Positions 1 through 64,000 of a stretch of DNA of 64,000 bases are shown piece by piece. This DNA is from Granulosicoccus antarcticus IMCC3135 (GTDB lineage: Bacteria > Pseudomonadota > Gammaproteobacteria > Granulosicoccales > Granulosicoccaceae): positions 4,584,501 to 4,648,500 of the forward strand of contig NZ_CP018632.1 in the NCBI RefSeq assembly GCF_002215215.1, in the 5' to 3' direction. Numbering within the stretch: position 1 is the first letter of the stretch; each line of letters opens with the position of its first letter. The notes below the pieces were generated by a model that was not told the DNA's origin, made no database searches, and was given only the letters and a program-made list of their open reading frames with translations. A program made the translations under genes and the position numbers.

Positions 1-705
1 GGCCCCTTTGGGCATGCCCGTGGTACCGCTGGTAAACTGGATATTGATGGCATCATCGATATCAATACTTGCTGTCAATCGATCAAGTTGCTGCAACTGC
101 GCCTCTGTCGCCTTACCAGTACCACCTGCTATGTCATCAAAGGCGTATATGCCGGCTGCCGCATCCCCCACCTTGATCACGATCTGCAAGGCGGGCAGAC
201 GGGCTGATACCAGTTCGCCCGCCTGACAGCTATCAAGCTCGGGCGCCAGCTCGCGCAGCATGTCAACATAGTTTGATGATTTGAACTGTTCAGCCGTAAT
301 CAGCGCCTTGCAACTGACCTTGTTGAGAGAATATTCAAGCTCACTGGTCCGGTAGGCCGGATTGATGTTCACCAGTATCAAGCCAATACGCGCCGAGGCG
401 AATTGGGCCAATAACCATTCCACCCGGTTGGGTGACCATATGCCGACTCGATCACCCGCCTGCAAACCCAGATTCAGCAAGCCGATAGCCAGAGCATCGA
501 CTCGATCGGAAAACTCCTTATAGCTCCAGCGTATCCCCTGAGCAACGAACACGGCTGCGTCCCGATTGCCATGTAAGGCAACTGTCTGTTGCAGCAATGC
601 CGGAATACTCAGCGTCAACAATGGCTCTGACACAGGCCCTGTTACTTGCGAAAGCCCTTCCGAAGGAATACGTCCGTCCTTACTCTCGTGCTCGTCGTTG
701 CTCAT
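1..705 (-). CDS. AMP-dependent acyl-CoA synthetase, 5' part (runs off window)
   Basis: The first 235 codons of an adenylate-forming acyl-CoA ligase read leftward off the window. Such enzymes activate a carboxylic acid with ATP and attach it to CoA. The P-loop-like signature SGTTGMPKG is at residues 226-234. Upstream blocks such as WSYKEFSDRVDALA and GDRVGIWSPNRVEW are typical of the FadD/medium-chain ligase N-terminal domain. The ATG at 705 is preceded by GGGAGA at good spacing. The adenylation core and C-terminal lid lie outside the window, so chain-length preference cannot be judged. It diverges from the flavoprotein gene starting at 789. Confidence 0.9.
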   Translation of the reverse strand, partial: MSNDEHESKDGRIPSEGLSQVTGPVSEPLLTLSIPALLQQTVALHGNRDAAVFVAQGIRWSYKEFSDRVDALAIGLLNLGLQAGDRVGIWSPNRVEWLLAQFASARIGLILVNINPAYRTSELEYSLNKVSCKALITAEQFKSSNYVDMLRELAPELDSCQAGELVSARLPALQIVIKVGDAAAGIYAFDDIAGGTGKATEAQLQQLDRLTASIDIDDAINIQFTSGTTGMPKGA

Positions 706-788
706 CAATGATTTCTCCCGCGTATCAGTCGCGTTGCGACCCATGCTGTACTCTATTAACAACATCGGTGCAAGTCAAAGGTTCAGAC

Positions 789-2138
789 ATGAAATCCCCT
801 TGCCCCACTCCATACGATGTATTCATCAGTGGCAGTGGACCCGCCGGCAGCCTGCTCGCTATTCATTTGCAACGCTTTGGCCTCAAGGTGCTGTTGTGCG
901 GAACTGCACGCCGATTCGATTCACTGGAAGGCATGACGGAACGTGGTGTGCTTGCCCTGCGTGCATCCGACTGCAAGAACGCCCTGGCCTCTTTGGGCCC
1001 TTTGGTGTTGCGACAGGCAAGGTGGTCAGGCGAACAATTCGGGGGCAACCAGGAATACCTGGTACAGCGTTCTGAATTTGACAAGGCCTTGTGGCAAGAT
1101 GCCGGCGAGGCGGATGTTGACAGACTGCCTGGTCGAGTCGACAGAGTTATCTGGCAAGAGGGTTGCTGGCAAACTACCGTCGACAAGCAACCGATCTGCG
1201 CCCGCTATTGGGTCGATGCGCGCGGCAGACAAGCACCTGCCAATGCGATGCTGCAGCAAGCCCCGGGAATATTGGGAGTCGGTGCCTGGTGGCAAGGTGC
1301 TGCGACAACGCCTGCTGCAGGCATCACCTCCTTTGCCGATGGCTGGTGCTGGTATGCACGCCTGCCTGATGGGCGCACCCAGATGCAGATGTTCGTGGAT
1401 GCCACCACGCATCGCCCACCTTCACGCGCACAACTGCGCAGCTACTACCTGCAGCTGATTTCGCAGTGTGACGAGGCGGCCGCTATTGTCCAGGACTCAC
1501 ACCTTTTGATTGAGCCCTATGTACGAGGCTCCGGATTGAACTATTCGGAACCCATGCCCGGCCCGTTTCATGCCCGTGCCGGTGATGCGGCGCTGGCACT
1601 GGACCCTCTTGCCGGCCATGGAATGTTCGAAGCCATGGCCTTGTCGATGACTCTGGCCAGCTGTATCCGGACGCAGCTTGATCGCCCTGAAAACGCGCAG
1701 CTCGCCATGAACTTCTACCGTGATCGAGTCCACGATGAATTCTGGCGACTGGCCCGGACTGGTCGCGATTTCTATCAATTGGAAACGCATTGGCCGGAGC
1801 ATAGCTTCTGGTCTCGACGCCAACACTGGCCCGATGCCGAACCTTCTCACCCAGCCCCGGAACCGGGTATCGGGCAAATCGAAATCCGGCCAGTCTCGAT
1901 CAATGGCTATATAGAGAATCGTCAGGTGGTGAGCTGCCCCGATACGCCTCGCGGCACCTGGGTGGTTGGCGAGGTTCCATTGGTAGAACTGCTGGAATAC
2001 ATCCGGCAGAAAGGCGGTGTTCCGGCACGTCAGGATCTGGAGGCATTCTGCGCCGGCAGCGACTGGCCGATGCAGTCGGTCGGCGCGGCCATCACCTGGC
2101 TGGCACAGCGTCACTTACTTGATCTGCGCAGTGACTGA
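789..2138 (+). CDS. FAD-dependent monooxygenase-like flavoprotein (LodB/QhpG-type)
   Basis: This 449-residue flavoprotein has an N-terminal dinucleotide fold with GSGPAG at residues 15-20 and a second FAD-contact block, GDAALALDPLAGHGM, near residue 264, as in aromatic-hydroxylase and halogenase-like enzymes. The C-terminal ~90 residues fall outside the FAD fold. The layout recalls LodB/QhpG flavoproteins that modify partner oxidases, but no partner enzyme is adjacent, so the substrate is unknown. I start at ATG 789, preceded by AAAGG. The reading frame is open for 64 more codons upstream, but that stretch overlaps the divergent ligase gene and lacks flavoprotein character. Confidence 0.75.
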   Translation: MKSPCPTPYDVFISGSGPAGSLLAIHLQRFGLKVLLCGTARRFDSLEGMTERGVLALRASDCKNALASLGPLVLRQARWSGEQFGGNQEYLVQRSEFDKALWQDAGEADVDRLPGRVDRVIWQEGCWQTTVDKQPICARYWVDARGRQAPANAMLQQAPGILGVGAWWQGAATTPAAGITSFADGWCWYARLPDGRTQMQMFVDATTHRPPSRAQLRSYYLQLISQCDEAAAIVQDSHLLIEPYVRGSGLNYSEPMPGPFHARAGDAALALDPLAGHGMFEAMALSMTLASCIRTQLDRPENAQLAMNFYRDRVHDEFWRLARTGRDFYQLETHWPEHSFWSRRQHWPDAEPSHPAPEPGIGQIEIRPVSINGYIENRQVVSCPDTPRGTWVVGEVPLVELLEYIRQKGGVPARQDLEAFCAGSDWPMQSVGAAITWLAQRHLLDLRSD

Positions 2139-2338
2139 CGAGGACCTCGCACTGCGCGCACGCCATTGACGCCCATTGCCCGATTCTCCTTGAACTTGAC
2201 AGTCGTTACTGTTCCAATCGGGCCCCGATACTCGTGCGAAAAACGCAACAATGCTTTCCAACAATCCTGCCCCTGCCCCTGACTCGAATGCGGGCCGCGA
2301 CGCGTTCTGGAAAATCAAAGCGTCCCTGAAAGCGTGAC

Positions 2339-3193
2339 ATGATCAATAGCATTCCGCCGCAAGGCCTGGTCCTACTCTCAATCGTAGCCATTCAAGTTGG
2401 CGCAGCCGTCGCCATCCATCTTTTCCCGGTGCTCGGTGCCAGTGGCACGGTGGCCGTACGCATCATATTCTCAGCCATACTGCTAGGCCTGGCAGCACGC
2501 ACCGGCTTGCGTACTCTGGTCCAGACATTCAGGCTGCACTGGAAACTGCTGGTGGTTTTTGGACTGAGCATCGCTGCCATGAACCTTTTCTTCTACCAGG
2601 CCCTCGCTCGCATCCCGTTGGGAGCAGCGGTAGCCTTTGAGTTTATCGGTCCTCTGGGGGTGGCTGCTCTGGCCTCCAGACGATTGACTCAATTTGCCTG
2701 GATAGCTCTGGCAGCACTGGGTATTGTCCTGCTATCACCACTGTCCGGTGCAGATCTGGATCCGATCGGAATTCTCTTCGCGTTGATGGCGGGTACGGGA
2801 TGGGCATGCTTCATTATTTTTGCAGGCCGGGTCGGAAAGCTCATTCCGGGCAATGATGGCCTGGCGATAGGGATGGCCGTTGCAGCCCTCGCAATGATCC
2901 CCTTTGCCCTCCCTGTTGCCGGCATACTCGTCACCAACCCACTGATATTGCTTGCAAGTATTGGTGTGGCATTGCTCTCAACGACCATACCGTTCACCTT
3001 TGAATTTACCGCATTGAAACGCCTGCCGGCCCGAACCTATGGCGTACTGGTCAGCCTGGAACCCGGTGTTGCAGCGCTGGTTGGTGCCCTGTTACTGGGA
3101 GAGCGAATTGGCCTGCAGGGTATGATAGCCATCACTTGTGTGATCATTGCCGCCATCGGCATTACCCTGTCAGATGCACGAACCCCGCCTTGA
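2339..3193 (+). CDS. rhtA: EamA-family exporter, RhtA-like
   Basis: This 284-residue inner-membrane protein has about ten hydrophobic segments forming two EamA repeats (roughly residues 5-135 and 150-280). Recognised blocks shared with E. coli RhtA are the start (QVGAAVAIHLFPVLGA), PLGAAVAFEFIGPLGVA and LPARTYGVLVSLEPGVAA. RhtA exports threonine and homoserine; the same substrates here are an inference from family resemblance. The Shine-Dalgarno sequence is weak (GAAAG). It stands alone between the flavoprotein and rlmJ, 45 bp before the latter, so the two may be cotranscribed. Confidence 0.85.
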   Translation: MINSIPPQGLVLLSIVAIQVGAAVAIHLFPVLGASGTVAVRIIFSAILLGLAARTGLRTLVQTFRLHWKLLVVFGLSIAAMNLFFYQALARIPLGAAVAFEFIGPLGVAALASRRLTQFAWIALAALGIVLLSPLSGADLDPIGILFALMAGTGWACFIIFAGRVGKLIPGNDGLAIGMAVAALAMIPFALPVAGILVTNPLILLASIGVALLSTTIPFTFEFTALKRLPARTYGVLVSLEPGVAALVGALLLGERIGLQGMIAITCVIIAAIGITLSDARTPP

Positions 3194-3238
3194 CTCTTGT
3201 ATTGAGTCCCAGACAACCCCGATAAATTCAGACACAAC

Positions 3239-4093
3239 ATGCTTTCCTACCGTCACGGCTACCATGCCGGGAACCATGCGGATGTTCTCAAACATACCGT
3301 GCAGATTCAGTGTATCGATTACCTGTCCCGCAAAGAGACACCCTTCTGGATAATCGACACCCACGCCGGCGCCGGCGGCTATGAGCTGAACTCAGCCTTC
3401 GCTCAAAAGAACCGTGAGTACCAGAGTGGCATTGAGCGTATTCATCAGACATCCAATCTGAATTCAGCCGCTCTGCTGCGCTATCGCGATCTGGTGCGTT
3501 CGTTCAACCCGGAGAGCACCGACACGACTCAGGCTCTGAGCTACTATCCCGGCTCACCGCAGTTGTCGCAGGCATTGTTGCGCAAACAGGACAAGCTGAA
3601 GCTCTTCGAATTACATTCGAATGAAGCACCTGATCTGCAGAACCGCATGTCACGCCACAGGCGACAAGTCCAGCTGGTCCACGGCGATGGACTGGCCGGT
3701 CTCAAAGCCCTGCTGCCACCAGCCCCACGCCGTGCCCTGACGTTGATAGATCCCGCCTACGAGCTGCCAGACGATTATGCCGATGTGATCAAGGCACTAC
3801 AGTCTGCCTGCACTCGCTTTGCAACCGGTGTCTACGCTTTATGGTATCCAGTACTGGACAAACCTGCCGTAAAGACACTGGTTCCCCAGCTGTGCGACAC
3901 CCTCGGGCTACCCTGGCTATCGGCCAGGCTGGACATTTGCGATCCGTCCCTCGGCGGTATGACCGGCAGTGGCATGTTCGTCATCAACCCGCCCTGGACC
4001 TTGCAGCAGAGTCTGGCAGAAGCGCTGCCGGAGATGGTGTCTCTATTGGGTCAGGACAACAAGGCCAGTTACTCCCTGACCGCCAGCGAATAA
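3239..4093 (+). CDS. rlmJ: 23S rRNA (adenine(2030)-N6)-methyltransferase RlmJ
   Basis: The 284-residue protein opens with MLSYRHGYHAGNHADVLKH, the hallmark of RlmJ, which methylates A2030 of 23S rRNA using S-adenosylmethionine. Length matches the family (about 280 residues). The adenine-methylase catalytic tetrapeptide, usually DPPY, reads D171-P-A-Y174. The Pro-to-Ala change is unusual, but Asp and Tyr are kept and the surrounding LTLIDPAYELPDDY is otherwise standard. No strong ribosome-binding site is visible; the start is fixed by the conserved N-terminus. Cytoplasmic housekeeping gene. Confidence 0.93.
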   Translation: MLSYRHGYHAGNHADVLKHTVQIQCIDYLSRKETPFWIIDTHAGAGGYELNSAFAQKNREYQSGIERIHQTSNLNSAALLRYRDLVRSFNPESTDTTQALSYYPGSPQLSQALLRKQDKLKLFELHSNEAPDLQNRMSRHRRQVQLVHGDGLAGLKALLPPAPRRALTLIDPAYELPDDYADVIKALQSACTRFATGVYALWYPVLDKPAVKTLVPQLCDTLGLPWLSARLDICDPSLGGMTGSGMFVINPPWTLQQSLAEALPEMVSLLGQDNKASYSLTASE

Positions 4094-4132
4094 GCTATAC
4101 GGTATTGAATTGAACTGGAACGCCTATAAAAC

Positions 4133-4147
4133 CTCTAGTCATTAGAG
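4133..4147. promoter_or_regulatory. Candidate MerR operator
   Basis: Inverted repeat CTCTA-N5-TAGAG lies 19 bp upstream of the merR-like start codon, in the position expected for a MerR-family dyad in the promoter spacer. Autoregulation is an inference from position and family behaviour. Confidence 0.5.
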
Positions 4148-4165
4148 CTTTCAAGGGAGATCCTT

Positions 4166-4603
4166 ATGGTTTTTTCGATCGGTCAACTGGGCAAGCTGAC
4201 CAATACCAAGGTGCCAACCGTTCGCTATTACGAGGAAATCGGACTGATAACACCACTGGGCAGAAGTGAAGGCGGACAAAGGCGCTTTGACCAAGGCTCG
4301 GTACGCCGGCTCGGTTTCATTCGCCACGCTCGCGAACTGGGCTTTACCCTGGATGCCATTCGACAACTCCTGGGCCTGGCAGACCGCCCTGCGGCCAGTT
4401 GCGAGCCGATCGACGTTATCGTACGTGAACAGCTGGATGAAGTTGACCGGCGTCTGGCAAATCTGCAGGCCATCCGTGATGAACTAGGCAGAATGCTGTC
4501 TGAATGTGATGGTGGGGTCGCCAGCCAGTGTCGCATTCTTGAAGTGCTGGGCGATCACTCACTTTGCCTTACAGAGGATCATGCCAACCCCATTCAGGCA
4601 TGA
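4166..4603 (+). CDS. MerR-family transcriptional regulator
   Basis: A 145-residue regulator with an N-terminal MerR winged helix (FSIGQLGKLTNTKVPTVRYYEEIGLI, given here as FSIGQLGKL then TVRYYEEIGL), then a dimerisation coil around residues 80-115. Cysteines occur at the helix boundary (AASCEP) and in a C-terminal cluster (SECDGG, ASQCRI, SLCL), which fits metal or thiol sensing of the ZntR/CadR type. The effector is not determinable. GGGAGA precedes the ATG. No efflux pump or metal gene is adjacent, so its target may be only its own promoter or lie elsewhere. Its 3' end overlaps the convergent LysR gene by 10 bp. Confidence 0.85.
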   Translation: MVFSIGQLGKLTNTKVPTVRYYEEIGLITPLGRSEGGQRRFDQGSVRRLGFIRHARELGFTLDAIRQLLGLADRPAASCEPIDVIVREQLDEVDRRLANLQAIRDELGRMLSECDGGVASQCRILEVLGDHSLCLTEDHANPIQA

Positions 4604-5511
4604 GTTGATACTACAATCATGGCACTCGGATCAGCATAAAAACTGACCAGATGATCGATAAGCGCACGAATACGGACTGTCAAATAACGATTGGGAGGAT
4701 AGACCGCGTACAGGGCGAATTCGCTGGTTTCCATCTCCTCGAACAGTAATTGCAACTCGCCGCTTTTCAGAAAAGGATCGGCAACATACTTGGGGCAACG
4801 GCCAATTCCCAGACCCTGTGCCGCCATATGGGCAATGGCACGTGGCGAGTTGGCTCGAAAGCTGCCGTTAACCCGAACGGTACGTGTCCCTCCAGCACCC
4901 ATGAATTTCCAGTGCTCCGGAGTGGTCGATGATTGCTGAATCAGACAATCATGAGACGCCAAGGCTTCAGGCTTTTCAGGTTCACCGTGTAATTCCAGAT
5001 ACTGCGAAGAGACCACCGTCACCATTCTCATATCGAGCAAGCGACGCGCAATCAGGCTCGAATCCTCCAGCTTGCCGAAGCGCACAGCCAGATCATGCCC
5101 ATCCTCAATCAACGCAACCCGTTTATCCGACAGGTGCAAATCGATGCTCACCTTCGGGTGTGTCATCTGGAACGGTGCCAGTGCGGCAACCAATTCACTA
5201 CTGCCAAACGCGCTGGGAGCTGAAATACGGATGCGTCCAGCCAGCTCCGAATGACGGGTCTGCACCAGGCCTTCCAGTTCCTCGAACTGGTCCAACAAAG
5301 GCTGGCAACGCTCCAGGTACGCCAGACCGATATCGGTCAGTCGCACACTTCGAGTGGTTCTGTTGAACAACTGTACGCCCAGGCGAGTCTCCAGCTGCTG
5401 AACATATTTGCTGGCAAGTTTGGTACTGATATCCAGCCGTTTGCCGCCCCCGGTAAATGACTGCTCTGCAGCCACCGCAGCGAACGTACGCATGCTTTCG
5501 ATCGTATCCAT
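4594..5511 (-). CDS. LysR-family transcriptional regulator
   Basis: Full-length LysR protein of 305 residues: N-terminal winged helix (MRTFAAVAAEQSFTGGGKRL, then the recognition-helix region ending LFNRTTRSVRLT) and a periplasmic-binding-protein-like effector domain from about residue 90. GGGAGG precedes ATG 5511. It is divergent from the GST gene (135 bp apart), so that GST and the large redox fusion behind it are the most likely targets. It belongs to the CrgA/DsdC-like subgroup that often controls redox genes; this is inference from family. Confidence 0.9.
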   Translation of the reverse strand: MDTIESMRTFAAVAAEQSFTGGGKRLDISTKLASKYVQQLETRLGVQLFNRTTRSVRLTDIGLAYLERCQPLLDQFEELEGLVQTRHSELAGRIRISAPSAFGSSELVAALAPFQMTHPKVSIDLHLSDKRVALIEDGHDLAVRFGKLEDSSLIARRLLDMRMVTVVSSQYLELHGEPEKPEALASHDCLIQQSSTTPEHWKFMGAGGTRTVRVNGSFRANSPRAIAHMAAQGLGIGRCPKYVADPFLKSGELQLLFEEMETSEFALYAVYPPNRYLTVRIRALIDHLVSFYADPSAMIVVSTHA

Positions 5512-5645
5512 GGAGCCTCCCGTCTCTGCTCACTCTATCCACATATTGTACATAATGAATCCCAGAGATGCCCATTGTCTTCATAACAGATCATGCCTAC
5601 GATGCATTCACCAACAAGATCCCTTTATCCAGACGCTGATATCTT

Positions 5646-6266
5646 ATGTCCAAGCCAATTCGTATTCACACATTTCCTCTTTCCGGCCACGCACATCGCG
5701 TCGAGCTTTTTGCCAGTCTGGCCGGCATTGCGCACGAACTCATTACGGTAGATCTGCCTAATGGCGCCCACAAACAAGCTGACTTTCTGGCGCTCAACCC
5801 AGCTGGTCAGGTTCCCGTTATCGAAGATGGGGATGTCGTTATCAGTGATGCAAACGCCATCCTGGTCTATCTGGCAAGAAAGTACGCGCCCGCCTACCTG
5901 CCACAAGAACCGGCACTGGAAGCACAAGTACAGAAATTCCTGACACTGGCAGCCGGTGAGCTGGCGTTCGGTCCCGCCGCTGCCCGATTGATTACCGTGT
6001 TCAACGCCCCACTCGATGCCGAGTTCACCCAACTCATCTCAGCCCGCCTGTTTGATAAGCTTGAAGCGCATCTGGCCGATAGAGTGTTTCTGGTCGGTGA
6101 AACCGCCACCATTGCAGACGTTGCCCTGTATAGCTATGCCGCTCATGCTCCTGAAGGCTATGTTTCACTCGAGCCCTACCCGCATGTTCGCCGCTGGCTG
6201 CAAAGCATTGAAGCTCTGGACGGCTTCAAGCCTATGCCTGCAACCAAAGCTGGCCTGCTGGCCTGA
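5646..6266 (+). CDS. Glutathione S-transferase family protein
   Basis: A 206-residue soluble GST with an N-terminal thioredoxin-like domain (about 4-80; FPLSGHAHRVEL carries the probable catalytic Ser, and QVPVIEDGDVVISDANAI is the glutathione-binding turn) and an all-helical C-terminal domain. Length is typical. It heads a run of genes on the plus strand, 33 bp before the PNPOx-reductase fusion, so they are probably cotranscribed under the divergent LysR. The substrate is unknown; detoxification of an electrophile is the family default. Confidence 0.9.
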   Translation: MSKPIRIHTFPLSGHAHRVELFASLAGIAHELITVDLPNGAHKQADFLALNPAGQVPVIEDGDVVISDANAILVYLARKYAPAYLPQEPALEAQVQKFLTLAAGELAFGPAAARLITVFNAPLDAEFTQLISARLFDKLEAHLADRVFLVGETATIADVALYSYAAHAPEGYVSLEPYPHVRRWLQSIEALDGFKPMPATKAGLLA

Positions 6267-6299
6267 TCGAGCACTGATCGACAGAAATCAGGAATATTC

Positions 6300-8342
6300 A
6301 TGAACAAGCCCACTACAGACTCGTCGCAAGACTCGCCGTTTCACGCCGGAGAATTGCAGATCCAGGCACGCACTGGCAGCCTCGAGTCTGTAGCGGCCTT
6401 TGCACGCCAGGCCATTCGCAATTTCATGCCTGATCAGCATCGGGCATTTTTTCAGCAGCTGCCTTTTCTGGTTGTCGGTAGCGTCGATCAGAACGGCAGC
6501 CCCTGGGCCTCCATCGTGCCCGGCAAGCCAGGATTCATCCAATCGGACACACCGACCACACTTGAGATTGCAGCAAGCCCTCTCTTCGGCGATCCTCTGT
6601 CAGAGAACCTGCTACCTGGCAAGCCATTGGGCCTGTTGGGCATTGATATAACCACACGTCGGCGTAATCGCGTCAATGTGACTGTCGCCAGCAAATCTAC
6701 AGAGGGTTTTAGCGCACAGGTTGATCAATCCTTCGGCAATTGCCCCCAGTACATACAAAAACGTTCTGTAGATTTCGTTCGCGATGCAGGCAAATCGGGT
6801 TCGAATGATCAGATGACCCGATTGCAAAGTCTGGATACTGCCGCCCGAGATCTGATTACAGCTGCCGACACTTTTTTCGTCGCCAGTTACGCCATCCCTC
6901 GGGATCAACCAACGACAGAAGGCGTCGATGTCTCGCACCGCGGCGGACAGCCTGGCTTCGTCAAGGTGGAAGGGGACACGCTGACCATCCCCGACTACCC
7001 CGGCAACTATCTGTTCAATACACTGGGCAATTTTACGGTAAACCCCAAAGCCGGTCTGATATTCACAGACTTCAATACCGGTGATGTTCTGCAGCTAACA
7101 GGCAGTGTTGAGATCTTGTGGGAACACGATCCTGTCGTGCAGGCATTTCAGGGTGCAGAACGGGCCTGGCGCTTCAAGCTGGATCACGCCATACGCATCA
7201 GCAATGCTTTGCCGTTCCGCTCAATACTGGAAGAATTCTCGGCCAATACCCTGCTGACCGGAAGCTGGCAACAAGCCGAAATGGCACTGGCCGCCGAAGC
7301 CCAGCGCGACGCCTGGCGCCCTTTTGCCGTCACTCGTATACAGGACGAGAGTGAAGTGATTCGATCCTTTTATCTGGAACCTACGGATGGCCACGGCTTG
7401 CCCAGCTTCGAGGCCGGACAGCATCTGACGCTTCGCGCACAAATACAGACAAGCTCGGCGGCAGTCATCAGAAATTACACCGTTTCATCAGCCCCGGGTG
7501 AATCGTATTACCGCATCTCAGTCAAACGCGAGCCTGATGGTGTCATGTCGAACCACCTGCACCAGAGCCTCAAGACAGGTGACATCATTGAGATCAGGGC
7601 ACCGCGTGGTGACTTCTTCCTGGACCCCGCTGAGCATCGCCCCGCCGTATTACTCGCGGCAGGCGTCGGCATAACACCCATGATGGCGATGGCACAGCAT
7701 GTTGCCAATCAGGGTGTACTGACCCGCCACACACGCGAGCTGACCATTCTGCACGCCTCCCAGTCCATCGAACAACGTGCCTTTGCCGATCAATTAAGCC
7801 AACTTGAACTTTATAGCGGAGGCAAGCTGCGATACCTGTCATACATCTCGGGGAGTGACGGGCGCATCAACACCGAGGTACTCAAATCCAGACTTGCTCT
7901 GGATGACTACGACTTCATGCTGTGCGGACCTGCCGCCTTCATACAAGCCATGTATGACAGTCTGCAGGAGCTGGGGGTGAGTGACTCCCGGATTTACGCA
8001 GAAGCCTTTGGCCCATCGAGTCTGACTCGCAGACCTGAGCCCGGTGTCATTATCGAGCAACAGCTTGACGAGGCAGACGATGCCCTCGTGCACTTCACCG
8101 TGAGTGATGTTGAACAACGCTGGAACAAAGGCGACGCTACCTTGCTGGAGCTGGCCGAAATGCATGGATTGACCCCCGCTTACGGCTGCCGTAGTGGCAG
8201 TTGCGGCAGCTGCGCCGCCACATTGGTCAGCGGCAACGTGACCTACCGTACAACACCCTCCGCGCAACGAGATCCCGATCAGGTCCTGATCTGCTGTGCC
8301 GTTCCTGCCAAGGATAGCGCGACGCTGAAAATCGCACTCTAA
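6300..8342 (+). CDS. PNPOx-like / ferredoxin-NAD(P) reductase / 2Fe-2S ferredoxin fusion
   Basis: A 680-residue three-part redox protein. Residues ~40-330 form a pyridoxamine-5'-phosphate-oxidase-like flavin-binding split barrel. Residues ~345-585 form a flavodoxin-reductase-type module with the FAD motif RNYTVSS, the nucleotide motif AAGVGITPMMAM and CGPAAF. The C-terminus is a plant-type 2Fe-2S ferredoxin: C630, C635 and C638 in CRSGSCGSC, with the fourth ligand at C665 or C666. Electrons would run from NAD(P)H through FAD and 2Fe-2S to the N-terminal flavin domain or a partner. AGGAAT lies upstream of the ATG. The physiological acceptor is unknown; the GST and LysR neighbours suggest stress or xenobiotic chemistry. 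Confidence 0.88.
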   Translation: MNKPTTDSSQDSPFHAGELQIQARTGSLESVAAFARQAIRNFMPDQHRAFFQQLPFLVVGSVDQNGSPWASIVPGKPGFIQSDTPTTLEIAASPLFGDPLSENLLPGKPLGLLGIDITTRRRNRVNVTVASKSTEGFSAQVDQSFGNCPQYIQKRSVDFVRDAGKSGSNDQMTRLQSLDTAARDLITAADTFFVASYAIPRDQPTTEGVDVSHRGGQPGFVKVEGDTLTIPDYPGNYLFNTLGNFTVNPKAGLIFTDFNTGDVLQLTGSVEILWEHDPVVQAFQGAERAWRFKLDHAIRISNALPFRSILEEFSANTLLTGSWQQAEMALAAEAQRDAWRPFAVTRIQDESEVIRSFYLEPTDGHGLPSFEAGQHLTLRAQIQTSSAAVIRNYTVSSAPGESYYRISVKREPDGVMSNHLHQSLKTGDIIEIRAPRGDFFLDPAEHRPAVLLAAGVGITPMMAMAQHVANQGVLTRHTRELTILHASQSIEQRAFADQLSQLELYSGGKLRYLSYISGSDGRINTEVLKSRLALDDYDFMLCGPAAFIQAMYDSLQELGVSDSRIYAEAFGPSSLTRRPEPGVIIEQQLDEADDALVHFTVSDVEQRWNKGDATLLELAEMHGLTPAYGCRSGSCGSCAATLVSGNVTYRTTPSAQRDPDQVLICCAVPAKDSATLKIAL

Positions 8343-8442
8343 GTGATTCGAAAACAGAACTCCAGATCAATTGATTCACAAACCGTAGACAGAACTCCAG
8401 AATCCTCTCATCCCGATTTGCATCAGCCACCAGAAAAAGAAC

Positions 8443-8910
8443 ATGACTACTCGCCCACCCTTGCCACCCTTCACTCAAGACAGTGCCATTCAGAAAGTAC
8501 GCCTGGCAGAAGACGGCTGGAATTCGCGCGACGCCGCTAAAGTAGCACTAGCCTATACCACGGATACTCAATGGAGAAATCGCTCCACGTTCGTCACCAA
8601 TCGCGACGAGGCGCAGGCTTTTCTGGCAAAAAAATGGGAAAGTGAACTGGAGTACCGTCTCATCAAGGAGCTGTGGTTGCATGGCGAAAACAGAATTGCA
8701 GTTCGATACGCCTATGAATGGCACAACACGGCCGGCGACTGGTATCGCTCCTACGGCAACGAAAACTGGGAGTTTGATGACAGTGGCCTGATGCGCTATC
8801 GTTATGCCAGCATCAATGATCTGGCCATTGCCGAAGCCGACAGACAATACCACTGGCCACTGGGCCGTCGACCCGATAATCACCCCGGCTTGTCAGAATT
8901 GGGGCTCTAG
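8443..8910 (+). CDS. DUF1348 / nuclear transport factor 2-like protein
   Basis: A 155-residue cone-fold (NTF2-like) protein of the DUF1348 type, recognised from [39 protein letters not shown] and the tail [20 protein letters not shown]. No enzymatic role is established for the family, which usually travels with oxidative-stress or aromatic-metabolism genes and LysR/TetR regulators. It sits 100 bp behind the redox fusion on the same strand and fits the same LysR-linked group. Length is normal. Confidence 0.85.
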
Positions 8911-8976
8911 CCTGTCTACAATAGACGGCTCTACCGGACATCCCTCATTCCAACACAAGGAACGCCTGTCACCACC

Positions 8977-9330
8977 ATGCAAACCATCTCATTTTCCAAC
9001 CCACCCGCCTCGCAAACCCAGAGGCGCCTGGCAGATCTGCCTGATCGAGTTGTCGAAGGCGATCCGAACCACGTGACGGAAATTCAGTATGAAAGCCCGG
9101 ACAAATCCTTGCTGGCTGGCAGTTGGACCAGTACCCCGGGGAAATGGCATGCATTCACCGAGCGAGATGAATTCTGCTTCATCGTCTACGGACACTGCCG
9201 CCTGATCAGCGACACCGGAGAGAGCAACACCTACAAAGGCGGCGATGCCTTCCTGATACCCAATGGCTTCAAGGGCTACTGGGAAGTGCTTGAAGAGACC
9301 CGCAAGCACTTCGTCATCAGGCAATACTGA
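8977..9330 (+). CDS. Cupin-domain protein
   Basis: A 117-residue single-domain cupin of the DUF861/EutQ-like type. The barrel is recognised from GSWTSTPGKWHAFTERDEFC, LISDTGESNTYKGGDAFLIP and NGFKGYWEVLEETRKHFVI. His and Glu in the first motif could bind a metal, but one usual histidine is not obvious. Function unknown; small cupins of this type are often sugar- or acid-modifying. It ends directly against the convergent uspA-like gene. Confidence 0.75.
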   Translation: MQTISFSNPPASQTQRRLADLPDRVVEGDPNHVTEIQYESPDKSLLAGSWTSTPGKWHAFTERDEFCFIVYGHCRLISDTGESNTYKGGDAFLIPNGFKGYWEVLEETRKHFVIRQY

Positions 9331-9828
9331 TCACTCAGGTCGGTATGGCACCACCAGTGTAGGAATGGTTGCCCGTCGCAAAACTCTCTTTGCGACGCTT
9401 CCCAGAAATGTTTGCGAAAAGCCGTGACTGTGAGCCCCCAGAACAATCAGATCACAATCAAGTTCTCTGGAACGCCGCAGAATCACTTCCGCGGGATGCC
9501 CTTCAACCACATCGATGGAGTCTATCTGTGCTCGCACCGATTGATTCTCCTCGGCAACCGTTGGCCAGAAGGCAGTCTGTCGTTCGTCCAGCTCGGCTTT
9601 GATGTATTCACCGCGGGTGCGTAGCGCGGTCTCACGAGCAGCTTCGTCCTGAAAGAACAGCCGCATGGTTATCCGTGCATCCTCACTCATCGGTTCTGCC
9701 ACATGCAGTATATGCAGCCTGGCCCCTGTCGATTTCGCCAGACTCACCGCGTGGTGCAATGCATAGGTCGAATTCTTGGACAAATCCGTTGTAAACAGAA
9801 TTCGGGAAGTCGATGTCCTCATGATCAT
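9331..9828 (-). CDS. Universal stress protein (UspA family), TRAP-associated
   Basis: A 165-residue UspA-fold protein. The ATP-binding signature is visible as GAHSHGFSQTFLGSVAKRVL, followed by IPTLVVPYRP; the N-terminus ILFTTDLSKNSTYALHHAVSL is standard. It lies 17 bp downstream of dctM in the TRAP operon. This arrangement is known from TeaABC-TeaD, where the Usp protein tunes TRAP transport. A similar role here is an inference. AGGAA precedes ATG 9828; an internal ATG two codons later is possible. Confidence 0.88.
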   Translation of the reverse strand: MIMRTSTSRILFTTDLSKNSTYALHHAVSLAKSTGARLHILHVAEPMSEDARITMRLFFQDEAARETALRTRGEYIKAELDERQTAFWPTVAEENQSVRAQIDSIDVVEGHPAEVILRRSRELDCDLIVLGAHSHGFSQTFLGSVAKRVLRRATIPTLVVPYRPE

Positions 9829-9844
9829 TTTTCCTGTCTAAAGC

Positions 9845-11185
9845 CTAGTAACCAAAAAAGCGAGGCAGCCACAGAGATATCTGTGGAACGAACGCGATGA
9901 TGAAGATGGCAATCGTATTGATAAAGGCAAAAGGCAGCGCCTTGAGTGATATTTCTTCGATCGATATCTTCGATATTCCTGATGCGATGAAAAGGTTCTC
10001 ACCCAGGGGAGGCGTCTGGAAACCGATACCCAGCGTACAGATCATGACCACACCAAAGTGGACCGGATCAATGCCGACGCTGTAGGCAACAGGCAGCATG
10101 ACAGGCACCAGTATCAGAATGGTCGCCAGAGTCTCCATGAACATGCCGACAAACAACAGGAAAAAGATGATCAAAGTCCAGATCACATAGATGTTGTCGG
10201 TAAACGACAGCATGTTTTCAGCGATGACTGCGGGAATCTGGTTCTCTACCAGCAAGCGTCCAAACACCGTTGCGGTAAACATGATCAACAGCACCCGACC
10301 GGTTAACCATGTGGTGGTCTCCAATGCGGTAAACAGTTTTTTCCATGTCATTTCCCGGTAAATGAACGTACCGACAATCAGCGTATAGAAAATCGCAACA
10401 ACAGCTGCCTCAGTAGGCGTAAAGAAACCGGAATAGATCCCCCCCAGGATGACTACAGGAGCCATCAATGCCCAGAAGCCGCGGTAGAGCTCACACCAGA
10501 TTTCGCGGGCTTCCCAACCTTCGCTTGTCCCCTTGTAACCATGCTTTTTGGCCAGTATGTAATTCATGACCAGCAGACTTCCTGCAATCAGGAATGCAGG
10601 CATGAAGCCGGCGATGAACAGCTTGGGAATGGAGACGGTCTGGAATACGCCGAACTTCTCGACAGCTTCCGGTGGAGGTGGCATACCCAGAGCAGCAATA
10701 CCGAAAATGATCATGGGAATCGAGGGTGGAATAACAATGCCCAGACCACCTGATGAGGCGGTGATGGCCGATGCGTATCCCTTGCTGTAACCGCGATCGA
10801 TCATCGCCGGGATCATCAGCATGCCAACGGCCGCTGTGGTTGCAGGGCCTGAGCCTGATATGGCACCAAAGAACAGGCAGGCAAACACGGTCGCCGCCGA
10901 CATGCCACCGGTAAACGGTCCGGCAAAACTCTCTGCCACATTGATCAGGCGTCTGGACAAACCCGCCGCCTCCATCAAGGCACCTGCCAGTATGAATGCC
11001 GGTAGTGCCATCAGCGGAAATGATCCCACCGAGGTAAAGGCAATCTGTACAAACTTGATCGGATTGTCGCCCAGATAAATAAAGGATATGAGAGTCGACA
11101 CGCCCAGCGCTACCGTGATCGGTGCACCGATAAACAGCAGGGCCAGAAACGATCCGAACAGGACCAGAATGATTTCACTTTCCAT
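9845..11185 (-). CDS. dctM: TRAP transporter large permease DctM
   Basis: A 446-residue polytopic membrane protein of the DctM type (about 12-13 hydrophobic segments). Family blocks include FIGAPITVALGVS, GPFTGGMSAATVFACLFFGAISGSGPATTAAVG (quoted in part), GLGIVIPPSIPMIIFG and TPTEAAVVAIFYT. It forms the sodium-driven channel that takes substrate from the periplasmic receptor. AAGGAAA lies upstream of ATG 11185. Gene order in transcription is dctP-dctQ-dctM-usp. Confidence 0.93.
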   Translation of the reverse strand: MESEIILVLFGSFLALLFIGAPITVALGVSTLISFIYLGDNPIKFVQIAFTSVGSFPLMALPAFILAGALMEAAGLSRRLINVAESFAGPFTGGMSAATVFACLFFGAISGSGPATTAAVGMLMIPAMIDRGYSKGYASAITASSGGLGIVIPPSIPMIIFGIAALGMPPPPEAVEKFGVFQTVSIPKLFIAGFMPAFLIAGSLLVMNYILAKKHGYKGTSEGWEAREIWCELYRGFWALMAPVVILGGIYSGFFTPTEAAVVAIFYTLIVGTFIYREMTWKKLFTALETTTWLTGRVLLIMFTATVFGRLLVENQIPAVIAENMLSFTDNIYVIWTLIIFFLLFVGMFMETLATILILVPVMLPVAYSVGIDPVHFGVVMICTLGIGFQTPPLGENLFIASGISKISIEEISLKALPFAFINTIAIFIIAFVPQISLWLPRFFGY

Positions 11186-11211
11186 TGCAGTAGGTTTCCT
11201 TGGAGTGCCCG

Positions 11212-11751
11212 TTAGTTTCTGTTGACGTCAAGATCGGCTTTCACCGCATCCAGATCTATGGCGTCCGGGTCACGCACATCCTCTTTGAGGATCAGCTTCT
11301 TGTAATTGACTTGTAGTATGCGAAAGGTCATGAGACTGAAGGCGATGGGCAATACGATATACACCCAGCTGAGGTGAAAGCCCATGGTCTGGGATGACTG
11401 GAATTTGTTCATCTTGTTGAAGATGAAATCGATCGACAGATAGATGAAAGTGACATTGAACGCAATCCAGAACAAATCTGCAAACGCCTCAATGTATTTG
11501 ATGGCACCATCTGGCAGAAACTTGAACTGGAAGGTGACGCGATTATGCGCAGCCATCTTGGCCGCATAGCTGGCACCAAAGAAGACGAACCATACGAACA
11601 TGTAGATGGATAGTTCTTCAAGCCAGGAGAACGAAAAATCAAATAGCGTCCTGACAATCACCTGCAGAAAAAGCAGGCAGACAAATATGGCCAGCAACGT
11701 GCGGCACAGATAACTTTCGATGTTGTCTACAAAATGCCAGAATCGTTTCAT
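11212..11751 (-). CDS. dctQ: TRAP transporter small permease DctQ
   Basis: A 179-residue four-helix membrane protein, the small TRAP subunit. Its helices are visible around LCRTLLAIFVCLLFLQVIV, LEELSIYMFVWFVFFGASYA and HLSWVYIVLPIAFSLMTFRI. I start at ATG 11751, preceded by GAGGGTG; a longer frame to 11826 would add 25 residues without homology character. It lies 26 bp upstream of dctM and 133 bp downstream of dctP. The tail is acidic and charged (DAIDLDAVKADLDVN), as in many DctQ proteins. Confidence 0.9.
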   Translation of the reverse strand: MKRFWHFVDNIESYLCRTLLAIFVCLLFLQVIVRTLFDFSFSWLEELSIYMFVWFVFFGASYAAKMAAHNRVTFQFKFLPDGAIKYIEAFADLFWIAFNVTFIYLSIDFIFNKMNKFQSSQTMGFHLSWVYIVLPIAFSLMTFRILQVNYKKLILKEDVRDPDAIDLDAVKADLDVNRN

Positions 11752-11884
11752 GGTCACCCTCAATGCAAATGGGAAAGGGAAAGGCTCCGCAATGACGGAT
11801 GCGCCCAAAAATTGCCAGACCGCCAAAAAGGCACACCGGCGATGCCGGTGTCCTTTTCAGTCGTTCAGTACTTGTCAAACGGTC

Positions 11885-12889
11885 TTATTCAGCAACAGGG
11901 TCGCGGCCGATTTCTGCAAGAACAGCATTCAGCTTTTCGATACCACCAATGCTTTCATAGAAATTAGGCCAAACAGCCTTGGTCGCCAATTCGATGAATT
12001 CAGCTTCATCATTCTCAGGGTCACTGATCTCCATACCCTCTTCGATCAGGATATTCTTGATTTCAGCTTCTTTCTCACGCAGGAACGTAGCAGAAGCCTC
12101 TGTTGCAGCTTCGCCTGCCTTGAGAATGATGTCCTGATCTTCAGCGGAAAGCTCCTGGAAGACCTGCTCGGAAATGATCAGTGGTTCAATGGAAAAGATG
12201 TAGCGCAGGTTGGTTACATATTTCTGAACTTCATAGAACTTCATGGCATTGATGGTGGTGTACGGGTTGTCCTGACCATCCACAACTTTCGTCTGAAGTC
12301 CTGCAAATGTCTCAGACCAGGCCATCGGGGTCGGGCTGATGCCCCACGACTTGTAAGTCTCGATCATGATCTCGTTCTTGGGAACTCGAATGACCAGTCC
12401 CTGCAGATCAGCTACTGATTTAACCGGCTTCTTGGAGTTGGTCAATACCCGAAAACCGGTGTAGGTCCAGGCAACGATTCGAACGCCTGCATCTTCAATC
12501 GTGTTTTCAGTCAGCTCAGCACCGATAGGTCCTTGAGTCAGCTTCTCGGCATCTTCAAGACTGAGGATGACGTATGGCAGGGTGAAGACACCCACGCTTG
12601 GAGAGAAAGGCGTGATGTTGTTGATCGCCAGTATTGACATGTCCAGCGTGCCGATTGCCGCCTCGTTCACCGTATCTTGCTCTGAACCCAGCTGACCATT
12701 GAGAAACAAGGTGGCGGTGTGTTTGCCGTCAGACAATTCTTCCAGTGCCTTGACAAAACCCTGGCCGGTCGCCTCCTGACTACTGCCACCACTATCGCCA
12801 ACGGCAACCTTGAAATTCTTGGCGGCGGCAGGAGTTGCAATCAGCGTTGCGCTGAAGGCAGCTACAGCCAGTTTCGAAAATAACTTCAT
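11885..12889 (-). CDS. dctP: TRAP transporter substrate-binding protein DctP
   Basis: A 334-residue periplasmic receptor with a clear signal peptide (MKLFSKLAVAAFSATLIATP, cleavage after AAA near residue 22). The ligand-clamp region contains LQGLVIRVPKNEIM, whose Arg normally salt-bridges a substrate carboxylate, and WSETFAGLQTKVVDGQDNP, typical of DctP. The substrate is therefore an organic acid, but which one is not deducible. ATG 12889 has GGAGAG upstream and starts the signal peptide; an upstream in-frame extension is rejected. It heads the operon. Confidence 0.93.
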   Translation of the reverse strand: MKLFSKLAVAAFSATLIATPAAAKNFKVAVGDSGGSSQEATGQGFVKALEELSDGKHTATLFLNGQLGSEQDTVNEAAIGTLDMSILAINNITPFSPSVGVFTLPYVILSLEDAEKLTQGPIGAELTENTIEDAGVRIVAWTYTGFRVLTNSKKPVKSVADLQGLVIRVPKNEIMIETYKSWGISPTPMAWSETFAGLQTKVVDGQDNPYTTINAMKFYEVQKYVTNLRYIFSIEPLIISEQVFQELSAEDQDIILKAGEAATEASATFLREKEAEIKNILIEEGMEISDPENDEAEFIELATKAVWPNFYESIGGIEKLNAVLAEIGRDPVAE

Positions 12890-13389
12890 ATTTCTCTCCA
12901 ATTGATTAGTGTTCGAGAAAACTGCCCAGTCGCTTGCTGGGATTCCTTCCTCCGCTACGAGCGTCGAATGCATTGATCAGACATCGCAACCTGCAGGACT
13001 TGCATTACCGGCCAAAGCAGGCTCAGGAACAACTGACTAGCAAAGCGCTTGAACTTTCTACGCTTCTCCACAGGTTGCTATTTGTAACGCGTATCGGAGC
13101 TGAGGTCCAGATAACTTTGACCGTGGACCCAGTCATGGATAAAGATTGGACTCAGTTCAAAATGAGGCAATCAGGCGATATTTTCCTCATTATGATGCGA
13201 ACCAAGCGCAATCCATTTCTATCCGTTGTAATAGCGATCTGGTTCCACTAATGTATTTTCAGTGGCCCGTACACTGACATCGCCACTGCCTTACCATCCG
13301 CAACATGCAGTCTGGCAAGCAAGTGCGTCAATGCGACCTTGCCCATCAGACAACTATTTTCAGAACGGAACGGAAAAGGAAAAAATCAC
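12890..13389. other. 500-bp intergenic region between divergent dctP and SnoaL-like genes
   Basis: It should hold promoters for both genes. I see an inverted repeat GGTCCA (13104-13109) / TGGACC (13124-13129) and a small hairpin CCACT/AGTGG near 13246-13265. A 105-codon plus-strand frame at 12934 resembles no family and has no ribosome-binding site. No other feature is visible. Confidence 0.5.
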
Positions 13390-13776
13390 ATGTCCAATGA
13401 AATCACTGCAGAAGATCTGGCGGCCACTTTTGATGCATTCAATGCTCACGACATCGATGGTGTCATGAAGTGTTTTGCTGAAGACTGCGTCTTTTATACC
13501 GTTGGTGGCCCAGAAGTCTATGGCAACAAGGTCGAAGGCAGCACGGCTATCGCCGCAGCATTCAGCGGTGTTTTTGCCGCCATGAGCGATGCACACTGGG
13601 ATCATCACAGCCATTTCGTGCACGGCAATCGTGCAGTATCCGAATGGACTTTTTCAGGCACCAGTGCTGACGGTTCACGCGTTGAAGCCCAGGGAGCAGA
13701 TCTGTTCACCCTTCGAGACGGAAAAATTATCGTCAAGCAGGCATTGCGCAAAGATCGCCCTGTTCAGAAAGCCTGA
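13390..13776 (+). CDS. SnoaL/NTF2-like ketosteroid-isomerase-fold protein
   Basis: A 128-residue cytoplasmic cone-fold protein: LAATFDAFNAHDIDGVMKCF and the C-terminal strands DLFTLRDGKIIVKQAL are typical of SnoaL_2 proteins. Start at ATG 13390, preceded by AAAAGGAA; an upstream ATG at 13339 lacks a ribosome-binding site. It lies 58 bp before the DAO-family oxidase, so they may be coexpressed. Biochemical function unknown. Confidence 0.85.
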   Translation: MSNEITAEDLAATFDAFNAHDIDGVMKCFAEDCVFYTVGGPEVYGNKVEGSTAIAAAFSGVFAAMSDAHWDHHSHFVHGNRAVSEWTFSGTSADGSRVEAQGADLFTLRDGKIIVKQALRKDRPVQKA

Positions 13777-13834
13777 ACCTCAACATCTTCCAATAAACCC
13801 TGACTTTCACTGCTATTAGCCGAATATTACCGTC

Positions 13835-15235
13835 ATGCCTGATTCACTGCGTCGAAAGCACTGGCCAAAATCCAGTTACGATCCACGATATGACCCGCTA
13901 GTCGATTCAGGCCCTGGTCATAACCGGGACTATGCGCCGACGTACTGGATTGGTACTGCCGGAGAACCACCTGAAGATGACGGCCCGGTATCCGGTGACA
14001 TGGACGTCGATGTCGTCATCATCGGCTCGGGCTATACGGGACTTTCCTGCGCCATCCATCTGGCCAAGGAGCATGGCATCAAGGCAACGATTCTGGAAGC
14101 CAATACGGTCGCCTGGGGTTGTTCGACTCGTAACGGCGGTCAGGCACAGATGTCTTCAGGCCGACTCAAACGTTCGCAGTGGATTGATCGCTGGGGTGTC
14201 GACGTTGCCAAGAAGTTGCACGCTGAGATCAGCGAAGGTTTTGAGGTCTTTCGCGATCTGATAGGCAGCGGTGAATTTGATTGCGAGCCCCAGGAAGGTG
14301 GACATTTCTACATCGCTCACAAGCCAGGCGTCATGGCCAAACTGGAGAAAGAAAGCAAGCTGCTGAACGACACTTTCGGCTACGGCTCTCGCATCATGGG
14401 TAAAGAGGAATTGCACGAGCGGTACGTGAAAGACCAGGAAGCCGCCGGCGCGATGTGGGAGCCTGATGGCACCTGCATTCATGCCGCCAAGCTTGCGTTC
14501 GGCTACCAGCAGCTGGCACGCAAACTGGGTGCAACTATCCATACGGGTAGTCCTGTCATGGGCTGGAAGACAGTCAATGGCGTCCATCACCTGACAACTC
14601 CCGGTGGCACAGTGCGCGCCCGTTCGGTGGCATTGGCAACGGCTGGCTATACACCGGCAGGCTTGAACAATAAAACCAAGAATCGGCTGATGCCCATTCT
14701 GTCCAATTCGATCGTGACTCGACCGTTGACTGATGAAGAGAAAGAGGCCTGCGGATTCCAGACCTGCTCACCTTTGACGGATACGCGTACGCTGCGACAT
14801 TACTATCGTTATCTTCCCGATGGTCGAGTGCAGATCGGCAGCCGCAGCGCCGTGACTGGCAAGGATGCAGAAAATCCGAAACACCTGGCCTTGATCAAAC
14901 ACGGACTGGCGAGAAAATTCCCGGCACTCGAAGGCATAGATCTGGACTATTCATGGTGGGGCTGGGTCGACGTCAGCCACGACATGATGCCAAGAATCTT
15001 TCAGCCTGATCCGAAGCAGACTATTTACTACGCCATGGGATACGGCGGCAACGGTGTCATGTATTCGGCACAGGCAGGACGACGCATGGCGCAACTGGTG
15101 GCAGGCAAGTCTCACGGGCTCGATCTGCCTATTTTCACCTCTCCGCTTCCCAGCCATGGTGTGCTGACACCTTTCCGCCGACTAGGGCAACGGTTCATGT
15201 ACGCCTGGTACCATATGCAGGACGAAATGCTGTAG
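13835..15235 (+). CDS. FAD-dependent amine/amino-acid oxidase (DAO family, PuuB-like)
   Basis: A 466-residue DAO-superfamily flavoprotein. An N-terminal extension of about 55 residues precedes the dinucleotide motif IIGSGYTGLSCAIHLA; WGCSTRNGGQAQ and the C-terminal GYGGNGVMYSAQAGR are typical of gamma-glutamylputrescine oxidase-like enzymes. Such proteins oxidise amines or N-methyl/amino acids with oxygen. The substrate is not deducible: no polyamine genes flank it. It follows the SnoaL-like gene by 58 bp. Confidence 0.85.
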   Translation: MPDSLRRKHWPKSSYDPRYDPLVDSGPGHNRDYAPTYWIGTAGEPPEDDGPVSGDMDVDVVIIGSGYTGLSCAIHLAKEHGIKATILEANTVAWGCSTRNGGQAQMSSGRLKRSQWIDRWGVDVAKKLHAEISEGFEVFRDLIGSGEFDCEPQEGGHFYIAHKPGVMAKLEKESKLLNDTFGYGSRIMGKEELHERYVKDQEAAGAMWEPDGTCIHAAKLAFGYQQLARKLGATIHTGSPVMGWKTVNGVHHLTTPGGTVRARSVALATAGYTPAGLNNKTKNRLMPILSNSIVTRPLTDEEKEACGFQTCSPLTDTRTLRHYYRYLPDGRVQIGSRSAVTGKDAENPKHLALIKHGLARKFPALEGIDLDYSWWGWVDVSHDMMPRIFQPDPKQTIYYAMGYGGNGVMYSAQAGRRMAQLVAGKSHGLDLPIFTSPLPSHGVLTPFRRLGQRFMYAWYHMQDEML

Positions 15236-15283
15236 CGCACGAGATTCAACGCTCATTTCGACAAGCAGATTTGAGACCGGTGT

Positions 15284-15303
15284 CAGGGGCTCGCAGGCCC
15301 CTG
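15284..15303. terminator. Hairpin after the DAO oxidase gene
   Basis: CAGGGGC / GCCCCTG stem of 7 bp with a 6-nt loop lies about 50 bp past the stop codon. There is no following T-run, so intrinsic termination is only possible. Confidence 0.4.
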
Positions 15304-15410
15304 CCCGCATCGTTCGTATATTGAATAAGCTTATAACAAGAAAATATTGGAGCCCTTTTATAAACTGACCGATACTTCATGAAACCTTCAGACACGGACT
15401 TGCAGTCAAG

Positions 15411-16028
15411 ATGGCTAGTGACGACACAGTAGAGCTCAACTACAGGCACCAATTAGCTGTAGCCCGTCATGCTATCCAAAGCACCCTGGCAATCAGTTGC
15501 AAACCGATTGTCAGCACCAAGTTCTCTGAAGAATCTGCCATTTTCCTGCATCTGGTGAGCCAGGTTCAGCCCGGCATTGCGGTCATCTGGGTTGATACAG
15601 GCTACAACACACGCGCCACCCAGTCATTTGCAAGTGAGATAACAGAAAGGCTGGATATCAATCTGCATACCTTCGAGCCACTGGACCACACCATCATCAT
15701 GCCACCGGCTCTGGATGATCCAGAGCATGCAGCCTTCTCCCGGGAGGTCAAGGTAGAACCCTTTCAACGCGCACTCAAAACATTGCGTGCCGATGCCTGG
15801 TTGAGCTCGATTCGCCGCTATCAGTCCACCCATCGCAAGTCCCAGCCCATGTTCCAGACCTTGTCTGACGGCATGCTGAAAACCTCACCGCTGCTGGACT
15901 GGACTGCCGAGACCATGACACGCTATCGGCTGGAAAACCAGCTACCTCTGGGAGCTCCCTGCTTTGACCCGACCAAAGGCGAAGCCTTTCGTGAATGCGG
16001 CCTGCATCTGGATCGCAGCACGGCCTGA
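15411..16028 (+). CDS. cysH: Phosphoadenosine phosphosulfate reductase CysH
   Basis: A 205-residue PAPS reductase that uses thioredoxin to reduce PAPS to sulfite. Family blocks are SCKPIVSTKFSEESAIFLHL, VIWVDTGYNTRATQSFA, VEPFQRALKTLRADAWLSSIRR and the catalytic C-terminal RECGLHLD. The paired cysteines that ligate an Fe-S cluster in APS reductases are absent, pointing to the PAPS type. It is about 40 residues shorter than E. coli CysH. No cysI, cysD or cysN is near, so it is an orphan relative to the usual sulfate-assimilation operon. Confidence 0.88.
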   Translation: MASDDTVELNYRHQLAVARHAIQSTLAISCKPIVSTKFSEESAIFLHLVSQVQPGIAVIWVDTGYNTRATQSFASEITERLDINLHTFEPLDHTIIMPPALDDPEHAAFSREVKVEPFQRALKTLRADAWLSSIRRYQSTHRKSQPMFQTLSDGMLKTSPLLDWTAETMTRYRLENQLPLGAPCFDPTKGEAFRECGLHLDRSTA

Positions 16029-16195
16029 GCACTACAGCTTGTATCGCGTATAGACGGCTTTTGCAGGATTTCCTGCAAAGCCTGACAGGCAACTTTTGCC
16101 TGAACACGCTACATCCAACAGTAATAGGTTATTGAACCGGACTGAGCTATGCTGGCGACTTCAATCCTGTGTCGCTTGGTGCTATTCTGAATTTG

Positions 16196-17080
16196 ATGAC
16201 GAATTTCCCGACCAGCAAGCCCATCACACCAGAACTCGAACATGTCGATGTCGACGCACGTTCAGTACTGGCTTTCCAGCATGGCTTTCCCAGCCCACTG
16301 GTGCGATGGCATCGCCACGAAGACTATGAAATTCATGTCATTGTCGCAGGCGCAGGCAAGATGTTTGTCGGCGATCACGTCAGCTCATTCTCGCCCTTTC
16401 AACTGGTCCTGCTCGGACCGCAGCAACCTCATAACTGGATCAGCGAAACCGCCACTGACGAGGTTGTTGAATTGCGTGATTTTGTCGTGCAATTCCGGCG
16501 TGAGCTGGTGCCCTCCATGGCTCTCAGTGTCAGCGAACTGAGTGCCCTGCTGCCATTACTGGAACGCGCCCAGTATGGAATCGAGTTTTCCGGCCCCATT
16601 TGCCGTGATGCTGCCACCTGGTCAGAGAAAATGATCGCGAGTGACAACATCAGCAGAATCGCCATGCTGCTGGATTTTCTCGGCAAGCTCACCCGTGAAA
16701 CTAACTACCGACTGTTATCAGCCACACCACCCGATGCCAGTCAAAGTGAAGAGACCCAGGACAAGATCAGCAAAATTACCGGTTATATTGCCGAACATCA
16801 CGCTCGCGATCTGCGCCTGGCCGAAGTCTCTGCCATCAGCCAGATGAGCGAGAGCACATTTTCGCGTTTCTTCACCAAAGCCACGGGCTGCAATTTCAGC
16901 CGTTATCTCAACCGTCTGCGTATAGCCCATGCCTGTGAGCTATTGAGCAAGAGCGATGAGCCTGTTACCAGCATCTGCCACGACGTCGGCTACAATAATG
17001 TGGCTAACTTCAATCGTCACTTCAAAGACTATAAATCGATGACTCCTCGCGAGTATCGAAAACAGGTCAAAACTCGCTAA
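16196..17080 (+). CDS. AraC-family transcriptional regulator
   Basis: A 294-residue regulator with an N-terminal cupin sensor (VRWHRHEDYEIHVIVAGAG, PQQPHNWIS) and a C-terminal double helix-turn-helix (residues ~200-294; LRLAEVSAISQMSESTFSRF and SICHDVGYNNVANFNRHFK). I use ATG 16196; an in-frame codon at 16169 would add nine residues. It lies 47 bp upstream of the DadA-like oxidase on the same strand and probably regulates it. Ligand unknown. Confidence 0.88.
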   Translation: MTNFPTSKPITPELEHVDVDARSVLAFQHGFPSPLVRWHRHEDYEIHVIVAGAGKMFVGDHVSSFSPFQLVLLGPQQPHNWISETATDEVVELRDFVVQFRRELVPSMALSVSELSALLPLLERAQYGIEFSGPICRDAATWSEKMIASDNISRIAMLLDFLGKLTRETNYRLLSATPPDASQSEETQDKISKITGYIAEHHARDLRLAEVSAISQMSESTFSRFFTKATGCNFSRYLNRLRIAHACELLSKSDEPVTSICHDVGYNNVANFNRHFKDYKSMTPREYRKQVKTR

Positions 17081-17127
17081 GAGCTCGTGCAACACCGAGC
17101 CAGCCAGCATTTTCACAGGCATTTTCA

Positions 17128-18321
17128 ATGAACAATCCGAGACATGACATCGTCGTCATAGGTGGCGGTGTTATCGGTATGAACATCGCGTACAAGCTTG
17201 CAAAATCAGGCCGCGATGTTGCCTTGATTGAACCCGATGAACTCGGCATGGGGGCCTCCTACGGCAATGCTGGCACCATTGCAGATTACGCAACCATTCC
17301 CCTGGGTACGCCCAATGTTCTGCGAGACCTGCCTCGCCTGATGTTCGATCGCGAAAGCCCCTTGTCCATCCACTACTCCGTCGTACCTCGCCTGCTGCCC
17401 TGGCTGATCCAGTTTGCCTTCCAGAGCTTGCCCGGACCCAGCCGTGCCAATGCAAAGGCACTGGGACAGCTACTGAACAATGCAAACGCTCTGTGGCGAA
17501 CCACCGCCGAGGAGCTCGGTGCCTCCCACTTGCTGCATCAACGCGGCTGTCTCTATCTGTATGACAGTGAAAACGCCTTCATTGCGGCAAAAGCTGATGA
17601 AAAGATGCGGCGTGATAATGGTGTGGCCCTCGAGGTCATCTCTGCCAGCGAGGTTCTTCAGCTGGAACCCGGCCTGAGCACCTTTCAGGGAGGCGCTCAT
17701 TATTTTCCTGATGCCACCAGCATTGATGACCCGGGAGCGCTCATGAAAACCTTTGCCTCCAGGCTGAATGATCTGGGGATGAGCGTCATCAAGGCCCGCG
17801 CCAATAACATCGTGGAACACGGTCAATATAGTGACATTCACTGTGACGACAATCTGATCGTCAGTGCACGCAAGGTGGTCATAGCCGCCGGCGCCCATTC
17901 CCGTGCCCTGGCCAGATCCGTGGGCGAGAACGTGACGCTGGATACCGAACGTGGCTACCATCTCGAATTCGACATGCCCAAGTCCCCGGTTAGCCGCCCG
18001 GTTTGCTCGGCACGTCGGGGCTTTTATGCATCGCCCATGAATGGTCGTCTGCGTATTGCCGGTACCGTAGAATTTGGCGGCGTTGATTTACCCGCCTCGC
18101 CACAACGTCTGGCAATGCTGGAACGTGGTGCCCGCGAGCTGCTGCCTCAGCTCGGTGAAGTGAGCCGAGCCTGGCTCGGATTCCGCCCCTCGGTACCCAA
18201 CTCTGTACCGATCATTCGCCGTTCAAAACGCAGCAAGCATATTATTCTGGCTTTCGGTCATGGTCACATCGGCGTCACACTTGCGCCTGTCACAGCAACC
18301 ATGGTTCAGGCACTGATCTGA
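17128..18321 (+). CDS. FAD-dependent D-amino-acid dehydrogenase-like oxidoreductase
   Basis: A 397-residue DAO-superfamily protein with the dinucleotide motif VIGGGVIGMNIAYKLA near the N-terminus, GMGASYGNAGTI as the second FAD contact and FGHGHIGVTLAP at the C-terminus, all as in DadA-like dehydrogenases. It would oxidise an amino acid (D-amino acid or hydroxyproline-type) and pass electrons to the respiratory chain. The adjacent AraC gene suggests inducible use of a specific substrate. It differs clearly from the second DadA-like protein at 24695. Confidence 0.85.
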   Translation: MNNPRHDIVVIGGGVIGMNIAYKLAKSGRDVALIEPDELGMGASYGNAGTIADYATIPLGTPNVLRDLPRLMFDRESPLSIHYSVVPRLLPWLIQFAFQSLPGPSRANAKALGQLLNNANALWRTTAEELGASHLLHQRGCLYLYDSENAFIAAKADEKMRRDNGVALEVISASEVLQLEPGLSTFQGGAHYFPDATSIDDPGALMKTFASRLNDLGMSVIKARANNIVEHGQYSDIHCDDNLIVSARKVVIAAGAHSRALARSVGENVTLDTERGYHLEFDMPKSPVSRPVCSARRGFYASPMNGRLRIAGTVEFGGVDLPASPQRLAMLERGARELLPQLGEVSRAWLGFRPSVPNSVPIIRRSKRSKHIILAFGHGHIGVTLAPVTATMVQALI

Positions 18322-18573
18322 GGCACCCCCGAACAGCCACCTTTGCCGACTTGTCACGTCTTGCTCGCAAGCGGATCGGGATGAGCAACAAACGTATACA
18401 GGACTTGGCTCCTTACCCCAATCGTCAATCTGATGATGCTCTATGCAGCATGTTCCTGGCGTAAATAACCCCTCGATCGTGCATTTGGTTAATCTGTTAA
18501 GTATTATTTGCAAGTAGAAAGTCGGACACTTGGCAACACGGCCCTGAATTGAGGGCTATTGGATAATGCAAGA

Positions 18574-19029
18574 ATGACGACCGAAGAAACACCCCTGGCA
18601 CCCGCACTCAAGCGTACAGACAGATCCTTGCCCATCGCACTGCTGCGGGCACGTGAAACGCTCATGATACCGGTGCGTGAAATGCTGCTGCAAAGCCGCA
18701 TCACTGAACAAAAATATCGAGTGCTGAGAGTCGTTGAAGAGTCCGGCCCTATCGAGCAGACTCGTATTGCGCAAAAAGCCTGCCTGCACCAACCCAGCCT
18801 GACCAGAATCATGCACGCACTGGATCGGGATGGATTCCTCGTACGCACAACCAATGAACACGATAAGCGCCAGACAATAGCGGTTATAACTGACGCTGGC
18901 CGCCAGCTGATTCTGGAACATACGGCGCTGAGTGAGGATCTCTTCCTGCGTCTGGAGAATCAGTTTGGCACCGAGAAAATGGATACGCTGCTGGACTTGC
19001 TGGATGAGCTGCAACAAGTCCAGCTGTAA
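18574..19029 (+). CDS. MarR-family regulator, HpaR-like
   Basis: A 151-residue MarR protein with winged-helix core ITEQKYRVLRVVEESGPIE, QTRIAQKACLHQPSLTRIMH and DGFLVRTTNEHDKRQ. The opening SLPIALLRARETLM is the start seen in HpaR, repressor of homoprotocatechuate degradation. No hpa genes are in the window, so HpaR-like describes sequence type only. ATG 18574 is chosen; a TTG five codons upstream is an alternative. Confidence 0.85.
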   Translation: MTTEETPLAPALKRTDRSLPIALLRARETLMIPVREMLLQSRITEQKYRVLRVVEESGPIEQTRIAQKACLHQPSLTRIMHALDRDGFLVRTTNEHDKRQTIAVITDAGRQLILEHTALSEDLFLRLENQFGTEKMDTLLDLLDELQQVQL

Positions 19030-19147
19030 CGAGTCCTGAACTTGTTTCAGGCCAGCTCAGCCCTGTACCCTTTCGGGTGTCATGCGGCTGTACGGACAAT
19101 GCCCGGATGTCTATAGTAATACTTTGCTCTGGATGACACCAATAGCC

Positions 19148-19855
19148 ATGCCCAACGACACACAGGTTTCGATCATCGTATTCGATGTCAATGAGACGCT
19201 TCTCGATATCACCACGCTGGAGCCGGTATTCAATCGACTCTTCTGCGATGCAACCTTGTTGCGTGAGTGGTTTGCACAATTGGTCCTGTATTCCCAGACA
19301 ATGACGCTGTCCGGTCTGTACACCCCGTTCGGCGAGCTGGCCATTGGCACACTGCGCATGCTGGCAAGCATTCATGGTGTCGTCGTGTCCGAGCGAGACA
19401 TTGATGAGATGCGACAACTACTCGGCTCCATGCCTGCTCACCCCGATGCGGCACCGGCACTCGAGCGCTTGCACAAAGCGGGTTTCCGTCTGGTGACACT
19501 GACCAACTCGGCAAGTGCCTCAAGCCCGACAGCTCTGGAGCAGGCCGGCCTTGCCCAATATTTCGAGCAATCATTCAGTGTTGAAGCGGTTCGAAAATTC
19601 AAACCGGCACCCGAGACATATCAATTGGTAGCCGATGAACTACAGGTCCAGCCTGCACAGCTCTGCCTGGTAGCCTGCCACCTCTGGGATACCATCGGTG
19701 CGCAGGCTGCAGGCTATCGAGGTGCCTTCCTGACCCGTCCTCACAATGCCTTTCTGCCAGCCGACAATGTTCTTGTTCCTGACATCAGCGCATCAGAGCT
19801 GGCAAGCCTGGCCGATCAGATCATTGCACGATGGGGCTCAGCCAGCACCTCCTGA
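19148..19855 (+). CDS. HAD-superfamily hydrolase, haloacid dehalogenase type II-like
   Basis: A 235-residue HAD protein. The nucleophile motif FDVNETLLD places Asp at residue 13. Motif II is in LVTLTNSASAS, motif III Lys in VRKFKPAPETY and motif IV around LVACHLWDTIGAQAAG. This pattern matches L-2-haloacid dehalogenase-type HADs; many act on phosphoesters instead, so substrate is open. ATG 19148 begins just before the nucleophile strand. It ends 2 bp from the convergent DUF4404 gene. Confidence 0.85.
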   Translation: MPNDTQVSIIVFDVNETLLDITTLEPVFNRLFCDATLLREWFAQLVLYSQTMTLSGLYTPFGELAIGTLRMLASIHGVVVSERDIDEMRQLLGSMPAHPDAAPALERLHKAGFRLVTLTNSASASSPTALEQAGLAQYFEQSFSVEAVRKFKPAPETYQLVADELQVQPAQLCLVACHLWDTIGAQAAGYRGAFLTRPHNAFLPADNVLVPDISASELASLADQIIARWGSASTS

Positions 19856-19857
19856 GA

Positions 19858-20124
19858 TCAGATGCCCATGGCAGCCAGTCGTGTCATCAGATCATTGGCC
19901 ATTGCCGTAACGCGCGGGTATTTGGCTTCATAGGTTTCAACCAGCGCCATGACCGATTCAGCCGTCGACGGATCTTCGCTCAGGGGTTCGCCAATCAATT
20001 GAGCGTCCATGAGATCAGCCAGTTGCGCAAGATTGTTGCGTGTTTCGACATCACTGTCTTCCAGCGTTTCGATTTCTGATCGAAGTTCCTGAATTGCCTT
20101 GCCAAGCTCTAACTTGTTAGTCAT
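19858..20124 (-). CDS. DUF4404 family small protein
   Basis: An 88-residue acidic, helical cytoplasmic protein (ELGKAIQELRSEIETLEDSD, YEAKYPRVTAMANDLMTRLA) matching the pattern of DUF4404 proteins, which occur widely in gammaproteobacteria without known function. GGAGCAAGGTG lies upstream. It is 46 bp downstream of the PLD-family gene and may be cotranscribed with it. Confidence 0.7.
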   Translation of the reverse strand: MTNKLELGKAIQELRSEIETLEDSDVETRNNLAQLADLMDAQLIGEPLSEDPSTAESVMALVETYEAKYPRVTAMANDLMTRLAAMGI

Positions 20125-20170
20125 TACACCTTGCTCCGTTGATCATTGTTTTCCTGTCAACAGTATATCC

Positions 20171-21721
20171 CTACAGCAACCATTCGAAAGGCAGCCAGGT
20201 CAACATATAGACACTGACACGCTGCAACCGAGTCATATCGGGTTCGGTCGTATGTACGATGGTTTCACCAGTCGGTGTCACTTCTATCCATTCCAGCGAA
20301 TGGCTCTTGCCAAGCCTGAGGCGATACGCCGAGCTCTCCAGACGTTCGAGCTGCGATTGACAAAGCGATTCGGCAAATTCGACACTGTGGAAAAAGATAC
20401 CCATCTCGGTATTGTGGATAGCCGAACGCGGATCCAGATTGAAGGAGCCGACGAATTGCTGCTTGCGATCGATGATGAATGTCTTGGCATGCAGACTGGA
20501 TCTTTTCGAGCCCATAAAGGACAGACTTGTTGTCTGACTATCCGGTTTGAATTCGTACATTTCGACACCCATCTCAACCAGCTCCTGCCGATAATCGATA
20601 TAGCCAGAATGTACTGCCACCACATCATTGGCAGCGAAGGAATTGGTCAGCAGACAGATCCGCACACCGCGCGCCCTCAGCTCGCGAAAAACAGCCATGC
20701 CTCGCTTGCCGGGGATAAAATAGGGCGAGCTGATCAGCAGCTCCTGCTGTGCCGATGACAGCAACTTGATGATGAGAGAGGCAAGATTGCCTTCAGTATC
20801 AAAGAGTCCAGTCATTACTTTTTGTGGAGGGTCGTACACGACCCGACTCGAGCCGAGACAGGCCTCAAGATTGCCTGACATCAGTTGCTCGAGAGCAAGT
20901 TCCTCATGCGCGTTGCTGTGTTCGCGAAATCTGTCCTGACCCTGCGCCATCTGCTCTTTACACAGTGCAAATTGCTCCTCGTTACAGGGCTTGCCAAGCT
21001 GTATCACCTCAACGGCAATACCACTATGCCAATAGGCATCGAACTGCTTGACGACATCCACAGCCACCGGTCCTGCACCGATGACATCAAAATCGGCGAA
21101 AGACACCCCGTCTCCCACATTGAAATACTCATTGCCGATGTTACGCCCACCCACGATGCTGACGATCTTGTCCACCGTGAAGGATTTGTTGTGCATTCGC
21201 CGGCTGGATCTGGGAAATCTTGCCAGATAGTCCAGAATACGCGCCGGTCGAAGCCACACCGGATTGAAAATACGGATCTCAAGGTTGGTGGTCTCTCTGG
21301 CCAATCGTGCCAAAACAGGCTCGCGCCCCTTGATGCCGATATCATCCAGCAACAGCCGCACCTTGACACCCCGTCCTGCCGCCTCGATCAGGTTGGCTAA
21401 TAGAGCCTGTCCCGCCTCGTCGTCGTGAAACAGATAATACTGTGCATCAATGGTGTGCTGCGCCAGATCCGCCAGACGAAAACGGCTCAGCAAGGCTGTC
21501 GAAGCCTTGCCAAGCGGCGAGAACAGAGAGCCTGGATGCTTCTCGGCGTTAGCGTCAAGCAATGCATCGACAGCCTCTGATAGAGCCGTATCAGGAACCG
21601 TTTCATCGCAAGCACATGACTCTGGTACAACTTTCAACGCTCTGTTGCCAAGTACCCGAATGAGCAGCAACACGACGATGATCAGAGCGGTGACATACAT
21701 CAGAACTGGATAGTCACTCAT
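20171..21721 (-). CDS. Phospholipase D family protein, cardiolipin-synthase-like (ClsC type)
   Basis: A 516-residue protein with one N-terminal membrane anchor (YVTALIIVVLLLIRVLG) and two HKD catalytic motifs: HNKSFTVDK with following GGRNIGNEYF, and HAKTFIIDR with following GSFNLDPRSA. Two HKD motifs form one active site for transphosphatidylation. The layout fits bacterial ClsC-type cardiolipin synthases; ClsC in E. coli pairs with YmdB, which is not adjacent here. Membrane-associated. Confidence 0.88.
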   Translation of the reverse strand: MSDYPVLMYVTALIIVVLLLIRVLGNRALKVVPESCACDETVPDTALSEAVDALLDANAEKHPGSLFSPLGKASTALLSRFRLADLAQHTIDAQYYLFHDDEAGQALLANLIEAAGRGVKVRLLLDDIGIKGREPVLARLARETTNLEIRIFNPVWLRPARILDYLARFPRSSRRMHNKSFTVDKIVSIVGGRNIGNEYFNVGDGVSFADFDVIGAGPVAVDVVKQFDAYWHSGIAVEVIQLGKPCNEEQFALCKEQMAQGQDRFREHSNAHEELALEQLMSGNLEACLGSSRVVYDPPQKVMTGLFDTEGNLASLIIKLLSSAQQELLISSPYFIPGKRGMAVFRELRARGVRICLLTNSFAANDVVAVHSGYIDYRQELVEMGVEMYEFKPDSQTTSLSFMGSKRSSLHAKTFIIDRKQQFVGSFNLDPRSAIHNTEMGIFFHSVEFAESLCQSQLERLESSAYRLRLGKSHSLEWIEVTPTGETIVHTTEPDMTRLQRVSVYMLTWLPFEWLL

Positions 21722-21738
21722 GCGCTGGCTCTAGCATC

Positions 21739-22074
21739 TCACTTGGCCGATCGGGCCTCCGGATCAAAAAATGGGGCTGGCTTGACCAAGGTGTTTGTCT
21801 GCAGAATGAGATTGCCTGCCGCCGCGCTATGCTTCAGAAAAACCTGCCATAACGGGTCTGCAACCATGTTCTTGCGTCGGTTTTCGCGATCTGCAGCACT
21901 TTCGTAAACCCAGATATGGATATAGGAATTCACATCGCCTGTCTCGACCTGACCATAGACCAACGGCTCCCCCAGATGCTTGCGCTGTACATCCCAACCG
22001 TGCTCTTTGTACAATTTCAGCTGTGCGGCAATGGTGCCTGGTTGGCAGCGGTAAGTGCGGACGTCATACAGCAT
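21739..22074 (-). CDS. NIPSNAP family protein
   Basis: A 111-residue dimeric ferredoxin-like-fold protein beginning MLYDVRTYRCQPGTIAAQLK and containing YIHIWVYESAADRENRR, standard NIPSNAP features. Role unknown; in bacteria such genes often travel with catabolic genes. ATG 22074 matches the conserved family start; a longer frame to 22161 is rejected. An operator-like site (22181-22194) shared with the kduI promoter lies upstream, suggesting it belongs to the same regulon. Confidence 0.85.
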   Translation of the reverse strand: MLYDVRTYRCQPGTIAAQLKLYKEHGWDVQRKHLGEPLVYGQVETGDVNSYIHIWVYESAADRENRRKNMVADPLWQVFLKHSAAAGNLILQTNTLVKPAPFFDPEARSAK

Positions 22075-22180
22075 CGAATCTACTCCAGATAAACCGAACA
22101 GCAATGGTATAACAGGAACGCCGATCTCTGTCTGCAGGAGTACTTCGGAACGAACTACCAATCATCAAAATTTGCTGATA

Positions 22181-22194
22181 GTTATCATACCAAT
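22181..22194. promoter_or_regulatory. Candidate GntR/FadR operator upstream of NIPSNAP gene
   Basis: GTTATCATACCAAT matches the site upstream of kduI (22976-22989) at 13 of 14 positions. It lies between the regulator's stop codon and the NIPSNAP start. Confidence 0.55.
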
Positions 22195-22201
22195 CACGCA
22201 A

Positions 22202-22912
22202 TCACCCTCTGGACAACGCTCGATATCGCTCCAGACTACCAACCAGATGTGCCCTCATGGCCTGCCTGGCCTCCTCAGCCGCATGCCGCTCTATCGCCAG
22301 CAATATCTCTTCGTGCTCTGCACGCAAATCCACCAGATAGGACTGATAGGCTTTACTGTCAGGCACAAAGCCCAACTTGCTTCTGGGAATGGTTTGTCGC
22401 CCAAGGTATTCCATGAAGGCTTTGTAGGCAGGGTTGTTAGTGGCATCTGCTATGGCCTGATGAAAATCAAAGTCTGCACCTTCTGTCTCTGTGCCATTGC
22501 TCAGAGCATCGGAGTAATTTTTCTGACAAGTGCGTATTTTCTCAACCTGCCCGGGTGATGCCCGAGTGGCAGCCAGAAAGGCTGCTTCTATTTCAACCGC
22601 AGCCCGCAGCTCCAACGTATCAACGATGGCTATGATTTCGTTTGACATATCGGACAGCGATGGCAATCCATTGAGCGATGACGGCTTGTCTGATTTGACG
22701 TACAAGCCACTGCCTTGTCGCGATTCTATCAAGCCTGCAGCCCGCAATCCGGCAATAGCCTCTCTGACCACTGTGCGGCTCACACCATAGGTTTCGCACA
22801 GAACCCGCTCGCTCGGCAGCCTTTCTCCGACCGGTGGCTGGCCTGCCACTATTTTCTTGCGCAGGTCTTGCTCCATACCGGCCGCCAATCGCGGTTTGTG
22901 CTTCGTACTCAT
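22202..22912 (-). CDS. GntR-family regulator, FadR/FCD subgroup, probable kdu regulator
   Basis: A 236-residue regulator: GntR winged helix at residues ~10-75 (ERLPSERVLCETYGVSRTVV, REAIAGLRAAGLIESRQGSG) and an all-helical FCD ligand domain (~95-230) with metal-site residues in DFDFHQAIADA and the C-terminal EHEEILLAI/AMRAHL pattern. It is divergent from kduI-kduD. Matching sites occur at both its own/kduI promoter and the NIPSNAP promoter, so it probably controls all three. A ligand such as a uronate breakdown product is likely by context. GTG 22921 is an alternative start. Confidence 0.88.
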   Translation of the reverse strand: MSTKHKPRLAAGMEQDLRKKIVAGQPPVGERLPSERVLCETYGVSRTVVREAIAGLRAAGLIESRQGSGLYVKSDKPSSLNGLPSLSDMSNEIIAIVDTLELRAAVEIEAAFLAATRASPGQVEKIRTCQKNYSDALSNGTETEGADFDFHQAIADATNNPAYKAFMEYLGRQTIPRSKLGFVPDSKAYQSYLVDLRAEHEEILLAIERHAAEEARQAMRAHLVGSLERYRALSRG

Positions 22913-22975
22913 CAGCCTCACTCGTTATGAGCATCCATTTCCAGACATCCTACACCCAAGCCCGTTGATAAATTA

Positions 22976-23018
22976 GTTGTCATACCAATTTAAAAAAAGA
23001 TTGAAAAATCGGTATAAT
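22976..23018 (+). promoter_or_regulatory. Operator and promoter for kduI
   Basis: GTTGTCATACCAAT at 22976-22989 repeats the site at 22181. An inverted half-site ATCGGTAT lies at 23008-23015 and overlaps a consensus -10 hexamer TATAAT at 23013-23018. Binding there would block transcription of kduI-kduD. Confidence 0.55.
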
Positions 23019-23054
23019 GCATTCATCTAAATTTCCCACCAGAGAAGCATGACA

Positions 23055-23885
23055 ATGGATATTCGTCAGGTCAGTAGCCCAACTGAAACACGTGGTTTTG
23101 ACACCCGGCAACTGCGCGAAGCCTATCTCATCGAAACCCTGTTTCGTCCCGGTGAGATCTGCATGACTTACAGCCACCTGGACCGCACCGTCATCGGTGG
23201 CGCAACACCCCTGAGCGAAGCCTTGCCGCTGGTAGCAAACAAGCAGATTGGCTCACCCCGATTTCTTGACCGCCGCGAACTGGGCATCTTCAACATCGGT
23301 GGCAGCGGTCGTATCGTTGTCGATGGCACCGAGCATGAGCTGAAACGCACCGACGCACTCTATGTCCCCATGGGCACCGCAGAGGTGGCTTTCATCAGTG
23401 ACGACGCCGCCGACCCGGCGCGTTTCTACTTTATCAGCACCCCAGCCCATGCCGCCCACCCGCTCAAGAAGATTACGGCAGAAGATGCCAATCTGATCAA
23501 TCTGGGAACACAGTCTGATGCCAACGTCCGGCAGCTGCGTCAGTACATCCACCCGGACGTCTGCACCTCCTGCCAACTGGTCATGGGCATGACACTGATT
23601 GCCGATGGCAGCGTCTGGAACACCATGCCGTGCCACACACACGATCGACGCACCGAAGCGTATCTATACTTCGACATGGCCGCTGACACACGCGTCATTC
23701 ATCTGATGGGCGAGCCTCAGGAGACTCGACATTTGATCGTGGCCAATGAGCAGGCCATACTCTCACCTGGCTGGTCCATCCACAGTGGCACTGGCACCGG
23801 TCGCTATGGCTTTATCTGGTCGATGGCTGGCGACAACCAGGACTTCAACGATATGGATTTTGTAAAAATGCAGGATTTGAAATGA
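23055..23885 (+). CDS. kduI: 5-dehydro-4-deoxy-D-glucuronate isomerase KduI
   Basis: A 276-residue double-cupin enzyme that isomerises 5-keto-4-deoxyuronate to 2,5-diketo-3-deoxygluconate in pectin or uronate breakdown. Recognised blocks are YSHLDRTVIGGATPL, ELGIFNIGGSGRIVVDG, the zinc-site block PCHTHDRRTEAYLYFD and WSMAGDNQDFNDMDF. Start ATG 23055 follows AGAGAAG at proper spacing; ATG 23049 is too close to it. It overlaps kduD by 4 bp (ATGA), so translation is coupled. Confidence 0.95.
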   Translation: MDIRQVSSPTETRGFDTRQLREAYLIETLFRPGEICMTYSHLDRTVIGGATPLSEALPLVANKQIGSPRFLDRRELGIFNIGGSGRIVVDGTEHELKRTDALYVPMGTAEVAFISDDAADPARFYFISTPAHAAHPLKKITAEDANLINLGTQSDANVRQLRQYIHPDVCTSCQLVMGMTLIADGSVWNTMPCHTHDRRTEAYLYFDMAADTRVIHLMGEPQETRHLIVANEQAILSPGWSIHSGTGTGRYGFIWSMAGDNQDFNDMDFVKMQDLK

Positions 23886-24658
23886 CTGAGCTCTCCACCG
23901 GAATGTTCAATCTTGATGGCAAGACCGCACTGGTTACCGGTGCCAACACCGGCCTGGGACAAGCCTTTGCCGTAGCCTTGGCAAATGCCGGTGCACGAGT
24001 CGCCTGCCTTGGCCGCTCCGATATGGAAGAGACTCTGGAGCTTATCAATGGTGGCCAGAATGATGGCAAGCGCGCCATCGCCATCAAGGCCGACCTTGGC
24101 AGCCTGGAGCCCATCGATCGCATCGTCGCTGAAGTCATGGCCTGGTCTGGCAGTATCGACATACTGGTCAACAATGCCGGCATCATCCGACGTGCAGATG
24201 CGCTGGACTTCAGTGAAGCTGACTGGGATGCCGTCATGGATGTCAATCTCAAATCCCTGTTCTTCCTGAGCCAGGCAGTGGCCAAAACCATGGTGCCCGG
24301 CGGTACTGGCAAAATCATCAACATCGCCTCACTGCTGTCTTTCCAGGGCGGCATACGCATCCCCTCTTACACCGCCAGCAAGAGTGGCGTTGCGGGACTG
24401 ACCAAGTTGTTAGCCTGCGAATGGGGACCCAAAGGCATCAATGTCAACGCCATAGCCCCGGGATATATCGAAACCAACAACACACAGGCCCTGCGCGAAG
24501 ACCCTGATCGCAACAAAGCCATACTGGACCGCATTCCAGCCGGGCACTGGGGCAACCCCTCTGATGTAGCGGGAGCCGTAGTATTCCTCGCCTCAGATGC
24601 CGCAAATTATGTGCATGGGATTACACTACCGGTTGACGGTGGATGGCTGGCTCGCTGA
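23882..24658 (+). CDS. kduD: 2-dehydro-3-deoxy-D-gluconate 5-dehydrogenase KduD (SDR)
   Basis: A 258-residue classical short-chain dehydrogenase. Cofactor motif TGANTGLGQ is near the N-terminus, NNAGII marks the middle, catalytic Ser is in NIASLLSFQGG and the Tyr-x3-Lys pair in YTASKSG. Following kduI directly, it would reduce 2,5-diketo-3-deoxygluconate to KDG with NAD(P)H. No KDG kinase or aldolase follows, so the pathway is completed elsewhere. Confidence 0.92.
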   Translation: MTELSTGMFNLDGKTALVTGANTGLGQAFAVALANAGARVACLGRSDMEETLELINGGQNDGKRAIAIKADLGSLEPIDRIVAEVMAWSGSIDILVNNAGIIRRADALDFSEADWDAVMDVNLKSLFFLSQAVAKTMVPGGTGKIINIASLLSFQGGIRIPSYTASKSGVAGLTKLLACEWGPKGINVNAIAPGYIETNNTQALREDPDRNKAILDRIPAGHWGNPSDVAGAVVFLASDAANYVHGITLPVDGGWLAR

Positions 24659-24694
24659 CACTGTATTCTCGATGGTTTAACTCAAAGGCGTTAC

Positions 24695-25924
24695 ATGAAA
24701 CATATAGCAGTTGTCGGTGCTGGTATCTCCGGTGTCACTACGGCCTATTCCCTGCTCAAGCGCGGTTATAACGTTACGATCCTCGATCGCAATCGCTATG
24801 CAGCCATGATGACTTCATTCGCCAATGGAGGCCAGTTATCGGCCTCCAATGCAGAAGTCTGGACGCAGTTTTCAACCATCATCAAGGGCATGCGCTGGAT
24901 GCTCAAGCGTGACGCCCCTTTGCTCGTCAACCCAAAACCTGACTGGCACAAGTATTCATGGATGGCCGAGTTCATGGCCAACATCCCCAATTACGAAAGC
25001 AACACCATCGAGACCACCCGTCTGGCCATTGCCGCGCGTGAACACCTGTTCGAATGGGCCAAACAGGAAAATATCGATTTTGACCATGAAGCGCGTGGCA
25101 TTCTGCATATCTGCGTGGACAAAGCCGGCTTCGAGCATGGTGAGCGTGTCAACGCAATGCTGGCCAAAGGCGGACTTGAACGTCGTGCAGTCACGCCTGA
25201 TGAGATGCGTGCCATTGAACCTGCCATCCGTGGCGATCTCTACGGTGGCTTCTATACCGAGAGTGATTCAACCGGTGACATTCACAAGTACACCCGAGGC
25301 CTGGCTCAGGCTTGCGAGCGAATGGGCGGCCGTTTCATGTTTGATGTCCGAGTCCAGACTCTGACTCACGAAGGCGACAAGGTTCATGTGACCTACCATC
25401 AGGACGAAAACTACAGCGTCGAACGCGACACCTTTGACGGCGTGGTCATCTGTGCTGGTATCGAAAGTCGACGATTCGCCGCCCAATTGGGTGATCGAGT
25501 CAACATCTATCCGGTCAAGGGCTATTCAATCACCATTGATCTACCTAACGCTGAAAGCCGTGAAGCGGCCGCCTGGGTCAGCTTGCTGGATGACAAAGCA
25601 AAAGTGGTGTCAAGTCGCCTGGGCGAAAACCGTCTGCGCATTGCCGGCACCGCTGAATTCAACGGGGTGAACTACGACATACGCGACAATCGCATACGTC
25701 CTCTGGTGGCCTGGACGCGTCGCCTGTTCCCGGGTGTCGACACGGAACATGTCGTGCCTTGGGCAGGTCTGCGGCCAATGATGCCGAACATGATGCCTCG
25801 TGTTGGCGCAGGTAAGAAACCCGGCGTTTACTACAACACCGGTCACGGCCATCTAGGCTGGACATTGTGCCCTGCGACCTCCGAGATACTCGCGGATGTC
25901 GTCGAGCAAACAATGCCGGTATAA
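24695..25924 (+). CDS. D-amino acid dehydrogenase DadA-like
   Basis: A 409-residue FAD enzyme with the motif VVGAGISGVTTAYSLLKRGY at the start, FANGGQLSASNAEVW and the C-terminal GHGHLGWTLCPATSEI, close to DadA. It oxidatively deaminates D-amino acids and feeds quinone-linked respiration. It follows kduD by 36 bp with AAGG before the ATG, so it is probably in the kdu operon. That pairing is unusual and may mean the natural substrate is an amino-sugar acid, which is conjecture. Confidence 0.85.
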   Translation: MKHIAVVGAGISGVTTAYSLLKRGYNVTILDRNRYAAMMTSFANGGQLSASNAEVWTQFSTIIKGMRWMLKRDAPLLVNPKPDWHKYSWMAEFMANIPNYESNTIETTRLAIAAREHLFEWAKQENIDFDHEARGILHICVDKAGFEHGERVNAMLAKGGLERRAVTPDEMRAIEPAIRGDLYGGFYTESDSTGDIHKYTRGLAQACERMGGRFMFDVRVQTLTHEGDKVHVTYHQDENYSVERDTFDGVVICAGIESRRFAAQLGDRVNIYPVKGYSITIDLPNAESREAAAWVSLLDDKAKVVSSRLGENRLRIAGTAEFNGVNYDIRDNRIRPLVAWTRRLFPGVDTEHVVPWAGLRPMMPNMMPRVGAGKKPGVYYNTGHGHLGWTLCPATSEILADVVEQTMPV

Positions 25925-25979
25925 GAAGGCCAAACACAGCCATTCGAAAAACCAACGCTGACCCACAAAAAACATTACC

Positions 25980-26474
25980 GTGACCCCTGAACAAATCGCT
26001 CAATTGCCCTATCGCCCCTGCGTAGGCCTGATGATTATCAATAGTGATGGCCATGTGTTTGTGGGTCAGCGTATCGACAACGTGGAACCCGCCTGGCAAA
26101 TGCCTCAAGGCGGGGTCGAGAAAGGTGAAACCACCCCCTTGGCCGCTCTGCGTGAACTGGGAGAAGAAACGGGACTCGCTGCTGCCGATATAAAAATCGT
26201 GGCTGAAAGTGCCGATTGGTTTACCTATGATCTGCCGCATGATCGAGTGCCGGGAATCTGGAACGGTCAATATCGGGGACAAAAGCAGAGGTGGTTTCTG
26301 CTACGACTGCTAAGCGAGGATTCTGCCATCAACATCCAGACCGATGAGCCTGAATTCAACCAATGGCGCTGGCTGGAGCCTGCACAGCTGGTTGACAGCG
26401 CAGTACCATTCAAACGTGAAGTCTATGCCTCCGTACTCGCAGAGTTCTTACCTTTGATCCAAAAGGACTCGTGA
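25980..26474 (+). CDS. rppH: RNA pyrophosphohydrolase RppH
   Basis: A 164-residue Nudix hydrolase that removes pyrophosphate from mRNA 5' ends to start decay. The Nudix box spans about residues 43-65 (GGVEKGETTPLAALRE then LGEETG). YRPCVGLMIINSDGHVFVGQ and AWQMPQGG are hallmarks of RppH rather than other Nudix proteins. The start codon is GTG at 25980. Length matches E. coli RppH (176) minus a short tail. Confidence 0.93.
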   Translation: MTPEQIAQLPYRPCVGLMIINSDGHVFVGQRIDNVEPAWQMPQGGVEKGETTPLAALRELGEETGLAAADIKIVAESADWFTYDLPHDRVPGIWNGQYRGQKQRWFLLRLLSEDSAINIQTDEPEFNQWRWLEPAQLVDSAVPFKREVYASVLAEFLPLIQKDS

Positions 26475-26487
26475 ATCAACACCGTTG

Positions 26488-27018
26488 ATGCGAACTGAAA
26501 GACTGCTATTACGGCAATGGAAAGAAGCGGATAGAGAGCCCTTTGCAGCGTTGAATTGTGACGCTGATGTCATGCGCTACTTCCCTCGCCTGATTACTCC
26601 TGAGCAGTCCAATGGCTTCATCGACGCCCAAACCGATCACATCGCCACCCATGGCTGGGGAGCGTGGGCGGTCGAAAGAATCGACAGCGCAGAGTTCATC
26701 GGCTTTGTCGGCTTTTCTCACCCGGCAAGCTGGCACCCCTGCGCCGGGGAAATTGATATTGGCTGGCGTCTGGACAAGCGACACTGGGGCCAGGGCTATG
26801 CTACCGAGGCGGCCAGTTTCGCCCTGAAAACAGGCTTCAATTCACTCGGATTCAAGGAGCTGGTCTCGTTCACCTCAGAGTGCAATTTGCCATCCATTGC
26901 CGTCATGATAAAAATTGGCATGCGAGAAGATCTACAGGGATTCGAGCACCCTCGCATAGATGTTTCAAGTCAGCTGCGCAGACATGTCATCTATCGCCTG
27001 GCCAGAGCCGCCTTATAA
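26488..27018 (+). CDS. GNAT-family N-acetyltransferase (RimJ/RimL-like)
   Basis: A 176-residue acetyltransferase. It opens MRTERLLLRQWKEADREPFA, typical of the RimJ/L branch, and carries the acetyl-CoA pyrophosphate loop region RHWGQGYATEAASFAL and the following LVSFTSECNLPSIAVMIKIG. Acceptor substrate unknown. ATG 26488 is chosen over the TTG directly before it. The 3' end overlaps the convergent membrane-protein gene by 6 bp. Confidence 0.88.
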   Translation: MRTERLLLRQWKEADREPFAALNCDADVMRYFPRLITPEQSNGFIDAQTDHIATHGWGAWAVERIDSAEFIGFVGFSHPASWHPCAGEIDIGWRLDKRHWGQGYATEAASFALKTGFNSLGFKELVSFTSECNLPSIAVMIKIGMREDLQGFEHPRIDVSSQLRRHVIYRLARAAL

Positions 27019-27408
27019 CGGATTGTACTTGAGCGATCGAAGAAACAAACCCAGCCCACCAAATGCCAGAACCAGTATCACAAGCAGGTCGAATGAGCTC
27101 ATGCCACGCAGGCCAAATTGCGCATTAGCCAGCACGCCGACAACCAACGCCACCAGCGATCCGATGCTCAGCAGCCAGCCAATATAGTTTTTGACATTGT
27201 AGAAAATGAAGACAACGCCTGCGATCAACGGGATCATCAGTGTTCCAGAGGTGATACCCAGCCCACCAATGCCGTAAAGACGCATTCCCAGGCCAAATCG
27301 AGACTCGATGGTGATGGCGTTGAACAACAAGTAAAATCCGGCAACCATCATCACGATACCAATCAGGAACTGCAGCTCCCCGCCTTGACTGCCACCTGCT
27401 CCACGCAT
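27013..27408 (-). CDS. Small integral membrane protein of unknown function
   Basis: A 131-residue protein with about four transmembrane helices (for example FLIGIVMMVAGFYLLFNAI, GTLMIPLIAGVVFIFYNV, LLSIGSLVALVVGVLA, LLVILVLAFGGLGLFL) after a glycine-rich start MRGAGGSQGG. GGAG is well placed before ATG 27408; the frame to 27489 is rejected. I do not recognise a named family and no function is suggested by the neighbours. Confidence 0.7.
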   Translation of the reverse strand: MRGAGGSQGGELQFLIGIVMMVAGFYLLFNAITIESRFGLGMRLYGIGGLGITSGTLMIPLIAGVVFIFYNVKNYIGWLLSIGSLVALVVGVLANAQFGLRGMSSFDLLVILVLAFGGLGLFLRSLKYNPL

Positions 27409-27563
27409 CGCGATAACTCCATGTTGTAACTTTGACGCATAGAGTATAGCGGCAAAAACAGACAGAATTATTGGCCGCACTGAGGTCACAGCGTCCCATC
27501 AAATCAATCACGACACGCCAAAACTTGCTATCTTGAAACTTGTCATCACACAAGGTGTAAGTC

Positions 27564-27986
27564 ATGACTGATCAAAACGATGCAGGCAAGGTCACTGGCA
27601 TTGGTGGAATTTTCTTTCTCGCCAACAAAGACACCAAAAGCCTGACCCAGTGGTACGAAAAGCATTTAGGCATCCCCTTGCAGGAATGGGGCGGAGCTGT
27701 CCTTGAGTGGAAAAATGATACCGCTGAAGACGGTGGCGCAACCGTCTGGCATGTTGCAGCCACTGACAGCGATCTGCTGGCGCCGAGTCGTGCGCGATTC
27801 ATGATCAACTACCGCGTCGATGATATGCAGGCGCTTATTGCGAAATTAACAACTGCTGGCGTAGAGATTCTTGAGGGTCCGCAATATCACGAAAATGGCG
27901 TATTCGCATGGATTGTTGACCCGGAGGGCAACAAGATAGAGCTCTGGGAACCCATGATCTGGGATGAGAAAAACAAGGGCGCCTGA
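27564..27986 (+). CDS. VOC-family protein (glyoxalase/dioxygenase fold)
   Basis: A 140-residue vicinal-oxygen-chelate protein with two beta-alpha-beta-beta-beta units: GGIFFLANKDTKSLTQWYEK at the start and FAWIVDPEGNKIELWEP at the end, where the final Glu is a usual metal ligand. AAGGTG precedes the ATG. Substrate unknown; many such proteins are isolated lyase- or thiol-resistance-like enzymes. Confidence 0.87.
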   Translation: MTDQNDAGKVTGIGGIFFLANKDTKSLTQWYEKHLGIPLQEWGGAVLEWKNDTAEDGGATVWHVAATDSDLLAPSRARFMINYRVDDMQALIAKLTTAGVEILEGPQYHENGVFAWIVDPEGNKIELWEPMIWDEKNKGA

Positions 27987-28014
27987 GCACTCGTACAAGA
28001 AAAATTCAACAAGT

Positions 28015-28044
28015 TGCACAGCCTGCATTACACCAGGCTGTGCA
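28015..28044. terminator. Bidirectional terminator between VOC and GH63-like genes
   Basis: Perfect 11-bp stem TGCACAGCCTG / CAGGCTGTGCA with an 8-nt loop lies between two convergent genes. T-rich sequence follows on both strands, more strongly leftward. Confidence 0.8.
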
Positions 28045-28077
28045 TTTCCCTGAACGTACTCGAATTACACGATGATG

Positions 28078-29364
28078 CTACGAAGCATTATCACGCAGAA
28101 ATTCCATGACCATGGCCGCCGTCCACGTGAAAGTATCTCCACCCAGTGGCTCGCCAGATTTCGGATCGTAGTATTCAGCAAACCCTGACTCATCAATGAG
28201 CTTCAGGCTGGCCTGCCTGATCTTTTCGAACAGTTCGGTATGCCCTGCCCGGTCAAGCCCGTTGGCGATCATGTAGTTGATGATCAGCCAGGCAGGTCCG
28301 CGCCAGTAACGCTTGCCGTCGTAACGACTATCCGTCGGATCATGGCTGGGCACCAGGTAGTTGACCTGCTCACCCAGTGTTGTAATACGCTTTGCCAGTG
28401 ACTCCATTCTTGCCGTTGGTACACCGGCAAAAACCGGCAACAAACCACCCACGGAAGCGCTATCTACCGCCTTGCCACTCACCCTGTCAAAACAGACATA
28501 CTGTTGCAAGCGCTCATCCCACAGCGAATCCAGCGCGGCCAGACCCGCCTTGGCACGCGCCCTGTTGCGTTCTGCAACCTCAGGCTCACCCAGCGCATCG
28601 GCCAGGCTCGCCAGGTCGTTACACGAACGAATCAAAATGGCGTTGAATCCCGGATCAACCACCTTGAATGGTGATTGCTCATGCAACACCTCATTGTTCC
28701 AATCCAGTGACCTGAAGTGCTGCACCAAAGAGATGAATCGATCGTATTGCGCCATCGTAGGCCTGTGATCCGCATGAGCGTGCTGCAGATCACGGCGTTG
28801 ATACGGCTCAAGCCCCTCTGTAGGCACGGCATCCAGGGCCGCATCCCAATCAATTGAATTATCCCGTCCCGACTCCCACGGATGTATCAGCGCAACCACG
28901 CCGGTACCGTGCGGATCACGACAACGAAAGAACCATTCGTGCCAGCGGTCTATACGTTGCAATAGATGGCCAGCCTTTTCTCTTGCCAGATCCTTGTCTT
29001 TCGCACGTTCGAATAGCAGGTTGGCGGCAAAACCTGCCACCGGTGGTTGAGTGATACCGGTCGTTGGCACAGTCCGGCCCGTTCTCCACACCTCGGGCCC
29101 CGGAAAGTAGCCATCATCAAGCTTGTGAAAAATGATATGCGGCACCATGCCATCATCCCACTGGTGCTCGAACAGAGTGACAAGCTCGGTCCAGGCACGT
29201 GCTTCGTCCACGTGTTGCTGGCCGATGGCAACCAGGCATGAATCCCAGTTCCATTGAAACGGATAAAGCCCGCTGGTGGGCACGGTGTAGTGACCACGAT
29301 CGTTGATATCAAGAATCTGGGCAGCGCGCTTGTACAGGTCGTCGCGATGTGTATTTTGTGCCAT
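28078..29364 (-). CDS. GH63/MGH1-like glycoside hydrolase (glycosylglycerate hydrolase type)
   Basis: A 428-residue (alpha/alpha)6-barrel hydrolase. Family blocks are YPFQWNWDSCLVAIGQQH, WDDGMVPHIIFHKLDDGYFP, LIHPWESGRDNS and YWRGPAWLIINYMIANGL. These match the mannosylglycerate/glucosylglycerate hydrolases that cleave these osmolytes to hexose and glycerate; trehalase-like or debranching activity is the alternative. No signal peptide, so it acts in the cytoplasm on imported substrate. It is the last gene of the LacI-ABC transporter cluster, 38 bp after the ATPase gene. Confidence 0.78.
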   Translation of the reverse strand: MAQNTHRDDLYKRAAQILDINDRGHYTVPTSGLYPFQWNWDSCLVAIGQQHVDEARAWTELVTLFEHQWDDGMVPHIIFHKLDDGYFPGPEVWRTGRTVPTTGITQPPVAGFAANLLFERAKDKDLAREKAGHLLQRIDRWHEWFFRCRDPHGTGVVALIHPWESGRDNSIDWDAALDAVPTEGLEPYQRRDLQHAHADHRPTMAQYDRFISLVQHFRSLDWNNEVLHEQSPFKVVDPGFNAILIRSCNDLASLADALGEPEVAERNRARAKAGLAALDSLWDERLQQYVCFDRVSGKAVDSASVGGLLPVFAGVPTARMESLAKRITTLGEQVNYLVPSHDPTDSRYDGKRYWRGPAWLIINYMIANGLDRAGHTELFEKIRQASLKLIDESGFAEYYDPKSGEPLGGDTFTWTAAMVMEFLRDNAS

Positions 29365-29402
29365 GTGATTAAGTTCGAATATGTTGAAAGACGACGCCGC
29401 TG

Positions 29403-30485
29403 TCAGACTGACGCAATGGCAAGTTCGCTGCCTGGATCAAACCAGCGAACACGATCACTAACCGGTGACCATTGCAGTTCATCGCCCGACTTGATCGGAT
29501 CGTCACTGTCCAGAACCACACGCAACATCTGATCATCGATCTTGCAACTGGCCAGCAAGTGGGAGCCTAAGGGTTCAAGTATGCGCACTGTGGCCGAGAA
29601 CACCGGCTGCTGCTCTGTCGATGCGTTAACGGAACCTGTCGGATGCACTCTGATGTCTTCCGGACGAATCCCGAAACGCAGCTTTGCTTGACCTCCGGCA
29701 GGGCCAGAAACCCGTACTCCACCTACATTCCAGAAACCATCACCTGCGGGCGTAGCATCCAGAAAATTCATCGGTGGGTTACCAATAAAGGATCCGACAA
29801 AGTGAGCAGCCGGGTTTCTGTACACTTCAACAGCGGAGGCTGCCTGCACGATTTCACCCTTGTTCATGATGGCAATACGATCGGCCATACTCATGGCTTC
29901 AACCTGATCATGCGTCACATAAATGGTGGTCGTCTTGCTCTCTGCCAATACCGTTTTCAGCTCCGCACGCATCTCCATGCGCAGCAAGGCATCCAGGTTC
30001 GACAGCGGCTCATCCATCAACAGCACTTCAGGCTCGGTCGCCAGCGCACGAGCCACCGCGACACGTTGTCGCTGTCCGCCACTGAGCTGACCTGAATAAC
30101 GCTGTAGCAACGCTTCTATATGCATCAATTCGGCGGTGCGATTGACCCGCTTGTCCACTTCGGGCTGAGGCAGCTTGGCCATGCGCAAACCAAAGGCGAT
30201 ATTTTCATAAACCGTCAAATGGGGAAATACCGCGTAGTTCTGGAACACCATGGCGATGCCACGATCACGAGGTGGTAACTGATCCACCCGTCTGTCACCG
30301 ATCCACACCTCACCAGAGGTGGCGGTCTCCAGTCCTGCCACAATTCTTAAAAGGGTCGTCTTGCCGCACCCTGAGGCTCCTAGCAGCACAAGGAATTCCT
30401 GATCAGCAATGGTCAGGTCGATGGAGTGCAAGGCATGAGTTGACCCGTACTGCTTGGCCACTTGCTTGATTTTGATTTCTGCCAC
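29403..30485 (-). CDS. Sugar ABC transporter ATP-binding protein (MsmK/UgpC type)
   Basis: A 360-residue ATPase: Walker A GASGCGKTT, signature LSGGQRQRVAVARAL, Walker B VLLMDEPLSNLD, switch His in TIYVTHDQVEA, and a C-terminal MalK-like regulatory domain (~240-360, with FGIRPEDIRVHP). It energises the two permeases upstream. Translation probably starts at GTG 30485, preceded by AGGTG; the frame open to 30569 is not supported. Confidence 0.92.
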   Translation of the reverse strand: MAEIKIKQVAKQYGSTHALHSIDLTIADQEFLVLLGASGCGKTTLLRIVAGLETATSGEVWIGDRRVDQLPPRDRGIAMVFQNYAVFPHLTVYENIAFGLRMAKLPQPEVDKRVNRTAELMHIEALLQRYSGQLSGGQRQRVAVARALATEPEVLLMDEPLSNLDALLRMEMRAELKTVLAESKTTTIYVTHDQVEAMSMADRIAIMNKGEIVQAASAVEVYRNPAAHFVGSFIGNPPMNFLDATPAGDGFWNVGGVRVSGPAGGQAKLRFGIRPEDIRVHPTGSVNASTEQQPVFSATVRILEPLGSHLLASCKIDDQMLRVVLDSDDPIKSGDELQWSPVSDRVRWFDPGSELAIASV

Positions 30486-30547
30486 GATTACACCTGCAAA
30501 TGAGTTGAGTGATGAGAGTTGATGCCTGCTATAACGAGAATGTCTCG

Positions 30548-31405
30548 CTAGCGATTGGCAATGCCCCACATGGAAAACAGATACTTCCTCACCAGGAAGA
30601 TGAATATGAGCGCTGGTAATACCAGAACGGCTCCGCCAGCAAACTTCAAGTGCAACGGCGCAAATGACAGACTTTGCAATAAAAAGGCGGGCAAGGTTCT
30701 GTTCTCGATGGTGAGCACCGCGGCTGCAAATACCTCATTCCATGAAATAACAAACGCAAAGATGGCTGAGGCGGCAATACCCGGCAGTACCAGCGGAAAG
30801 ATGACTTTCTGGAACGCCTGCAGACGACTGCATCCCAGTGTCCAGGCAGCCTCCTCCAACTCAATGGGAATGCCTGAAAACAGCGAGTAGGTAATCAGCA
30901 CAGCAAACGGCAGAGCCAGTGTGGTATGTACTAATGCAAGTCCGAGTATGGAATCGTCCAGACCAATACGGATGTACATGACCGCCAATGGCAGCGCCAG
31001 CAAGGGCAACGGGAACGCCCTGGTCATCAACACCAGTACACGAAATGTGCTTTTGCCGGTGAAGTCGAAACGCGACAGGGCATACCCTGCTGGCGCACCG
31101 GCCAGAATGGACAACACCATGGTGACGGTGGCGACTTTGACCGAGCTCCACAAGGCTTGACCCACGCCTGCAAAATTCAGGAAGAAGCTGACACTATCGG
31201 TGTTCAGATCAGGGAACAGACTCTTGGGAAACGCATTGACATCCTCCGGCGAGGACAGCGTGTTGACCGCCAGCAGATAGATGGGTACCAGCACCCACAG
31301 ACACAACAACACGACGACGCCGGTAAAAATGTATTTGTGCAACGGACTTCGCCCATGCACTGGACCGTCGAACATCACTTTGGCCGGTTGGATTTGCTGA
31401 CTCAT
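30548..31405 (-). CDS. Sugar ABC transporter permease (MalG-like)
   Basis: A 285-residue permease with six hydrophobic segments and the cytoplasmic coupling loop EAAWTLGCSRLQAFQKVIFP followed by LVLPG. It overlaps the preceding permease gene by 4 bp (ATGA), so the two are translationally coupled. It forms the membrane channel with the MalF-like partner. Confidence 0.92.
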   Translation of the reverse strand: MSQQIQPAKVMFDGPVHGRSPLHKYIFTGVVVLLCLWVLVPIYLLAVNTLSSPEDVNAFPKSLFPDLNTDSVSFFLNFAGVGQALWSSVKVATVTMVLSILAGAPAGYALSRFDFTGKSTFRVLVLMTRAFPLPLLALPLAVMYIRIGLDDSILGLALVHTTLALPFAVLITYSLFSGIPIELEEAAWTLGCSRLQAFQKVIFPLVLPGIAASAIFAFVISWNEVFAAAVLTIENRTLPAFLLQSLSFAPLHLKFAGGAVLVLPALIFIFLVRKYLFSMWGIANR

Positions 31406-32250
31406 ACCCGTGCTCCCTTAGGCACTCGCAAGGCCCACATGATCAACAGAGTGAAGGCAATGGAAATTGCCAGGATAACCAGCGCATAGGCCGCTGCTAC
31501 GTGAGCATCACGCAATTCATACTGCCATGTGAAGACTTCGCTCATCAGCACCGGCAGGTTGGTGCCTCCCAGAGCCACCACAACCGCAAACACTTCAAAT
31601 GCCAGAATGACACGCAGAATCATGGCCGTCTGCAAGCTTGGCTTGAGCATGGGCAAGGTGACTCGCGTGAAACGCTGCCAGCGGCTGGCACCGAAGACCT
31701 CGGCGGCTTCCGCATATTCTTTCGGTATCAGTCCCATCCCGGCAACCAGTATGACCAGTACGATGGAGGTGGCCCGCCATATTTCAGCCAGCACTATCGC
31801 CAGGAAAATAATGCCCTTGTTCTCATAGCCCAGAAAGCCTACCGGCTGTTCGACGACGCCCAGAGTGTGCAGAAAACTGTTGAGAAAACCGGATTGCTCA
31901 AAGATTGCCAGCCAGATCAGACCGGCGGCCAGATCTGAAATACCCAGTGGGATTGTCCAGATATAAAGGACTGCATCCCGACCTCGTTTCATGCCATTGA
32001 CCAGCGTTGCCATGTAAATGGCCAATGCCATCTGGAACGGTACGACGGCCAGAGCCAACAACAGGGTATTGATCAGAGCGGTGTTGAATTTCCAGTGAGA
32101 GGCCATCTCCTGAAAGAAACTGGAGGTGAATTCACCGGTATCAGTAGTAAAGGCCTGCCACGCAACCAGCGTGAACGGATAGATGAAGAATATGCACAGA
32201 AACAATGTGGCTGGTAACAGCAACATATAGGGAAGGCTTTTCGAATACAT
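31402..32250 (-). CDS. Sugar ABC transporter permease (MalF/UgpA-like)
   Basis: A 282-residue permease, six hydrophobic segments, coupling loop EYAEAAEVFGASRWQRFTRV then TLPMLKPSL. The short N-terminus and absence of a large periplasmic loop fit the UgpA-type subgroup. It is separated from the binding-protein gene by a 112-bp gap that contains a GC-rich hairpin. Confidence 0.92.
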   Translation of the reverse strand: MYSKSLPYMLLLPATLFLCIFFIYPFTLVAWQAFTTDTGEFTSSFFQEMASHWKFNTALINTLLLALAVVPFQMALAIYMATLVNGMKRGRDAVLYIWTIPLGISDLAAGLIWLAIFEQSGFLNSFLHTLGVVEQPVGFLGYENKGIIFLAIVLAEIWRATSIVLVILVAGMGLIPKEYAEAAEVFGASRWQRFTRVTLPMLKPSLQTAMILRVILAFEVFAVVVALGGTNLPVLMSEVFTWQYELRDAHVAAAYALVILAISIAFTLLIMWALRVPKGARV

Positions 32251-32298
32251 GGGATACCTTTTCGAGAAAAACCGGAAGATGACGATATTGTCAATTCA

Positions 32299-32323
32299 CC
32301 CGCCCGGCTTATGGCCGGACGGG
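32299..32323 (-). terminator. Intercistronic hairpin between binding-protein and permease genes
   Basis: Stem CCCG-x-CCGGC / GCCGG-x-CGGG with one mismatch and a short loop. No U-run follows, so it probably slows RNA decay or partly terminates, letting the binding protein be made in excess. Confidence 0.55.
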
Positions 32324-32362
32324 CTACAGATTTACTACTTCACAAAGTTACAAACGCTAGAA

Positions 32363-33637
32363 CTAGTCGACCGGACAAGCACCTTCGGAAGGCGCATCAG
32401 GAGCCCAGCAAGGAGCACCAGCTTCCTCCATGATCTTGCGCAGGCTGTCGGCCTGATCATCAAGTACTTCTCTGACATCCTGGCCCGCCAGGACGATGCG
32501 TTCGAAAGCGTCCACATAGACGGCGTTGAATTTTCCACCCAGATCGCCCAGACCTACCGGCAAAAGTCCCGGGTTGGCATCAGCAGAACCGGACATGGCA
32601 GCTACGGCAGCACCGGCCGCTTTCACAGAGGCAGGCATATCATCAGGCAGCTCGACGTCAACCACTGGGAAGAAGTTGGTCGCACGCAGCGTTTCTATCT
32701 GTACTTCAGGCTGGCTCATGTAGCTGATCAGATTTTTGGCAGCTTCCATGTCAGGCGCAGAGTTTGGTACAGCCATACCAACAACCACCGGCATGAAGCC
32801 ACGACCCGTAGGACCTGCAGGCGCAGGGAAAGCGATGAAATCATCAGGACGCTGGTTAAAGGCGTCAGCCAGGCGCGCAGTATGATCAAACACGACCCAG
32901 ACTTCATCGGTCAGCAGTTGTTCCTGCATGAAGGAGAAGTTGGTGGAACTGCGATTGGTGTAGCTCCACAGTTCCTTGAACTTGTTCCAGGCCAGTTCAG
33001 CTTCGGCGGAACGAAATTTCGTGACCATGGAATTGGTGTAGGACGGATACATATAGCCCTGGAAAAAACGGTGCTTCAGACCCTTGGGACCTGCCGGAAA
33101 ACCGAACTTGGGAGAGCCTGTTTCTTCCGCCATCGTCTTGGACCAGGCAATCAGCTGGTCGTAGCTCAGTGCATTGATGTCCGCACCTTCAGGCAAGAAT
33201 TCCAGCGCCTTCTTGTTGGCCGCCATGATGTAGGTAGCCTGCATCCAGGGTATGTACTTCTGTTCATCGGTACCCAGCTTGCCCAGTTCCAGAAACGTCT
33301 TGTTCATGCTTGACGTGTCCAGCTCGGACAAGTCAACAAGACCATCGCTCAATTCGATCAGATCACCATGCAGTGATCCCAGAACACCGATCTTGCCTTC
33401 TCCAGCCTGCAATTCCGCCTGGATACGAGTCAGCCAGGGGCCACCCTCGCTGGGCGCAAAGTCAGCGCCACCTTCAAAATCAGCCAGAACCTTTTCACGC
33501 ATGATCTGCTGCTCCTCCGGCGGATTGGCCTGTGTCGACCAGAACAGCACTTCAGCGTTCGCTGCGCCCATGGCTGCCGCGGACAAGCCGGTGGCCAATG
33601 TCAGCGACAAGAGAGTTTTTACTGGTTTCATATTCAT
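32363..33637 (-). CDS. Sugar ABC transporter substrate-binding protein
   Basis: A 424-residue periplasmic receptor with signal peptide MNMKPVKTLLSLTLATGLSA and a cleavage site after ANA (~residue 28). The body is a cluster-1 (MalE-like) sugar-binding fold: VLFWSTQANPPEEQQIMREK, GVLGSLHGDLIELSDG, MPVVVGMAVPNSAPDMEAAK. A cysteine pair in the tail (APCWAPDAPSEGACPVD) may form a disulfide. With the GH63-like enzyme, the cargo is probably a glycosylated glycerate or glycerol; this is inference. Confidence 0.9.
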   Translation of the reverse strand: MNMKPVKTLLSLTLATGLSAAAMGAANAEVLFWSTQANPPEEQQIMREKVLADFEGGADFAPSEGGPWLTRIQAELQAGEGKIGVLGSLHGDLIELSDGLVDLSELDTSSMNKTFLELGKLGTDEQKYIPWMQATYIMAANKKALEFLPEGADINALSYDQLIAWSKTMAEETGSPKFGFPAGPKGLKHRFFQGYMYPSYTNSMVTKFRSAEAELAWNKFKELWSYTNRSSTNFSFMQEQLLTDEVWVVFDHTARLADAFNQRPDDFIAFPAPAGPTGRGFMPVVVGMAVPNSAPDMEAAKNLISYMSQPEVQIETLRATNFFPVVDVELPDDMPASVKAAGAAVAAMSGSADANPGLLPVGLGDLGGKFNAVYVDAFERIVLAGQDVREVLDDQADSLRKIMEEAGAPCWAPDAPSEGACPVD

Positions 33638-33642
33638 TTTCT

Positions 33643-34716
33643 CTAGTGGTTGGTGATTGAAGAAACAACAGGTGCAGGTGCGGGCGCAGGCCCATGACTA
33701 CCGCGCTTGATCAGTATTGGTTCGATCATGGTTTGGGTGATGCCTGTCTGGCCATCCAGGATGTTTGCCAGCAGTGCGGCCATCTGGCGGGCTGTATCCT
33801 GAGTCGACTGGTCAAACGTGGTGAGCCCGGGCTTGGCATAAGCAGACTCGGGAATATTGTCATAGCCGATAACGCTCAGCTCGTCGGGAACACTGATTCC
33901 CATTTGCGCGGCACGCTCCAGAACACACAGACCCATCTCGTCAGTGAGCGCCAGAATGACCGTGGGGCGATGCCGGTCATTGAGTAACTGGTTGACCGAG
34001 AATTCACGCGCATCGATGTCGAACTGAGGAACACGCTGAATAACGACACTGACGTCCGGATCATTCTGCTCGGCAATCGCCTCTTGCAATCCCTCCTCAC
34101 GATGACTGCGAAAGCTCATGGCTTCAGTGATGGATAGAAGACCAAAACGGCGATGGCCCAGTGAATACAACCATTTGAACATATCCGAAAATGCCTTCTT
34201 TCCATCGGTATCGATCCAGCTGTGCTCCGCACTGTTCTCCAGCGTTCTGCCATGAGTCACGAAAGGAAAGCCTCGTTTGATCAGGTAGTCAACGCGCTCA
34301 TCGTGCTCGGCGATACGGTTCAGAACAATGCCATCTGCCCTGCCCGACTCCACCACGTGCCGCAAGACACCCAGATCGGTCTGGTTGGAGGCGACCGTGG
34401 ACAGAAACAGGTCGCGCCCACACTCAACCAGGCCTTCACTCAGTCCGGTAATGTACTCGCCCAAAAACGGATCAATACGAGCCCGGTCACGCAACGGGAA
34501 GATCAGACAGACAAAATTGGTGCGGCCGGTGACCAGCGATCTGGCTGCCGAATTAGGCGAATATCCGGCACGCGCAGCCGCATCAAGCACGCGTTGGCGT
34601 GTGGCTGGCGCCACATCCGAAAAACCACCCAGAGCACGAGACACGGTCGTCACGGACAGATTCAGCTCTGTCGCGATACCCTTCAATGTGCCTTTACTGT
34701 CCTGTACCGCTGCCAT
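33643..34716 (-). CDS. LacI-family transcriptional regulator
   Basis: A 357-residue regulator: N-terminal LacI headpiece (LKGIATELNLSVTTVSRALG, hinge YSPNSAARSLVTGR) and a sugar-binding core (~65-340) with VIGYDNIPESAYAKPGLTTF. It lies only 5 bp upstream of the binding-protein gene and heads the operon. A perfect 18-bp palindrome 30 bp before its start codon is the likely autoregulatory operator, so regulator and transporter would be induced together. Confidence 0.93.
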   Translation of the reverse strand: MAAVQDSKGTLKGIATELNLSVTTVSRALGGFSDVAPATRQRVLDAAARAGYSPNSAARSLVTGRTNFVCLIFPLRDRARIDPFLGEYITGLSEGLVECGRDLFLSTVASNQTDLGVLRHVVESGRADGIVLNRIAEHDERVDYLIKRGFPFVTHGRTLENSAEHSWIDTDGKKAFSDMFKWLYSLGHRRFGLLSITEAMSFRSHREEGLQEAIAEQNDPDVSVVIQRVPQFDIDAREFSVNQLLNDRHRPTVILALTDEMGLCVLERAAQMGISVPDELSVIGYDNIPESAYAKPGLTTFDQSTQDTARQMAALLANILDGQTGITQTMIEPILIKRGSHGPAPAPAPVVSSITNH

Positions 34717-35206
34717 ATAACTCCGTCGAGGTCAATGAAACTGCCATCCGAAACGTTTCGGATACACAGTATCACAACGTTTGTTCCTGTAAAGCATTTA
34801 TTATTAGAACTGCCCTGGAATTTCGCTAAACGACCGTTCAGGCGTTCAAAACCACTCTAACAATGAACAATGTTGCATAACACTCAGACTCTGCCATCGT
34901 GAAATGAATCACACATTCACCCGATGAGTACCTGTCACGATAATCGCGATTTCCAGGCGTCTTGCAAACCTGAACAGCATGGTCAGTCAGGAAGCAACTC
35001 CAAGCATCGGCTCTATAATGCAGCTCAGGCACAGCCGAGCAGGACTTCCTTGATTCGATAACAGCAAGAATTCGACAATCGTTTTTCGTATAGAAATGCC
35101 AGATTTCACAAATAGCCGTTTTTCGGGCTATATTGGCCACAGGCATGGGCGATGACTATGTCGTTCGAAATAATTCGTATCACCACACACTCAGGAGAAA
35201 ATACCA
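34717..35206. other. 490-bp intergenic region between lacI-like and DUF3461 genes
   Basis: Divergent promoters are expected. The LacI palindrome (34746-34763) and a nearby imperfect ACAACGTTTGTT copy around 34774-34785 are the only structured elements I see. AGGAGA lies just upstream of the DUF3461 start. No gene is apparent in the rest. Confidence 0.5.
34746..34763. promoter_or_regulatory. LacI-type operator
   Basis: ATCCGAAACGTTTCGGAT is a perfect 18-bp palindrome with the central CG typical of LacI-family operators. It sits between the divergent regulator and DUF3461 genes, 30 bp from the regulator start. Confidence 0.8.
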
Positions 35207-35671
35207 ATGGCTGGAAATCCGACTGATACAGACAAGCAATACCCCTCACTGACAGAAATGGGCATTGTCCGATTCAATGAAATCTCTCATTACAGTCTGC
35301 GCCAGAGTGGTCCTGACAAGGATGTATTGCGAATCATCTACAATCGCGCCAAAGGCTCCTTTCTACCGCATACCCGCAAATACAAATTTGGCCGCGCGCC
35401 AAAAACCGTGGTTGCTGATGGCGGCACAGCACGCATGGAACACACCTACGAAATTTCCCCGTTCCTGCTCAAGGCCGTGCACGAACTCGATGAACTGGTA
35501 AAGATCAATCAACACGATTCAAGCGCTTCATCTCACGAAGATCTGCAAACCGATCTCATGAATGAAATGAATGAATTGAAGCAACTGATCAACGAGTCAA
35601 CCTCATCCGACAACAAGGCTGCCGTACTGGCAAAAATCGACAGTGTCAGCAAGCATATCGAAGCGCTCTAG
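35207..35671 (+). CDS. DUF3461 family protein
   Basis: A 154-residue protein recognised by YPSLTEMGIVRFNEISHYSL, FLPHTRKYKFGRAPKT and ARMEHTYEISPFLLKAVHEL, the DUF3461 pattern conserved in gammaproteobacteria. The C-terminal ~45 residues form a charged helical tail. Function unknown. AGGAGA precedes ATG 35207. Confidence 0.85.
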   Translation: MAGNPTDTDKQYPSLTEMGIVRFNEISHYSLRQSGPDKDVLRIIYNRAKGSFLPHTRKYKFGRAPKTVVADGGTARMEHTYEISPFLLKAVHELDELVKINQHDSSASSHEDLQTDLMNEMNELKQLINESTSSDNKAAVLAKIDSVSKHIEAL

Positions 35672-35694
35672 CGTCACTGCCTGAGGAGGCACAC

Positions 35695-36402
35695 TCAGTC
35701 GTCGAGAAAGAAATCGATCAGACGACGGGTCAATGCCTTCTCCGGATCAATATTTGGCCACACGGCGTAGACACCCATATCCGGCACGCCCCACTCGGGC
35801 AGAAGCTGGACAAGACTGCCCGAGGCGACCTCCTCTTCGATCTCGTCGAACGGGAGAAGCCGAAAGCCTAATCCCGCAAGGAGCGCGGATTTTGCCGAAC
35901 CGATAGTGCCCACCTCGAGGCGAATATTCTCAGGCTTGAACGGAACAGACACGCCATCACACACGAAGGTATCCGTATTGGGCAGGCTTGACATCGCGAT
36001 GTAGTCGCAAGCCGCAAGATCTTCGAACGTCTTCACCGCCGGGTACAAGCGGGCAAAACTCCAAAGCTTCTGACGCAATCGTGCTCGCCCACCCCAGGCC
36101 GGCATCGTGATGTGCAGTGTACCGACGGGGTCGTCGCCAACAGCCGTCAATGCATCGATGGCCTCCTCGCCTGCGGCGACCATCCGGCGGGCGGGCGACA
36201 GCGCGGTCTGACCCTCGGCGGTCAGGGACATCGAGTGCGTTGAGCGGAAGAACAGCGCCGTACCCATCTTCTGAGCCTCAAGCCGGGAAAGGTGATGACT
36301 GACAACCGACGTCGAGAGCTTCAAGCGACGCCCCGCTGCGCTAAGACTACCTGTGTCGGCAACAGCGACGAACACCGCTAGTCCGCGATAGCTATCGATC
36401 AT
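35695..36402 (-). pseudogene. LysR-family regulator with internal in-frame deletion
   Basis: A 235-residue LysR protein, about 60 shorter than normal. The winged helix is intact (YRGLAVFVAVADTGSLSAAG, LFFRSTHSMSLT). The effector domain runs to FARLYPAV, then jumps to KTFEDLAACDYIAM; the usual block between these points (first ligand-binding strands, SDR..DL..EGFD..R.G region) is missing, roughly 55 residues. The frame stays open, so a protein may be made but ligand sensing is probably lost. It diverges from the broken SnoaL-like gene, its likely former target. Confidence 0.7.
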
Positions 36403-36501
36403 CTTTCCAATCCTTCGAAATGTCTTTTAGCCAAATACTGGCTATTCGAGACGGGGCGCCAAGCCTATCCCTATCGTCAGAGCTGTCTACCAGAGAACAC
36501 T

Positions 36502-36629
36502 ATGAAACGCAGAACTTGATCAAGACTTCAGTGGGCGCCGCACTGGCATTGACCCTTGGACAACACGCAGGAGCACAGGAATTGGACGATCAGACACAGG
36601 TGTATACGACGCTCAATACCCGCGCATAG
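36502..36629 (+). pseudogene. Signal-peptide fragment of a secreted SnoaL-like protein (5' part)
   Basis: ATG 36502 begins MKRRT then stops; the neighbouring frame continues LIKTSVGAALALTLGQHAGA, so a one-base frameshift splits a clear signal peptide. The coding remnant runs into the IS21-family element at 36630. The rest of the gene appears on the other side from 40291. Continuing from this side into the downstream frame needs a second frameshift, so the gene is decayed as well as interrupted. Confidence 0.65.
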
Positions 36630-36893
36630 TTGCCGGGGAGCTAGTGCATTATAAAACAACCCTGCTCATCACTTCTGTTCAGGGTTCCAGGTTAGTTTGT
36701 TACCGATCCTCTGATTCGCGTGACACAGACTCAATCAACTGATAGGAAGGAATGGCCGTGTAGAAAGACGCGACGCCAGTCCTGATTTGACGGTCCGATC
36801 TGACGCCGCATCCCCAACCGTGTTTTCACACAGCCAAGTGAAGTATCGCACTTCATTAGGTTTCAATCCAGAGCTACCCGGCAGGGATTGCCG

Positions 36894-37394
36894 ATGGACG
36901 ACCTGGACACTGCACGGCGCTACCACTGCGCTCGTTGCCACCAACCGGTCATTATCTGCCGCCACTGTGATCGAGGCAATATCTACTGCTTCGATGGATG
37001 CGCCCAGGCTGCAAATAAAGAACGCTGCAAACGAAACGCAAAACGCTACCGACGCAGTCCTAAAGGCAGGCGTAGCACTGCCGCCCGTCAACGTCGTAAC
37101 CGGTTGCGTAAAGCAATGCTTGAATCGGATCTCGAGTCGAGCAAACAACCCCCGCTCACGCTAAAGCCACCTGACTCAGAACCGAGTGCAACACCCTGCG
37201 ATTCACCCATAGTAACGCACCGGGGTTCCGTCGAGGAGTCCGGCAGTGCTCCACTGATATCCAGGCCAACACAGTCTCGTTTTGTTTACTGCAACGGGTG
37301 TCAACGTGCCTGCAATGAGGCTATGAGAATCGATTTCCTGCGAACAACACGACATCACTCTCGACATCGGAATTACAAAGGGACACCACCATGA
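36894..37394 (+). CDS. IS21-associated zinc-ribbon accessory protein
   Basis: A 166-residue protein with an N-terminal cysteine array (YHCARCHQPVIICRHCDRGN, IYCFDGCAQ) followed by a basic stretch (NAKRYRRSPKGRRSTAARQR) and a less ordered tail with CNGCQRACNEA. Such small Cys-rich proteins accompany one subgroup of IS21 transposons; their role is not established but DNA binding is plausible. AGGGA precedes ATG 36894. It overlaps istA by 4 bp. Confidence 0.75.
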   Translation: MDDLDTARRYHCARCHQPVIICRHCDRGNIYCFDGCAQAANKERCKRNAKRYRRSPKGRRSTAARQRRNRLRKAMLESDLESSKQPPLTLKPPDSEPSATPCDSPIVTHRGSVEESGSAPLISRPTQSRFVYCNGCQRACNEAMRIDFLRTTRHHSRHRNYKGTPP

Positions 37395-38932
37395 CGATTC
37401 ATGCTGAGTTGCATAGCCAGATTCTACGGCTTCACTTTGTCGAGCACTGGGGTGTCAATACCATCGCCCGCCAGCTGCATATTCATCACAGCGTGGTTGA
37501 ACGTGTACTGAGCCAGGTTGGTGTGCCACAATCTGAGCGAACCGAGTCACGATCGATACGCGATCCCTACAACGACTTCATCGTAGCCACGCTGGACAAG
37601 TTCCCCGATCTGACCGCTACTCGCCTATATGTGATGGCATGTAATCGCGGGTATAACGGGTGTTCCAGTCACTTTCGTGCTCGCGTGGCGGAGCTGCGTC
37701 CCCGGAAAAATCCGGAGGCCTTCCAGCGTCTCAAGACTTTTCCAGGAGAACAAATGCAATGTGACTGGGGCTCATTCGGTCATCTGCAAATCGGCCGGGC
37801 CAAGCGTCCGTTGATGGCCTTTGTGATGGTGCTTTCCTGGAGCCGCATGATCTTCGTACGCTTCTATCTTAACGCACGCATGGAGAGTTTTCTGCGGGGA
37901 CATGTTGCTGCCTTCGAGCATCTCGGCGTTGCTCGAGTTGTATTGTACGACAACCTGAAATCGGCTGTCATTCAACGCCACGGTGATGCGATCACATTCA
38001 ATCCCGAACTGCTAAAACTCTCGGCACACTATCGTTTCGAACCGCGCCCCTGCGCACCGTACAGGGGGAATGAGAAGGGCCGAGTTGAAAGAGGAGTTCG
38101 TTTTATACGCGAGAATTTCTTTGCGGCCCGTGACTTCCGTGATCTGGATGATCTGAATAGACAGGCCGACCAATGGTGCACTGAGCACAGTACCCAACGC
38201 CCTTGCCAGGCGGATACATCAATCACGGTCGGTGAAGCGTTTGAAAAGGAGAAGGAGCACCTGATTGCATTACCGGACAATCCGTATCCAGCCGATGATC
38301 GGGTCAGTGTGTCCATCGGAAAAACACCGTACGCACGCTACGATCTCAACGATTATAGCTTGCCACACACTCATGTGCGTCGCGTGCTGACAGTACTTGC
38401 CTCGATGGGCACGGTGCGAATCACTGATGGTGCCAAGGTGATTGCCAGCCATGTTCGCAGTTATGGTAAAGGCGAACAGATTGAAGATCCTGCGCATCTG
38501 CAGGCACTCGTTAACTACAAGCGTCGGGGGCGTGCACACCGCGGCCAGGATCGGCTTTCGCAGTCTGCACCGAGCAGTACTGCACTACTGACACAAGGCG
38601 CCAAGCGTGGCTACCGGCCTAGCCAGGTGGTTGCCCAGCTACTGAACCTGCTGGACAGCTACGGGGCACAGGAGCTTGAACACGCCATTGCAGAGGCATT
38701 GAGACAACAGGTTCCACATCCCAATGCTGTGCGCATTGTGCTTGAACGACGGCGTGATGAGCACAACCGTCCACCACCACTGATCGTACCCTTGCCAGCT
38801 AACGCACGCGCTAATCACATTGTCGTGCGCCCGGGCTCATTGGATTGCTATGACCAGTTGAGCGACAACGACAACGACAACGACAACGACAATAGCGTGC
38901 CGGGAGAGACAGATGACGACTCCATTAAATAG
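37391..38932 (+). CDS. istA: IS21-family transposase IstA
   Basis: A 513-residue DDE transposase. An N-terminal helix-turn-helix (EHWGVNTIARQLHIHHSVVE) precedes the catalytic core, with Asp in MQCDWGSFGHLQ, Asp in VLYDNLKSAV and Glu in NEKGRVERGVRFIRENFF. The C-terminal Mu-transposase-like beta domain includes TPYARYDLNDYSLPHTHVRR. Near its end a GACAAC hexamer repeat encodes alternating Asp-Asn. It overlaps istB by 20 bp. Confidence 0.95.
   Translation: MTIHAELHSQILRLHFVEHWGVNTIARQLHIHHSVVERVLSQVGVPQSERTESRSIRDPYNDFIVATLDKFPDLTATRLYVMACNRGYNGCSSHFRARVAELRPRKNPEAFQRLKTFPGEQMQCDWGSFGHLQIGRAKRPLMAFVMVLSWSRMIFVRFYLNARMESFLRGHVAAFEHLGVARVVLYDNLKSAVIQRHGDAITFNPELLKLSAHYRFEPRPCAPYRGNEKGRVERGVRFIRENFFAARDFRDLDDLNRQADQWCTEHSTQRPCQADTSITVGEAFEKEKEHLIALPDNPYPADDRVSVSIGKTPYARYDLNDYSLPHTHVRRVLTVLASMGTVRITDGAKVIASHVRSYGKGEQIEDPAHLQALVNYKRRGRAHRGQDRLSQSAPSSTALLTQGAKRGYRPSQVVAQLLNLLDSYGAQELEHAIAEALRQQVPHPNAVRIVLERRRDEHNRPPPLIVPLPANARANHIVVRPGSLDCYDQLSDNDNDNDNDNSVPGETDDDSIK
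38864..38893 (+). repeat. Hexanucleotide tandem repeat in istA
   Basis: Five tandem units of GACAAC (last unit GACAAT) encode Asp-Asn repeats in the acidic tail of IstA. Copy-number change would keep the frame. Confidence 0.85.
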
Positions 38933-39704
38933 TGAATTACAACAACGCGCCCTGGCCTTGAAACTTCATGGCCTTCTAGCACATTGGGATGAACTCTCAA
39001 AGGATCAGATTGCCTGGATCCCCTCTTTGCTGCAGTGGGAAGAGGTAGAACGAACACAGCGCGGCCTTGAACGACGTCTAAGCAGCGCTCACATTGGGCG
39101 CTTCAAGCCACTGGCAGACTTCGACTGGCAATGGCCTGAACAATGCGACAAAGGCGCCATCTCGGAGCTGATGAATCTGGAGTTTATTCACGAGACAAGC
39201 AATATCATACTGATCGGTTCAAATGGCTTGGGCAAATCCACTGTGGCTCAAAACATCACGCATGAAGCGGTGATGCAAGGTCATACCGCGTTGTATGTCA
39301 ATGCTGCCGAAATGCTTGGAGATCTGGCATCACAGGATGGTGATAACGCGTTGCGACGCCGGCTCAGATATTACGCTCACCCCTCATTGCTGGTCATTGA
39401 TGAGTTGGGCTATCTGTCCTATGGCGATCGACATGCGGATCTTCTATTTGAGATCGTCAACCGTCGCTACGAGAAGAAGCCGATCATTGTTACTACCAAC
39501 AAACCGTTTAGCGAATGGGCATCCATGTTCCCCAACAACGGCAGTGTGGTCTCCATTGTTGATCGACTGGTGCATCATTCAGAAATACTGGTGATCAAGG
39601 GTGAATCGTATCGAGTCCATGAGGCCAAAAAAAGAGCAGCTTCAAAGAAAGGGACCCGAGCCAAAGTGACAAGAACGCCCAAACCAAAAGGCAAAGACTC
39701 ATGA
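38913..39704 (+). CDS. istB: IS21-family helper ATPase IstB
   Basis: A 263-residue AAA+ protein of the IstB/DnaC type. Walker A is GSNGLGKST, Walker B is LLVIDELGYLS, and the sensor region reads PIIVTTNKPFSEWASMF. It assembles on target DNA and activates IstA. The C-terminus is strongly basic (KKRAASKKGTRAKVTRTPKP). It overlaps istA upstream and the acidic accessory gene downstream. Confidence 0.95.
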   Translation: MTTPLNSELQQRALALKLHGLLAHWDELSKDQIAWIPSLLQWEEVERTQRGLERRLSSAHIGRFKPLADFDWQWPEQCDKGAISELMNLEFIHETSNIILIGSNGLGKSTVAQNITHEAVMQGHTALYVNAAEMLGDLASQDGDNALRRRLRYYAHPSLLVIDELGYLSYGDRHADLLFEIVNRRYEKKPIIVTTNKPFSEWASMFPNNGSVVSIVDRLVHHSEILVIKGESYRVHEAKKRAASKKGTRAKVTRTPKPKGKDS

Positions 39705-40210
39705 ACTCACGTTGTGTTGATGTGGCCTTCTACTGGACGCCAGAGGAAGCTGCCGCCATTGTTGATTATCTTGACCGTTTGCGCGATACGGTTTGGGAGC
39801 TCTACAGCGAGGACATCATAGAGTGCCGCACGCCGGAGCTTGATGAGCAATGTGATCCACGCCAGCGGCATCTTTGTTTTGACGATGAAATAGACCGAAT
39901 GGCAGGGGATGATAAACAGGAATCGACCTCATGTAACCAGTCCGGTAGAACCTCACAAGAGCCGGGTGTGATGAACGACAAAACCAAACTATGGGACGCA
40001 CTGCCATCAATCGACGCTCTGTCCTCACTGAGTGACGAGGATATCGGTGAAATGCATAATTTGCTCCGTGCGCTATTGCACGCCTGCGAAGAACTCTACA
40101 AGGATCCGATAAGGCGCATGGGCGAACAAAGACATCAAGAACTTCACCCCCCGTGGAAGCGTGGCCTGTCCCGATCGTCAATGCCCAACTGGGACGACGA
40201 GGACTTCTAA
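39701..40210 (+). CDS. IS21-associated acidic accessory protein
   Basis: A 169-residue protein starting on an ATGA overlap with istB. The N-terminal block FYWTPEEAAAIVDYLDRLRD resembles small proteins found at the end of some IS21 operons. The remainder is acidic with possible helices (LSDEDIGEMHNLLRALLHAC) and ends PNWDDEDF. Role unknown. Confidence 0.6.
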   Translation: MNSRCVDVAFYWTPEEAAAIVDYLDRLRDTVWELYSEDIIECRTPELDEQCDPRQRHLCFDDEIDRMAGDDKQESTSCNQSGRTSQEPGVMNDKTKLWDALPSIDALSSLSDEDIGEMHNLLRALLHACEELYKDPIRRMGEQRHQELHPPWKRGLSRSSMPNWDDEDF

Positions 40211-40233
40211 CAAAGACATGCTTTTCTAGCATC

Positions 40234-40253
40234 TGGATCCTGCGGGGTCCAGT
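40234..40253 (+). terminator. Hairpin at the right end of the IS21-family element
   Basis: CTGGATCC / GGGTCCAG 8-bp stem (one G-T pair) with TGCG loop lies 24 bp past the last gene of the element. No clear T-run follows. Confidence 0.45.
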
Positions 40254-40290
40254 GTCAGGCAGTCTCATTTATTGAAAAACTCTCCGGCAA

Positions 40291-40876
40291 ATAGCCGCGC
40301 TTTTGATCCAGCAAAGACAACAGGCAAGCCTGGACACCGTCATGGCTTTCATGGGCGCGATGGGGGCCGGTGAGATGGAAAAGATGATGTCACTGATGGC
40401 CGACAACATGGTCTGGCACAACGAGGGCGACAAGAGCATGCCATGGATCGGACCCTGGGAAGGCAAAGAGGCAATCCTGAAGTTCCTGCCCGTCTTCTGC
40501 GAGAATTTCCAGACGACTCAATGGGAAAACACTGATGCATTTGCCTCGGGTGACACTGTCGCAGTCTTTGGAAAAATGAACGGGATCACAACACATTCGG
40601 GCAAGGAAATCGGTGAATTCACATTCGCTCTGCGAGCCAAGGTTCGCGACGGTCAGGTCGTCCTCTGGCACTGGTTTGAAGACAGCTTCGCCGTTAGGGA
40701 TTGTGAAATAATTAAGTATCAATTTTCAGGTGTTCCTGCGCCTGTCCGGCAAGGCGTGAGAAGGGCGAATAGCCGGCTATTCAACCGCCGAACAACGCAG
40801 CAGGGCAGGATGCAGGGACGACTGAAAATGATAGTTAATTGTTTCACGATCCCTTAGTCAGGCGTTTCACGGTTAA
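40291..40876 (+). pseudogene. SnoaL-like domain of the interrupted secreted protein (3' part)
   Basis: From the IS edge the frame reads IAALLIQQRQQASLDTVMAF, then a full SnoaL-type cone fold (GAMGAGEMEKMMSLMADNMV, NEGDKSMPWIGPWEGKEAIL, LRAKVRDGQVVLWHWFEDSF). At codon ...FAV a 157-bp MITE enters and replaces the natural end. Taking out the MITE and one TTA copy gives ...DSFAVSQAFHG and a stop at 40874-40876, just before the AGGA of the next gene. So this was the first gene of an operon with the lipoprotein gene. As it stands it lacks a start signal and its native C-terminus. Confidence 0.75.
40697..40853. mobile_element. 157-bp MITE-like element
   Basis: The ends GGGATTGTGAAATAATTAAG and the complement of the right end (GGGATCGTGAAACAATTAAC) match at most positions, and homology continues inward through TTTCAG and CCTGC for over 45 bp per arm. 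The centre is the perfect palindrome GAATAGCCGGCTATTC (40767-40782). Flanking direct repeats are TTA (40694-40696 and 40854-40856). No coding capacity; it must be mobilised in trans. Confidence 0.8.
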
Positions 40877-40889
40877 AGGAATTTCTCAT

Positions 40890-41765
40890 ATGCTTAATAC
40901 ACGAACCCTGCTCCCGATTGGCCTTGTCGCACTTGCGCTGGTTGGCTGCTCAGATGATGATGATAATTCCAGCAACACCACACTGGAACCGACACAGACA
41001 GAAAGAGCACTTGCCGTACTCGATAGCATCGCCTCTGGCGATATCACCGACTTTACCGCTTTCGTCAGTGCTGACAACTACACACAGCACAACCTTGGAT
41101 TCCCGGATGGTAGAGCAACCCTGTCAGAGGCTATTGATTCCGGCGCACTGAGTGGCACCACTGTCGAGAATGTTAGAGTCTTTGAAGACAATGACATCGT
41201 ATTCCTGCACTCCATCTACGGCGGAACCTGGAACGGTGGCGTACCACAGGTCGGCTTCGACGTATTCCGTTTCGAAGAGGGTCAGGTCGTTGAACACTGG
41301 GACAACCTGGCTAACGTTGAAGATGATGGTGACGATTCCACCCAGACAAATGGCACATTGACGATCGATACAACAGTCGATACAGAAAGCAGTCGAACAC
41401 TCGTAGCGAACACGATGCAAGCACTGTTCATCAACGGCGAGTGGAGCACGGTCACCGACTACTTCGATGAGGAAAACTACCAGCAACACAGCGTTGGTGC
41501 AGGCACCGACTTCACCGGTATTTCACAAATTGCCGCCAGCATCCCTGAAGGCAGCCCTTTCTATTCCTCAATGGAATACCTGTACGCAGACCATGACTTC
41601 GTACTGACAATGTCAGAAGGCTTCCCCGATGCTGACACGGGATTGAGCGATGCCTATTACGACCTGTTCCGGGTTGCTGACGGCCAGATCGTCGAGCACT
41701 GGGACATCATCCAGAGCATTCCGGATGAAAGTACCTGGGCCAATTTGACATCCTCCCCTCCCTGA
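40890..41765 (+). CDS. Lipoprotein with two SnoaL-like domains, 3' end altered by IS insertion
   Basis: A 291-residue predicted lipoprotein: signal MLNTRTLLPIGLVALALVGC with lipobox LVGC, then an acidic linker (SDDDDNSS). Two tandem SnoaL-type domains follow (~30-150 and ~165-285), each ending in a similar phrase: FRFEEGQVVEHWDNLANVED and FRVADGQIVEHWDIIQSIPD. AGGA precedes ATG 40890. The last six residues and stop (LTSSPP) come from a TnpB-type IS that begins at 41745; without it the gene would end ...TWANVNQV. The loss is small, so the protein is probably functional. Ligand unknown. Confidence 0.78.
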   Translation: MLNTRTLLPIGLVALALVGCSDDDDNSSNTTLEPTQTERALAVLDSIASGDITDFTAFVSADNYTQHNLGFPDGRATLSEAIDSGALSGTTVENVRVFEDNDIVFLHSIYGGTWNGGVPQVGFDVFRFEEGQVVEHWDNLANVEDDGDDSTQTNGTLTIDTTVDTESSRTLVANTMQALFINGEWSTVTDYFDEENYQQHSVGAGTDFTGISQIAASIPEGSPFYSSMEYLYADHDFVLTMSEGFPDADTGLSDAYYDLFRVADGQIVEHWDIIQSIPDESTWANLTSSPP

Positions 41766-41787
41766 ATAAAGGGGATTCCTACGGCGT

Positions 41788-43026
41788 TCAAGCACATGCC
41801 TGAATCACTTCGGTGGGTTCCTGCTTCACTGGGGCTGCCTCAATTGCATGTTCGTGCAATTCAGGTCTGACGTCCCCTCCACAGGCCATCACGGCGTGTC
41901 CCGCCGCTACGATATTCTTTGCCGCATTGACATCGGCATTCTCTGCATGCCCACAAGACACACAGCAGAAGCTCTCTTGAATTTTGCGGTTCTCTTGCGC
42001 TACATGGCCACAGCCTGAGCATTGCTGACTGGTGTACTGAGCCGGCACCACAATCAAATCACCACCCACCCATTTGAGCTTGTAGCTCAGCTGTCGACGG
42101 AATTCACCCCAGCCTTGATCGAGAATTGCTCGATTGAGACCCGATTTCGCCTTGACGCTTTTTCCTGGAGCTTGTCGGGTGCCAGAAGCCGAACGAGACA
42201 TATTGCTGACCTTCAGGTCTTCGATACACACCACTGCGTGGTTTTGACTAATGAGGTGTGATTTCTGATGCAGGTAGTCTGCTCGGACATTGGCTATTCG
42301 AATATACAGGCGGGCGATTTTCGCTTTCTGTTTTTTCCAATTGCGGGAATACTTGCACTGACGAGCCAGGGCTCGCTGTGCGTGTGCCAATTGTCGTCGA
42401 AGTTGTGCAAAACTGTTCTTCGGCAAATGAATGACACCGTCGCTTTGTGCTGCAAAAACGGTGATGCCCAAGTCGAGACCAATCGCTGTTGTGGATGGGT
42501 GTAGAGGAGTCTCAACCTGTTGTGCAGTCTGGACAGAAAAAAACCACTTACCACCTCGCTCACTGACGGTGATATTGCGTAGCGTGCCGATGACATTACG
42601 GCTGTTTCGGTAGCGCATCCAGCCTAACTTAGGTAGAAAAATACGATTGTTGGCCTGATCAAGCTTGAACTGTTTGGGTTCTGGAAAGCGAAAGCTATTA
42701 CCACGGCCTTTCTTTTTGTACTTAGGGAAAGCAGCGCGTTTGGCAAAGAAATTCTGATAGGCCCGATCAAGATCTTTGAGCGATTGCTGCAACGCTTGAG
42801 CAGGTGCTAGTTGAAGCCACAGCGTGTCTTTATCTTTACGCCAGATTGTCAGATTTTTGCACATCTGGGCATAGCTGATGTACTTGAGTTCGGCCTTATG
42901 GTTCTCTTGCTGAAGTGCCAATGCCTTGTTGTAGACGAACCGGGAACTACCTGCAAACTGCCACAGTTGGCGGGTTTGTTCACCATTGGGGCGTAGCTCG
43001 AATTTGAAGGCTTGTAGACGTTCCAT
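41788..43026 (-). CDS. tnpB: TnpB RNA-guided nuclease (IS605 family)
   Basis: A 412-residue TnpB. RuvC residues are in GLDLGITVFAAQSDG (Asp), VVCIEDLKVSNMSR (Glu) and NADVNAAKNI (Asp), all present; the zinc ribbon is CSGCG...CVSCG. ATG 43026 starts MERLQAFKFELRP, the usual family start; an open frame to 43119 is rejected. It should cut DNA guided by an omega-RNA made from its own 3' end and the right end of the element. The predicted guide would be the flank beginning ATTGGCCCAGGTACTTTC on the minus strand. Confidence 0.93.
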   Translation of the reverse strand: MERLQAFKFELRPNGEQTRQLWQFAGSSRFVYNKALALQQENHKAELKYISYAQMCKNLTIWRKDKDTLWLQLAPAQALQQSLKDLDRAYQNFFAKRAAFPKYKKKGRGNSFRFPEPKQFKLDQANNRIFLPKLGWMRYRNSRNVIGTLRNITVSERGGKWFFSVQTAQQVETPLHPSTTAIGLDLGITVFAAQSDGVIHLPKNSFAQLRRQLAHAQRALARQCKYSRNWKKQKAKIARLYIRIANVRADYLHQKSHLISQNHAVVCIEDLKVSNMSRSASGTRQAPGKSVKAKSGLNRAILDQGWGEFRRQLSYKLKWVGGDLIVVPAQYTSQQCSGCGHVAQENRKIQESFCCVSCGHAENADVNAAKNIVAAGHAVMACGGDVRPELHEHAIEAAPVKQEPTEVIQACA

Positions 43027-43173
43027 GAACTGAATAATACACTGGACCGATAGAGAGTATGCCACAGACATCCATTGAATACTGTTTTTATAAACAGCTA
43101 TCCGAGAATGTGTTATCACTATCGAATCAAGGAAATCTTTGAGCTGGACGAGAAAGAGGCTTCGCCTCTAGCG

Positions 43174-45010
43174 ATCGGGATAGGGGCCGACCGAAGTCGG
43201 GCCCCTCCCACACCACCCGGCATGCGGGTCCGCACCGGGCGGTTCGAGAAGTTGAGGTCATGAGAGACGAGGTACACCGAGGCTATCGTAGTACTTTACC
43301 GATAGAATAAGGTGCAATCCCGAAAGGCTGTTGTGCCAACAACGTTTGCTAGAGCAAGCGATGAGCTTAGCCAACTCCTGCGAGGCACCGAGACGACGTA
43401 AAGCGTCATACGCCGTACGGCCGCGTCGCCAGTGCTTGAGCTGGATAGCCCGCAATCGGCGTCGTATCCAGCCATCCAGATCACGGAAGATTTTCGGCGT
43501 TTGTGCCAGATGAAAGTAAGCCTTCCATCCGGGAATGAAACTCCGAAGTTCTACCGCAACTTGGACAAGGCTGCGACCACCGACGCGACGTGTGATCTGC
43601 CGGATGCGCTGCTTGAACTTGACGATTGCCGAGGGCGATACCGCGATCTTGACCGTGTTCCCACTCCACCGCCGTAAGCAGTAGCCCAGAAATTTACGAC
43701 CAAACACGGGCCCGACTGCAGTCTTTGCCTCGTTCACCCGAAGGTGCAGTTTTGCATACAGCTTCCGAAGAGAGCGCAGTACCCGTTCCCCCGCCCGTTG
43801 ACTACGAACATACACATTGCAGTCATCGGCGTATCGGGCAAACTTGTGTCCGCGCCTCTCCAGAGCCTGATCCACTTCGTCCAACAGCACATTAGCCAGT
43901 AACGGTGAAAGAGGGGAGCCTTGTACGGTTCCCTCCAAGCGTTCCACCAATACGCCGTTGATCATGACGCCAGCTCGAAGAAATCGTCGAATCAACCGAA
44001 GAACGGCCTTATCGTCGATTCGCTTACTCAGCCGGTCCATGAGAACGTCGTGATTGACCCTGTCGAAAAATTTCTCAAGATCCAAATCAACCACCACCTG
44101 ATAGCCTTGTTGCACACACTGCTGTGCATGGAGCACAGCGTCATGAGCACTTCGACCCGGGCGAAAGCCGTAGCTGAATTCCGAAAACGTCGGGTCAAGC
44201 AGGGGTTGCAGTACTTGCAACAGTGCCTGCTGGATCAGGCGATCAATGACGGTGGGTATCCCCAATTCCCTGGAGCCTCCACCCGGTTTCGGAATTTCCA
44301 CGCGTCGCACGGCCGATGGCCGATAACTACCGCGCAGCAATTCATCCCGGATCACTGGCCACTGGGTTTGAAGATATTCAATCGTTTGAGTGATTGAAAG
44401 ACCGTCTACGCCCGCACTACCTTTATTGGCTTTGACGCGTTTCCACGCCTCCACCATGTTCTCTCGCGAGAGCGCCTGCTCAAGCAGATTCTCCCGCCCC
44501 AAGCTTTCGGTTCGTTGAGGCACCGACACCGCTTCACCGCGTGCAGGAAACTTTCGGGCTTCACCCGTTCGTCTCTCACTGCGCCTCGATCTCCCGAGTT
44601 TCTGGTGCTTTGCTTTGTCGAGCGTCATCGTCTTCTAGCTCTCCTTCTCGTTTAGCCCTTCATCGCATGATGACGACTACTATGGCCTCTGCTGACTTCT
44701 CACTCCGACCAGACGATCGTCGCCCTTTCAGGCACAAGGTGAGATCTCCCCGGGTAAGACTGCAATCCTTCCCCACACAACCGCCGAATCTACATTATCT
44801 CCCTTTGACCACAAGAGCTTCGCGATGATAGGCCCGCTCGCCCTGGTTGATAACGCCTCAATATTCGGTTCTTGTTCATCGGCTCGTGGTTTCGCTAGAC
44901 ACTTCCTCCCCACGCTTGGTCGCCCTTGCGCAGTTGTGCTTCACTTCGGTCGCTATGGTCAGCTTCCGGGAGGACTTTCACCTCCAAGATTGCACCCATG
45001 CCGGGCGCAC
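43174..45010 (-). mobile_element. Group II intron (1837 bp)
   Basis: The 5' end reads GTGCGCCCGGCATGGGTGCA on the minus strand from 45010, the classic bacterial group II start. Domain V lies about 43211-43246 (GAACCGCCCGGTGCGGAC...GGGTGGTGTGGGAG pattern) and domain VI ends ...CCCTATCCCGAT at 43174. The intron-encoded protein is inside domain IV. It is inserted 8 nt after the left-end hairpin of the TnpB element, which fits the preference of group IIC introns for terminator-like hairpins. Confidence 0.85.
43258..44628 (-). CDS. ltrA: Group II intron reverse transcriptase/maturase
   Basis: A 456-residue intron-encoded protein. RT palm motifs are visible: VVDLDLEKFFDRVNHD, GTVQGSPLSPLLANVLLDE and the catalytic FARYADDCNVYV. 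A maturase domain follows (~350-440), and it ends GVPRLS. No HNH endonuclease domain is present, so retrohoming would use other priming. The frame is intact, so both splicing and mobility are possible. Confidence 0.95.
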   Translation of the reverse strand: MTLDKAKHQKLGRSRRSERRTGEARKFPARGEAVSVPQRTESLGRENLLEQALSRENMVEAWKRVKANKGSAGVDGLSITQTIEYLQTQWPVIRDELLRGSYRPSAVRRVEIPKPGGGSRELGIPTVIDRLIQQALLQVLQPLLDPTFSEFSYGFRPGRSAHDAVLHAQQCVQQGYQVVVDLDLEKFFDRVNHDVLMDRLSKRIDDKAVLRLIRRFLRAGVMINGVLVERLEGTVQGSPLSPLLANVLLDEVDQALERRGHKFARYADDCNVYVRSQRAGERVLRSLRKLYAKLHLRVNEAKTAVGPVFGRKFLGYCLRRWSGNTVKIAVSPSAIVKFKQRIRQITRRVGGRSLVQVAVELRSFIPGWKAYFHLAQTPKIFRDLDGWIRRRLRAIQLKHWRRGRTAYDALRRLGASQELAKLIACSSKRCWHNSLSGLHLILSVKYYDSLGVPRLS

Positions 45011-45076
45011 CTATCCATCCCCGCCCTGAAGGACGGGGCTTTCCGCGCGTTGAGGTAAATCAAGTTTGATAATCGT

Positions 45077-45114
45077 GTCAGGGCAGATGACGACTGCCTG
45101 TCGTCTGGCCTGAC
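45077..45114 (+). terminator. Hairpin downstream of the lipoprotein gene's original end
   Basis: Long stem GTCAGG-x-CAGA-x-GACGA / TCGTC-TG-x-CCTGAC with a small loop. It lies just after the reconstructed stop codon of the lipoprotein gene (45067-45069), so it probably was that gene's terminator before the TnpB element entered. Confidence 0.6.
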
Positions 45115-45183
45115 GCTGGTTTCAGAGCACTACTGACATTTTCCAATGCGAAAGCCTTTCCCATGTTGGGAGACTAAAACACT

Positions 45184-45516
45184 ATGACACATAAATTCGC
45201 ACTGGCAGCCACAGTTGCATTACTCGTAAGCTGCGCCACAACCGTTGCACAGGCACAAGAACTCTGTGCACCTGATATCGACTTCAAAAGCGCCGTGGGT
45301 CACGACCAGGCACCAAGCTCGCTTGCGACTCTGAACTCGGCATTTAAATCGGCTTCCAAAAACGATCAGAACGATCTGGTATTCGTCTATTCAAAAGTTA
45401 CCAGTGATACTGGGGTGTCAGCCGTTGTTGACTTGTTTCGGGTACGAGACAATATTCTGGTAGAGCATTGGGATGTCGTGCAGCAAGTGCCTGCGGATGA
45501 AGAGATTTTCGCATAG
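45184..45516 (+). CDS. Small secreted SnoaL-like protein, probably shortened
   Basis: A 110-residue protein with signal peptide MTHKFALAATVALLVSCATT and cleavage near AQAQ-E. The mature part has only the C-terminal half of a SnoaL domain: NDLVFVYSKVTSDTGVSAVV then DLFRVRDNILVEHWDVVQQV, close in wording to both domains of the lipoprotein at 40890. The N-terminal helices of the fold are reduced to a short Ser/Ala/Asn-rich linker, so an internal deletion is likely. GGGAGA lies about 14 nt upstream. Confidence 0.6.
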   Translation: MTHKFALAATVALLVSCATTVAQAQELCAPDIDFKSAVGHDQAPSSLATLNSAFKSASKNDQNDLVFVYSKVTSDTGVSAVVDLFRVRDNILVEHWDVVQQVPADEEIFA

Positions 45517-45925
45517 CTCACTCCTTGAGTCATTATGAGATATTTTCTGAGCCTGCCTGTGGAAACTCAAACTCTCAATGCTTGCCTGCTCTCGGGTTGG
45601 CCCTTGAACCTCAATCGATCCGAAACCCGCCCTAAAGAAGGGGGCAATACAGGATTTGGAATCATGTTGTGTGTACATGACTCCGATTCCTATTTCGCCC
45701 CTCCATACTGTCGATTGCGAATGCGAGCCCCGTAAGCCCGGTCTCGCTGCACCCCGCCAACGCGGCCTCGCGAATTGGAGTCCGTGACATTTTCAGACGA
45801 ACCGCAAGTTCGTTTTCGAGATGAATTACCCACCGGAAAGTTCACCGCTAAAGATCAGTTCCCACAACTCTTCAATAGCACGATGGCTGCTAGAGCGAGA
45901 CTTTGCGGTGCCGCTTTCCATCGGT
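45517..45925. other. 409-bp intergenic region before the acid-sugar cluster
   Basis: I see no gene with a convincing family, and no clear repeat. The base composition and short stray frames suggest decayed sequence at the border between the insertion hot spot and the catabolic island. Confidence 0.4.
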
Positions 45926-46936
45926 TTAGACTTTCAATTTTTGAGCCTTATCTGCTGACGCATAAATGGCCTCTTCAATACGGATAACCTGCAAATATTC
46001 TCGGGCTTCGTTCTCGAACTTTGTACCATCTAAAATCCCGCAAATCACATGCGATTGCAAGCTATGGACGCAATCGCCACCGAATCCTTCCCTCGTATTC
46101 GGACCCAGCAGGGTCTTCATTGTCATTGTCGAATATTTTCGCAGCTGTACTGCGCCATCGCCAGTCAGGGTCAGGGTGCCTTCGGTGCCCTCAATCAGGC
46201 CCTCACCCATGGTGCAGCGTGTATTCTCCGCAGCATGGTCAAGGTGACGGTTCCCATCAAATATGGCACGCGCCCCATGAGAGTGGTCAAACAGAATATA
46301 CCCTGCATCTTCGCCCGCAATCACAGGGTTTATCTTGCGTAGATCGGCATACACTGCCTTGGGGTCACCCAACAAATACCGGAATGTATCGATGAAATGG
46401 ACAGCCGTTTCGTGGACCAAAAACTTTTCCATCTGCTGAAAGTAAGGCTGGCGATCAAGGTATGCGCGTGGCCCTTGCCCGTCGCCTGGACGAAGCCTGA
46501 ATGTAGCCTGCTGTACCGTGCCAATTGCACCGTCATCGATCGCAACTTTGATCGCGCGATACCACGGTTGAAATCGGAAGTTTTCGTGGACGATGATGCG
46601 TGCGCCAGCGGATTCGGCCAGCGCGGTCATGTCCTCAGCCTCTGCCAGATCGTTACAAAATGGTTTCTGGCAAATGATTGTCTTGACCCCCGCCGCCAGC
46701 GCTGTCCTGATCGTCTCGGCGTGGGCAACTGGCGGCAGGATGATGTCGAGCAGGTCGGGAGTGGTATCCGTCAACATCTGATCAAGATCGTCGTACGCAG
46801 GCAAACCTGTTGCTTGTGCCTTACTGATTTCACGATTGCAGGACCCCACCAACGTGACGCGATCCATGCGCGCCCAACTGCCGTAATGGAATTGGCTGAA
46901 ATAGCCCGCACCGACGCATGCAACTCGGATATTCAT
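45926..46936 (-). CDS. Gfo/Idh/MocA family oxidoreductase
   Basis: A 336-residue NAD(P)-dependent dehydrogenase with N-terminal Rossmann motif VACVGAGYFSQFHYGSW and the C-terminal alpha/beta substrate domain. The usual catalytic EKP reads QKP (IICQKPFCNDL), a change that keeps the Lys. A His in FLVHETAVHFIDTFRYLLG is the probable second catalytic residue. It overlaps the upstream dehydrogenase gene by 4 bp. By context it oxidises or reduces an intermediate of acid-sugar breakdown. Confidence 0.88.
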   Translation of the reverse strand: MNIRVACVGAGYFSQFHYGSWARMDRVTLVGSCNREISKAQATGLPAYDDLDQMLTDTTPDLLDIILPPVAHAETIRTALAAGVKTIICQKPFCNDLAEAEDMTALAESAGARIIVHENFRFQPWYRAIKVAIDDGAIGTVQQATFRLRPGDGQGPRAYLDRQPYFQQMEKFLVHETAVHFIDTFRYLLGDPKAVYADLRKINPVIAGEDAGYILFDHSHGARAIFDGNRHLDHAAENTRCTMGEGLIEGTEGTLTLTGDGAVQLRKYSTMTMKTLLGPNTREGFGGDCVHSLQSHVICGILDGTKFENEAREYLQVIRIEEAIYASADKAQKLKV

Positions 46937-48018
46937 ACTGCTAGCTCCTTAATAATAGCCAAACCAATGGATGACGTTGATCCCGTTCCACCCAAATCAG
47001 GCGTCAGACCGTCACCGTGCGCGATCACATCTTCGACCGCTTTACGCAAACGCGTGCCGTCTTTCATCATGGCAGCATTGTTATGCTTGGTGCCCAGCCA
47101 CTCCAGCATCATTGCACCAGACAGGATCATGGCCATCGGGTTCGCTTTACCCATTCCTGCAATATCAGGCGCGGACCCGTGGCATGGTTGGAACACCGCG
47201 TTGTCCAATCCAATATCGGCGGATGGCGCCACACCAAGTCCACCCATCAGACCGGCACCCAAGTCAGACAGAATGTCACCAAACATATTCTCGGTTACCA
47301 AGACATCAAAGTCCCACGGCTTTTGCACCATCCAAAGGGCAGTGGCATCTACATAGGCGTGATCGGCCACCAGGTCGGGGAAATCCTTGGCAATACCATC
47401 AAAAATTTCGCGAAAAAACGCGAACGCGCGAAACACGTTTGCTTTATCGACACAGGTCACCCGACCAGGACCGACCCCTTTAGACTTACGATCACCAGCC
47501 AGTTTAAAGGCAAATTTGAACAGTTTTTCTGAAATATCGCGGGTGATAAGAAGGGTCTCACGGGCTTCGTCCTGTGTGACCTCGCCGCTTCCTTGTGAAT
47601 AAAACAGACCTTCGGTGCTTTCGCGAATCAAAACAAAATCCACCTCGCGCCCCTCGGGCATATTCAAAGGAGTGCGCTGGCCCGGGAAAATGCGCACCGG
47701 ACGCACGCCCGCAAACAACGTCAGTGCTTTGCGAATCTCAATCTGTGGGGAAATTTCGGTGCCATCATCGTAGCGCACGCTTGGCAGACCCATCGCCGAC
47801 AGCAGGATCGCGTCCGATTCGCGCGCAACATCCATTGACGCCTTGGGCAGCGATTCACCGGTTTTAGCATAATAGGCCGCACCCGCCGGACAATCGGTGA
47901 ACGACAGTTCATAGGTGCTTTGGGCTGCAAGCTTGCCCAGAATATCAATGGTCGGTCGTGTGATTTCGGGGCCGATACCATCGCCATCAAACACTGCGAT
48001 ATCAAAGCTGTTTTTCAT
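46933..48018 (-). CDS. Isocitrate/isopropylmalate dehydrogenase family enzyme (TtuC/DmlA-like)
   Basis: A 361-residue NAD-dependent beta-decarboxylating dehydrogenase type: IAVFDGDGIGPEITRPT at the start, VDFVLIRESTEGLFYSQGSG, and metal/substrate residues in DATALWMVQKPWDFDVLVTE and NMFGDILSDLGAGLMGGLG. Relatives act on isopropylmalate, tartrate, D-malate or related 2-hydroxyacids. Since no leuC/leuD/leuA is near and tetronate genes are, a 2,3-dihydroxy acid such as threonate or erythronate is a reasonable guess. GAGGGATC precedes ATG 48018. Divergent from the transporter operon across two operators. Confidence 0.85.
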   Translation of the reverse strand: MKNSFDIAVFDGDGIGPEITRPTIDILGKLAAQSTYELSFTDCPAGAAYYAKTGESLPKASMDVARESDAILLSAMGLPSVRYDDGTEISPQIEIRKALTLFAGVRPVRIFPGQRTPLNMPEGREVDFVLIRESTEGLFYSQGSGEVTQDEARETLLITRDISEKLFKFAFKLAGDRKSKGVGPGRVTCVDKANVFRAFAFFREIFDGIAKDFPDLVADHAYVDATALWMVQKPWDFDVLVTENMFGDILSDLGAGLMGGLGVAPSADIGLDNAVFQPCHGSAPDIAGMGKANPMAMILSGAMMLEWLGTKHNNAAMMKDGTRLRKAVEDVIAHGDGLTPDLGGTGSTSSIGLAIIKELAV

Positions 48019-48060
48019 ATGATCCCTCGTTTCGATTTGCCCGTTGGGGCTATATAAATT

Positions 48061-48190
48061 CTGTTATCGTCTTAATTTGACAATGCATAATTTAATGTAT
48101 ACATTAAACGAATGCGACAAGAGACGCTCTGTTGTCGTCTTGAGTTGACAGTGCATAATTTAACGTATACATTAAATAAATGCAACAAGA
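48061..48190. promoter_or_regulatory. Tandem promoter-operator repeat for the acid-sugar cluster
   Basis: Two imperfect copies with 68-bp period (48061 and 48129). Each holds TTGACA (48077-48082; 48145-48150), a GCATAAT stretch and a dyad: TTTAATGTATACATTAAA at 48091-48108 (perfect) and TTTAACGTATACATTAAA at 48159-48176 (one mismatched pair). The dyads overlap the expected -10 sites. GTATAC-centred dyads of this type are commonly bound by GntR-family repressors. Confidence 0.8.
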
Positions 48191-48226
48191 TACGAACAGT
48201 GTTTTTAGCCTCAGGGAGAAAGTGAA

Positions 48227-49234
48227 ATGAAGACGACTTTTGGAAAGATTGCAGCGGTAGCTACACTTGTAATGGGTGTAGGTAGTGCGTCAATGGCTCA
48301 GGAATATCCATACCGCGACATCACCACGGCCGTAGTTTGGAGCGCTGGTGGCGGCACCGACAGCATTAACCGTATGATCATGGCGGAGATGGAAAAGCAC
48401 CTGCCCGTCAGCATCAACGTCGTTAACCAAACGGGCGGCGTTGCTGGGTCTAACGGCATGGTTTATGTTAAAAACCAGGCGGATGACGGTTACACATTAG
48501 TCGGTCTGTCGGAATCCAACGTAACGGCCGCCGTCCAGGGCGGCTGGGACCAACGCTTTGATTTCTGGTTCCCGTTCATCGTTGGTGGATCGCCTGACCT
48601 GATTTCCGTACCCGCAGAAAGCCCTTACACCACACTTCAAGAGCTCATTGATGCGGCCAAGGCGAAACCCGGCTCCATTCCGGCGGCAGCATCCGGCGCA
48701 GGCGGTATTCACCATCTGAACCTACTTGCGATCCAGAATGGTACGGACGCAACGTTTAACTTTATTCCGTACGGTGGGTCAGCCCCCGGTCAAGAAGCTG
48801 CCATTGCAGGCGAAGTTGCTTTGGTTGTGACCTCACTGGCCGAACAGGCCGCACTTATCGAAGGCGGCCTGCTGCGCCCCTTGGCTATGCTGACACCAGA
48901 AGAAGCCACAATTGGCGATATCACTATTCCATCTGCCTTTGATCTATATGACGGGTTGGACGAATATCTCCCGCTGAAGCAGGCGATTGGTTTTGCTGTC
49001 CACGATTCCGCGCCTGATAACGTCAAAGCGGCGTTGGTAGCAGCATTTGATCAAGCAATGGCGGGCGATACGGTTGCCGAGTGGGCCTTGGCCAACAACT
49101 ACGATATCGGTGGGCAATCCGGCGCAGAGGCAACGGCCCTGTTCACCAATCTTGAAGAGACATTTGCATGCACCCTCCAGGAACTTGGTGCTACAGAGGT
49201 TGATCCTGCTTCGCTGGGCATCACGTGCGAATAA
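48227..49234 (+). CDS. tctC: TTT-family substrate-binding protein (TctC-like)
   Basis: A 335-residue periplasmic receptor with signal peptide (MKTTFGKIAAVATLVMGVGS, cleavage after MAQ) and the tripartite tricarboxylate receptor fold: YPYRDITTAVVWSAGGGTDS, NVVNQTGGVAGSNGMVYVK, FNFIPYGGSAPGQEAAIAGE. Such receptors take carboxylates. AGGGAGA precedes the ATG. By cluster context the ligand is a small sugar acid. It heads the operon downstream of the tandem operators. Confidence 0.92.
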   Translation: MKTTFGKIAAVATLVMGVGSASMAQEYPYRDITTAVVWSAGGGTDSINRMIMAEMEKHLPVSINVVNQTGGVAGSNGMVYVKNQADDGYTLVGLSESNVTAAVQGGWDQRFDFWFPFIVGGSPDLISVPAESPYTTLQELIDAAKAKPGSIPAAASGAGGIHHLNLLAIQNGTDATFNFIPYGGSAPGQEAAIAGEVALVVTSLAEQAALIEGGLLRPLAMLTPEEATIGDITIPSAFDLYDGLDEYLPLKQAIGFAVHDSAPDNVKAALVAAFDQAMAGDTVAEWALANNYDIGGQSGAEATALFTNLEETFACTLQELGATEVDPASLGITCE

Positions 49235-49252
49235 CCCGCACCTGAACGAGCT

Positions 49253-49283
49253 AAAACAGGGCGCTCACGCTGCGCCCTGTTTT
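49253..49283 (+). terminator. Terminator-like hairpin between tctC and tctB
   Basis: Perfect 12-bp stem AAAACAGGGCGC / GCGCCCTGTTTT with a 7-nt loop, ending in a T tract. It lies 19 bp after the tctC stop and should let most transcripts stop after the receptor gene. Confidence 0.85.
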
Positions 49284-49303
49284 ATGATTTTCAGCATCTG
49301 CCA

Positions 49304-50074
49304 ATGGACAACCACGTGGATAACACAAACGACATCAACGACATCGCTGTACTACGCGCCCGCGACTTTTGGGCTGCATTGGTGCTGATCGCGGTTTCGG
49401 CGTTCTTTTTATGGCGCACCAGTTACATTCCGCTCTTTGGCGGCAACCGCGCCGGCGTTAGTGGCGCCAGCTGGTACAGCTCTGCCGCCATCGTGCCTTT
49501 GGGCGTTTTTAGCGCTCTTTTCATCCTTTCGATCTTCCTGCTCGTAACGGCGATCCGCGCTGGAGGCGCCAAAACAGCCCTCACGGCAGTTGGTATTGGC
49601 TGGAACCGGTTTGAAGCGATCCGTTTTGGCACCATCGGCATCATCATCGGTTTCTTCATCGTCGGTCTCGTGCCGCGCGTTGATTTCATTTTATGTAGCG
49701 GCCTTTTGATTACTGCCCTGATCTACGGGTTTCATACGGGCAATCCACGTCGGATGATAATGTCTGCAATTGCCATGTTTATCCCCGCTTTCTACGCCTT
49801 GGCGATGCACCTTCCGCAATCGGAATGGGCAGCCCCCCATGACGATGACTGGCTGACCCTTGTCGCCTGGATCATCCTAAGCGCTATAGCTTGGCGCGGC
49901 CCACGCGACGCAGTGGCCCGTGCAACCCCTATTATTGCAATGATGGCCCCCCTCTTTTTAGTTTGCGTCATGGCCTTCGGGTTTCGCCAAAATGTGCCGA
50001 ACCGCAGTGGTCTGATCTTTAGCCAGATCGAATACCAGTATTACGTCAACATTCGCCCGATCTGGAGAAACTGA
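49304..50074 (+). CDS. tctB: TTT-family small membrane protein (TctB-like)
   Basis: A 256-residue membrane protein with hydrophobic segments around ALVLIAVSAFFLWR, GVFSALFILSIFLLVTAI, FGTIGIIIGFFIVGLV and IIAMMAPLFLVCVMAFGF. It is longer than many TctB proteins (~150) but has the position and character of the small TTT subunit. It overlaps tctA by 1 base (TGATG), so translation is coupled. Confidence 0.82.
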   Translation: MDNHVDNTNDINDIAVLRARDFWAALVLIAVSAFFLWRTSYIPLFGGNRAGVSGASWYSSAAIVPLGVFSALFILSIFLLVTAIRAGGAKTALTAVGIGWNRFEAIRFGTIGIIIGFFIVGLVPRVDFILCSGLLITALIYGFHTGNPRRMIMSAIAMFIPAFYALAMHLPQSEWAAPHDDDWLTLVAWIILSAIAWRGPRDAVARATPIIAMMAPLFLVCVMAFGFRQNVPNRSGLIFSQIEYQYYVNIRPIWRN

Positions 50075-51585
50075 TGGAATTTGTACTGACACAGCTGTCC
50101 GGTTTCGGGAGCGCATTTTTAAGCCTTTCCAGCGATCCGATCACCTACATCTATCTGATCAGTTCGGTGTTTCTGGGGATCGTTTTCGGCGCTCTTCCGG
50201 GGCTGACGGCAACCCTCGCTATTACGATCCTGACAGGATTTTTCGGCAACAAGATCCCGCTGGATTATTCCATGATCGCCCTCCTGGGCGCATATGTAGG
50301 CGCAATCTATGGCGGCTCATACCCTACAATTCTTCTAAATATCCCAGGCACAGCCGCCTCTGCAGCCACCGCGATGGACGGCTATCCGTTAGCTAAACAA
50401 GGTCGCGGCGGTGAGGCATTAGGTCTGACCACCACGGCGAGCCTCATTGGAACGCTTATCGGCACAGTCGCATTGCTGATCTTCGTCTGGGTGCTGCTTT
50501 TGGTGTCCAAGAACATCGCAAGCCCGGAAAAGGCATTACTGGCGCTGTTTGGCATTCTTTTGTCTGGCACTCTTATGTCCGAGGATCTGGTTATAAAAGG
50601 TTGGATCGCCGGGTTGATCGGCTTAGCCATGGCCATGGTCGGGCTTGACCCCCTTCTGTCGGAGCCACGCTACACCTTCGGTTGGTCCTACCTTTTATCG
50701 GGCTTCCAGGTCGTGCCCGTATTGATGGGCGCCTTCGCCGTACCTCAGATCATCGAAGGGTTGCGCACCATGGAAATCGGGAAAATGGTCCAGCTCGAAG
50801 GACGTATTTTGCCCAATCTGAAAACCATCCGTAAACACATGCCAACGATTGCCCGCTCCGGCATCATTGGAACCAGCGTTGGTGCCTTGCCTGGTGTGGG
50901 CGAAGATGTTGCTGGCTGGGTCAGCTACGGGGTCGGTAAATCCGTCAGCCCCGATGGCAAGAATTTTGGCAAAGGATCGATTGACGGCTTGCTCTGTTCA
51001 GAAACCGCGAACAACGCCTGCATCGGCGGCGCGCTGATTCCGCTGTTGGTGCTGGGCATTCCGGGGTCGCCGCCTGCCGCGGCCCTGATGGGCGCGTTCA
51101 CCATCAACAACATTATTCCAGGTCCGACCATTGACCCCGACATCATATTGCGGGTCGTTGCGATCATGGTAATGGCATCGTTTACGATGGCGATTATGGG
51201 CCTGTTCACAGCGCGCATTTTTATCAAGATCTTGCGCATCCCCCAGACCGTTTTCCTGCCAATCGTCATGGTTCTGACCACCATTGGTTCGTTCAGCGTT
51301 GGGGGCGGCATCAACGATCTGTACCTGATGCTGGGTGTCGGATTTGTAGCGTACTTCATGAACATGCTGCGCTATCCGATTGCGCCACTGGTCATCGGTG
51401 TCATCTTGGGCGGGCTGTTTGACGAAACCTTCCGTCGTTCCTTACTAATTTCCGACGGCGATCTGGGTGTCTTTATTAGCCGCCCCGGCGCCGCCATTCT
51501 GCTGGTGATGATTATTGCACTTGTCTTGTCACAATTGCCGCTCGTTCGCCGCATCTTCGCGCGTTTGCGCAAAAAGGCCGTCTAA
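50074..51585 (+). CDS. tctA: TTT-family large permease (TctA-like)
   Basis: A 503-residue polytopic membrane protein. Family signatures are GALPGLTATLAITILTGFF, YGGSYPTILLNIPGTAASAA and ETANNACIGGALIPLLVLGI with PGSPPAAALMG. It is the channel of the tripartite tricarboxylate transporter, working with TctC and TctB. About twelve hydrophobic segments. Length is standard. Confidence 0.93.
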   Translation: MEFVLTQLSGFGSAFLSLSSDPITYIYLISSVFLGIVFGALPGLTATLAITILTGFFGNKIPLDYSMIALLGAYVGAIYGGSYPTILLNIPGTAASAATAMDGYPLAKQGRGGEALGLTTTASLIGTLIGTVALLIFVWVLLLVSKNIASPEKALLALFGILLSGTLMSEDLVIKGWIAGLIGLAMAMVGLDPLLSEPRYTFGWSYLLSGFQVVPVLMGAFAVPQIIEGLRTMEIGKMVQLEGRILPNLKTIRKHMPTIARSGIIGTSVGALPGVGEDVAGWVSYGVGKSVSPDGKNFGKGSIDGLLCSETANNACIGGALIPLLVLGIPGSPPAAALMGAFTINNIIPGPTIDPDIILRVVAIMVMASFTMAIMGLFTARIFIKILRIPQTVFLPIVMVLTTIGSFSVGGGINDLYLMLGVGFVAYFMNMLRYPIAPLVIGVILGGLFDETFRRSLLISDGDLGVFISRPGAAILLVMIIALVLSQLPLVRRIFARLRKKAV

Positions 51586-51586
51586 A

Positions 51587-51880
51587 ATGCCATACGCTGT
51601 TGTTGTAACCTTCAAAATCAAAGCTGACGCGATGGAGGATTTCACCTCTCTTGTGCTAGTTAATGCACGCAAAAGTCTGCTCCATGAGGACGGGTGCCAT
51701 CAATTTGATGTGGCGACTGATCCCGCTTATCCGAACGAGGTATTTCTTTACGAAATCTATTCGGATCGCGCTGGGTTTGACGCACATCTCGCGTCAGCGC
51801 ATTTTAAAAGCTTCGACAATGCCGTGGCCGACTTGGTTGAGTCCAAAGACCTGCGAACTTACTCGCAGGTTGAGCAATGA
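51587..51880 (+). CDS. ABM-fold protein (antibiotic biosynthesis monooxygenase, YgiN-like)
   Basis: A 97-residue dimeric ferredoxin-like protein: VTFKIKADAMEDFTSLVLVN, EDGCHQFDVATDPAYPNEVF, YEIYSDRAGFDAHLASAHF. The ATG at 51587 overlaps nothing but lies 1 bp after the tctA stop. Members are small monooxygenases or isomerase-like proteins; some in sugar-acid clusters may act on lactones or anomers. It overlaps the next gene by 4 bp (ATGA). Confidence 0.85.
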   Translation: MPYAVVVTFKIKADAMEDFTSLVLVNARKSLLHEDGCHQFDVATDPAYPNEVFLYEIYSDRAGFDAHLASAHFKSFDNAVADLVESKDLRTYSQVEQ

Positions 51881-52674
51881 CACATTGGGAGGTTCACGCC
51901 GTCAAATATGCGGATCGCAATGCGCGTACTCGTGCCGACAGCTTCCTGTTTGATGACAACCACGACGCGCCGCACGCTATGGACTATTACATATGGGTCT
52001 TGCGTCGCGGGCCCGAAGTGATTGTCGTGGACACCGGGTATGACAAGGCGGAAGCAACGACGCGCAACCGCCCCATCCGGATGGAACCCGCTGAGGCATT
52101 GGCCCCTTTCGGTATCAAGCCCGAGGATGTGACAACCGTCATCGTCACACATTTGCATTATGATCACGCTGGTGGGCTGCACCTGTTTCCCAATGCCAAA
52201 CTGCATATGCAAGCCGCCGAGATGGCCTATGCGACTGGCCCGTGCATGTGTCACGACACCCTTCGCATGCCGTTTACATCCGATCATGTCTGCGAAGCAG
52301 TCAAACGATTGTATTCTGGTCAGGTCGTGTTTCATGACGGGGATGCGCAAGTGGCGGATGGTGTCACGGTTCATTGCATCGGCGGTCATTCACGCGGCTT
52401 GCAATGTGTGCGGGTGCTAACCGACGCGGGCTGGCTGGTTCTGGCATCGGACGCAGCCCATTACTATGAAAACTTCATGGCGCAAAAGCCATTCCCGATT
52501 GTGGTTGATTTGCAAAATATGCTCGACGGATTTGCGACGCTAAAACGTCTGGCAAGCAGCCCTGAGCTGATTGTGCCCGGCCATGATCCACTGGTCCGCC
52601 AGCTGTTTCCTGTCGGGATCGCCCCCCACATCACTCGGCTGGATCAAGGCCCCATGAAAGAAATTCCACATTGA
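51877..52674 (+). CDS. MBL-fold metallohydrolase, AHL-lactonase-like
   Basis: A 265-residue metallo-beta-lactamase-fold hydrolase. Metal motif THLHYDHAGGLHLF, then His in GGHSRGLQ, Asp in LASDAAHYYENF and His in VPGHDP give the two-metal site of AHL-lactonase-type enzymes. In this operon a sugar-acid lactonase is the likeliest role; quorum-signal cleavage is the alternative. The last codon and stop are supplied by the TnpB-type IS that starts at 52671; without it the gene would end ...EIPQG and overlap otnK by 4 bp (ATGA). Confidence 0.85.
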   Translation: MTHWEVHAVKYADRNARTRADSFLFDDNHDAPHAMDYYIWVLRRGPEVIVVDTGYDKAEATTRNRPIRMEPAEALAPFGIKPEDVTTVIVTHLHYDHAGGLHLFPNAKLHMQAAEMAYATGPCMCHDTLRMPFTSDHVCEAVKRLYSGQVVFHDGDAQVADGVTVHCIGGHSRGLQCVRVLTDAGWLVLASDAAHYYENFMAQKPFPIVVDLQNMLDGFATLKRLASSPELIVPGHDPLVRQLFPVGIAPHITRLDQGPMKEIPH

Positions 52675-53871
52675 CATCCTCCTCTCCCTGAAGAAGAGGA
52701 TTCCCACTAAGGAGCGCAATGTCCTGCGCCGAGACGGAGAATATTTCGAGCCGCGTTAACGTCACGATCATGCTGAACACCACATTCAACACATTGCCAG
52801 TCTCTTACCGAAAGAGCTCTTATTCCCTGCGGTCCGCACAGGCTTCCGCATTCGGAGCACGCTCGCGTGGTATAGGCTTCATTGATTTCTCGGTAGACAA
52901 TACCGGCCTGCTGGCTCTTGTAGTCGAGCATTGTCTTGAAGCTGGCCCAGCTTGCGTCAAGCACAGACTTGGCCATCGTGGTTTTTGTCAGCTTCGAGCT
53001 ACTGACATCTCCCACGTAGATCTCGCCGCATCGATTGACCAGATGGCGGCTGAATTTATGCAGGGCATCTGCTCTGCGATTCCTGATTTTTGCGTGAATC
53101 GCCCGGGTGCGCCGCTTGCGTCTTGCCCGTTGGGCCTTGGCAAGCTTGCCCTCCAGGTGGCGATACCAACGTCCCTCCAGCACGGTGCCATCGCTGCAGG
53201 TGGCAACGGTTTTCAGACCAAGATCGATACCAATACTATCTTGCCCCTTGGGACACGTGCGATCAACCGAGACACAGATGCAAAAATACCATCGACCGCG
53301 AGCATCCTCAGTGAAACAACCTGCCCTGAACTTGTAATTGGCAAGACCGAAGCTGTCCCATACCTTGAAGTGAGAACCTGCAAAGAAGACCTGCCCGTGC
53401 TTCCAGTGAGCTGCCCGAGCCTTGAAGGGCACCCATCCCAACGAGCGTTTATCGCCAAAACTCTTGCGCCACCTCAGCTTGCGACGCTTTGCCGAGTAGC
53501 GTTTACTGGCGTAGTGTTCGGCCGTTTCCTGAATCGTACTGCTGCCAATGTGCTCGAACTGCTTCGACGCACCCACCGTGTAAGCAGAGAAGTCAAATCC
53601 GGACATCCACCGACCACGCTCCCGAATCATACGATCAGACAGCTCGTTGCAGTAGTTCCATACCTGATTGACTTCAGCCGCCATGCTGCGCAAAAGCGGC
53701 GCGTGGCGATCTTTTACCCTGACTTTGAGAACCTTGATGTATGTTGATTTCACAGCTCGATTGTATAACCGTTCCGCCCCCATTCACCCAGAAGGGTCAA
53801 CAATCACTAGATATATATACAGCATTCCAATTCCTCCCCGCCCTGAACGACGGGGTATCCTTGGAATTGAA
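52671..53871 (-). mobile_element. IS200/IS605-superfamily TnpB-only element
   Basis: A 1201-bp element on the minus strand. The right end begins TTGACATCCTCC (plus strand) with hairpin CCTCT/AGAGG; the left end has hairpin CCCCG/CGGGG (53834-53853) and stops at ...GGAATTGAA. Both ends are homologous to those of the element at 41745, with compensating base changes in the right-end stem. It is inserted 3 bp before the otnK start codon and separates it from the rest of the operon. Confidence 0.82.
52707..53783 (-). CDS. tnpB: TnpB nuclease with atypical RuvC-II motif
   Basis: A 358-residue TnpB. RuvC-I Asp is in SIGIDLGLKTVATCSDG and RuvC-III Asp in HDRDVNAARNI; the zinc ribbon is CSECG...CVECG. 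The place of the usual catalytic Glu (IEDL-type) reads YVGDVSSSKL, lacking it; a Glu in REINEAYTT could substitute. TnpB proteins with a relocated RuvC-II Glu are known. Only distantly related to the TnpB at 41788. Predicted guide from the right flank: TGTGGAATTTCTTTCATG. Confidence 0.9.
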   Translation of the reverse strand: MGAERLYNRAVKSTYIKVLKVRVKDRHAPLLRSMAAEVNQVWNYCNELSDRMIRERGRWMSGFDFSAYTVGASKQFEHIGSSTIQETAEHYASKRYSAKRRKLRWRKSFGDKRSLGWVPFKARAAHWKHGQVFFAGSHFKVWDSFGLANYKFRAGCFTEDARGRWYFCICVSVDRTCPKGQDSIGIDLGLKTVATCSDGTVLEGRWYRHLEGKLAKAQRARRKRRTRAIHAKIRNRRADALHKFSRHLVNRCGEIYVGDVSSSKLTKTTMAKSVLDASWASFKTMLDYKSQQAGIVYREINEAYTTRACSECGSLCGPQGIRALSVRDWQCVECGVQHDRDVNAARNILRLGAGHCAP

Positions 53872-53874
53872 GGG

Positions 53875-55095
53875 ATGAAAATTGGCGTCATCGCAGATGA
53901 TTTCACGGGCGCATCCGACATTGCGCTGACCTTCGCGCTTGGTGGCATGACCACCGTCCAATATGTCGGCGTGCCAAGCGGCCCATCAGGCGATGTGGAT
54001 GCCGGCGTAGTTGCCCTCAAATCGCGCACGATTGCTGCAGCGGATGCGATTGCACAATCCCTCGCTGCCTGCGACTGGCTGTTGGCGCAGGGCGCGACGC
54101 AGATCGTTTTTAAGGTTTGCTCCACATTTGACAGCACCGCAGAGGGCAATATCGGCCCTGTCACCGCCGCGCTGGCCAAGCGCCTGGGTGAAACTGCTGT
54201 CATCGTTTGCCCGGCATTTCCTGAAAACGGACGCAGCGTTTATCAAGGGCACTTGTTCGTGAACGACGGGTTGTTGAGCGAAAGCGGGATGCAGGATCAT
54301 CCCCTGACACCCATGACAGACGCCGACCTGCGCCGTGTGCTGTCGGCCCAAACCGACTGGCCCGTTGCTCATGTCGATTTTCGCACCGTGGATCGCGGTG
54401 CGAATGCCATTGTTGCCGCCATGCCAGCAGACGCAGCAATGGTGATCGTGGATGCGGTGCGCGACACCGATTTGATCCAGATTGGTGCAGCGGCAAAGCA
54501 TTGCAAGCTGCTTGTGGGGGGATCCGGTATTGCGATCGGCCTGCCTGCCAATTTTGATCATGCTCCTGCCGCGCCTCACTGGCCTGGTATCTCGGGAAAG
54601 GCCGCAATCCTGTCTGGATCATGCAGCCGCGCTACCCGTGCCCAAGTACACGCCTACACCGGTCCCAAACGCGAAATCACCGCCGAGCAGGTCATGGATG
54701 CAACTGTCGACGCCGATGGCTTGGCCGATTGGGTGATGTCGACTGACGGCGCCCCGCTGATCTATTCCTCAGCCGATCCGGATGTCGTGCGCGCGGCCCA
54801 AGACACTTATGGGCGCGATGTGGTGGCGCACAAAATTGAAAATCTGTTCACCGATTTGACCGCCTGTCTTGTGCAACGCGGGATCAGACGATTGATCGTG
54901 GCGGGCGGGGAAACCTCTGGGGCTGCCGTGGCTGGCTTGAACGCAACCGCACTGCGCATTGGCCCCAAATTGGCCGCGGGCGTCCCAGCCATGAAAGTCG
55001 AGGGCACCGGAATTGCTGTGGCTCTTAAATCGGGTAACTTTGGCGGGCCGGACTTCTTTTCCGAAAGCCTGCACCTGATGGAGCAATCCACATGA
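53875..55095 (+). CDS. otnK: 3-oxo-tetronate kinase OtnK
   Basis: A 406-residue four-carbon acid-sugar kinase (DUF1537 type). The N-terminus IGVIADDFTGASDIALTFAL and FKVCSTFDSTAEGNIGPVT form the substrate half; GGSGIAIGLP, SGSCSRATRAQV and VAGGETSGAAVAGLN form the ATP half. It phosphorylates an oxo-tetronate at C4. Its ribosome-binding region now comes from IS left-end DNA, with AAGGG only 0-1 nt from the ATG, so translation may be reduced. It overlaps otnC by 4 bp. Confidence 0.92.
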   Translation: MKIGVIADDFTGASDIALTFALGGMTTVQYVGVPSGPSGDVDAGVVALKSRTIAAADAIAQSLAACDWLLAQGATQIVFKVCSTFDSTAEGNIGPVTAALAKRLGETAVIVCPAFPENGRSVYQGHLFVNDGLLSESGMQDHPLTPMTDADLRRVLSAQTDWPVAHVDFRTVDRGANAIVAAMPADAAMVIVDAVRDTDLIQIGAAAKHCKLLVGGSGIAIGLPANFDHAPAAPHWPGISGKAAILSGSCSRATRAQVHAYTGPKREITAEQVMDATVDADGLADWVMSTDGAPLIYSSADPDVVRAAQDTYGRDVVAHKIENLFTDLTACLVQRGIRRLIVAGGETSGAAVAGLNATALRIGPKLAAGVPAMKVEGTGIAVALKSGNFGGPDFFSESLHLMEQST

Positions 55096-55730
55096 GCGAA
55101 ATCACCAAGATGCGCGACCAGATCGCGGCCTTTGCCAAATCGATCTATGATCGTGGGCTCACCTCGGGATCGACGGGCAATATCTCGGCCCGTTTGTCGG
55201 ATGGCACAATCTTGATGACTCCGACGGGCAGTTCTATGGGGTTTATCGACCCTGCCCGCATTAGCCATTTGTCGGCCGATCTGCTCCTGCTGTCCGGCGA
55301 CACCCCCACCAAGGAAATATCGCTGCACACGGCCTTTTATGACACACGGTCTGAAACAGGCGCAGTTGTGCATCTGCATTCGTGTCATTCGGTCGCATTG
55401 TCGATGATGCCAGATACCGACCCCGAAGACGTTATCCCTGCGCTGACACCTTATCCAATCATGCGCTTGGGCAAGGTCAAACTCCTGCCGTTTTTCCTGC
55501 CTGGTGACCCGGAAATGGGCACAGCGGTGCGGGGACTTGCGGGGAAACGCTCGGCTGTGTTGCTGGCAAATCATGGGCCGGTTGTTGCGGGCAAAGACCT
55601 TGAGGCATCGGTTTATGCGATGGAAGAACTCGAAGAAGGTGCAAAGCTGGCGATGATGACGCGCGGCATGGAGCGGATCGGCCTCTGCGCCGAAGATCTA
55701 ACAAAGCTGCGCCTGAAATATCCCGCTTAG
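55092..55730 (+). CDS. otnC: 3-oxo-tetronate 4-phosphate decarboxylase OtnC
   Basis: A 212-residue class II aldolase-fold protein: GLTSGSTGNISARLSDGTIL, TPTGSSMGFIDP, Glu in PTKEISLHTAFYD, metal histidines in VVHLHSCHSVAL and HGPVVAGKDLEASVYAMEEL. OtnC decarboxylates 3-oxo-tetronate 4-phosphate to dihydroxyacetone phosphate. With OtnK it fixes the end of the pathway at glycolysis. Confidence 0.92.
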   Translation: MSEITKMRDQIAAFAKSIYDRGLTSGSTGNISARLSDGTILMTPTGSSMGFIDPARISHLSADLLLLSGDTPTKEISLHTAFYDTRSETGAVVHLHSCHSVALSMMPDTDPEDVIPALTPYPIMRLGKVKLLPFFLPGDPEMGTAVRGLAGKRSAVLLANHGPVVAGKDLEASVYAMEELEEGAKLAMMTRGMERIGLCAEDLTKLRLKYPA

Positions 55731-55772
55731 AACTATATTTGCCGTCCTTACGTGTTGCCCAGACACCAGACG

Positions 55773-55799
55773 CGGCAGTGAATCAAAACTTCACTGCCG
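55773..55799. terminator. Terminator between convergent otnC and aldo/keto reductase genes
   Basis: Perfect 10-bp stem CGGCAGTGAA / TTCACTGCCG with a 7-nt loop, between two convergent genes. Rightward it is followed by T/G-rich sequence. Confidence 0.75.
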
Positions 55800-55818
55800 T
55801 GTTGTAGTCTTGGTATTC

Positions 55819-56751
55819 TCAGGTATCTTCAGAACGGTCCGTTGCCGGTGCTGGAGTGGGACTGAGCTTGGTTATTTTTGCAAAAAGATCGTCCGACAGT
55901 TCCAGATTTAATGCATCTAGCGATGGCTGCAATTGGGAGACATTGCGCGCAGAGATCAATGTTGATGTGACTGCCGGATGCCGTGCTACCCAGGCCACGG
56001 CGAGTTCTATTGCGGGAATCGAGGAGCTTTCCGCCAGTGCACTCAGGCCGCGTGCAGTTTCGTGCATCCATGCCTGCCCATAGCGCGCAGCATAGGTGCG
56101 ATCATCCTTAAGCCGCCCCGCTGCCCCATCGACGTATTTACCCGTGAGAAGTCCGCCACCCAAGGGCGAAAATGGGCAGACTGCGATGTCTTGGTCAATG
56201 CATGCCGGTAGAATCTCGACCTCGACTTGCCGCTTCACGAGGTTGTACATCGGCTGACAAACATCGATCTGAGTTCCGAATTTCGCACAAACAGCCTGTG
56301 CTTTCATGATCTGCCACGCCGCAAAATTTGAAACACCGATATGACGGATCATTCCTTCGGATTGCATCTCGGCCAAGGTGCCAAAGGTTTCTTCCAGCTC
56401 CGTTGCATCGTCGAACCGGTGCAGATAATAAAGATCTATCGTGTCGACCCCGAGGCGTTTACGGCTTTCATCATGGGACGCCCGCAGATTAGCTGCCGAC
56501 GCAGGGCGATCGTTGGGTGCCTTCGTTGCTATAAGAACGTCGTCGGCAACGGGGGCGACGAACGCACCAAGGATACGTTCTGATTCACCGCCCGTATAGC
56601 TAAAGGCGGTGTCAAAGAGATTGATCCCGGCCCCAATGCACGCCTCGAACATCTCGCGGGCGTTGTTTTCATCCGCGGTGCCGCCAAACTGCATAGCCCC
56701 AAATCCCAATCGGGAAACAGCTGTTCCATTTTTCGTTTTGAGGCGCTTCAT
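55819..56751 (-). CDS. Aldo/keto reductase
   Basis: A 310-residue (beta/alpha)8 NADPH-dependent oxidoreductase. The catalytic tetrad is seen as Asp and Tyr in FDTAFSYTGGESE, Lys in IATKAPND and His in YYLHRFDD; SPLGGGLLTGKYV is the cofactor loop. It carries its own copy of the cluster operator 43-58 bp before the ATG, so it belongs to the same regulon despite its orientation. It may oxidise the parent aldose to a lactone, or reduce a toxic aldehyde. Confidence 0.9.
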   Translation of the reverse strand: MKRLKTKNGTAVSRLGFGAMQFGGTADENNAREMFEACIGAGINLFDTAFSYTGGESERILGAFVAPVADDVLIATKAPNDRPASAANLRASHDESRKRLGVDTIDLYYLHRFDDATELEETFGTLAEMQSEGMIRHIGVSNFAAWQIMKAQAVCAKFGTQIDVCQPMYNLVKRQVEVEILPACIDQDIAVCPFSPLGGGLLTGKYVDGAAGRLKDDRTYAARYGQAWMHETARGLSALAESSSIPAIELAVAWVARHPAVTSTLISARNVSQLQPSLDALNLELSDDLFAKITKLSPTPAPATDRSEDT

Positions 56752-56793
56752 AGGTTGGCTTTCCAGATTGATGAATGGTATTTAGTGTATTTA

Positions 56794-56809
56794 TTAATGT
56801 ATACGTTAA
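56794..56809. promoter_or_regulatory. Third copy of the cluster operator
   Basis: TTAATGTATACGTTAA; on the minus strand it matches the operator at 48159-48176 at 17 consecutive positions. It lies 43 bp upstream of the aldo/keto reductase start. Confidence 0.75.
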
Positions 56810-56994
56810 AGTCTATGCCGTCAAGACACAATTACTGCTAAGCGGGGTTTGTCAACATCGTTGCGCGTCAAATCAGGATGCAGCTTGTTCCCTTTTCTCG
56901 GGGTTCAGCGTCATAACCGGTTGATGATTCCAGTCTCTGGATTTCCCACTCCATCTCTTCGGATTGACGGCTTTGGTTTTCTGGTATACCTCAT

Positions 56995-57120
56995 CTGTAC
57001 GACCGCGAAGTGGTGGGCTGGGCCATGGGAGCAAACAACGATACCGCACTCACACTACGTGCCTTGGACATGGCACTGAAGGCTCACAAACCACCAGAGG
57101 GACTTCTGCACCGTATAAGG
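56995..57120 (+). pseudogene. IS3-family transposase OrfB fragment
   Basis: About 40 codons read LYDREVVGWAMGANNDTALT then LRALDMALKAHKPPEGLLHR, the conserved stretch of IS3-type OrfB integrases between catalytic D and D/E. No start, no end and frameshifts on both sides: a dead remnant. Confidence 0.75.
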
Positions 57121-57358
57121 ATAGTGCTGGGCGGCATAAAGGTTCCCAATTATCCCTCGACCAGTTGAGTCGTGCAGGAAGAACCGGTGTCATAGACTAC
57201 CTATGTCATAGACAGCAACAACCAGCAAGTCATCTCGACACAGACAACCCACCCACTGGAAAAACCCCCACGCATCCGGCAAAATACACCTACATCAGCC
57301 ATACTGACCAACATCCCCTCACGGTGTACGACCGTCTAGCAACCCCCGGCCCCAAACT

Positions 57359-58198
57359 ATGTCCATCATTGAAGTCGGGTGTCGACTTGAGTACCGAGTC
57401 CATTTTGAAACCAGTTTCATCTTTCAGGTAGCTGTTCTGGATTCAAAACATCAGAAAGTCATCAAGGAATCTCTGGTCTGCGATCCGCCGCATGAGATCC
57501 AGGTCTGCAAGGTTGGCAGCCTGGGCCATCGTATCCATCGCCTGATGGCGGAGCCCGGCTGTCTCAATCTGTTCTATTCGGCCACCATCGACAACAAGCC
57601 CAAGTCGGTTCGCTCCAGAAATCTGATCTCGAACTCGCATTCGAAACTACCCTGCGAAGTGCTTGAGTTTCTGAATCCAAGCCGGTATTGCGAATCGGAC
57701 AAGCTTGAACAATTCGCGTGGGACCACTTCGGAAAAGTCAAAGCCGGGCATACCCGTGTGCAAGCCGTGGCGGACTGGGTTTTCAACCATCTGAAATACA
57801 CCCCCGGCAGCACAAGCTCGCAAACCACGGCCTCTGATGTATTCATTCGCCGTGTCGGTGTCTGCCGTGATTTTGCACACCTCACCATTGCTCTGTGTCG
57901 TGCACTGGGTATCCCGGCCAGATACGTGGCAGGCTATGCGGTTAATCTGGTGCCGCAGGACTTTCACGGCCTGGTGGAGGCCTATCTGGATGGTGCCTGG
58001 TATCTGTTTGATGCCACCCGCCTGGCCCCCGTTAACGCATTTATCAGAATCGGTGTTGGCCGCGATGCATCCGATATGTCTTTCTCGACCTACGTCGGCA
58101 ATTCATCTCTGAACCATATGTATATCTGGGCCTCCGATGCAGATGGGAAGCTGGTGCCTTCTGGAAAAACGAATAAAATGGCTATCAGCCTCGGTTAA
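57359..58198 (+). CDS. Transglutaminase-like family protein
   Basis: A 279-residue protein with an N-terminal beta domain (~1-125) and a transglutaminase-like core. The catalytic triad is C169 (GVCRDFAHL), H203 (DFHGLVEAYL) and D218 (LFDATRLAP). No signal peptide. Bacterial members are mostly cysteine peptidases or peptide ligases; this protein resembles the transglutaminase-associated family often adjacent to amidoligases, but no partner is nearby. Followed by the D-2-hydroxyacid dehydrogenase after 24 bp. Confidence 0.87.
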   Translation: MSIIEVGCRLEYRVHFETSFIFQVAVLDSKHQKVIKESLVCDPPHEIQVCKVGSLGHRIHRLMAEPGCLNLFYSATIDNKPKSVRSRNLISNSHSKLPCEVLEFLNPSRYCESDKLEQFAWDHFGKVKAGHTRVQAVADWVFNHLKYTPGSTSSQTTASDVFIRRVGVCRDFAHLTIALCRALGIPARYVAGYAVNLVPQDFHGLVEAYLDGAWYLFDATRLAPVNAFIRIGVGRDASDMSFSTYVGNSSLNHMYIWASDADGKLVPSGKTNKMAISLG

Positions 58199-58222
58199 AC
58201 CTACAAGTCAGGAAGTATCTCA

Positions 58223-59194
58223 ATGAGCAATCTGAAGATAGCGGTTCTGGATGACAGCGCCAACGCCTCGCAAAGAGTGGCGGACTGGAGCGTACTGAAC
58301 GATGCCGACGTAACCGTCTTCACCGACACACTCAAGGCCGAGTCAGAGCTGATTGAACGCCTGCGTCACTTTGATGTTGTCTGCCTGATGCGTGAACGCA
58401 CCCCCTTCCCTGCCAGCCTCATCAAGGCTTTGCCGAAACTCAAGCTGATCATCACCACCGGCCCTCGCAACTTGTCCATTGACATGGCGGCTGCGGCAGC
58501 TCTGCATATACCGGTATGCGGGACCGAATCGAGAAAAACCACCACCTCCGAATTCGCCATGCTACTGATGCTGACCCAGTCTCGTGGACTTCTCACCGAA
58601 GTGAACTCGATGCGTGAAACCGGCTGGCAGTCCAGCCTGGGTCGAGACTTGGCAGGACTTGATCTGGGCCTGATTGGCCTGGGCAAGATCGGTGAACAGA
58701 TGGCAACACTGGGCAAAGCCTTTGGCATGACTATTCATGCCTGGTCGCCCAATCTGACAACCGCTCGCTGTGAATCACTCGGGGTCCAGTACCAACCCGA
58801 CTTGTCCAGCTTGATGGCCAACACCGATATCGTCTCGGTCCATATGGTCCTGTCCGAACGCAGCACCCATCTGGTCAACGCTGCCGCATTTGCAAGCATG
58901 CGCAACGATGCGCTCTTCATCAATACCTCTCGAGGCCAGATCGTCGACCAGCAAGCCTTGCTGGATGGCCTGCACAACGGCAAGCCCCTCAAGGCAGCTC
59001 TCGATGTCTATGACGAAGAACCACTGCCCATGGACAGCCCACTTCGAGATACCCAGCTGACAGAATCAGGCAGACTACTCTTGTCACCCCACCTGGGCTA
59101 TGTCACCGAGCAGACTTGGAAAGTGTTCTATTCGCAAACGGTGGACGCCATTGCAGCCTGGCAGAACGGCGCCCCCATTCGCCAGTTGAACTGA
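58223..59194 (+). CDS. D-2-hydroxyacid dehydrogenase family protein
   Basis: A 323-residue NAD-dependent enzyme of the D-isomer 2-hydroxyacid dehydrogenase superfamily. Cofactor motif LIGLGKIGEQMA, catalytic Arg in INTSRGQIVDQ, Glu in ALDVYDEEPLP and His in LLSPHLGYVTEQTW. Substrate unknown (glyoxylate/hydroxypyruvate/phosphoglycerate-type). The next gene starts 2 bp after its stop, so they are coupled. Confidence 0.9.
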   Translation: MSNLKIAVLDDSANASQRVADWSVLNDADVTVFTDTLKAESELIERLRHFDVVCLMRERTPFPASLIKALPKLKLIITTGPRNLSIDMAAAAALHIPVCGTESRKTTTSEFAMLLMLTQSRGLLTEVNSMRETGWQSSLGRDLAGLDLGLIGLGKIGEQMATLGKAFGMTIHAWSPNLTTARCESLGVQYQPDLSSLMANTDIVSVHMVLSERSTHLVNAAAFASMRNDALFINTSRGQIVDQQALLDGLHNGKPLKAALDVYDEEPLPMDSPLRDTQLTESGRLLLSPHLGYVTEQTWKVFYSQTVDAIAAWQNGAPIRQLN

Positions 59195-59196
59195 AG

Positions 59197-60054
59197 GTGG
59201 GCACACTGTATGAGGCTCTGCTTGAGCAGTTGTCGATCGTTGACAAGGCGATCGAACTGCCGGCAATCCAGGCCTTTACATTCCCGCCTCTGCCAGTCGA
59301 TCCTAACGCACGTCAGAATAACTTTGCCTACCTCAGCCTCACTGACGGCTCTGTGGGGCTCACCTATGTGGCGCTCGACAATGCCCTTCAAGAGCTGCAC
59401 AGTCAGCATGCCTTGCTACCAAAAGCCGGACAGTCTGCGATGGAGCTGGCTGGACTGTACCGGCACTCACAGGGCTGGAAACGTGCGCTTGGGCTGGCGG
59501 CCATCAATGCCATAAGCCAGCATCTGCTGTCCTACTCTGCCAGTGTCAATGCAATGCCCGACAACCTGCAGCTGCTTTCACCGCAAACCGATGAGCGAAT
59601 CGGCATGGTTGGCTATTTTGCACGCCTGGTTGACCCTTTGCGTGCCAAAGGTATTCCGGTGACAGTGATTGAACTGGAAGAGTCACTATTGCGTGAAGAG
59701 CCCGGGCTTGAAGTCACGCTCGATACCTCACGCCTGGCGGGCTGCTCTCAGGTCATCATTACCGGCACCACGCTTCTCAACCACAGCCTGGACAACATCC
59801 TCAAACACTGCCATGAGGCTGACAATGTCTACCTGCTCGGCCCTTCGGCCAGTTGCCTGCCAGATGCGCTTTTTGCGGCAGGCATTACCCATGTAGGCGG
59901 TTTTCGTGTGGCACAGCCTGAGCTTTTCAAACAACGCTGGTCTGAGGCAGGACGCTGGAGAGATGCCGGTGAGCGATATTTTCTGACACGCGATAACTAC
60001 CCCGGCGCAGCTTCGCTTATCAAAACAGCTCTGGGCGCTAATGAGCTGCCTTAG
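59197..60054 (+). CDS. DUF364 family protein (putative heavy-metal chelation)
   Basis: A 285-residue protein of the DUF364 type: GWKRALGLAAINAISQHLLS for the N-terminal region and NVYLLGPSASCLPDALFAAG then ITHVGGFRVAQPEL for the Rossmann-like half. Family function is not proven. I use GTG 59197, 2 bp after the preceding stop; an ATG at 59116 overlaps that gene. It converges with the aspartate dehydrogenase gene, overlapping it by 4 bp at the 3' ends. Confidence 0.75.
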   Translation: MGTLYEALLEQLSIVDKAIELPAIQAFTFPPLPVDPNARQNNFAYLSLTDGSVGLTYVALDNALQELHSQHALLPKAGQSAMELAGLYRHSQGWKRALGLAAINAISQHLLSYSASVNAMPDNLQLLSPQTDERIGMVGYFARLVDPLRAKGIPVTVIELEESLLREEPGLEVTLDTSRLAGCSQVIITGTTLLNHSLDNILKHCHEADNVYLLGPSASCLPDALFAAGITHVGGFRVAQPELFKQRWSEAGRWRDAGERYFLTRDNYPGAASLIKTALGANELP

Positions 60055-60848
60055 ACAAGCCGTAGGCTCGAACCTCGCTTCTCCACAGCCTTGACCAGAC
60101 TCATGGCCGTCAAGGCTGATGAACGCGGATTACCCGGTAAGGCTTCTCCTTCTATACTGAATTGCAGCTTACCGAACACACCCTGTGCTTCGATCTCATG
60201 CCGATTGGCGGTTATATCCGGATCAGCAATCAGTTCCACAGTAGTCTTGTCAAAACCGATTCCGGCTAGCGCAATGGTGGCGGCCACATTGGCATTCTTC
60301 GGGTACTGCAGTGCTGCCTCACGCGCACTGCCTGTAAAAAAGGTGGTTGCAGTGCTCAGCTCATCCAACACCAGCAGCTTTTCAGCAGGCGAGCCACGCC
60401 AACCTTGGACAGGTTTTCGACCTCTGTAGACAACGCGATTCAGGCCGCCGATGCTGGCCGCAGACAAGGCATCCATACCCCCTATGGCACCTGAAACCAG
60501 TGCGAGGTGCGATTGACCCATCGTGGAGGCCTGCTCGACCTGCGAGGCGAGATCACGCGCCGCCAGAGCACCACTGGAGACTGCCAACACATCCAGCCCC
60601 CAATGCAGAAGCGCAGGCACATGTTGTGCGAATCCTGCGTGACCGGCGCATTCAATCGCCAGATCCAGCGGCGGCAGCTTACTCAGATCCGAGACGCATA
60701 CCATTGATTCGCCCAGCGCCTCTCTGACAGCCGCTTCACGTCCGGGTCTGCACAGTACCGCCGCAATCCGACTATGTTCACTGATTTGCAGAGCCTGATG
60801 CACATACTGCCCGATGGCACCAAAGCCGATTAACAGAATCTGTTGCAT
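60051..60848 (-). CDS. nadX: L-aspartate dehydrogenase
   Basis: A 265-residue NAD(P)-dependent enzyme: GFGAIG at residues 8-13, SGAIGGMDALSAASIGGLN in the catalytic region, and the tail GNPRSSALTAMSLVKAVEKR typical of NadX/aspartate dehydrogenase. It interconverts aspartate and iminoaspartate/oxaloacetate. With no nadA/nadC nearby, a catabolic role is likely. It follows the GlcD-like oxidase gene by 27 bp in the direction of transcription. Confidence 0.88.
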   Translation of the reverse strand: MQQILLIGFGAIGQYVHQALQISEHSRIAAVLCRPGREAAVREALGESMVCVSDLSKLPPLDLAIECAGHAGFAQHVPALLHWGLDVLAVSSGALAARDLASQVEQASTMGQSHLALVSGAIGGMDALSAASIGGLNRVVYRGRKPVQGWRGSPAEKLLVLDELSTATTFFTGSAREAALQYPKNANVAATIALAGIGFDKTTVELIADPDITANRHEIEAQGVFGKLQFSIEGEALPGNPRSSALTAMSLVKAVEKRGSSLRLV

Positions 60849-60875
60849 ATCTGAGCTTCCCTGAGACTTGAGAGA

Positions 60876-62261
60876 CTACTCAACCGTGACAACTTTGCCA
60901 GGGTTCATGATGTTGAGAGGATCAATACTGGACTTGATCATCCCCATCAAGGCATAAGCAGCACCATGCTCATCCTGCATGTATTTGCGCTTACCACTGC
61001 CAATACCGTGTTCGCCGGTGACCGTACCACCAAACTCAAGCGCAAGATGGCTCACTTGACCCGCCAGCGTCGTCGCACGCTGCATTTCATCCTCGCTGGC
61101 TGTATCAACCAGAATAAGCAGGTGAAAATTGCCATCACCCACATGCCCGACCAGAGGTGCCAGCAATCCGCTCTGTGCAACATACTCATTGGTACGCTCG
61201 ATACAGGCTGCCAACGCCGAAATAGGCACACAGCAATCGGTGACAAGCCCCTCGGCTCCCGGACGCAAGGCTTTGCCTGCATAGTAGGCATTATGTCGAG
61301 CCTTCCACAGGCGGTTACGATCCTCGGTGCGAGTTGCCCAGTTGAAATCAGAGGCCCCGAACTCCTCGGATGCTGACTTGAACATCTCGACCTGTTCTGC
61401 GACCCCGGCTTCTGTTCCATGAAACTCCAGAAACAGATGCGGCTTCTCCGGCATCTGCATGTCCGGATTGTAGATATTCATGCCCTTCATCTGAACTTGG
61501 TCAAGTAGCTCTATACGAGCCATGGGAATGCCCATCTGAATCGCCATGATGACCGAGTCCACAGCCTCTTTAACGGAATCAAACGCACAGGTGGCAGCCG
61601 ATATGGTGTCAGGCTGCCCGACCAGTCGAACGGTCAGCTCGGTGATGATGCCAAGCGTGCCTTCCGAACCAACCATCAGATGCGTCAGATCGTAACCCGA
61701 AGCAGATTTTCGGGCGCGACTGCCGGTTCTGATAATCTGCCCGTCTGGCAGTACCACTTCCAGCGCCAGCACGTTCTCACGCATGGTTCCGTAGCGAACC
61801 GTATTGGTGCCCGAGGCCCGCGTCGCTGCCATGCCACCCATGGTCGCATCAGCTCCCGGGTCGACAGTGAACATCAGCCCCGTGGCTCGCAATTCATCGT
61901 TGAGCTGAACCCGGGTCACACCGGGTTGCACCACCGCATTCATATCGCTTTCAAAGACGGTCAATACTCGCTTCATGCGACTGGTATCAACACTGACCCC
62001 GCCTTCGAGCGGAATCACATGGCCTTCCAGTGAAGTACCGATGCCATAGGGCACAACCGGCGTGCGGTTGGCCGAACAGATCTGCATGATCTGCGACACC
62101 TCTTGTGTATTCTCGGGGAACGCTACGGCATCAGGCAAATTTGGCGTACTGTGAGCTTCATCGTGACTATGCATCTCCAGGATGGAGCTACCTGTTGACA
62201 ATCGTTCGCCCAACAGCTCACGTAATTGTTCGATGGCAACAGCAATATTCTCAGAGGGCAC
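60876..62261 (-). CDS. FAD-linked oxidase, GlcD/D-lactate dehydrogenase-like
   Basis: A 461-residue flavoprotein: N-terminal PCMH FAD domain (PYGIGTSLEGHVIPLEGGVS, DPGADATMGGMAATRASG) and C-terminal FAD-oxidase domain with the metal/flavin motifs VGHVGDGNFHLL and GTVTGEHGIGSGKRKYM. It oxidises a D-2-hydroxyacid such as D-lactate or glycolate. The FeS partner GlcF is absent, pointing to a single-subunit cytochrome-linked type. Upstream of the aspartate dehydrogenase gene. Confidence 0.9.
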   Translation of the reverse strand: MPSENIAVAIEQLRELLGERLSTGSSILEMHSHDEAHSTPNLPDAVAFPENTQEVSQIMQICSANRTPVVPYGIGTSLEGHVIPLEGGVSVDTSRMKRVLTVFESDMNAVVQPGVTRVQLNDELRATGLMFTVDPGADATMGGMAATRASGTNTVRYGTMRENVLALEVVLPDGQIIRTGSRARKSASGYDLTHLMVGSEGTLGIITELTVRLVGQPDTISAATCAFDSVKEAVDSVIMAIQMGIPMARIELLDQVQMKGMNIYNPDMQMPEKPHLFLEFHGTEAGVAEQVEMFKSASEEFGASDFNWATRTEDRNRLWKARHNAYYAGKALRPGAEGLVTDCCVPISALAACIERTNEYVAQSGLLAPLVGHVGDGNFHLLILVDTASEDEMQRATTLAGQVSHLALEFGGTVTGEHGIGSGKRKYMQDEHGAAYALMGMIKSSIDPLNIMNPGKVVTVE

Positions 62262-62385
62262 GGTTCGGGTTCCTGATGCGAAATGATGGTAGCGGATTCA
62301 GACACCCATCATGAATCGCCTATCCCGTGATGGCAAGTCCCTTTGCCTTAATACGACAGGATCATCAGCAAGTCAGTTGACTGAT

Positions 62386-62901
62386 TCAGGCAACCGTACT
62401 GCGTTTCGGCAATTTCCAGCCTGGTCTGACAAAGTGACAGGTATAGCCGCTGGGAAGTCGCTCCAGATAATCCTGATGCTCGGGTTCAGCTTCCCAGAAA
62501 TCAGAAACCGGTTCCAGTTCAGTCACCACTTTGGCGGGCCACAGCCCGGATGCATCCACATCGGCAATGGTGTCCAAAGCCACCTGCTTCTGCTCTTCAC
62601 TGGTGTAGTAAATCGCTGAACGATATGATGGCCCTGTATCGTTACCCTGACGCATTGGTGTGCTGGGGTCATGAATCTGGAAGAAAAACTCCAGAATGGT
62701 GCGGTAATCGGTCGCCGCCGGATCAAAGATAATCTCGATGCCTTCCGCATGATTGCCATGATTGCGATAGGTCGCATTCTCGACCTCTCCACCGGTATAG
62801 CCGACACGCGTCGACACGATACCCGGCATACGACGTATCAGATCCTGCATGCCCCAGAAGCAGCCACCTGCCAGTACAGCTCGTTGATTGTTGGTACTCA
62901 T
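62386..62901 (-). CDS. msrA: Peptide methionine sulfoxide reductase MsrA
   Basis: A 171-residue MsrA with catalytic Cys14 in GGCFWGMQD, followed by [40 protein letters not shown] and a second Cys in [10 protein letters not shown] that may resolve the disulfide. It repairs methionine sulfoxide with thioredoxin. ATG 62901 is chosen; the frame to 62940 adds 13 residues without homology character. Confidence 0.94.
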
Positions 62902-62978
62902 GAATGTGCCCTGTATTCTGTTTCGATTGGATAGACACATAAGTGGTGTCTATGATGACTTTTTCGACCCCAAGGGCC

Positions 62979-63668
62979 CTATTGGTTCACTGCCCAGACG
63001 ATATCCGATTCGGTAACAATGACATTCATCGGAATATCGTAGGGTTGCGGGAAAATGGTTGCTATTCGCGCTAGCGAATGACCCACGCCAATCACGATCG
63101 GTTTTACGCCCTTACCCTGCAGCTGCGCCAGAGTCCGGTCAAAGTAGCCGCCTCCATACCCCAGTCGATAGCTCTCCTTGTCAAAACCGACTAGCGGCGA
63201 GATAACGTGAGTCGGTATCAATGGCGGACCATCAACGGGCACCGGAATATTCCAGATACCGGGCTCCATCCTTGCCTCGGGCGTCCATTCACGAAAGACC
63301 AGTGGATGAGACTTGATTTCAACAACCGGCAAAGCGATGCGAACGCCTTTTCCGATAGCCCGCGCCATCCAGTCTCGCAAGTTAGGCTCACCCCGAAATG
63401 GCCAGTAGACACTGACGATGCAATTCTGTGAATCAGCCAGAATGGTATCGAGTTTTTCAGCCATACAATCGGCAGCCTTTTGACGCTCGCGAGCTGGAAC
63501 CTCCAGTCGCAAATTGATCAAATGCTGCCTTTGCGCCTTGCGCCAGCGAGCGACATCGATCGCCGTTTGTGCATCGACAACTTCATAGCCATTCTGACCC
63601 GCTTGCAACTCGTGCGCAAAGCAAGGCGATGAGGAAAAACCAGAAGGCGTCTTGTCAGAATCGCTCAT
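62979..63668 (-). CDS. 5-formyltetrahydrofolate cyclo-ligase
   Basis: A 229-residue enzyme that recycles 5-formyl-THF to 5,10-methenyl-THF with ATP. Family motifs are WRKAQRQHLINLRLEVPARE, VSVYWPFRGEPNLRDW, PLVGFDKESYRLGYGGGYFD and RTLAQL. A ~40-residue N-terminal extension precedes the domain. ATG 63668 is the likely start; a TTG two codons upstream is possible. Confidence 0.92.
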   Translation of the reverse strand: MSDSDKTPSGFSSSPCFAHELQAGQNGYEVVDAQTAIDVARWRKAQRQHLINLRLEVPARERQKAADCMAEKLDTILADSQNCIVSVYWPFRGEPNLRDWMARAIGKGVRIALPVVEIKSHPLVFREWTPEARMEPGIWNIPVPVDGPPLIPTHVISPLVGFDKESYRLGYGGGYFDRTLAQLQGKGVKPIVIGVGHSLARIATIFPQPYDIPMNVIVTESDIVWAVNQ

Positions 63669-63821
63669 ATTCAACTACCTGTGATAGTTGCAAAAATAGA
63701 ATAACTCTTGTCTCGACCGGTTGTCGGGGCAAGGCGCCTCACAACTTGCCGGACTTGCTCGCTGTGCTATCTTTCCCAGCGACTGAGTAGCCCCGATCGC
63801 CGACCTGAAAGGACCCGAACG

Positions 63822-64000
63822 ATGAAATGCGACAACCCATTCCGCACTCGACACGCTCACAGTGCAATGCAGCGCACTGTCCAGCTTCCGAGCCTGTCCG
63901 TAACTGCACTATCATTGTGCAGCCTGATCGCTCTTGGTTCAAGTGCTGCTCAGGCAGCCGATGAAAAACTGGTCATATCCGTCTACGGTTTTGCGCAGGA
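63822..64000 (+). CDS. Periplasmic substrate-binding protein, 5' part (runs off window)
   Basis: The frame opens at ATG 63822 with AAAGGA before it. It encodes a signal peptide (basic start MKCDNPFRTRHAH, hydrophobic SVTALSLCSLIALGSSAAQA) and a mature start ADEKLVISVYGFAQ, which looks like an ABC-type solute-binding protein of the spermidine/putrescine or iron class. Only 59 codons are visible. Confidence 0.7.
   Translation, partial: MKCDNPFRTRHAHSAMQRTVQLPSLSVTALSLCSLIALGSSAAQAADEKLVISVYGFAQ

Follow-up and report, generated by a model that had tools for sequence, protein, structure and literature searches.

The locus examined here (positions 35695 to 45516) lies within a stretch of 64,000 nucleotides, hereafter the window, which corresponds to positions 4584501-4648500 of contig NZ_CP018632.1 of Granulosicoccus antarcticus, an Antarctic marine bacterium. 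At its left edge we found a LysR-type regulator of 235 aa on the minus strand (35695..36402; Pfam HTH_1 and LysR_substrate). Aligned with three relatives of 291-297 aa, which we delimited ourselves, it misses approximately 55 residues of the ligand domain in-frame, bearing out the internal deletion proposed by a first-pass annotation of this DNA. The same annotation had described a run of exported SnoaL proteins facing the regulator and bearing an IS21 element, a MITE, and a TnpB element with an intron; all of these elements exist.

The first gene of the run, SnoaL1, encodes an exported SnoaL-like protein and is split into a 5' part (36502..36600, plus strand), placed by its orthologues, and a 3' part (40325..40696, plus strand), placed by the join of its flanks and by 11 orthologues, with the last codons moved to 40857-40876. 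A search with the 3' part (E 1e-10) was positive in 21 of 57 genomes, that of G. antarcticus among them; 12 loci were kept, one of them the window's own, and the other 11 were read as orthologues. In the G. antarcticus genome and in genome G012, many of the listed matches fall on the MITE portion of the query and not on SnoaL. Besides being split, SnoaL1 carries a frameshift immediately after its MKRRT start, overlooked in the first annotation, so that it was, or became, a pseudogene independently.

The two parts of SnoaL1 are separated by an IS21-family element of 3719 bp (36601..40319, plus strand; ends TGTATACG...AAAGACA), in which Pfam and NCBIfam identify istA (37391-38932) and istB (38913-39704). 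We assign it to this family on the presence of istA and istB, the TG...CA ends and a short duplication, here the 5-bp ACAGG at 36596-36600 and 40320-40324. Of the seven copies found in the genome, five measure 3719 bp and the other two 3737 bp; all seven have a matching 5-bp duplication. The presence of an IS21 element in SnoaL1 was thus correctly called, but not its duplication, given as ATAG: all seven copies are alike well beyond the ends assumed for that call, and ATAG lies inside the element. When the flanks are joined, the protein reads ...LGQHAGAQELDDQTQ|ASLDTVMAFMG... in frame, free of gaps against the 11 SnoaL1 orthologues.

Close to its end, SnoaL1 is interrupted a second time by a MITE of 157 bp (GGG...CCC; 40697..40853, plus strand) between TTA repeats at 40694-40696 and 40854-40856. 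Its short length, inverted repeats, fixed duplication and many copies are those of a MITE. At least 27 near-full copies of 156 to 171 bp are present, a lower bound from the 40 of 84 candidates that were scored, and the same TTA or TAA stands on both sides in 27/27, in agreement with the TTA duplication proposed earlier. Also as proposed, joining the flanks restores a gene end, ...DSFAVSQAFHG*: the window's AVSQAF corresponds to the AVS[QK]AY with which all 11 orthologues end. Ten sites with partial matches were scanned for end motifs, with ORFs listed at one of them, and gave no clear autonomous partner.

The second gene, SnoaL2 (40890..41744, plus strand), encodes an exported protein with two SnoaL domains (Pfam) and has a 62% orthologue in the same genus (genome G012, locus L162). 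Its 3' end has been replaced, as first described, by a TnpB-type element, and the current ORF extends to 41765. This element occupies 41745..45054 on the minus strand, with its right end at 41745 and its left end at 45054, next to the target GTAAA at 45055-45059 (plus strand). Comparison of eight genome copies places their left ends directly against GTAAA in six cases and ATAAA in two, the right flanks being unrelated. With a TnpB protein, hairpin ends, a fixed left-end target, and no target duplication, it is an element of the IS200/605 type. Its tnpB ORF (41788..43119, minus strand) belongs to the RNA-guided endonuclease TnpB family (Pfam OrfB_IS605 and TNB; NCBIfam guided_TnpB). No tnpA was seen in the ORF list of the window, where tnpB and a reverse transcriptase (RT) fill the element, while another copy, H, has both tnpA (Y1_Tnp) and tnpB. 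Joining the flanks of the element gives ...ESTWANVNQV*, where six relatives and one paralogue read ESDWKNQNGKF* or a similar sequence. The register of the predicted end ...TWANVNQV* is therefore right, WANVN fitting WKNQN, but the final residues QV* differ from those of the relatives, which end in NGK[FWL], NGKFGNLSP or SGKF. Beyond the element lies SnoaL3 (45184..45516, plus strand), a remnant with an export signal, no Pfam match, and a C-terminus that resembles SnoaL2 by sequence comparison; this gene had been described as shortened, and it is.

The pairing of LysR with SnoaL genes recurs in relatives, at some loci only. Within 1.5 kb of flank, a LysR gene is present near five of the 11 SnoaL1 orthologues (L238, L239, L243, L245, L246). 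In the two that we laid out, L238 and L243, LysR is divergent, and another exported-looking protein, SnoaL-like in L238, is encoded between it and SnoaL1. LysR is likewise divergent at the SnoaL2 relatives in L015, L165 and L166, but none was found in the flanks of the closest SnoaL2 orthologue (L162). The comparison with relatives, which the first annotation had named as the means to refute it, thus upholds the predicted end of SnoaL1 and only part of the pairing.

That annotation presented the locus as the dismantling of a secreted SnoaL system by a nested series of four or more insertions in a readable order. The elements it named are all present, and at two joins the restored gene ends agree with those of relatives. 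Yet the IS21 element, the MITE and the TnpB element lie side by side, and only the intron is nested, in the TnpB element. As this is one genome, and the intron and the TnpB element could have come together, the order cannot be read; the IS21 duplication was, moreover, misread, and pseudogenes riddled with IS and MITE are ordinary. We consider it very unlikely that the interest of the locus lies in a readable series of this kind. Its most informative part is the association of the intron with the TnpB element.

This intron of 1837 nt (GTGCGCC...CCCGAT; 43174..45010, minus strand) confirms the group II intron recognised earlier inside the TnpB element, and its boundaries follow from comparing TnpB copies that carry it with empty ones. 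The intron is co-oriented with tnpB, upstream of that gene, and is placed 8 nt beyond the left-end hairpin of the element. It encodes a reverse transcriptase/maturase of 456 aa (43258..44628, minus strand; Pfam RVT_1 and GIIM) with no Pfam match to an endonuclease domain, whose closest solved relative is the GsI-IIC RT (446.6 bits). Domains D1-D4 of the ribozyme core match Rfam RF01998 and RF02001 above gathering scores (44655..44929, minus strand), and all Rfam matches in the window are to group II, with no group I intron as would be found in an IStron. The hairpin (45019..45038, minus strand) has an 8-bp stem that ends 8 nt before the intron, folds at -16.3 kcal/mol, and is the presumed stem-loop target. 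It is followed by the 5' exon ATGGATAG (45011..45018, minus strand), of which the last five bases, GATAG, would form IBS1. In an alignment of eight left ends, every stem is followed by this same ATGGATAG, which lacks the T run of a terminator. Judged by its RT type, ribozyme core, 5' stem-loop and EBS1-IBS1 pairing, the intron is classified as group IIC. Splicing from the tnpB transcript is predicted to join GATAG to CGCTAGAGG across 45011/43173.

Eight long matches to the TnpB element were found in the genome, all with this left end. Five carry the intron at the identical base and three are clean empty sites. A ninth left end (L127) has only the first ~105 nt of the intron, and no intron is seen at three related left ends where GGGGATGTAAAC takes the place of GATAG. 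All copy counts of the intron are lower bounds, 40 of 67 candidates having been scored. The filled hosts are 70-97% alike and their introns 97-100%. For example, the introns of the window and of copy B show 0/1837 differences while their TnpB hosts are 92.8% alike, and this identity stops 26 nt upstream (-26) and 12 nt downstream (+12) of the intron. Copy H and the window are 97.7% alike in the intron and 70.5% in the host. Because the introns are more alike than their hosts, the intron appears to have entered TnpB elements repeatedly, and the confinement of the window/B identity to the surroundings of the intron, together with the discordance of host and intron, is as homing predicts. This recurrent, target-specific association had gone unnoticed in the first-pass annotation.

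The intron could instead have entered a single time and then transposed with its host as a composite, as in the IStron-like chimeras, the likeness of the introns reflecting stronger constraint or gene conversion. Some observations agree with this: hosts B and C, both filled, are 97.2% alike, copy H carries both tnpA and tnpB, and an E. coli transposon of this kind is found with its intron at two places. Copy C has an intron identical to that of the window over its first 765 nt, with 33/1837 differences overall, and is a mosaic of window-like and D-like sequence. There is therefore recombination between intron copies too, and some of the apparent homing signal could stem from gene conversion. 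A composite predicts, however, that filled hosts are closer to each other than to empty ones, and the empty host G and the filled host H are 99.4% alike, whereas H is ~70% alike to the other filled hosts, which argues against this as the sole route; nor does it account for introns without a difference in the window and B, whose hosts differ by 7.2%. Composite movement alone cannot give the G/H and window/B patterns and we hold it to be unlikely as the general explanation, although it may explain some of the copies.

Repeated entry raises the question of what the intron recognises. A loop that could serve as EBS1 was first spotted by eye and then tested over all columns of a domain I alignment of 13 introns, the window's plus 12 relatives whose 5' ends could be read; this set excludes the truncated L191 and all further copies from genomes G142 and G523. 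Every ungapped stretch of five columns was scored against the last five exon bases (215 columns). The best gave 58/65 pairs and the next 45, whilst 2000 permutations reached at most 52 over all columns. This best column corresponds to the loop at intron nt 180-184 (44827..44831, minus strand), where the window has CUAUC, the exact complement of GATAG. Read by alignment at the same column, 15 copies outside the scan set, among them six of the copies left out of it and four from E. coli, gave 68/75 pairs.

One might have expected all intron copies to lie at left ends, but this was rejected because of copy L126 (contig position 3025672), which lies at a right end, within the hairpin of another TnpB family. 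The site reads GGATGT|intron|CAATTCC, the intron having lost a large internal part, and its EBS1 is ACGUC. Eight other copies of this right end, plus one in the window, are all empty. The four CUAUC intron copies read are all at left ends, these copy counts being lower bounds. Between the window and L126, three of the five EBS1 bases differ, compared with 17/760 elsewhere (Fisher p 1.5e-4). A further copy, H7483, lies at a left end with GATAG yet has ACGUC as EBS1, forming 3/5 pairs, and is likely an intermediate between the right-end and left-end addresses. The introns of Polaromonas and E. coli occupy right-end sites with the 3' exon CAA. Because these outgroups use right ends, the switch likely ran from right end to left end, with H as a step.

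Phylogeny of the RT agrees with a separate lineage. In a tree of 17 rows, the five from IS605 ends (three of this genome, Polaromonas and E. coli) group on one branch (support 100/99) that excludes the 11 terminator rows and the single tandem row. This tree was rebuilt without G523_T (wrong reading frame, branch of ~10 units) and a near-duplicate Stutzerimonas row. An earlier tree, in which the IS605-end rows were not one group, was dropped for the wrong-frame G523_T.

The distinct branch bears on another explanation, that the left- and right-end hairpins simply act as transcription terminators and the intron follows the habit of its class. Group IIC introns do follow terminators in the parts of the literature consulted (PMC4424553, PMC3522654), 21 related introns stand, by eye, behind a hairpin with a T-rich tail, and the transposon hairpin could double as a terminator in RNA. 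Against this, the targets ATGGATAG and GAGGATGT have no T run, and EBS1 matches transposon sequence and is not A-rich, as the loops of terminator-associated introns mostly are. With the IS605-end introns also forming their own clade, we regard terminator targeting as quite unlikely.

Insertion sites, empty alleles, host-intron discordance, EBS1-exon matching and clade support are read directly from the DNA; from them we infer that entry is by reverse splicing, which way the switch went, and that the intron is spliced out of the tnpB transcript. We give a probability of roughly 80% to the following joint reading: a LysR-linked exported SnoaL cluster decayed by insertion of an IS21 element, of a MITE and of a TnpB element, as well as by a frameshift and internal deletions, and the group IIC intron in that TnpB element is one of a clade that has specialised in hairpins at the ends of IS200/IS605-type transposons and would have spread from element to element and switched its EBS1. 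The intron RNP would recognise the folded hairpin and the 5-nt exon stretch read by EBS1, and reverse-splice into this site, passing from one TnpB element to the next. The older address of the clade may have been the right-end hairpin GATGT|CAA, read by ACGUC or ACAUC; in a sub-lineage of this genome, EBS1 would have changed to CUAUC, and the intron is now at the left-end hairpin GATAG|CG.

Published work, as far as the sections consulted go, makes such a target plausible. Group IIC RNPs dock on and need a DNA stem-loop, and pair EBS1 with the bases that follow (PMC10190682), while the ends of IS200/605 elements are hairpins used in single-stranded transposition (PMC7923331). A folded transposon end would thus be a ready target. 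The element in the latter work is described beside, not inside, an intron-bearing cassette array (PMC7923331). A review names terminators and attC sites as the targets of group IIC introns in its part consulted (PMC4424553), and transposon ends would be a third hairpin address. We found no report of group IIC introns in IS200/605 ends in the portions of the open-licence literature covered, which include sections of PMC4424553, PMC3522654, PMC2882425, PMC7923331, PMC4227781 and PMC1525189. What this genome adds is an old guide (ACGUC), a new guide (CUAUC) and a mismatched, likely intermediate copy side by side, which makes the change of address testable by a five-base swap.

Several known systems are comparable in the parts of the sources consulted. 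The introns of terminators and attC sites (PMC4424553, PMC3522654) share with the present ones a GsI-IIC-like RT, the GTGCG start, no matched endonuclease domain, a target made of a stem-loop and a short EBS1-IBS1 pairing, and self-spread; here the stem-loop is an IS200/605 terminal hairpin without a T run, EBS1 matches the transposon, and the RTs form their own clade. IStrons, which combine a group I intron with IS605-type genes (PMC4227781), also place a self-splicing intron inside an IS200/605-type element, but the present one is a group II retroelement with its own RT that appears to enter an already complete element, not a fused chimera. The group IIB introns of Thermosynechococcus elongatus (PMC2882425) form families within one genome, with retargeting by EBS change and a preference for mobile elements, both thus already known for that class; they have a long target, in contrast to the IIC intron here, which targets a hairpin and shows one EBS1 switch with what looks like an intermediate copy. 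In Pseudomonas putida, introns near REP palindromes (PMC1525189) share the association with palindromic repeats, for 2/9 in its table, and the part compared has no IS200/605 end or EBS1 matching. Finally, the IS200/IS605 TnpB elements (PMC8612924) have the same TnpB protein, hairpin ends and lack of target duplication; those described here are interrupted by an intron, at the left end in the window or 3 nt before the right end in relatives.

This last position may matter for TnpB itself. The TnpB guide RNA derives from the right end and ~16 nt of flank, according to the sections consulted of PMC8612924, so that an intron at the right end is predicted to break this RNA 3 nt ahead of the guide, and one at the left end to leave it intact. 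Since the guide RNA is made from the region cut by right-end insertions, these tie group II introns to TnpB, which is presumed to be ancestral to Cas12 (PMC10711439). It is possible, if doubtful, that the clade is an obligate parasite of RNA-guided TnpB transposons in which guide-RNA assembly at right ends, and perhaps also TnpB activity, depends on splicing. The 3-nt change of EBS1 would then have let the intron escape to left ends, sparing the guide RNA. A conflict between intron and guide RNA exists in IStrons, and a parasite of this kind would be its group II counterpart, caught mid-switch within one chromosome.

Searches beyond this genome place the clade in few hosts. The left-end junction pattern was looked for in 369 genomes of the class, and only this one matched, the other 368 giving none. 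Sampling for members of the clade matched 8/398 genomes at E 1e-120 and 3/340 at E 1e-150, with the own genome counted in both, and 0/48 further genomes. A protein search with the RT covered the best 120 of 7959 entries. Among 18 loci from the genome searches read for a 5' junction, 12 gave one. Plasmids have 15 intron places on 14 stretches (two in L186), L207 and L210 being without a read junction. For the five E. coli loci, a junction was obtained from L213 and, with the pattern used, none from L214-L217. Independent sites of the clade in other genomes are few, namely Polaromonas, two transposon insertions in E. coli and the IncY plasmids. The G. antarcticus genome also contains a second RT family (45% identity), to which no intron ends could be assigned. 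In viral contigs, the RT search matched 3 and 8 in two samplings, with one contig common to both.

Copy C of the group IIC intron in this genome (G000:C1:7159969-7161878) is a mosaic; its first 765 nt are identical to the window intron, and over its whole length it is closer to copy D than to the window copy. The intron of the filled copy H (L125, G000:C1:7485047-7487963) is split by an insert of about 2.9 kb, which encodes a serine recombinase of 687 aa with Resolvase and Recombinase domains. The TnpB copy F (L123, G000:C1:1052387-1054063) is split by an element encoding a DDE transposase of 465 aa. We also found a 79-nt scrap of an intron 3' end (L128, G000:C1:2424131-2424209), upstream of which no transposon sequence was recognised; it is followed by CAA, as expected for a right-end site. 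Another IS200/605 right end, of the same family as the host of the intron copy L126, is present at 52671-52707 in the window and is empty, carrying no intron. A further family of group II reverse transcriptases, at 45% identity, is encoded in the same genome (G000:C1:235483-236739 and 7626653-7627909).

In a Polaromonas locus (L186), a second intron is inserted at position 4957, behind the D5-D6 tail of a first one, and its EBS1, the loop matched to the last exon bases, matches this tail at four of five bases. In a relative (L170, G002:C114:100177-101400), a SnoaL2-like gene is followed on the same strand, at a distance of about 700 bp, by a terminator-type IIC intron.

Two extra ORFs within the IS21-family element (window 36888-37394 and 39701-40210) have no Pfam match. 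The MITE family is present in a sister species too, with three partial matches in its genome (G012).
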